A DNA stretch of 18,250 nt from Desulfuromonadaceae bacterium GWB2_53_15 (GTDB taxonomy: Bacteria > Desulfobacterota > Desulfuromonadia > Geobacterales > Pseudopelobacteraceae): contig MHXL01000039.1 in assembly GCA_001824455.1 (NCBI GenBank), forward strand, positions 3,917 to 22,166. Reading direction: 5' to 3'. The notes beneath the pieces were generated by a model. It worked only from the letters and a program-made list of their open reading frames with translations, searched no databases and had not been told where the DNA came from. Shown piece by piece: positions 1-18,250 of the stretch. Position 1 is the stretch's first letter; every line of letters starts with the position of its first letter. Both the position numbers and the translations under genes were made by a program.

Positions 1-108
1 CGGAAGCTAAACCCTCTGCTTAAAACAGTACTGGAGGAGGCTCACCGCTCCATATCTCCTGCAACAAAGCATCTCCCAATAATGGCGCCGGAGTTTTACG
101 CAGTTTAA
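1..108 (+). CDS. C-terminal end of an unidentified protein (cut by window edge)
   Basis: Codons read openly from base 1 to a TAA at 106-108, giving 35 residues that begin RKLNPLLKTV and end with MAPEFYAV. I do not recognise the family, and the rest lies outside the window. The frame overlaps, in another register, the region upstream of the AlpA-like gene. It could be the end of a gene lying just before that regulator, or chance coding. Thirty-five open codons is weak evidence on its own, so confidence is low. Confidence 0.25.
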   Translation, partial: RKLNPLLKTVLEEAHRSISPATKHLPIMAPEFYAV

Positions 109-125
109 AAAATACTGGTGAGGTA

Positions 126-290
126 ATCCGAAGAAAAGAACTAAGCAAAATTACGGGACTATCAATGACCACACTTTGGCGATGGGAGCGGGAAGGTAGT
201 TTTCCTGGCAGAATTCGTTTGTCAAATCATAGTGTTGGCTGGCGACGTAGTGATATTGAAGCATGGTTGGCTACACGACCAACCGTTTAG
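126..290 (+). CDS. AlpA/excisionase-like small HTH DNA-binding protein, start codon irregular
   Basis: The frame ending at TAG 288-290 contains RRKELSKITGLSMTTLWRWE, then GWRRSDIEAWLATRP. This is the winged-helix/MerR-like layout of AlpA-type regulators and phage or island excisionases, whose members are about 55-75 residues: an 'R-x-K-E-L...TGLS-x-T-T-L-W-R' recognition helix followed by 'VGW...DIEAWL'. Such proteins usually activate integrase genes or direct excision of prophages and islands. The frame is open back to base 24 but holds no ATG, GTG or TTG before the conserved block. The ATC at 126 gives the expected N-terminus (I-R-R-K-E), whereas the first ATG (165) would delete the first helix. 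So the gene either uses a rare start, is mutated at its start, or is a relic. I trust the family call more than the exact start or functionality. Confidence 0.5.
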   Translation: MRRKELSKITGLSMTTLWRWEREGSFPGRIRLSNHSVGWRRSDIEAWLATRPTV

Positions 291-783
291 AAAATTAAAG
301 TGTAATATTTTAAATGAGTAAGGATTAGGATAATTGTGTTTTTGTGTTCTCAGACAACTTATATGTTATAGAGGTTTAACCAGCGCCAAAATCCACCCGG
401 TTGGGTTGGGAATACGGTTACTTTGGTTGTATTTATGCGAGACTATTCTGTATGCTCGGTTAGTATTTATGCGAAGTGCCGCCGGGACAGACAAACCAAG
501 GATAAAGCTGTTCGCAACTCAGACCATGGATGAGGTGAACGCACGGTTAGGGAATATGGCGGTGACCTTCGGTAGCTTATTGCCAGGAAAAAATGCTTGA
601 AGTCACGTGATACCACTATATTGGCGGCCGGATGGGGTCAAGAGCGTTGATGTGAAGTGACGATCCGCAATTAACTGGGCCAGATTTGGGGTGACGTCAT
701 TACCCAAACTCTGCTATCTATTGGCTCTCATCCATATAATTAGGCAGCCACATATTGGGCACGGATGAAGGTTTCTCCTTCAG
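291..783. other. Gene-poor gap between the AlpA-like gene and the protease operon
   Basis: No gene can be supported here. An 88-codon frame (334-600, TTG start) has no recognisable domain. It contains a 12-bp direct repeat, GTATTTATGCGA, at 429-440 and 463-474. No convincing promoter, terminator or RNA gene is visible. Its position between an excisionase-like gene and the protease/repressor locus is consistent with decayed mobile DNA, but nothing in it proves that. Confidence 0.4.
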
Positions 784-987
784 CTACCCAAGCATTTTTA
801 TCCTACTCAATTCTGCTATCTGTGTAGTCTTAGTTCTTTCTCTTTCCATATAACTTAAAGCTTCACTTTCAAGAGAGCGTTTTACCATCTCAAAAGCAAG
901 ATTCCATTCTTGTTGTCTCTCGCTGTCAACAGGTTGGTAATTGGATAAAAGGTCCTCTTGTTCCAATAACCTCCGTATTCCCTTCAT
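784..987 (-). CDS. Small 67-residue protein translationally coupled to the papain-like protease
   Basis: I do not recognise a family. The protein is charged and probably all alpha-helical (MKGIRRLLEQEDLL..., then a Glu/Arg/Lys-rich middle and a basic C-terminus ending SRIKMLG), with no signal peptide, membrane segment or cysteine motif. Its ATG overlaps the stop codon of the upstream protease gene as ATGA (984-987), and a strong ribosome site (GGGGAGG) sits inside the end of that gene. That arrangement normally keeps two products at a fixed ratio, so it may be a partner, inhibitor or adaptor of the protease. The partner role is inference from context only; the gene itself is well supported by start, overlap and ribosome site. 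Confidence 0.65.
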   Translation of the reverse strand: MKGIRRLLEQEDLLSNYQPVDSERQQEWNLAFEMVKRSLESEALSYMERERTKTTQIAELSRIKMLG

Positions 988-2375
988 TTAATCCTCCCCA
1001 GGTTTTGATAAATAACATCGGACATCTTGTCTATATGGACTGTTACACTTTTTAACGATTTATTGTTAACTGCAACTTCATTATCTTTCTTAATTGCCAT
1101 GTAAGCATCTACCTGGAATTTGAGAGTCGTTGCATCTAGAATAATTCTATGGTGCATTTCTTGTTTTTTAAATTCCTCAACAGATGAATATTCTGCCACC
1201 CAGATAAACTTGGGCATTTGCATCAGCAGCATAAGCTCTCGATAGGATGAATCACGAGATTCCTTGAACATGTATTTTTTGAAGGATCGACTTGAAGTTA
1301 AGAAAACTCTTCTTATAATTTTATCCTGTTTTCCTATTTTCAGTATATTATTTTCTAGAGCAGGAAGCATCTCTGAATATAGATAGTCTACATCAAGATA
1401 CATCTTCTCATAGAATGGTACTATTAAAACATCGATTTCATCGAAAATATAAGCATAAGGTTGTTCATCTTCGTAATTAAAAACATTGGTATATGGTAGT
1501 TGCGTATCATCAACTATAATAAGATTCTCAATAAATTCATAGCTATCAGTAAGGCCATCGTTGTCGTTCATTACAGAGTCTATATCAGAGAGTTCACCAT
1601 GCCCAATGATAACAATCGCATGTTTTGATTTTACCCCAGCAATAAAGGGTATGCCTGACTCAACAAAAGTGTGCATAAGCCTGTTAAAACACTCTTTCGT
1701 ATAGTAGGGGGTCTCTTCTTTGTTACCGTTGTCCCTAATATAAATCTCGGGATCAAACCTGTTTTTTTGTAATATTTGCGCAATCTGATTAACAGAAGCA
1801 CCTCTTGAAGGAACTCTGCGAGTTGTAGAATCGTGTGTAGTTATTTCATGTAGAGTTCTCTCTGCGTAATAACAATAGCGCTGACTATAGTAACGATTAA
1901 TTGACCAAGCAGCTATATGTGCACAACGTGAAACGTTACCATCCTGTTGCATCCAAGGAAACGCTTCAACCTCAAGAACCTGACCTCTATAGTTAACCTC
2001 ATATTTAGCAAGGCAGCAATAACCCGAAGTAAAGTTATTAAGTGCCTTAGGAGCAATATAAGATCTCCCAATAGTCCTTATCTTGGTGTCTCTAAGTGTT
2101 ATAAATCCGCCATAGTTAGGAGTAACTACATTATCTGGCGAAAAGAATAAGTGTAGCCGAATAGAATCTCTTGATATATCCGTAAATCGTTTCGAAAAAT
2201 CATTGTAGTAGGTATCTCTAAAATCTTTATCTACATAAGGTGCTTCCAATATTATCTGCTGAATATTGTTTGAAATGCCCTTATCAAGAAGTTGCATCAC
2301 ATCATAGGGCATATATTCATCAACATCAGCCTGAATAGCTGAAAAGTTACGAGGATATGCTTTGAAAAGTATCAT
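984..2375 (-). CDS. Papain-like fold cysteine protease-like protein (463 aa), unknown target
   Basis: The central part has the spaced signature of a papain/C39-type cysteine peptidase. Q143-Q144 (oxyanion position) is followed by C151 in RCAHIAAW, like the QxxxxxCxxA block of the family. H252 lies in KHAIVIIGHG after GIPFIAGV, the usual 'GxPVI...HAVVV-G' strand pair. D289/D290 in LIIVDDTQ stand where the third catalytic residue is found. No signal peptide or transmembrane segment is visible, so it should act in the cytoplasm. Residues 1-120 and about 310-463 are extra domains I cannot name. The start ATG is preceded by GGAGGG. It is the second gene of a repressor-protease-small protein arm divergent from the Ubl operon, and is markedly AT-rich compared with the right half of the window. 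The fold call is pattern-based; activity and target (Ubl conjugates, a toxin precursor or phage proteins) are unknown. Confidence 0.6.
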   Translation of the reverse strand: MILFKAYPRNFSAIQADVDEYMPYDVMQLLDKGISNNIQQIILEAPYVDKDFRDTYYNDFSKRFTDISRDSIRLHLFFSPDNVVTPNYGGFITLRDTKIRTIGRSYIAPKALNNFTSGYCCLAKYEVNYRGQVLEVEAFPWMQQDGNVSRCAHIAAWSINRYYSQRYCYYAERTLHEITTHDSTTRRVPSRGASVNQIAQILQKNRFDPEIYIRDNGNKEETPYYTKECFNRLMHTFVESGIPFIAGVKSKHAIVIIGHGELSDIDSVMNDNDGLTDSYEFIENLIIVDDTQLPYTNVFNYEDEQPYAYIFDEIDVLIVPFYEKMYLDVDYLYSEMLPALENNILKIGKQDKIIRRVFLTSSRSFKKYMFKESRDSSYRELMLLMQMPKFIWVAEYSSVEEFKKQEMHHRIILDATTLKFQVDAYMAIKKDNEVAVNNKSLKSVTVHIDKMSDVIYQNLGRIK

Positions 2376-2401
2376 AACAACCCTCCAATAATCATACGCA
2401 A

Positions 2402-2441
2402 AAGTGCCCTATAATGGCACATGCCATCAAAAAGGGCACTT
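2402..2441. terminator. Nested hairpin between repressor and protease genes
   Basis: AAGTGCCC (2402-2409) and GGGCACTT (2434-2441) form a perfect 8-bp stem. Inside the loop, ATGGC/GCCAT forms a second small stem, and GTGCC (2404-2408) could alternatively pair with GGCAC (2416-2420). On the plus strand a T-run follows directly; on the minus strand, the direction of both flanking genes, only four T's follow. It may be an attenuating terminator that lowers protease expression relative to the repressor, or an end signal for plus-strand readthrough. Confidence 0.4.
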
Positions 2442-2479
2442 CTTTTTTTCCCAGATAAAGACCATATACGGTTCCTGGG

Positions 2480-2815
2480 CTATGACTTGCGTTCTTTCAG
2501 GAACTGGATATTTGACAGAACAAGCTGACGGCTATCCCGAGACAATGAGGTGAATACTTTGAAGGCCTCGGAGGTTTCCGGATCAAGAAACATCCCCTCA
2601 ATAGTCTCTGCACCTAGCAAATAATCAGTGCTCGTCCCAAGGGCTTTCGCCAGTTTTAGCAGAGTTTCGATAGAAGGTGATTTGTCACCCCTTTCAAAAC
2701 GATTAATTGCTGGCGCAGACACTCCAACCTGCTCGCCTAACGTCTTTTGTGTGAGTCCAATCTCTTTCCGCTTACTTTTTATCCGTAAACCAGTAACTTT
2801 TGGGTTTATCTCCAC
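2480..2815 (-). CDS. XRE-family transcriptional repressor of the divergent locus
   Basis: This 111-residue protein has a classic Cro/C1-type helix-turn-helix in residues 8-65: LRIKSKRKEIGLTQKTLGEQ, then VSAPAINRFERGDKSPSIETL and LAKALGTSTDYLLG. The C-terminal 40 residues are a short helical tail, possibly for dimerisation, without the S24 peptidase of large phage repressors. The start is GTG at 2813-2815 with GGAGG five bases upstream. It is transcribed away from the Ubl operon and toward the protease gene. Several CC/GG dyads lie between it and the operon and overlap promoter elements on both strands, so autoregulation plus control of the Ubl genes is the natural reading. HTH assignment is secure; targets are inferred. 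Confidence 0.9.
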   Translation of the reverse strand: MEINPKVTGLRIKSKRKEIGLTQKTLGEQVGVSAPAINRFERGDKSPSIETLLKLAKALGTSTDYLLGAETIEGMFLDPETSEAFKVFTSLSRDSRQLVLSNIQFLKERKS

Positions 2816-2854
2816 AATTCCTCCCAGATGACCTGCAGGTAATTATCACATCAA

Positions 2855-2883
2855 ATTATACCTGGTCAAGTCAAAAATAACCA
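2855..2883 (-). promoter_or_regulatory. Predicted promoter of the repressor/protease arm
   Basis: Read on the minus strand, a perfect TATAAT (-10) lies at 2855-2860, with a weak TGGTTA (-35) at 2878-2883, 17 bases apart. The -35 falls inside the dyad at 2878-2890 and the -10 abuts the dyad at 2859-2868, so bound repressor would block it. Confidence 0.5.
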
Positions 2884-2899
2884 CAGGTAACATTTCCCC

Positions 2900-2928
2900 T
2901 TGACATAAAAATAACCATTGGTTACTTT
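2900..2928 (+). promoter_or_regulatory. Predicted promoter of the Ubl conjugation operon
   Basis: TTGACA (2900-2905) is a perfect -35, followed after 17 bases by TACTTT (2923-2928), a weak -10. The TAACCATTGGTTA dyad fills the spacer and another dyad covers the expected transcription start. A leader of about 100 bases would precede the first gene. Confidence 0.5.
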
Positions 2929-2956
2929 ATAGTTAACCTAGGCTAAAGGAGGGTGA

Positions 2957-3010
2957 GTGTTTTCGGTGATGAATGAGAGGTGGTTAATGGCGATTTACAA
3001 TCTGGTATAG
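2957..3010 (+). CDS. Possible 17-codon leader peptide upstream of the Ubl gene
   Basis: GTG at 2957 follows a very strong ribosome site (AAAGGAGGGTGA, 2945-2956) and opens 17 codons, MFSVMNERWLMAIYNLV, ending at TAG 3008-3010. It lies wholly in the predicted operon leader, 30 bases before the Ubl start. A Shine-Dalgarno sequence this good without a gene is unexpected. The peptide resembles nothing I know, so this may be a leader ORF or chance. Confidence 0.3.
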   Translation: MFSVMNERWLMAIYNLV

Positions 3011-3040
3011 GAATAATCAAAAGTACAAAAGGAGCTGAAA

Positions 3041-3286
3041 ATGAAAGAAGATCACGTCAATCAGGGTGGCCAGAAATATTTCGTGAACATTGAGGGAAAG
3101 GAATTTCCGTGGGGTGATGAAACAATTACAGCTGAGGAAATTGCTCAACTGGGCGGCTGGGATCTCAGCCAAGGGATCGTTGAGGTTGACGAGGAAAACA
3201 ACGAGAGGACTATCAATGCAAGTGAAGTCATAGCCATAAAGCCCGGGCACGGGTATGGCAAAAAACACACTTGGAAACGAGGTTAG
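3041..3286 (+). CDS. Single-domain ubiquitin-like protein (multiubiquitin-type beta-grasp)
   Basis: The 81-residue protein fits the bacterial multiubiquitin (Multi_ubiq) beta-grasp pattern. It has a first strand and hairpin (KYFVNIEGKEFPWGDETIT, residues 12-30), a helix (AEEIAQLGGW, 31-40), strands (GIVEVDEENNERTI, 45-58) and the 'I-N-A-S-E-V-I-A-I-K-P-G' turn before an aromatic tail. Related proteins usually carry two or more copies in tandem; here there is one. The C-terminus is KKHTWKRG, so a glycine is already exposed for adenylation and conjugation without trimming. It is the presumed modifier activated by the E1-like protein, passed through the E2-like protein and removed by the JAB protein encoded next to it. 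The ATG has AAGGAG nearby upstream. It is first in a four-gene operon with gaps of 2-4 bases or overlaps. Family call rests on pattern and neighbours. Confidence 0.8.
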   Translation: MKEDHVNQGGQKYFVNIEGKEFPWGDETITAEEIAQLGGWDLSQGIVEVDEENNERTINASEVIAIKPGHGYGKKHTWKRG

Positions 3287-3288
3287 TC

Positions 3289-3696
3289 ATGCGAATAAGA
3301 ATTGCTAAGGAGTTGGAATTGCTTAAAAAATACTACATTGATGTCGAACACCAAGAAGTTGGGACCGACGATTGGTTTTTAATCCCTTCTTACCCGTTAC
3401 CAGAGGGATGGAGCGTCAGTTGTGACAAGCCAGCCTTCGTTAAGGTTGCTTTCTCTGTATCCGCTGGTCATCCGGGGACGGAACCCTATGGCTTTCTCGT
3501 TCCTCTGGGCATTTCTTACAACGGGGTACCCCCCAATAATGGAGGGGCGCCGCCAAAGGCGCCCCCTTTTCCTGGTGAATGGTTTCATTTTTCCTGGTCT
3601 CCTGGAAATTGGTGCCCCACAGCTGACGTAGCAGCTGGGTCAAACCTTCAGGCGTGGGCCAGAAGCTTTATAAGCCGATTGAAGGAGGGTGTATGA
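3289..3696 (+). CDS. E2-like (UBC-fold) protein, prokaryotic E2 family E type
   Basis: I chose ATG 3289, two bases after the Ubl stop and behind GAGG, over a TTG at 3271 that lies inside the Ubl gene; this gives 135 residues. The layout matches prokaryotic E2 family E: an N-terminal helix (ELELLKKYYIDVE), WFLIPSYPLPEGW (29-41), a strand KVAFSVSAGHPGTEPYGFLV (52-71) with the E2-type 'yP..P' turn, a Pro/Gly-rich loop, WFHFSW (98-103), then NWCP (107-110) and a C-terminal helix LQAWARSFISRL. The only cysteines are C45 and C109. Neither sits at the classical E2 catalytic place, which should be near residues 99-102. The product should receive or position the activated Ubl for transfer. Its end overlaps the JAB start by ATGA. 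A terminator-like stem lies within the gene. Family call moderate to good; chemistry uncertain. Confidence 0.75.
   Translation: MRIRIAKELELLKKYYIDVEHQEVGTDDWFLIPSYPLPEGWSVSCDKPAFVKVAFSVSAGHPGTEPYGFLVPLGISYNGVPPNNGGAPPKAPPFPGEWFHFSWSPGNWCPTADVAAGSNLQAWARSFISRLKEGV
3544..3570 (+). terminator. Terminator-like hairpin inside the E2-like gene
   Basis: GGGGCGCC (3544-3551) and GGCGCCCC (3558-3565) form a perfect 8-bp GC stem with loop GCCAAA, followed by C and four T's (3566-3570). It encodes part of the Pro/Gly loop of the E2-like protein. On plus-strand RNA it has the form of a weak intrinsic terminator, and could reduce JAB and E1 transcript relative to Ubl, especially when translation is slow. 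Confidence 0.4.
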
Positions 3697-4208
3697 ATAT
3701 AACCCTTCACATCAGTCCAGAATTGTTTAACAAATTGCAAAAACACTTATTCGATCACGCAGAAGAGAAAGAACAGGGTGCATTTCTTTTCGCTAAATTG
3801 GAGCATGAATACACTGCACTTCATTTCTCAGTTACTGGTCTGCTCGAGCTTGCAGGCGATGACCTCCATCAACAAGACGTTGATTATTTGGAGCTATCCG
3901 AGAACTCCTGGCCCAAGGTCATCAAGCAGGCTCACTCTTTAGAAGCATGCTTAATCGAAGTTCACTCACACACTGGTCCATGGGATGCTGCATTCTCAAT
4001 TTCGGATTATCATGGTCTACGTGAAACTGTGCCTCATATCTGGTGGCGTTTAAAAAATCGACCATATATGGCCCTTGTTTTCACAAAGGAAGGTTTTGAT
4101 GCTCTGGTATGGACTGATTCCCCACGCAACCCACTGCCGCTAGACTACATATCAGTCGATGGGCTAAAAATAAAGCCAACAAACCATTCACTCATATACT
4201 GGAGGTAA
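3693..4208 (+). CDS. JAB/JAMM-family metalloprotease (Ubl isopeptidase/deconjugase)
   Basis: The JAMM zinc motif is complete: E27 in KEQGAFLF, then H91-S-H93 in EVHSHTGPWD, then S102 and D105 in FSISDYHG. This fits E...HxH(x8)SxxD, with one residue more in the spacer than the common x7. Such enzymes use Zn2+ to cut isopeptide or peptide bonds after Ubl C-terminal glycines. Since the Ubl here already ends in glycine, removal of Ubl from targets is more likely than precursor processing. I chose ATG 3693 (171 residues) over 3654 because AAGGAGG stands just upstream and the ATG overlaps the E2 stop as ATGA. The E1 gene follows after four bases. Cytoplasmic; no signal peptide. Confidence is high for the fold, good for the role. 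Confidence 0.88.
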   Translation: MNITLHISPELFNKLQKHLFDHAEEKEQGAFLFAKLEHEYTALHFSVTGLLELAGDDLHQQDVDYLELSENSWPKVIKQAHSLEACLIEVHSHTGPWDAAFSISDYHGLRETVPHIWWRLKNRPYMALVFTKEGFDALVWTDSPRNPLPLDYISVDGLKIKPTNHSLIYWR

Positions 4209-4212
4209 TGAA

Positions 4213-5091
4213 ATGATAATTTCTGATCGGTACGACCGGAACATTAGGCTGTTCGGTGCTGAGGGGCAACAAAAACTCCGTGAAACAGTGGTTACGCTTA
4301 TAGGAGCTGGCGGTTTAGGAAGTGCTATCTGCCAGCATCTGGCCCTTCTTGGTGTCGGCAAAATATTTGTCATCGAAGATGAGAGTCTGGATAATACGAA
4401 CAGGAACCGATTCATTGGTGCCCGTGCAGATGATCCTATTCCGGGAACACATAAGCTTGATGTTATTAAACGTCTTGTGCGAGAGACAAACCCTGACGTT
4501 GCTTTTACGGGTATCCCTTATTGCCTATTCACAATAGAAGCATTTTCAGCGATACGTGAATCGAACTGGGTTATTGGTTGCCTAGACCACGACGGGCCAA
4601 GGGCAGTTCTGGCTGAGGTCTGTGCGGCTTACGCAAAACCGTATATAGATGCAGCTTCCGATGTTCCAGAGGCTGGAGTTTACGGTGGCAGGATTTGTAT
4701 CACCAACGGCGATGGGTGTCTTTTCTGCTTGAATCAACTGGACTCCGCTGATATAAGGCGGTTTCTTGCTACAGACGAGGAACAAAGAAATGAGGCTGCG
4801 ATTTATGGAGTTCCAATAGGCGCTCTTGGTGAAAGTGGCCCCGCAGTTTCACCAATAAATGGGGTGGTAGCGTCTCTTGCCGCAATGGAATTCATGGTTG
4901 CGGTCACGGGACTACGAGCCCCAACACGCCTGCTTGAGTATAGAGGGCATACCTCGAAAGTATTAGTTGGCACTGACATGCCGAAGCCAGATTGCTTTTA
5001 TTGTAAAGGGACCTGGGGTATCGGCGCTGAAGCAGACGTTGAACGTTACCTACGTATGCCGCATCTTCGTCAGAGAAGGGAAAACGCTTAA
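4213..5091 (+). CDS. E1-like Ubl-activating enzyme (ThiF/MoeB fold) lacking the usual catalytic cysteine
   Basis: The 292-residue protein has the adenylation domain of the ThiF/MoeB/E1 superfamily: RYDRNIRLFG at the N-terminus, the nucleotide loop GAGGLGS (31-37), the acidic strand end with DNTNRNR (60-66), K81, and C123-L-D-H-D. Two CxxC pairs (C169/C172 and C261/C264) should bind a structural zinc. In MoeB and canonical E1s a catalytic cysteine lies shortly before the 'G-x-x-G-P-x-x-G-x-x-x-S-L-x-A-x-E' helix. Here that helix is present (GPAVSPINGVVASLAAMEF, 209-227), but there is no cysteine at all between C172 and C261; S208 and S213 are nearby. It would adenylate the Ubl tail using ATP. 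The start has GGAGG seven bases upstream. It is the last gene of the operon. Confidence 0.9.
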   Translation: MIISDRYDRNIRLFGAEGQQKLRETVVTLIGAGGLGSAICQHLALLGVGKIFVIEDESLDNTNRNRFIGARADDPIPGTHKLDVIKRLVRETNPDVAFTGIPYCLFTIEAFSAIRESNWVIGCLDHDGPRAVLAEVCAAYAKPYIDAASDVPEAGVYGGRICITNGDGCLFCLNQLDSADIRRFLATDEEQRNEAAIYGVPIGALGESGPAVSPINGVVASLAAMEFMVAVTGLRAPTRLLEYRGHTSKVLVGTDMPKPDCFYCKGTWGIGAEADVERYLRMPHLRQRRENA

Positions 5092-5139
5092 TGTAAGCAA
5101 AAATACTTGAGTGAGACGTTGGTAGTAAGGTATTGGCCA

Positions 5140-5167
5140 AGGGTACGCCGTGCAGCAAGTGTACCCT
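5140..5167 (+). terminator. Hairpin after the E1-like gene
   Basis: AGGGTAC (5140-5146) and GTACCCT (5161-5167) form a 7-bp stem with a 14-base loop, 48 bases after the E1 stop. There is no T-run, so if it ends the operon it would do so weakly or with help from Rho. Confidence 0.3.
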
Positions 5168-5503
5168 CTTGAAATAGCATTACGTTCATCCCTTGGGGAC
5201 AATCCCGATAACCGTCAGATCTAATTCAACGGAGAAGTTAATTGATTGCAGAGGTAAAGCAGAGATGGAGTACGGAAATTTCTCAAGCTTGGCAGCGATT
5301 GACCTTCCACCAGATGACGGATCCATTGCAAGCTTAGCGAATTCGGTCTAATATAAACGCTATATCAGATACGTAATAGGGCAGAGGGGAAAATGTAAAC
5401 TTTCCGCGTCCGAAAAAGGTGTGAAATACATAATTGTTTACGTTATTAAAGTATTAATGGGCTGGTGGCGCACATAACATGCTGTAATTATAAATAAGAT
5501 TCC

Positions 5504-5666
5504 ATAGTTTACACTTTTTTTGTCGTCTTAACCGTTTTGACTCAGGTAAAAAATAAATCTGATTAGAACTGATCTACCGCCAGCCCTTCTCCCAGAGGGA
5601 GAGGGGATTGTTTCGCCGCCATAGCGGGAGATTGATTCTACTCAGCAAAATAAATATGTAAACTAT
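5504..5666. repeat. Inverted repeat pair bounding about 163 bases (MITE-like candidate)
   Basis: ATAGTTTACA (5504-5513) is the exact complement of TGTAAACTAT (5657-5666). The similarity continues imperfectly inward as T-rich and A-rich arms. No target-site duplication is visible at the flanks, so insertion-element status is uncertain. Confidence 0.4.
5585..5605. repeat. CCCTTCTCCC/GGGAGAGGG hairpin repeat
   Basis: The arms 5585-5593 and 5597-5605 pair around loop AGA with one G-T pair. The CCCT...AGGG composition resembles the hairpin repeats at 12806-12880 and 15711-15745, suggesting one dispersed intergenic repeat class. Confidence 0.45.
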
Positions 5667-5667
5667 T

Positions 5668-5697
5668 AGCCGTAGACCCTGTGTTTACGGCTTTTTT
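5668..5697 (+). terminator. Predicted Rho-independent terminator
   Basis: AGCCGTA (5668-5674) and TACGGCT (5686-5692) form a 7-bp stem with an 11-base loop, followed by further T's to 5697. It has no gene close upstream; the Ubl operon ends about 580 bases earlier. It could stop readthrough before the DUF2007-like gene. Confidence 0.5.
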
Positions 5698-5710
5698 GTG
5701 TTTACTTGTC

Positions 5711-5740
5711 TTGACATAATTGCAACGCTAAAGGTCATAT
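5711..5740 (+). promoter_or_regulatory. Possible promoter of the DUF2007-like gene
   Basis: A perfect TTGACA (-35) stands at 5711-5716, with only a poor -10 candidate, TCATAT, at 5735-5740 (18-base spacer). It directly follows the terminator-like stem and lies about 90 bases before the gene. Confidence 0.35.
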
Positions 5741-5827
5741 TCTATGGGTATCGGTTTTATGATATTATAAAGACGTAGAAAGCAGTCGAGAATGTTGAAT
5801 ATTCCTCAGAAAAGGGGGTTGGTTCTC

Positions 5828-6016
5828 ATGGCAAGCTTTTACGATACAGTGAACGATACTGAACTGGAATGGGTTGAAGCTCTGCTGCAAAAAGGTGGTA
5901 TTGAATATGCGTTGCGGGAAATTGGAGGCAACCCGATCTTGATGAAGGAAATCCAGGTAGCTGAAGAGGATCTGGCCGCAGCGGATAGTATTTTATGCAG
6001 CAACCTAGCTCATTAA
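5828..6016 (+). CDS. DUF2007-like small protein
   Basis: I chose ATG 5828 (62 residues, MASFYDTVNDTELEWV...), which has a GGGGG ribosome site about ten bases upstream, over an ATG at 5792 that adds a non-conserved leader. The order 'strand - D..E...V..LL...GI.Y.L....G....E..V.E.DL..A..IL' matches the DUF2007 pattern: a small beta-alpha protein of about 65-80 residues often annotated as a putative signal-transducing protein, actual role unknown. No membrane or signal segment. It is a single gene; the next frame is on the opposite strand. Confidence 0.65.
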   Translation: MASFYDTVNDTELEWVEALLQKGGIEYALREIGGNPILMKEIQVAEEDLAAADSILCSNLAH

Positions 6017-6017
6017 A

Positions 6018-6242
6018 TTAGTGCCGGCTCTCGCAGGAAATCACGATGCACTCCACACAGGCGGCAATCGCCTCCTTTGCCGACAGGACTTCCCACCATT
6101 GGTGTGGCAGTGCATCGATACCGAGGGCACCACCCAGCCACGCCCCGATCATGGCCGCACGCCCAGCGTTGTCGCCACCTGCCGACGCAGTGGAATTCAT
6201 TGCTGCGGCAAAATCGTTACTGTGGCGCAGGGCACAACTCAC
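6018..6242 (-). pseudogene. C-terminal remnant of an ADP-ribosylglycohydrolase (DraG-type)
   Basis: About 70 residues read LRHSNDFAAAMNSTASAGGD, then NAGRAAMIGAWLGGALGIDALPHQWW and a short tail. This matches the last metal-binding block of the ADP-ribosylglycohydrolase family: small residues, GGD..., 'AAMIGAWLGA..G...IP..W'. Full-length enzymes are about 300 residues and remove ADP-ribose from protein or nucleic acid. The N-terminal two-thirds and its acidic metal ligands are absent, and stops interrupt the upstream sequence (6243-6354) in this frame. So this is a truncated relic, not a working gene. It lies just downstream of the zinc-ribbon gene on the same strand. Confidence 0.65.
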
Positions 6243-6354
6243 CGTAATGGATCAAATCTCCCGACTTTTTCCCAAACAAAATGATAATGTCCCGCGGTTG
6301 GCGCATCAAACCCCTGCACCCCGCCAGCTCGGCCAAATTCATCGCGGCTGCTGA

Positions 6355-6537
6355 TCAGGACAATTTATCGGTGTCACCGGACACATGTGGAAAAATTTCG
6401 TGACGCACTTCGTGGTCCAAGTGAAGAATCTTGCCGCAGGAAGCACACAAATATTTTTCCTCCATGGTGGTGTACTCGCCCCTTTCACACTCTTTGCACC
6501 AGATTCTGATGTCGCATGATTGCTCTTGTTCAGTCAT
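6355..6537 (-). CDS. Small zinc-ribbon protein
   Basis: The 60-residue protein has two CxxC knuckles, W-C-K-E-C and Y-L-C-A-S-C-G-K, 16 residues apart between knuckles, the pattern of a zinc ribbon, followed by a His-rich segment (LHLDHEVRHEIF). An additional Cys lies near the N-terminus. The ATG has AAGGAG upstream, which makes translation likely. Such proteins may be metal-binding or nucleic-acid-binding; no specific family is recognised. It is a stand-alone gene between a relic and the amidohydrolase cluster. Confidence 0.65.
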   Translation of the reverse strand: MTEQEQSCDIRIWCKECERGEYTTMEEKYLCASCGKILHLDHEVRHEIFPHVSGDTDKLS

Positions 6538-6818
6538 AACAACTCCTTTCCCCTGTTTTACAAAACATCGATGATGCGCTGAAATACTGCAACAAAGATC
6601 GTTGTTTTATAAATGAAAGTTTACTCTGACTTAGGTGGAACGCAAGATGCTGAAATTTGCACTACCTGAAGCCACAGCACGGCGAAATTCATAACGGTAT
6701 CAATCCCAGTTGCTCACGCACTTAGCGCTCCGCCAGCGGAACCAGCGTAAACATCTCGTCATGCGATATATAGATCTCTCCACCAGGTTCCAGGTGTAGG
6801 AGGCTAGACGGTGCGCCA

Positions 6819-8645
6819 TCAAAAAGCAAAACAGGTACAGCCAACTCCCCAGTTACCGCTTTCACCAAATACCGTATGGGTATGCTGATGAAGCGGTTTG
6901 CCGGACGAGAAGGGTAAGTCCATTGTATTAGATCCAAGTGCAACAGGTGCATTTCTGTATGCTCCAGCATAGACACCTGTCGGTGACCAGTCGGGAGAAA
7001 TCGGCGGCAGTGGCGGCGCTAACGAGCCAAATTCGCCGGCGCCATGCACGATACGACCGCCCATGACGGTCAGTAACGACTCTATTCCTTTAATCTCATC
7101 TTCAGGCACGGCAAAATAGTCGGCCGACAACACCGCCAGATCAGCCAGCTGTCCCACGGCAATACGGCCTTTCTTCCCGTCATCCCCGGAAAACCAGGAA
7201 CTTCCCTCGGTATAAAGTCTCAGGGCAGTGGTTCGGTCAAGCCTGTTGTTGTCATCATAAAGAGACAGCCCTCCGACGGTTTTACCCGCTACCAGCCAGT
7301 AAAGCGATACCCAGGGGTTGTAGCTTGAAACCCTGGTAGCGTCAGTACCCGCGCCAACGGGAATCCCCATGTTGAGCATTTTTGTGATGGGTGGGGCCAT
7401 CTTGGCCGCTTCTTGTCCGTAACGCTCCACAAAATATTCACCCTGAAAGGCCATACGGTCCTGAATGGCAATTCCTCCTTCGAGTTGACGCACCCGCTCC
7501 AAGTTCCGATCCGAGATGGTTTCGGCATGGTCGAAAAACCAACGCAGCCCGTTGAAGGGAATTTCACGGTTGATGTCTTCGAATACGTTCAGAAAACGTG
7601 TGATGGATTCATCATAGGTGGCGTGCAGCCTGAACGGCCAGCGTTTTTCCACCAGCAGGCTGACCACTCTTTTCAGTTCGGCCTCCAAGAACGGTTGGAG
7701 ATCGGGCCTGGGTTCCAGGAAGTCCTCGAAGTCCGCGGCGGAAAAGACCAGCATCTCACCGGCGCCGTTCATCTTGTAGACGTCATTCCCCTTCCCCGGT
7801 TTGATCATGCCGATCCAACGGGCAAAATCGTCGTATTCCTCCTTGGGGCGCTGCGTGAAGAGATTGTAGGCAATCCGCAATGTTAATTCATCCCGGCCGG
7901 CCAGTTCCTCGACCACGCGGTAATCCTCGGGGTAGTTCTGGAACCCGCCGCCGGCGTCGATGCAGCTGGTGATTCCCAGTCGGTTCAACTCGCGCATAAA
8001 GTGGCGGGTGGAATTGATCTGATCTTCAAGCCCGAGCTTTGGCCCCTTTGCCAGACTGGCATACAAAATAAGGGCGTTCGGTTTCGCTATCAGAAGCCCG
8101 GTTGGATTGCCGGTTTTATCACGCTGGATCTCTCCCCCCGGGGGATCGGGTGTCTCCTTCGTGTAGCCAAGCGCACGCAACCCCGCTCCATTGACAAAAG
8201 CCCGGTCATACAGATGCAGGACAAAAACCGGGGTGTCGGGGGCCACGGCATTGATTTCATCCAGAGTCGGCATGCGCCGCTCAACGAATTGAAACTCCGT
8301 CCAGCCGCCGATGACCCGTACCCACTGGGGTGGTGGTGTGCGCCGGGCCTGCTCTTTCAGCATTTGCAGCGCCAAAGCAAGCGATGGCACCCCATCCCAG
8401 CGTAATTCCATGTTGAAGTTTAGTCCGCCGCGAATGACATGGATGTGGGAGTCGTTGAGTCCCGGAATAACGCGTCGCCCTTTCAGGTTAATCAGTTTTG
8501 TCCTCTTTTGGGCGGTATCTAGAAGTTCTTCCCCGCCAGTGGCGGATATGCGCCCGTCAGCCATGGCAACGGCAGAAACCTGTGAATGGCTGTCATCAAG
8601 TGTGGTGATGGCTCCATTATGCAGAATCAGTTCAGGTGTGATCAT
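6819..8645 (-). CDS. YtcJ-like amidohydrolase (amidohydrolase family 3)
   Basis: The 608-residue protein is a metal-dependent TIM-barrel hydrolase. N-terminal beta-sandwich strands (LILHNGAITTLDD) are followed by H67-x-H69 in NDSHIHVIRGG. K291 in VYKMNGAGEM stands at the expected bridging-lysine place. H341 (FRLHATYDES), H373 (FDHAETI) and D435 (GAGTDATR) complete the expected metal and catalytic set. The C-terminus closes the beta-sandwich (LADLAVLSADYF..., GGRIVHGAG) and ends with a CTCFAF tail seen in this subgroup. Substrates of YtcJ-like enzymes are mostly unknown, typically amides or cyclic amides. The start ATG follows an A/G-rich site. It lies 129 bases after the YcaC-like hydrolase gene on the same strand, divergent from LysR, so the two are probably co-regulated. 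Confidence 0.88.
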   Translation of the reverse strand: MITPELILHNGAITTLDDSHSQVSAVAMADGRISATGGEELLDTAQKRTKLINLKGRRVIPGLNDSHIHVIRGGLNFNMELRWDGVPSLALALQMLKEQARRTPPPQWVRVIGGWTEFQFVERRMPTLDEINAVAPDTPVFVLHLYDRAFVNGAGLRALGYTKETPDPPGGEIQRDKTGNPTGLLIAKPNALILYASLAKGPKLGLEDQINSTRHFMRELNRLGITSCIDAGGGFQNYPEDYRVVEELAGRDELTLRIAYNLFTQRPKEEYDDFARWIGMIKPGKGNDVYKMNGAGEMLVFSAADFEDFLEPRPDLQPFLEAELKRVVSLLVEKRWPFRLHATYDESITRFLNVFEDINREIPFNGLRWFFDHAETISDRNLERVRQLEGGIAIQDRMAFQGEYFVERYGQEAAKMAPPITKMLNMGIPVGAGTDATRVSSYNPWVSLYWLVAGKTVGGLSLYDDNNRLDRTTALRLYTEGSSWFSGDDGKKGRIAVGQLADLAVLSADYFAVPEDEIKGIESLLTVMGGRIVHGAGEFGSLAPPLPPISPDWSPTGVYAGAYRNAPVALGSNTMDLPFSSGKPLHQHTHTVFGESGNWGVGCTCFAF

Positions 8646-8774
8646 ATCTCTACCCCCTTACGAGCGGTTTTCCAGCCACGGTCTGGGAATTTATATCAGA
8701 ACCGTATGACCGCTCATGTAAGAAAAAGTACCAACCGTCAAAGGGCCATTTGCCTTCGCCGGGTCTTCCATGAC

Positions 8775-9428
8775 TTAGTGCCCTGCTGCTCCTGCTCTAC
8801 TTGCCGGTGCGCCATGAACCATGGTGTAGGCATACTCGACTCCCTGGCCATAAGCGCCGCAGTGTTCCTTGACCACGGCCATAACTTCGTTATAGGTTTC
8901 TTTATGAGCCCAGTCACGTTGGAACTCTAGAAGAACCTGAAGCGCCGTCATAGGGACCGCTCCTGCTTGTTCGATGCGGCGCATAGCAGCATTGTGGGCG
9001 ACTAAACTAGTTCCTCCCGAGGCATCCTCGACACCGTAAACCTCGAAACCGGCTTTCATCGCTTCCAAGGCTGGGAATGCCAGGCAGACCTCTGTCCAGA
9101 GGGCAGCCATGATCAGTTTTTTTCTGCCCGTGGCCTTCACGGCCGCGACGAATTTTTCGTCATCCCAGGAGTTCATTGAGCTGCGCTCGATTGTTACCTG
9201 GTCCGGGAATATGTCGAGGAGTTGCGGCCACATGTTGCCCGAAAAACTCTTTGTTTCAACTGTGGTAAGAATGGTCGGCACCTTGAATATTTTGGCAGCT
9301 TTGGCAAGCAGAAGGACATTGTTGAAGAGTGTCTGGCGGTCGATGTTGGCAACCCCCAAGGTCATTTGCGGTTGAAAATCGATAAAGATGACTGCACTGT
9401 TAGCTGGATTGAGCAGTTCTGTTTTCAT
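8775..9428 (-). CDS. YcaC-like isochorismatase-family cysteine hydrolase
   Basis: The 217-residue protein carries the isochorismatase-superfamily core: D17 in AVIFIDFQPQM, and the nucleophile C115 in ALWTEVCLAFPALEAMKAGF, close to the YcaC subgroup motif. The block SSMNSWDDEKFVAAVKATGR before it and the later VEDASGG and RDWAHKETY segments also fit YcaC. The usual active-site lysine region shows R82, which I note but cannot interpret. Members hydrolyse amides or carbamates in the cytoplasm, but YcaC's substrate is unknown. It is the first gene of a minus-strand pair with the amidohydrolase; its start lies 117 bases from the LysR start, a typical LysR-regulated divergent arrangement. Confidence 0.87.
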   Translation of the reverse strand: MKTELLNPANSAVIFIDFQPQMTLGVANIDRQTLFNNVLLLAKAAKIFKVPTILTTVETKSFSGNMWPQLLDIFPDQVTIERSSMNSWDDEKFVAAVKATGRKKLIMAALWTEVCLAFPALEAMKAGFEVYGVEDASGGTSLVAHNAAMRRIEQAGAVPMTALQVLLEFQRDWAHKETYNEVMAVVKEHCGAYGQGVEYAYTMVHGAPASRAGAAGH

Positions 9429-9545
9429 GGTGCTTCTCCTTTCGGACTAGCTTTATCCTTTATTGTAGTTTAGACCTATCTTGCTGATTTGATATATAGT
9501 ATTTTCCTTTGCCAGGTATGTGTTTTTGTTATACCATCCCTTATC
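9429..9545. promoter_or_regulatory. Divergent intergenic region between LysR and hydrolase genes
   Basis: This 117-base AT-rich gap separates the divergent starts and should hold both promoters and the LysR binding sites. I see no clear T-N11-A dyad or full consensus promoter, so the assignment is positional only. Confidence 0.35.
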
Positions 9546-10427
9546 ATGGAATTGAGGCATCTTAAATACTTCATTGCAGCGGCCGAAGAGCGAAACATCT
9601 CCCGTGCAGCGCAACGTTTGAATATCTCGCAACCGGCAGTCAGCCGATTGGTTCGAGAACTGGAATGCGAACTGGGAGTCAGTCTGTTTAATCGAGAGCG
9701 TTTCGGCCTGAGTCTGACTTCCGAAGGTAAGCTGTTCCTTATGCACTCACGAATAATAATGGCTGAGTGTGAAAACGCGGTGAATGCGCTGAAAAAATCG
9801 ACTGACCTGTCGCAAAAGCTGGAAATAGGTTTTATAACAACGGCTCTGGGTTCATTCCTCGGAGATGCACTCAAGAAGTTTCGTGAACGTCACCCGGATA
9901 TTGAACTCAGGGTACACGACATGCCGCCGGGAGACCAGATCACCGCTCTTCGTAACAGACAGATCGATCTTGCCTTTTTCGGGCACCCTAGCCAGGATCT
10001 GGGTAATGAATTCGACATGCGGATTGTTAATGAAATCTGCCTGCAAGCCGCAGTGCCGATAACTCACAGTTTATCCGGAGTTACCGTTATTGGATTGCAG
10101 GAACTCAGAGCGGATATATTTATCGGCTTAGATGAGGGAAAGTTTCCGGGACGGAATCATACAATTATCAATGCCTGCGCAGCAGCTGGTTTCAAACCAT
10201 CATTGCAACATAAAGCGAGCAGTCTTGTTGAGGTGTTAGGCATGGTCGGTGCAGGCATGGGAGTGTGCCTCATGCCTAGCGATGTTGTCAACTTGCCCCA
10301 TCCTAATGTTGTGTTCATTTCTTTAAAGGATGAAAATATCGCGCCAATCCTTCTTACAGCAGCCTGGCTACCAACAAACAATAATATTTCAATTCGATAT
10401 CTGATGGAATGTCTGAAAAAGGAGTAG
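9546..10427 (+). CDS. LysR-type transcriptional regulator
   Basis: I chose ATG 9546 (293 residues) because it opens the canonical LysR N-terminus MELRHLKYFIAAAEERN, with the winged HTH ISRAAQRLNISQPAVSRLVR (residues 19-38) and the wing region FNRERFGLSLTSEGKLF. The effector domain follows (LEIGFITTALGSFLGDALKK, then the DLAFFG and VGAGMGVCLMP blocks typical of the family). An upstream in-frame TTG would add a hydrophobic tail that the family lacks. It likely senses a small molecule related to the substrate of the divergent YcaC/YtcJ-like hydrolases. The membrane-protein gene starts five bases after its stop, so the two form an operon. Confidence 0.92.
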   Translation: MELRHLKYFIAAAEERNISRAAQRLNISQPAVSRLVRELECELGVSLFNRERFGLSLTSEGKLFLMHSRIIMAECENAVNALKKSTDLSQKLEIGFITTALGSFLGDALKKFRERHPDIELRVHDMPPGDQITALRNRQIDLAFFGHPSQDLGNEFDMRIVNEICLQAAVPITHSLSGVTVIGLQELRADIFIGLDEGKFPGRNHTIINACAAAGFKPSLQHKASSLVEVLGMVGAGMGVCLMPSDVVNLPHPNVVFISLKDENIAPILLTAAWLPTNNNISIRYLMECLKKE

Positions 10428-10432
10428 CCCGG

Positions 10433-10870
10433 ATGAACCAGATGCTGTTACTTGTCCTGATGTTCTGCGGCGGTGTCGTCATCGCCGTTCAGCCCTCCAT
10501 CAATGGGCGTTTGGCACAAAAAGTAGGCACGTTGGAAAGCTCCTGCATCTCTTTTGCCGTCGGCACCCTGCTTCTTTTGGCTGTGGTGCTGGTTGCCGGC
10601 AAAGGCTCCTTCAGGGGAGTCGTGAACAGCTCCTGGTGGGAGCTCACCGGCGGCTGCCTCGGCGCTTTTTTCGTCACCATTACCATAGTTGCCATCCCCC
10701 GCATCGGCACGACTGCGGCAATGGCAGCCGTTATTGGAGCCCAGCTGACCACGGGTGTTCTGCTGGATCATTTCGGTCTGTTCGGTTTCCGCACAATCCA
10801 TCTGGACGGAAAGCGGGCGTTTGGTGTTGCTTTGCTGATGGCTGGAGCTAGTTTGATTGTCAGGAAATAA
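10433..10870 (+). CDS. YdcZ/DUF606-type DMT-superfamily membrane protein
   Basis: I chose ATG 10433 (145 residues), which has AAGGAG from the end of the LysR gene upstream; an earlier start at 10409 overlaps LysR. The protein is almost all hydrophobic: about four or five helices, starting MNQMLLLVLMFCGGVVIAVQ with the conserved PSINGRLAQKVG loop, then ISFAVGTLLLLAVVLVAG, WWELTGGCLGAFFVTITIVA and the last helix before IVRK. This is the DUF606/YdcZ unit of the drug/metabolite transporter superfamily, located in the inner membrane. Its coupling to LysR suggests export or import of the compound handled by the neighbouring hydrolases. Substrate unknown. Confidence 0.88.
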   Translation: MNQMLLLVLMFCGGVVIAVQPSINGRLAQKVGTLESSCISFAVGTLLLLAVVLVAGKGSFRGVVNSSWWELTGGCLGAFFVTITIVAIPRIGTTAAMAAVIGAQLTTGVLLDHFGLFGFRTIHLDGKRAFGVALLMAGASLIVRK

Positions 10871-11072
10871 TAGAGCGGATTCCTGTCAGCACGCATTGCA
10901 AATGGACTTGATAAAACGTAAACTTTTCATAAAAAATGAGTGTATTGAAATACTTTTTACGAGCCATGGTTGGTTTTTTTAAATAAAACTCTATAAGCAC
11001 CGGACATTATTGCATATTTTAGCGCGATTACATTTTTTCAAGCATTTTTGAATACGCTAGGAACTGACTGCT

Positions 11073-12818
11073 ATTAAAGAACTTTACCGTCTCGTCGCAT
11101 ATCTCAGGTCGCTCCGCTGGCGCTATGCAGCCGGAGCCGGCTTTCTGCTGGTGACCAATGGATTTGCCCTGCTGATTCCCTGGTTCATGAAACTGGCGGT
11201 GGAGGGGCTTCAGCATCCCCAAACTGCCCGCTATTCACCTGCCACCTGCGCTCTGGTCATTGTCGGGCTCGCTGTTGGGCATTGTATTACCCGCATCTTT
11301 TCCCGCACCCTGATCCTGAACGCTGCCCGCATCATCGAGTTTCGCATCCGCGAGGATCTCTTCCGGCGCCTGCTGATCCTGGACCAGCTCTTCTTCTCCA
11401 CCAGCCGGACCGGCGACATCCTGTCGCGTTTTTCCAACGATTTGACCAACGTGCGCATGTTGACCGGTTTTGGCGCCATGAGCGCCATGAACACGCTGAT
11501 CATCTATATTGCCACCGTGACTTTGATGGTACGAATCCATCCCTGGCTGACGCTGTGGGCCATTTTCCCCTTTCCGTTGATGATACTGGTGGTGAAGAAG
11601 GTCAGCCATCGTCTGTTTCAGCGCTCTCTGGAGGCTCAGGAAGAACTGGCCCGCTTAACCAGTCTGACGGAGGAATCGGTGTCAACGGTGCGGCTGATCA
11701 AGTCCTACTGCCGCGAGGAGCATTTTCAAGGGCTGTTCGGGAAGGTGTCCGCTACCTATCTGGGGCACAACCTGCGCTTGGCGCGCCTGCGCGGCCTGTT
11801 GATACCTGTGATGGCAACCGCCACCGGTGCCGGTACGCTGATCGTCCTATTCGTCGGGGGGCGGCTGGTGATCACGAGCGCCATAACTCTCGGCGATTTT
11901 GTGGCCTTCAGCGGCTATCTGGCCATGCTGGTCTGGCCTACGGCGGTTATGGGCTGGATTTTGACCCTGGCGCAACGCGGCGCGGCCTCCATGTCGCGAC
12001 TGGCCGCGATACTTGGCGCTGAGCCGGCGGTTAGCGAGGCTGCTGATGCAAAACCGCTCACGGATGTGCGCCAGGGTATCGAGTTGCGCGAGTTGTCCAT
12101 CGGTTATGGCGAGGTACAGATTCTCAAGCGGGTGTCCTGTTCCATTGCCGCCGGGGAACGGATCGGTATCACCGGTGAGGTGGGCAGCGGCAAATCGACC
12201 CTGCTCAAGCTGTTTCCCCGCCTGTTGCCGGTCGGCGATGGCCAGATCTTTATCGATGGCCGCGACATCAACCATATCACCCTGGACAGTCTGCGCGCCC
12301 TGATCGGTTATGTGCCGCAGGAGGCGTTTCTCTTTTCCCGCAGCATCCGCGAGAATATTGCCTATGGAACCGATGATGGCGGCGGGGATGTGGCTGAATT
12401 GGCCCGTCAGGCGAGTCTGACGGCTGATGTGGATAAGTTCCGCGAGGGGTTGGAGACACTGGTGGGTGAAAAAGGGGTGGCCCTGTCAGGCGGACAGAAA
12501 CAACGGCTTTCCATTGCCCGGGCGCTTTCGGTCAATCCGCGCATTCTGCTGCTGGATGACCCGCTTTCGGCAGTAGATGCCGGCCGGGAGGAGGAAATCC
12601 TCGGCGAACTGGGGCGCTTCTGCGGCGACCGCACCGTGCTGATCGTCTCACACCGTTTGTCGGCCTTCAGGGACTGTGATCGGGTCTTGGTGCTGCAGGG
12701 CGGGGGGATTGCCGAAGAGGGCCGTCCGGACGAACTGCTGGAGCGGGGCGGGTTGTATGCCAGGATGTATCGTATGCAGCGCTTGCAGGAGGAGCTCGTG
12801 GGTGCTAACCCCCCTTAA
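11073..12818 (+). CDS. ABC half-exporter (MsbA/Mdl type), probable non-ATG start
   Basis: The frame is open from 11061, after a stop at 11058. Family-like sequence IKELYRLVAYLRSLRWRY begins at an ATT (11073), with AGGA ten bases upstream. The first GTG (11151) would delete half of helix 1. So ATT (or CTG 11064) is the likely start, giving about 581 residues. Six transmembrane helices fill residues 1-310. The nucleotide-binding domain has Walker A GEVGSGKST (368-376), Q-loop GYVPQEAF, signature LSGGQ (471-475), Walker B ILLLDD (491-496) and SHRL. The catalytic glutamate after Walker B is Asp (LLDDPLSAVD), as in one half of heterodimeric exporters such as the Mdl type. No partner gene is adjacent. 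It would move lipids, drugs or peptides outward across the inner membrane. Its stop lies within a hairpin repeat. Confidence 0.9.
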   Translation: MKELYRLVAYLRSLRWRYAAGAGFLLVTNGFALLIPWFMKLAVEGLQHPQTARYSPATCALVIVGLAVGHCITRIFSRTLILNAARIIEFRIREDLFRRLLILDQLFFSTSRTGDILSRFSNDLTNVRMLTGFGAMSAMNTLIIYIATVTLMVRIHPWLTLWAIFPFPLMILVVKKVSHRLFQRSLEAQEELARLTSLTEESVSTVRLIKSYCREEHFQGLFGKVSATYLGHNLRLARLRGLLIPVMATATGAGTLIVLFVGGRLVITSAITLGDFVAFSGYLAMLVWPTAVMGWILTLAQRGAASMSRLAAILGAEPAVSEAADAKPLTDVRQGIELRELSIGYGEVQILKRVSCSIAAGERIGITGEVGSGKSTLLKLFPRLLPVGDGQIFIDGRDINHITLDSLRALIGYVPQEAFLFSRSIRENIAYGTDDGGGDVAELARQASLTADVDKFREGLETLVGEKGVALSGGQKQRLSIARALSVNPRILLLDDPLSAVDAGREEEILGELGRFCGDRTVLIVSHRLSAFRDCDRVLVLQGGGIAEEGRPDELLERGGLYARMYRMQRLQEELVGANPP

Positions 12819-12880
12819 TCCCCCTTGTCAGGGGGAGATGTTGTGCTCCTCCCCTGTTAAGGGGAGGCTGGGAGGGGTTA
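12806..12880. repeat. Double-hairpin intergenic repeat spanning two convergent stop codons
   Basis: Outer arms TAACCCC (12806-12812) and GGGGTTA (12874-12880) enclose two stems: TCCCCC/GGGGGA (12819-12824 with 12831-12836) and CCTCCCCT/AGGGGAGG (12848-12855 with 12860-12867, loop GTTA). The left arm encodes the last residues and stop of the ABC gene; the right arm contains the stop of the outer-membrane gene. It probably acts as a bidirectional terminator or mRNA-end stabiliser. Confidence 0.7.
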
Positions 12881-14164
12881 AAACGGATAGCCCAGTCCGA
12901 CGAAGATGGCTGGGCCATCTTTTCCGATGCCCATATCGACCCGGCCGACGATGTTGGGGCGGACGTTGGCCCGGAAGCCGATGCCGGGGTTGAATTCGAA
13001 GTCCCTGGGATGGGCCTTGTCCAGCGATTCCATCACTGCCCCCAGGTCAATGAAAGGGGCTATCTCCCAATCGGCGGTGACGTTGAACACCTCCCAGCGG
13101 AAAAGCCGGATGCGTTCCTCCAGATTGCACAGGAAGAAGCTGTTGTCGATAAAACGGTTGCGTCCGTAGCCGCGCAGGGTGTTTTCGCCGCCCAGGATAC
13201 TCTGCTCCAGGAAGGGGACGTCCTCTCCCAGGGTCTGGTTGTACATGAAGCGGAAGACGCTGATGTAACGGGCGTTGTCGAGCGGTATGAAGCCTTTCAT
13301 CTCGACCTCGTAGTGGCGGTAGTCGGCAGCGCCTCCCAACTCCTTGGTGCTGGCCTCCAGCGAGATCCTGGCATAGCCTCCAAAGGTGGGGGTATCCTTG
13401 CTGTCCAGGGTGCTGTAGACGAAGGACAGTCGCGGGGCATGGGCCGTGAAGCCGTCAATGCCCGGAACGGTTTGCTCGGAAAAGCTGTCTTTGATATCGG
13501 GGATTTTACTGACCGCGCCCTTTCGGATGGCTACGTGGCGCAAGCGATCCCCCAGCACCAGTTGGTAATATTTGCCGATCTGATAGCCGGCGGACAGGTT
13601 GAAGCCGATCTCGTCATTGGCGTAGTTGGTTTCCTGCTGAAGCGGGCTTTTGGCCTGGAAACCGAAAAAACGGGACGAGCCGTCAGAGGTTTTGAATACA
13701 AAGGCGTTGAGCTCAAGCTTGTTGTCCAAAAGCGAGGTGTCGCGGATCTTGAATTCGTAGTTATGGTTGACCTTGGTGGATTGGGAAAGGTTGAACTCCA
13801 TGTTCTGGACAGGCGTTGGATAAAAGGCGCCGTATAGGGACATGGTGACCCCGAAGTTATCGTTGTAATTTATCTGCGGCGCCAGCAGGGTATTGATTTC
13901 GTCTTTTTTGTTGTGGATCAGGAAGGCCGTCAGCGCGCCTGCGGTGATCCCTTCATTGGGGCTGGAAGCGATCACCGGCAGTGGCACGGTTACGACCTTG
14001 ACCTTGGAATCGCAGGCATCACTGGTCAGGGGAGTGGGCAAATTCTCACGCTTGATGTAACTGGTGCAGCCGCCGAGCAGGCCGGCAAGCACCAGCAACG
14101 CGTACAGGATTAGATTGTTGTTAAAAGATAAGGGTCTCAATTGCATGGCAGAAGTATGTATCAC
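12878..14164 (-). CDS. Omp85-like outer-membrane beta-barrel protein with lipoprotein-type signal
   Basis: The 428-residue protein (GTG 14164; an ATG at 14146 is equally possible) begins with a signal peptide, NNNLILYALLVLAGLLGGC, whose L-x-G-C lipobox would give a lipidated Cys33. The rest is rich in alternating aromatic strands. It contains the Omp85/BamA-type loop ENTLRGYGRNRF and ends ...VGLGYPF, the terminal Phe used by the BAM machinery. It should form a barrel in the outer membrane, in the surface-antigen D15-like group, but has no POTRA domains. A barrel with a lipobox is uncommon. Function is unknown: transport, assembly or adhesion are all possible. It converges on the ABC exporter and is divergent from the histidine kinase. 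Confidence 0.75.
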   Translation of the reverse strand: MIHTSAMQLRPLSFNNNLILYALLVLAGLLGGCTSYIKRENLPTPLTSDACDSKVKVVTVPLPVIASSPNEGITAGALTAFLIHNKKDEINTLLAPQINYNDNFGVTMSLYGAFYPTPVQNMEFNLSQSTKVNHNYEFKIRDTSLLDNKLELNAFVFKTSDGSSRFFGFQAKSPLQQETNYANDEIGFNLSAGYQIGKYYQLVLGDRLRHVAIRKGAVSKIPDIKDSFSEQTVPGIDGFTAHAPRLSFVYSTLDSKDTPTFGGYARISLEASTKELGGAADYRHYEVEMKGFIPLDNARYISVFRFMYNQTLGEDVPFLEQSILGGENTLRGYGRNRFIDNSFFLCNLEERIRLFRWEVFNVTADWEIAPFIDLGAVMESLDKAHPRDFEFNPGIGFRANVRPNIVGRVDMGIGKDGPAIFVGLGYPF

Positions 14165-14216
14165 TGAGCTGCGCCGGATGTCAACCTTGCACTTGTCTTA
14201 ACGGCGGTGATAGCGC

Positions 14217-14245
14217 TTGTTTCCGATAGTTTAGTGGGTTATAAT
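14217..14245 (+). promoter_or_regulatory. Predicted promoter of the histidine kinase gene
   Basis: A perfect TATAAT (14240-14245) is preceded, 17 bases upstream, by TTGTTT (14217-14222). The start codon follows 32 bases later. This is a housekeeping-type signal, not a sigma-54 one. Confidence 0.6.
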
Positions 14246-14276
14246 TACGCCTAAATTTTGCTTTACAAGGTTTTTA

Positions 14277-15698
14277 ATGAAGCTCAACGCCAAGCTCGTC
14301 ATCATTATGCTCAGCCTGCTGATCCTTGCCATGCTGACCCTCTTCATGCTCAATCAGTATGCCCAGAATGACCTGGTGCAAGAGATCCAGGACAGTTCTC
14401 AGGAGATCTCCAAGGCTGTCCAGATGAGTATCGAGGATCTCACCTCCGAGGCCGAAACCTCGCGCCTGGCTGAATACCTCAACAAGGCCCGCGACCGCGG
14501 CATCAATGAGATCAATATCATCAACACCGAAGGGGAGATCATTGATTCCTCCGACCCGGAAAAGATCGGTAAGAAGCGCGAACTGAAAAAACTGGAGAAG
14601 GGCATTCACTCCGCTCCGCGTCGGCAGGCCGGGGCAACGGTCCTCTCCCAGAAACCGTACGAGGTGGTGGTGCCGGTTATCGTTGGCGACGAACAGCTGG
14701 GCTACGTGCAGATCAACATGCTGCTGGACAATATTCGCGACATACAGCACGCCAACTTTATTCGTCGTTTGTTTGCCACCTGCATGGTTTTTGCGGTCGG
14801 GATTGCGTTCACTATTTTTCTGGCCCGGCGCTACACCGAGCCGATTCATCGTCTGGTGGATGATTTCAAGCGCGTATCAGCCGGGGATCTGTCGGTGACC
14901 ATTCCGGTGGACAGCCATGACGAGATCGGGGAACTGGCCGCGGGTTTCAACAACATGGTGGAGAAGCTGCGAGAGCGTGAGGTGTTGGAGAAGCGGCTCT
15001 ACGAAGCCGAGCATCTTTCCCGTGTGGGCCAGCTGGCCTCGGGTATTGCCCATGAAATCCGCAATCCGCTCAACTACATCAGTCTGGCCATTGATCATCT
15101 CAAGGCCGAGATGCTCCCTAACTGTGGGGATAAATGCGCCGAGTTGGCTGAGTTGACCGATAAGATCAAGGAAGAGGTGCGCCGGGCCAATTACATGGTG
15201 ATCAACTTCATGAATTATGGCCGTCCGCTCAAGCTGCGTCGGGTTTTGGTGCCCTATGTCGAAATTTTGACAAAGGTCATGCCGCTGGTCAGCGACCGAT
15301 TGCTGGAACAGCACATTCATGTGGAACAACGTATCGATCCTGATCTGCCGCCCCTGTGGGTCGATCAGGAGCTGCTGCGCAACTGCATACTCAATTTTCT
15401 CAATAATGCGGTTCAGGCGATGAACAATGGCGGCGTGATCACTCTGGGGGCCACCCTGGAAAAGGATTCAGGCCAGGTGCGCCTGACCTTTGCCGACCAG
15501 GGCGGCGGCATCCATGAAGAGGATCTGGCCAAGATATTCCAACCCTATTTTACCACCAAGGATGTGGGCATCGGGCTCGGCCTGGCCATCACCGAGCGGA
15601 TCATCAAAGAGCATGGTGGTGAAATCCTGGTACGGAGCACGCCGGGCGCGGGAACAACCTTCACGGTGCTGCTGCCGCTGCAACAAACCGAAACCTGA
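14277..15698 (+). CDS. Membrane sensor histidine kinase (HAMP, NtrB-type)
   Basis: The 473-residue protein has a first membrane helix (residues 8-25), a sensor segment of about 135 residues (26-160), a second helix (164-183), a HAMP linker (185-235), a HisKA dimerisation domain with phospho-acceptor H259 in GIAHEIRNPLNYISLAIDHL, and a catalytic ATPase domain: N-box with N373 and N377, DQGGG (407-411), FTTKD (425-429), GIGLGLA (431-437). The sensor part resembles a small PAS-like or CHASE-like periplasmic domain, ligand unknown. A ribosome site (AAGG) precedes the ATG. The sigma-54 response regulator lies 100 bases downstream on the same strand, so they are likely cognate partners. Confidence 0.93.
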   Translation: MKLNAKLVIIMLSLLILAMLTLFMLNQYAQNDLVQEIQDSSQEISKAVQMSIEDLTSEAETSRLAEYLNKARDRGINEINIINTEGEIIDSSDPEKIGKKRELKKLEKGIHSAPRRQAGATVLSQKPYEVVVPVIVGDEQLGYVQINMLLDNIRDIQHANFIRRLFATCMVFAVGIAFTIFLARRYTEPIHRLVDDFKRVSAGDLSVTIPVDSHDEIGELAAGFNNMVEKLREREVLEKRLYEAEHLSRVGQLASGIAHEIRNPLNYISLAIDHLKAEMLPNCGDKCAELAELTDKIKEEVRRANYMVINFMNYGRPLKLRRVLVPYVEILTKVMPLVSDRLLEQHIHVEQRIDPDLPPLWVDQELLRNCILNFLNNAVQAMNNGGVITLGATLEKDSGQVRLTFADQGGGIHEEDLAKIFQPYFTTKDVGIGLGLAITERIIKEHGGEILVRSTPGAGTTFTVLLPLQQTET

Positions 15699-15710
15699 AA
15701 AGCCTTAAAA

Positions 15711-15745
15711 TCCCCCTCCTACTATTTTAGGAAGGGCTAGGGGTG
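15711..15745. repeat. CCCCCT/AGGGG hairpin repeat between kinase and regulator genes
   Basis: TCCCCCTCCT (15711-15720) can pair with the AGGAAGGG...AGGGG stretch ending near 15743, with a small bulge. It resembles the hairpins at 12806-12880 and 5585-5605. It may modulate readthrough from the kinase to the regulator gene. Confidence 0.45.
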
Positions 15746-15797
15746 GTAAGGTGTCAGCTTGAAAGCTTGCTGGAATAATTCATAATAAGGCAGGACC

Positions 15798-17192
<1,395 letters not shown>

Positions 17193-17545
17193 CCGATCAA
17201 TAAACGTAGTGTTTTTTATCACTAGGTATTGAACTGTTATTGCATTTGCTCAGTAGTCAATTCGTATGCCAGCGATCTTATTCCAATTATGTTTGGTTCG
17301 CTTTGCCGGGGGGCAAGAATACGGCAAGGTGTATCGATACGCGTGATGTCGAGACAGACAACTTTGATACTCCGAAACAAATCGAGAAGTTTTTGAAGTT
17401 GATATGAACAACCCGACAGATTCATTTTTGCTGTTGATTTGAGTGGCAAGATTCAGTAACGCAAGGTAAGATTAACGCAATGCAGCTAAATTAGAACAAA
17501 ACATCCTATCTTTATACGGATAAAACGATTTTGGGAGTAAGTGTC
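17193..17545. other. Intergenic gap before the TPR gene
   Basis: No gene is supportable. A 70-codon frame on the minus strand (17237-17449, TTG start) lacks a ribosome site and any recognisable motif. A weak TAGTG/CACTA inverted repeat enclosing a run of T's follows the regulator stop. No consensus housekeeping, sigma-54 or flagellar-type promoter for the next gene could be confirmed. Confidence 0.4.
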
Positions 17546-18250
17546 ATGGCTGACTTATTTAACTCCGGCAACGACCCTTTGGCAGTGGTAGGTCAGGATA
17601 CGAGTGACCAGCGCGCTCAACTGGCTCAATACTCCATCTTGAGAGCAGCAGCCTATCTTCAGGATAATAAAAACGACGAAGCCCTCAAGGCATTCCAGAA
17701 GGCGCTCGCTTTTGACCCCCAGAACACTACCGCCCAGACTTATATCGGTAAGCTTAACCTTGCCAAGGGAAATACCTTTGAAGCGATCAAGGTGTTCAAA
17801 ACCATGGTGCAGGCGCAGCCCAGCTCTGTTGAGGCCCATATGAACCTGGGTAACGCCTATGTGCAGGACAAACAGTACACTGAGTCAGAAAAGGAGTTCA
17901 AGGCGGCAGCCAGGCTGGATCCGACCAATCCTCTGCCGGACTATACGCTTGGTCTTCAGTACGCCAACACAAATCGTTTAACGGAAGCTGAACATCAGTT
18001 TCTCAAGGTCAAAAGCGTTGCACCCCGTGACGGTAACGTTTATTACGCGCTTGGGATGGTGTACAACAAACAGGGCAAACATGAGGATGCGGCAAAAAAC
18101 CTCGAAAAAGCGCTCTCCTTGAAAAAAGATTTTCCTGCAGCCAACTACGAACTGGGTGTTGCTTACGATGCTCTCGGCAGAACGGAAGACGCCCAGAAGC
18201 AACTCTCAATACTCAAGGGCTCCAGTCCATCTCAAGCCCTTGATCTTCAG
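17546..18250 (+). CDS. Tetratricopeptide-repeat protein (partial, continues past window)
   Basis: The frame opens at ATG 17546, behind GGGAG, and stays open for 235 codons to the window edge. After a 20-residue leader (MADLFNSGNDPLAVVGQ...) come about six consecutive TPR units with the expected small and aromatic positions, for example AAAYLQDNKNDEALKAFQKA, MNLGNAYVQDKQYTESEKEF and YYALGMVYNKQGKHEDAAKN. There is no signal peptide, so it is likely a cytoplasmic scaffold for protein-protein contacts. The C-terminus and any fused domain are outside the window, so the specific role cannot be told. Confidence 0.85.
   Translation, partial: MADLFNSGNDPLAVVGQDTSDQRAQLAQYSILRAAAYLQDNKNDEALKAFQKALAFDPQNTTAQTYIGKLNLAKGNTFEAIKVFKTMVQAQPSSVEAHMNLGNAYVQDKQYTESEKEFKAAARLDPTNPLPDYTLGLQYANTNRLTEAEHQFLKVKSVAPRDGNVYYALGMVYNKQGKHEDAAKNLEKALSLKKDFPAANYELGVAYDALGRTEDAQKQLSILKGSSPSQALDLQ

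What the first reader, a model, noticed from the sequence alone, without database searches (positions are those of the whole stretch)
3041..5091. Complete four-gene ubiquitin-like conjugation/deconjugation operon (Ubl - E2-like - JAB - E1-like)
Four genes are packed with gaps of 2 and 4 bases and one ATGA overlap, encoding a beta-grasp Ubl ending in Gly, a UBC-fold E2-like protein, a JAMM isopeptidase with all zinc ligands, and a ThiF/E1-fold enzyme. The order is that of bacterial Ubl cassettes linked to anti-phage defence (Bil/Bub-type operons), but the E2 and Ubl types look like the family E / multiubiquitin class, which is less understood. Function as immunity is inference from family context and from the repressor- and protease-bearing neighbourhood.
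Basis: partly seen in the sequence, partly recalled or inferred. Interest (0 to 1): 0.9.

Follow-up and report, generated by a model that had tools for sequence, protein, structure and literature searches.

The report
Bacterial ubiquitin-like operon with protease neighbour
A bacterium carries a four-gene ubiquitin-like protein-tagging operon whose two enzymes lack the usual active-site cysteines, next to a repressor and a protease-like gene, and relatives of that protease sit beside several known kinds of bacterial antivirus system.

Summary

The unexpected part lies outside the given coordinates. On the opposite strand a CapH-like repressor (XRE), a 463-residue protein with a papain/C39-like Cys-His-Asp pattern and a 67-residue protein form an apparent transcription unit. 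Of 10 other core relatives of the 463-residue protein, 4 lie beside a Ubl operon (3 Bub, 1 BilABCD), 5 beside restriction-modification genes, 1 is undetermined. In one genome the repressor, C39-like and small genes are 54, 59 and 42% identical to the window's while the Bub operon is of another type. I propose a swappable immune-operon control cassette in which a cysteine peptidase takes CapP's place. Peptidase activity, repressor cleavage and phage immunity are inferred, not shown.

The parts
3041..3286 (+). BubA-like single ubiquitin-like modifier, 81 aa, ends WKRG
   Evidence: Multi_ubiq 23.2 bits, cut-off 24.5; KRG end in 9 of 9 Ubl units of this clade examined
3289..3696 (+). BubB-like E2/UEV-fold protein without catalytic cysteine, 135 aa
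3693..4208 (+). BubC-like JAMM isopeptidase, 171 aa
   Evidence: HSHTGPWDAAFSISD motif; BilC model E 0.0017; BubCD E 0.061
4213..5091 (+). BubD-like E1/ThiF adenylating enzyme, 292 aa, four conserved CxxC-type cysteines (zinc inferred), no crossover cysteine
   Evidence: ThiF 3.5e-36; 121-sequence alignment
2480..2815 (-). XRE/CapH-like repressor, 111 aa, divergent from the operon
   Evidence: HTH_3 1.5e-18; PADLOC capH 2e-15, but generic phage repressor profiles score as well (phrog_8 1.7e-20); 54% and 45% identical to XRE genes beside Bub operons in L063 and L023
984..2375 (-). 463-aa papain/C39-like putative cysteine peptidase (Q144, C151, H252, D289/D290)
   Evidence: Q, C, H and DD in 21 of 21 sequences aligned, window included; Peptidase_C39_2 in 7 of 15 A6 members at E<=0.1, the window protein not among them; no PADLOC hit in 15 of 15
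784..987 (-). 67-aa small protein overlapping the C39-like gene by 4 bases
   Evidence: 42% identical over 64 aa to the equivalent gene in L063
2816..3040 (.). divergent promoter/operator region with ACCTGCAGGT, TAACCACAGGTAAC and TAACCATTGGTTA
   Evidence: ACCNNNGGT at 2880 and 2914, though 6 occur in the whole window against 3.1 expected, 19 of 200 shuffles reaching 6

Best explanation
A split Bub-type (6e) ubiquitin-like pathway under a repressor/peptidase switch. (1) Shown by sequence and model: the cast is Ubl, E2/UEV-fold protein without conserved cysteine, JAMM peptidase and E1. (2) Inferred: the E1 adenylates the C-terminal Gly of ...WKRG; with no E2 cysteine and no crossover cysteine, the BubB-like protein binds E1-Ubl and guides transfer to a target without an E2 thioester. 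The JAMM enzyme reverses this and, in relatives where the Ubl is fused to the E2-like protein at KRG, frees the Ubl. (3) Inferred: XRE represses the divergent operon through ACC-N3/4-GGT palindromes, and the C39-like protein with its 67-aa partner senses infection or DNA damage and relieves repression, most simply by cutting XRE, as CapP cuts CapH. (4) Inferred: the output is anti-phage defence.
For: Fold and class. No conserved catalytic Cys; Iyer 2006 states the same for class 6e E2-like domains (PMC1779556, passage). Fusions at KRG. Control cassette: L063 keeps XRE 53.5%, C39-like 58.9% and small protein 42.2% while E1 is only 26% identical and E2, JAB and Ubl give no meaningful local match. 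L025 pairs XRE + small + C39-like with a BilABCD operon (PADLOC E 7e-55, 4e-51, 7e-66, 2e-166). L004, with the same operon type as the window, has XRE + M78/IrrE peptidase (5e-25) in the same divergent place. Rough chance of neighbours: about 1.5% for N6_Mtase and 0.9% for any ThiF within 5 kb. CapW or CapH+CapP stand beside 219 of 544 Bub operons (PMC13373217, passage).
Against: The C39-like protein is not always paired with XRE: in L023 it closes the Bub operon, in L027 it is convergent with it, and in the five restriction-modification cases my XRE profile marked no gene. Its fold is unproven: the single-sequence model failed (pLDDT 36) and its profile matches no solved structure at E<=1. 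Similarity of the window XRE to CapH is generic: phage repressor profiles match it as well. XRE and C39-like of L025 are only 32% and 20-29% identical to the window's. Defence genes cluster, so neighbours may reflect islands rather than function. C123, C137 and C162 of the E1 are in 110, 114 and 111 of 121 sequences and an unusual thioester is not excluded. The promoter scan did not flag TTGACA-N17-TACTTT. A Bub phenotype against phage is reported as not shown.
Confidence: 0.58

Rival explanations
1. A canonical E1-E2 thioester cascade: Cys109 of the window's E2-like protein is the catalytic residue.
For: The window protein does have a cysteine in the W-C-P-T segment after the central sheet.
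Against: Only the window has Cys at that column, 1 of 121; the 72%-identical closest relative has Ile; 72 of 121 sequences have no cysteine at all. The E1 lacks a conserved crossover cysteine.
Confidence: 0.08
2. The C39-like protein is not a controller but the deconjugating or effector peptidase of the system, acting on Ubl conjugates or, as a toxin-like effector held by the small protein, on host proteins.
For: In L023 it ends a Bub operon whose JAB-E1 protein has no HxH motif and no Pfam JAB match; in L027 it is convergent with a Bub operon. A small gene adjoins it in several loci.
Against: Five of ten other core relatives lie beside restriction-modification genes, with no Ubl operon marked nearby; the window already has an intact JAMM motif.
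Confidence: 0.25
3. The operon serves a stress or housekeeping role (protein tagging after DNA damage, or sulphur transfer like ThiS/MoaD) rather than phage immunity.
For: E1 without crossover Cys and with MoeB/ThiF similarity; the authors of PMC13373217 say Bub may serve global stress responses (passage).
Against: No thiamine, molybdenum or sulphur gene recognised among the nine window proteins scanned with Pfam; none of 56 other near relatives has the E2-like gene; BubB-like and JAMM partners; defence-linked neighbour family.
Confidence: 0.22
4. The C39-XRE association is only defence-island clustering, with no functional link to the Ubl operon.
For: C39-like genes sit beside several defence kinds; order and orientation vary.
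Against: Same gene order and orientation and closely similar XRE, C39-like and small genes in the window and L063 with different Bub types; XRE shared between the window and L023 (45%).
Confidence: 0.2

Closest known systems
Bub (bacterial ubiquitination-like) operons; Citrobacter BubA, BubB, BubCD structures (9ea4, 9ea5, 9ea8, 9eae, 9eav)
   Different: JAB and E1 are separate genes; one Ubl instead of a multi-ubiquitin; own E2 subfamily whose window member Pfam misses; 21% identity to BubB over 121 aligned residues
Type 6e operons of Iyer, Burroughs and Aravind 2006 (PMC1779556; table parts and passages seen)
   Same: Tandem or (once) solo Ubl, inactive E2/RWD-like domain, JAB and E1; Ubl-E2 fusions
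   Different: Their JAB and E1 are described as fused, and a zinc-finger gene is listed; none recognised in this operon. No regulator in the passages seen
BilABCD
   Same: Four genes in the order Ubl, E2, JAB, E1; a BilABCD operon carries a related XRE + small + C39-like set (L025)
   Different: PADLOC gives no hit for the window Ubl or E2-like protein, only E 0.0017 to BilC for the JAB, and no BilD among the 25 of 27 families shown for the E1
CapH + CapP immune-operon controller
   Same: Divergent XRE repressor with a co-encoded peptidase-like gene; the window XRE hits capH at 2e-15
   Different: CapP is described as the peptidase that cleaves CapH (passage); its M78/IrrE family is from my recall. 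Here the partner is an unrelated C39-like protein

Membership tests
Bub / type 6e | Ubl of the Multi_ubiq family | tested here: met
   23.2 bits against a 24.5 cut-off, E 7.8e-5: marginal, but with matching gene order
Bub / type 6e | E2/RWD-fold protein without catalytic cysteine | tested here: met
Bub / type 6e | JAB and E1 as one fused protein | tested here: not met
   separate genes 3693-4208 and 4213-5091; also separate in L004 and L006. Hence 'Bub-type variant', not a textbook member
Bub / type 6e | Zinc-finger / metal-binding accessory gene | tested here: inconclusive
   none within the operon; 6355-6537 has only sub-threshold zinc-ribbon matches
Bil | BilA, BilB, BilC and BilD proteins | tested here: not met
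   PADLOC: Ubl and E2-like 0 families; JAB BilC at E 0.0017; E1 no BilD among 25 of 27 families shown
CBASS type II Cap2 (E1-E2) | One E2-E1 fusion protein | tested here: not met
   the window E1 hits PADLOC E1-E2 models (best 9.9e-12) but only over their E1 part (profile 167-320 of 426); it is a separate 292-aa protein
Catalytic E2 | Conserved active-site cysteine | tested here: not met
   1 of 121 has Cys at the only candidate column
CapH + CapP | CapH-like XRE repressor | tested here: met
   PADLOC capH 2e-15; the HTH is generic (phrog_8 1.7e-20), so weak
CapH + CapP | Adjacent M78/IrrE metallopeptidase | tested here: not met
   no such match in the two genes that follow XRE; present in L004
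Peptidase C39-like (papain fold) | Cys-His-Asp with upstream Gln | tested here: met
   21 of 21 sequences aligned; 10 further loci, mostly fragments, were left out
Peptidase C39-like (papain fold) | Significant family profile or fold match | tested here: inconclusive
   Peptidase_C39_2 at E<=0.1 in 7 of 15, best 2.4e-4; the one score seen, 21.3 bits for L024, is below the 24 cut-off; model failed

The most novel reading that the evidence does not exclude
XRE + C39-like cysteine peptidase + small protein is a further, undescribed class of immune-operon controller, exchanged between Bub, split Bub and Bil operons, with the peptidase (and often a small gene) also recruited beside type I, type III and Dcm/Vsr restriction-modification genes; infection activates the peptidase, which removes the repressor and switches on a ubiquitin-like system that works without E1 or E2 thioesters.
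Probability: 0.35. Interest if true: 0.78.

Novelty: new variant of a known kind. Interest (0 to 1): 0.6.

Why it matters
It separates what is known (Bub-type Ubl pathway, inactive E2-like domain) from two testable open points: how a Ubl is passed on when neither E1 crossover nor E2 cysteine exists, and how such operons are switched on. The same putative peptidase beside Ubl systems and restriction-modification systems offers a handle on a shared trigger for otherwise unrelated bacterial defences, and a marker for finding new ones: PADLOC and NCBIfam do not recognise it in 15 of 15 members, nor PHROGs in the 2 tested.

Tried and rejected
Tried without yield: IMG/VR scans with the E2 profile and with the C39-like protein, no relative; phage records, no match for either; single-sequence AlphaFold of the C39-like protein, pLDDT 36, not used; PDB search with its profile, no hit at E<=1. 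Own-genome ThiF relatives L002 and L003 were looked at as controls for the crossover cysteine and dropped, as by eye they too show none in that stretch. The MoeB/ThiF cysteine position is recalled, not computed.

Rejected: Bil membership; catalytic Cys109; G827 hit as a Bub locus. ACC-N4-GGT as a shared operator: found only in the window among four intergenic regions; ACC-N3-GGT is in the window and, by eye, twice in L023, not in L063 or L025. Similarity to a same-genus contig stops at the amidohydrolase 3' end, window 6819: only one relative could be compared, so no claim of an island border.

Limits of the neighbour count: 30 neighbourhoods were taken (L023-L026, L027, L059-L083). The core set counted is the 10 that score E 1e-130 or better; four of these (L023, L024, L025, L027) were themselves in the profile, and the Ubl labels of L023, L025 and L027 come from profiles that contain them, so I rest those labels; L063 is independent. 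Of the other 20 lower-scoring loci only L067, L068 and L070 had a neighbour checked by Pfam (each has a DNA methylase); the rest are not classified. L072 lost its hit on re-scoring. In one search, 20 loci were aligned with the window; the 10 left out are mostly fragments; the two long ones among them checked by pattern (L073, L081) show Q..C and DD but my His pattern found nothing. L024 and L059 are near copies and count as one event; in the nine control genomes other than the window's, 4 of 9 C39-like loci have ThiF or N6_Mtase within 5 kb, P about 4e-5, or 3 of 8 and 7e-4 with the copies collapsed, a rough figure that ignores island clustering.

Literature: Ye 2026, Gong 2025 and Chambers 2024 were not held; their titles were seen in reference lists only. 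I recall something about oxyester chemistry in Bub but could not check it and do not rely on it. Searches aimed at a C39-like controller of immune operons listed no such paper among the rows shown (20 of 23, 20 of 229, 5 of 5); of the papers that one search listed, I saw the abstract and passages of PMC12255303, which concerns another regulator. Subscription papers and preprints are not covered.

Full report
What is there. Divergently, on the - strand, lie XRE 2480-2815, a 463-aa gene 984-2375 and a 67-aa gene 784-987 that overlaps it by 4 bases. The window's genome (G000) is unnamed and 52% complete.

The Ubl and fusions. Six of the 121 proteins are Ubl-E2 fusions of 216-236 aa, and a Ca. Tenderia plasmid fuses three Ubl units to the E2-like domain. 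In 9 of 9 Ubl units of this clade examined (window, L004, six fusions, last unit of Tenderia) the Ubl ends in KRG; in the seven fusions the E2-like domain follows at once. This points to that Gly as the mature end and to a processing role for the JAMM enzyme in fused relatives.

The E1. One search found 1084 relatives at E<=1e-30, of which 120 were listed. Among 121 aligned sequences (window, 119 of these, Tenderia) C169, C172, C261 and C264 are invariant; between residues 173 and 260 no column has 10 or more Cys. The conserved stretch there is GP[SA]V..xN, which Citrobacter BubCD and L007 share as PSV/PAV...N. C123, C137 and C162 are frequent (110, 114, 111 of 121) but not invariant. The E1 also hits PADLOC's CBASS E1-E2 models over their E1 part (best 9.9e-12).

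Distribution. The E2 profile matches 1 of 57 near relatives, the own genome only; 2 of 277 class genomes, the own one and one with a classical Bub operon; 2 of 398 genomes of the phylum of L004, L004's own genome and one unconfirmed; a single sequence matches 1 of 72,556 plasmid records and 0 of 50,697 phage records. PF14462 matches 3 of 395 phylum genomes, 2 over the cut-off, the own genome not among them. The system is rare and patchy, as expected of a mobile accessory trait.

The neighbour family. Searching plasmids with the 463-aa protein brought a Mesorhizobium plasmid where its 22%-identical relative is convergent with an annotated ThiF, hypothetical, multiubiquitin operon. Searching genomes found relatives in 5 of 57 near relatives, own included and, with a five-sequence profile at E<=1e-5, in 17 of 277 class and 9 of 395 phylum genomes. 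I fetched neighbourhoods and labelled them with my own profiles. Ten loci besides the window score at E 1e-130 or better. Ubl operons lie beside four: L023 (Bub with DUF6527), L027 (Bub), L063 (Bub with fused A-B and C-D) and L025, a BilABCD operon by PADLOC. Restriction-modification genes lie beside five: L024 and L059 (type I HsdM, near copies; Pfam run on L059), L060 (Vsr and C5 methylase), L061 (ResIII and N6/N4 methylase), L074 (HsdR). L062 ends with its contig. In the ten-genome control, N6_Mtase (47 matches) and ThiF (30 matches) in 36.9 Mb give about 1.5% and 0.9% chance of lying within 5 kb.

Is it a peptidase? Gln, Cys, His and Asp-Asp at the window's 144, 151, 252 and 289-290 are kept in 21 of 21 sequences aligned. 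Peptidase_C39_2 matches 7 of 15 members at E<=0.1, best 2.4e-4. PADLOC recognises 0 of 15, NCBIfam nothing relevant, PHROGs nothing for the two tested. The fold is not proven.

The module argument. L063, in another family of the same class, has the window's layout: small 67 aa, C39-like and XRE on one strand, Bub operon divergent. Identities to the window are XRE 53.5%, C39-like 58.9% and small 42.2%, but E1 26.2% over 221 residues and no meaningful match for E2, JAB or Ubl. So the control set and the Ubl operon appear to have been recombined. L004, whose operon is of the window's type, has XRE and an M78/IrrE peptidase in the same divergent place, the CapH+CapP pattern; CapW or CapH+CapP stand beside 219 of 544 Bub operons (PMC13373217, passage seen). 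The simplest reading is that the C39-like protein plays CapP's part. Against it: the window XRE matches generic phage repressor profiles as well as capH, and the C39-like gene lacks an XRE partner in the restriction-modification cases.

Operator. The intergenic region holds ACCTGCAGGT, TAACCACAGGTAAC and TAACCATTGGTTA, the last between TTGACA and a poor -10. L023 shows two similar sites by eye; L063 only a degenerate one; L025 has a different palindrome, TTCACA..TGTGAA. ACCNNNGGT occurs 6 times in the window against 3.1 expected, two of them here. The promoter scan did not flag this promoter. This is suggestive only.

Judgement. Class identity is firm (about 0.95). No E2 thioester: about 0.9. 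Controller role of XRE: about 0.7; of the C39-like protein: about 0.4. Immune output: about 0.7. New in this window, as far as the calls show, are the split single-Ubl format with its own E2 subfamily and, more so, the C39-like partner gene.

Noticed in passing
L013:194-7747 (G1020:C50): A classical Bub operon (Prok-E2_E and JAB-ThiF) stands beside type III CRISPR-like genes (two RAMP proteins, Cas10 palm domain) and an NYN protein.
   Followed up: partly
L068:1091-5530 (window's own genome, contig C86): A second C39-like relative in the same genome sits directly before type I HsdM and a probable HsdS gene.
   Followed up: partly
L023:8160-9835: Bub operon whose JAB-E1 protein has no HxH motif and which carries a DUF6527 gene (E 5e-22); perhaps the peptidase function has moved.
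   Followed up: partly
L006:5338-6381 (Ca. Tenderia electrophaga plasmid CP013100.1): Three Ubl units and the E2-like domain in one 347-aa protein on a mobilizable plasmid.
   Followed up: partly
L016:4452-5685 (G314:C56): Another split Ubl, E2-like and JAB set, the JAB frame running into an E1-like start near the contig end.
   Followed up: no
window 5092-5791: About 700 bases without a convincing gene between the operon and the next gene (DUF2007, 5792).
   Followed up: no
window 6819: DNA similarity to a same-genus contig (L089) stops at the 3' end of the amidohydrolase gene; the operon side has no counterpart there.
   Followed up: partly
L025, L023, L024, L063 and window, next to the C39-like gene: A small gene of 57-79 codons adjoins the C39-like gene in each; of the pairs compared with the window (L063, L023, L025) only L063's is alike. 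A possible inhibitor or partner.
   Followed up: partly
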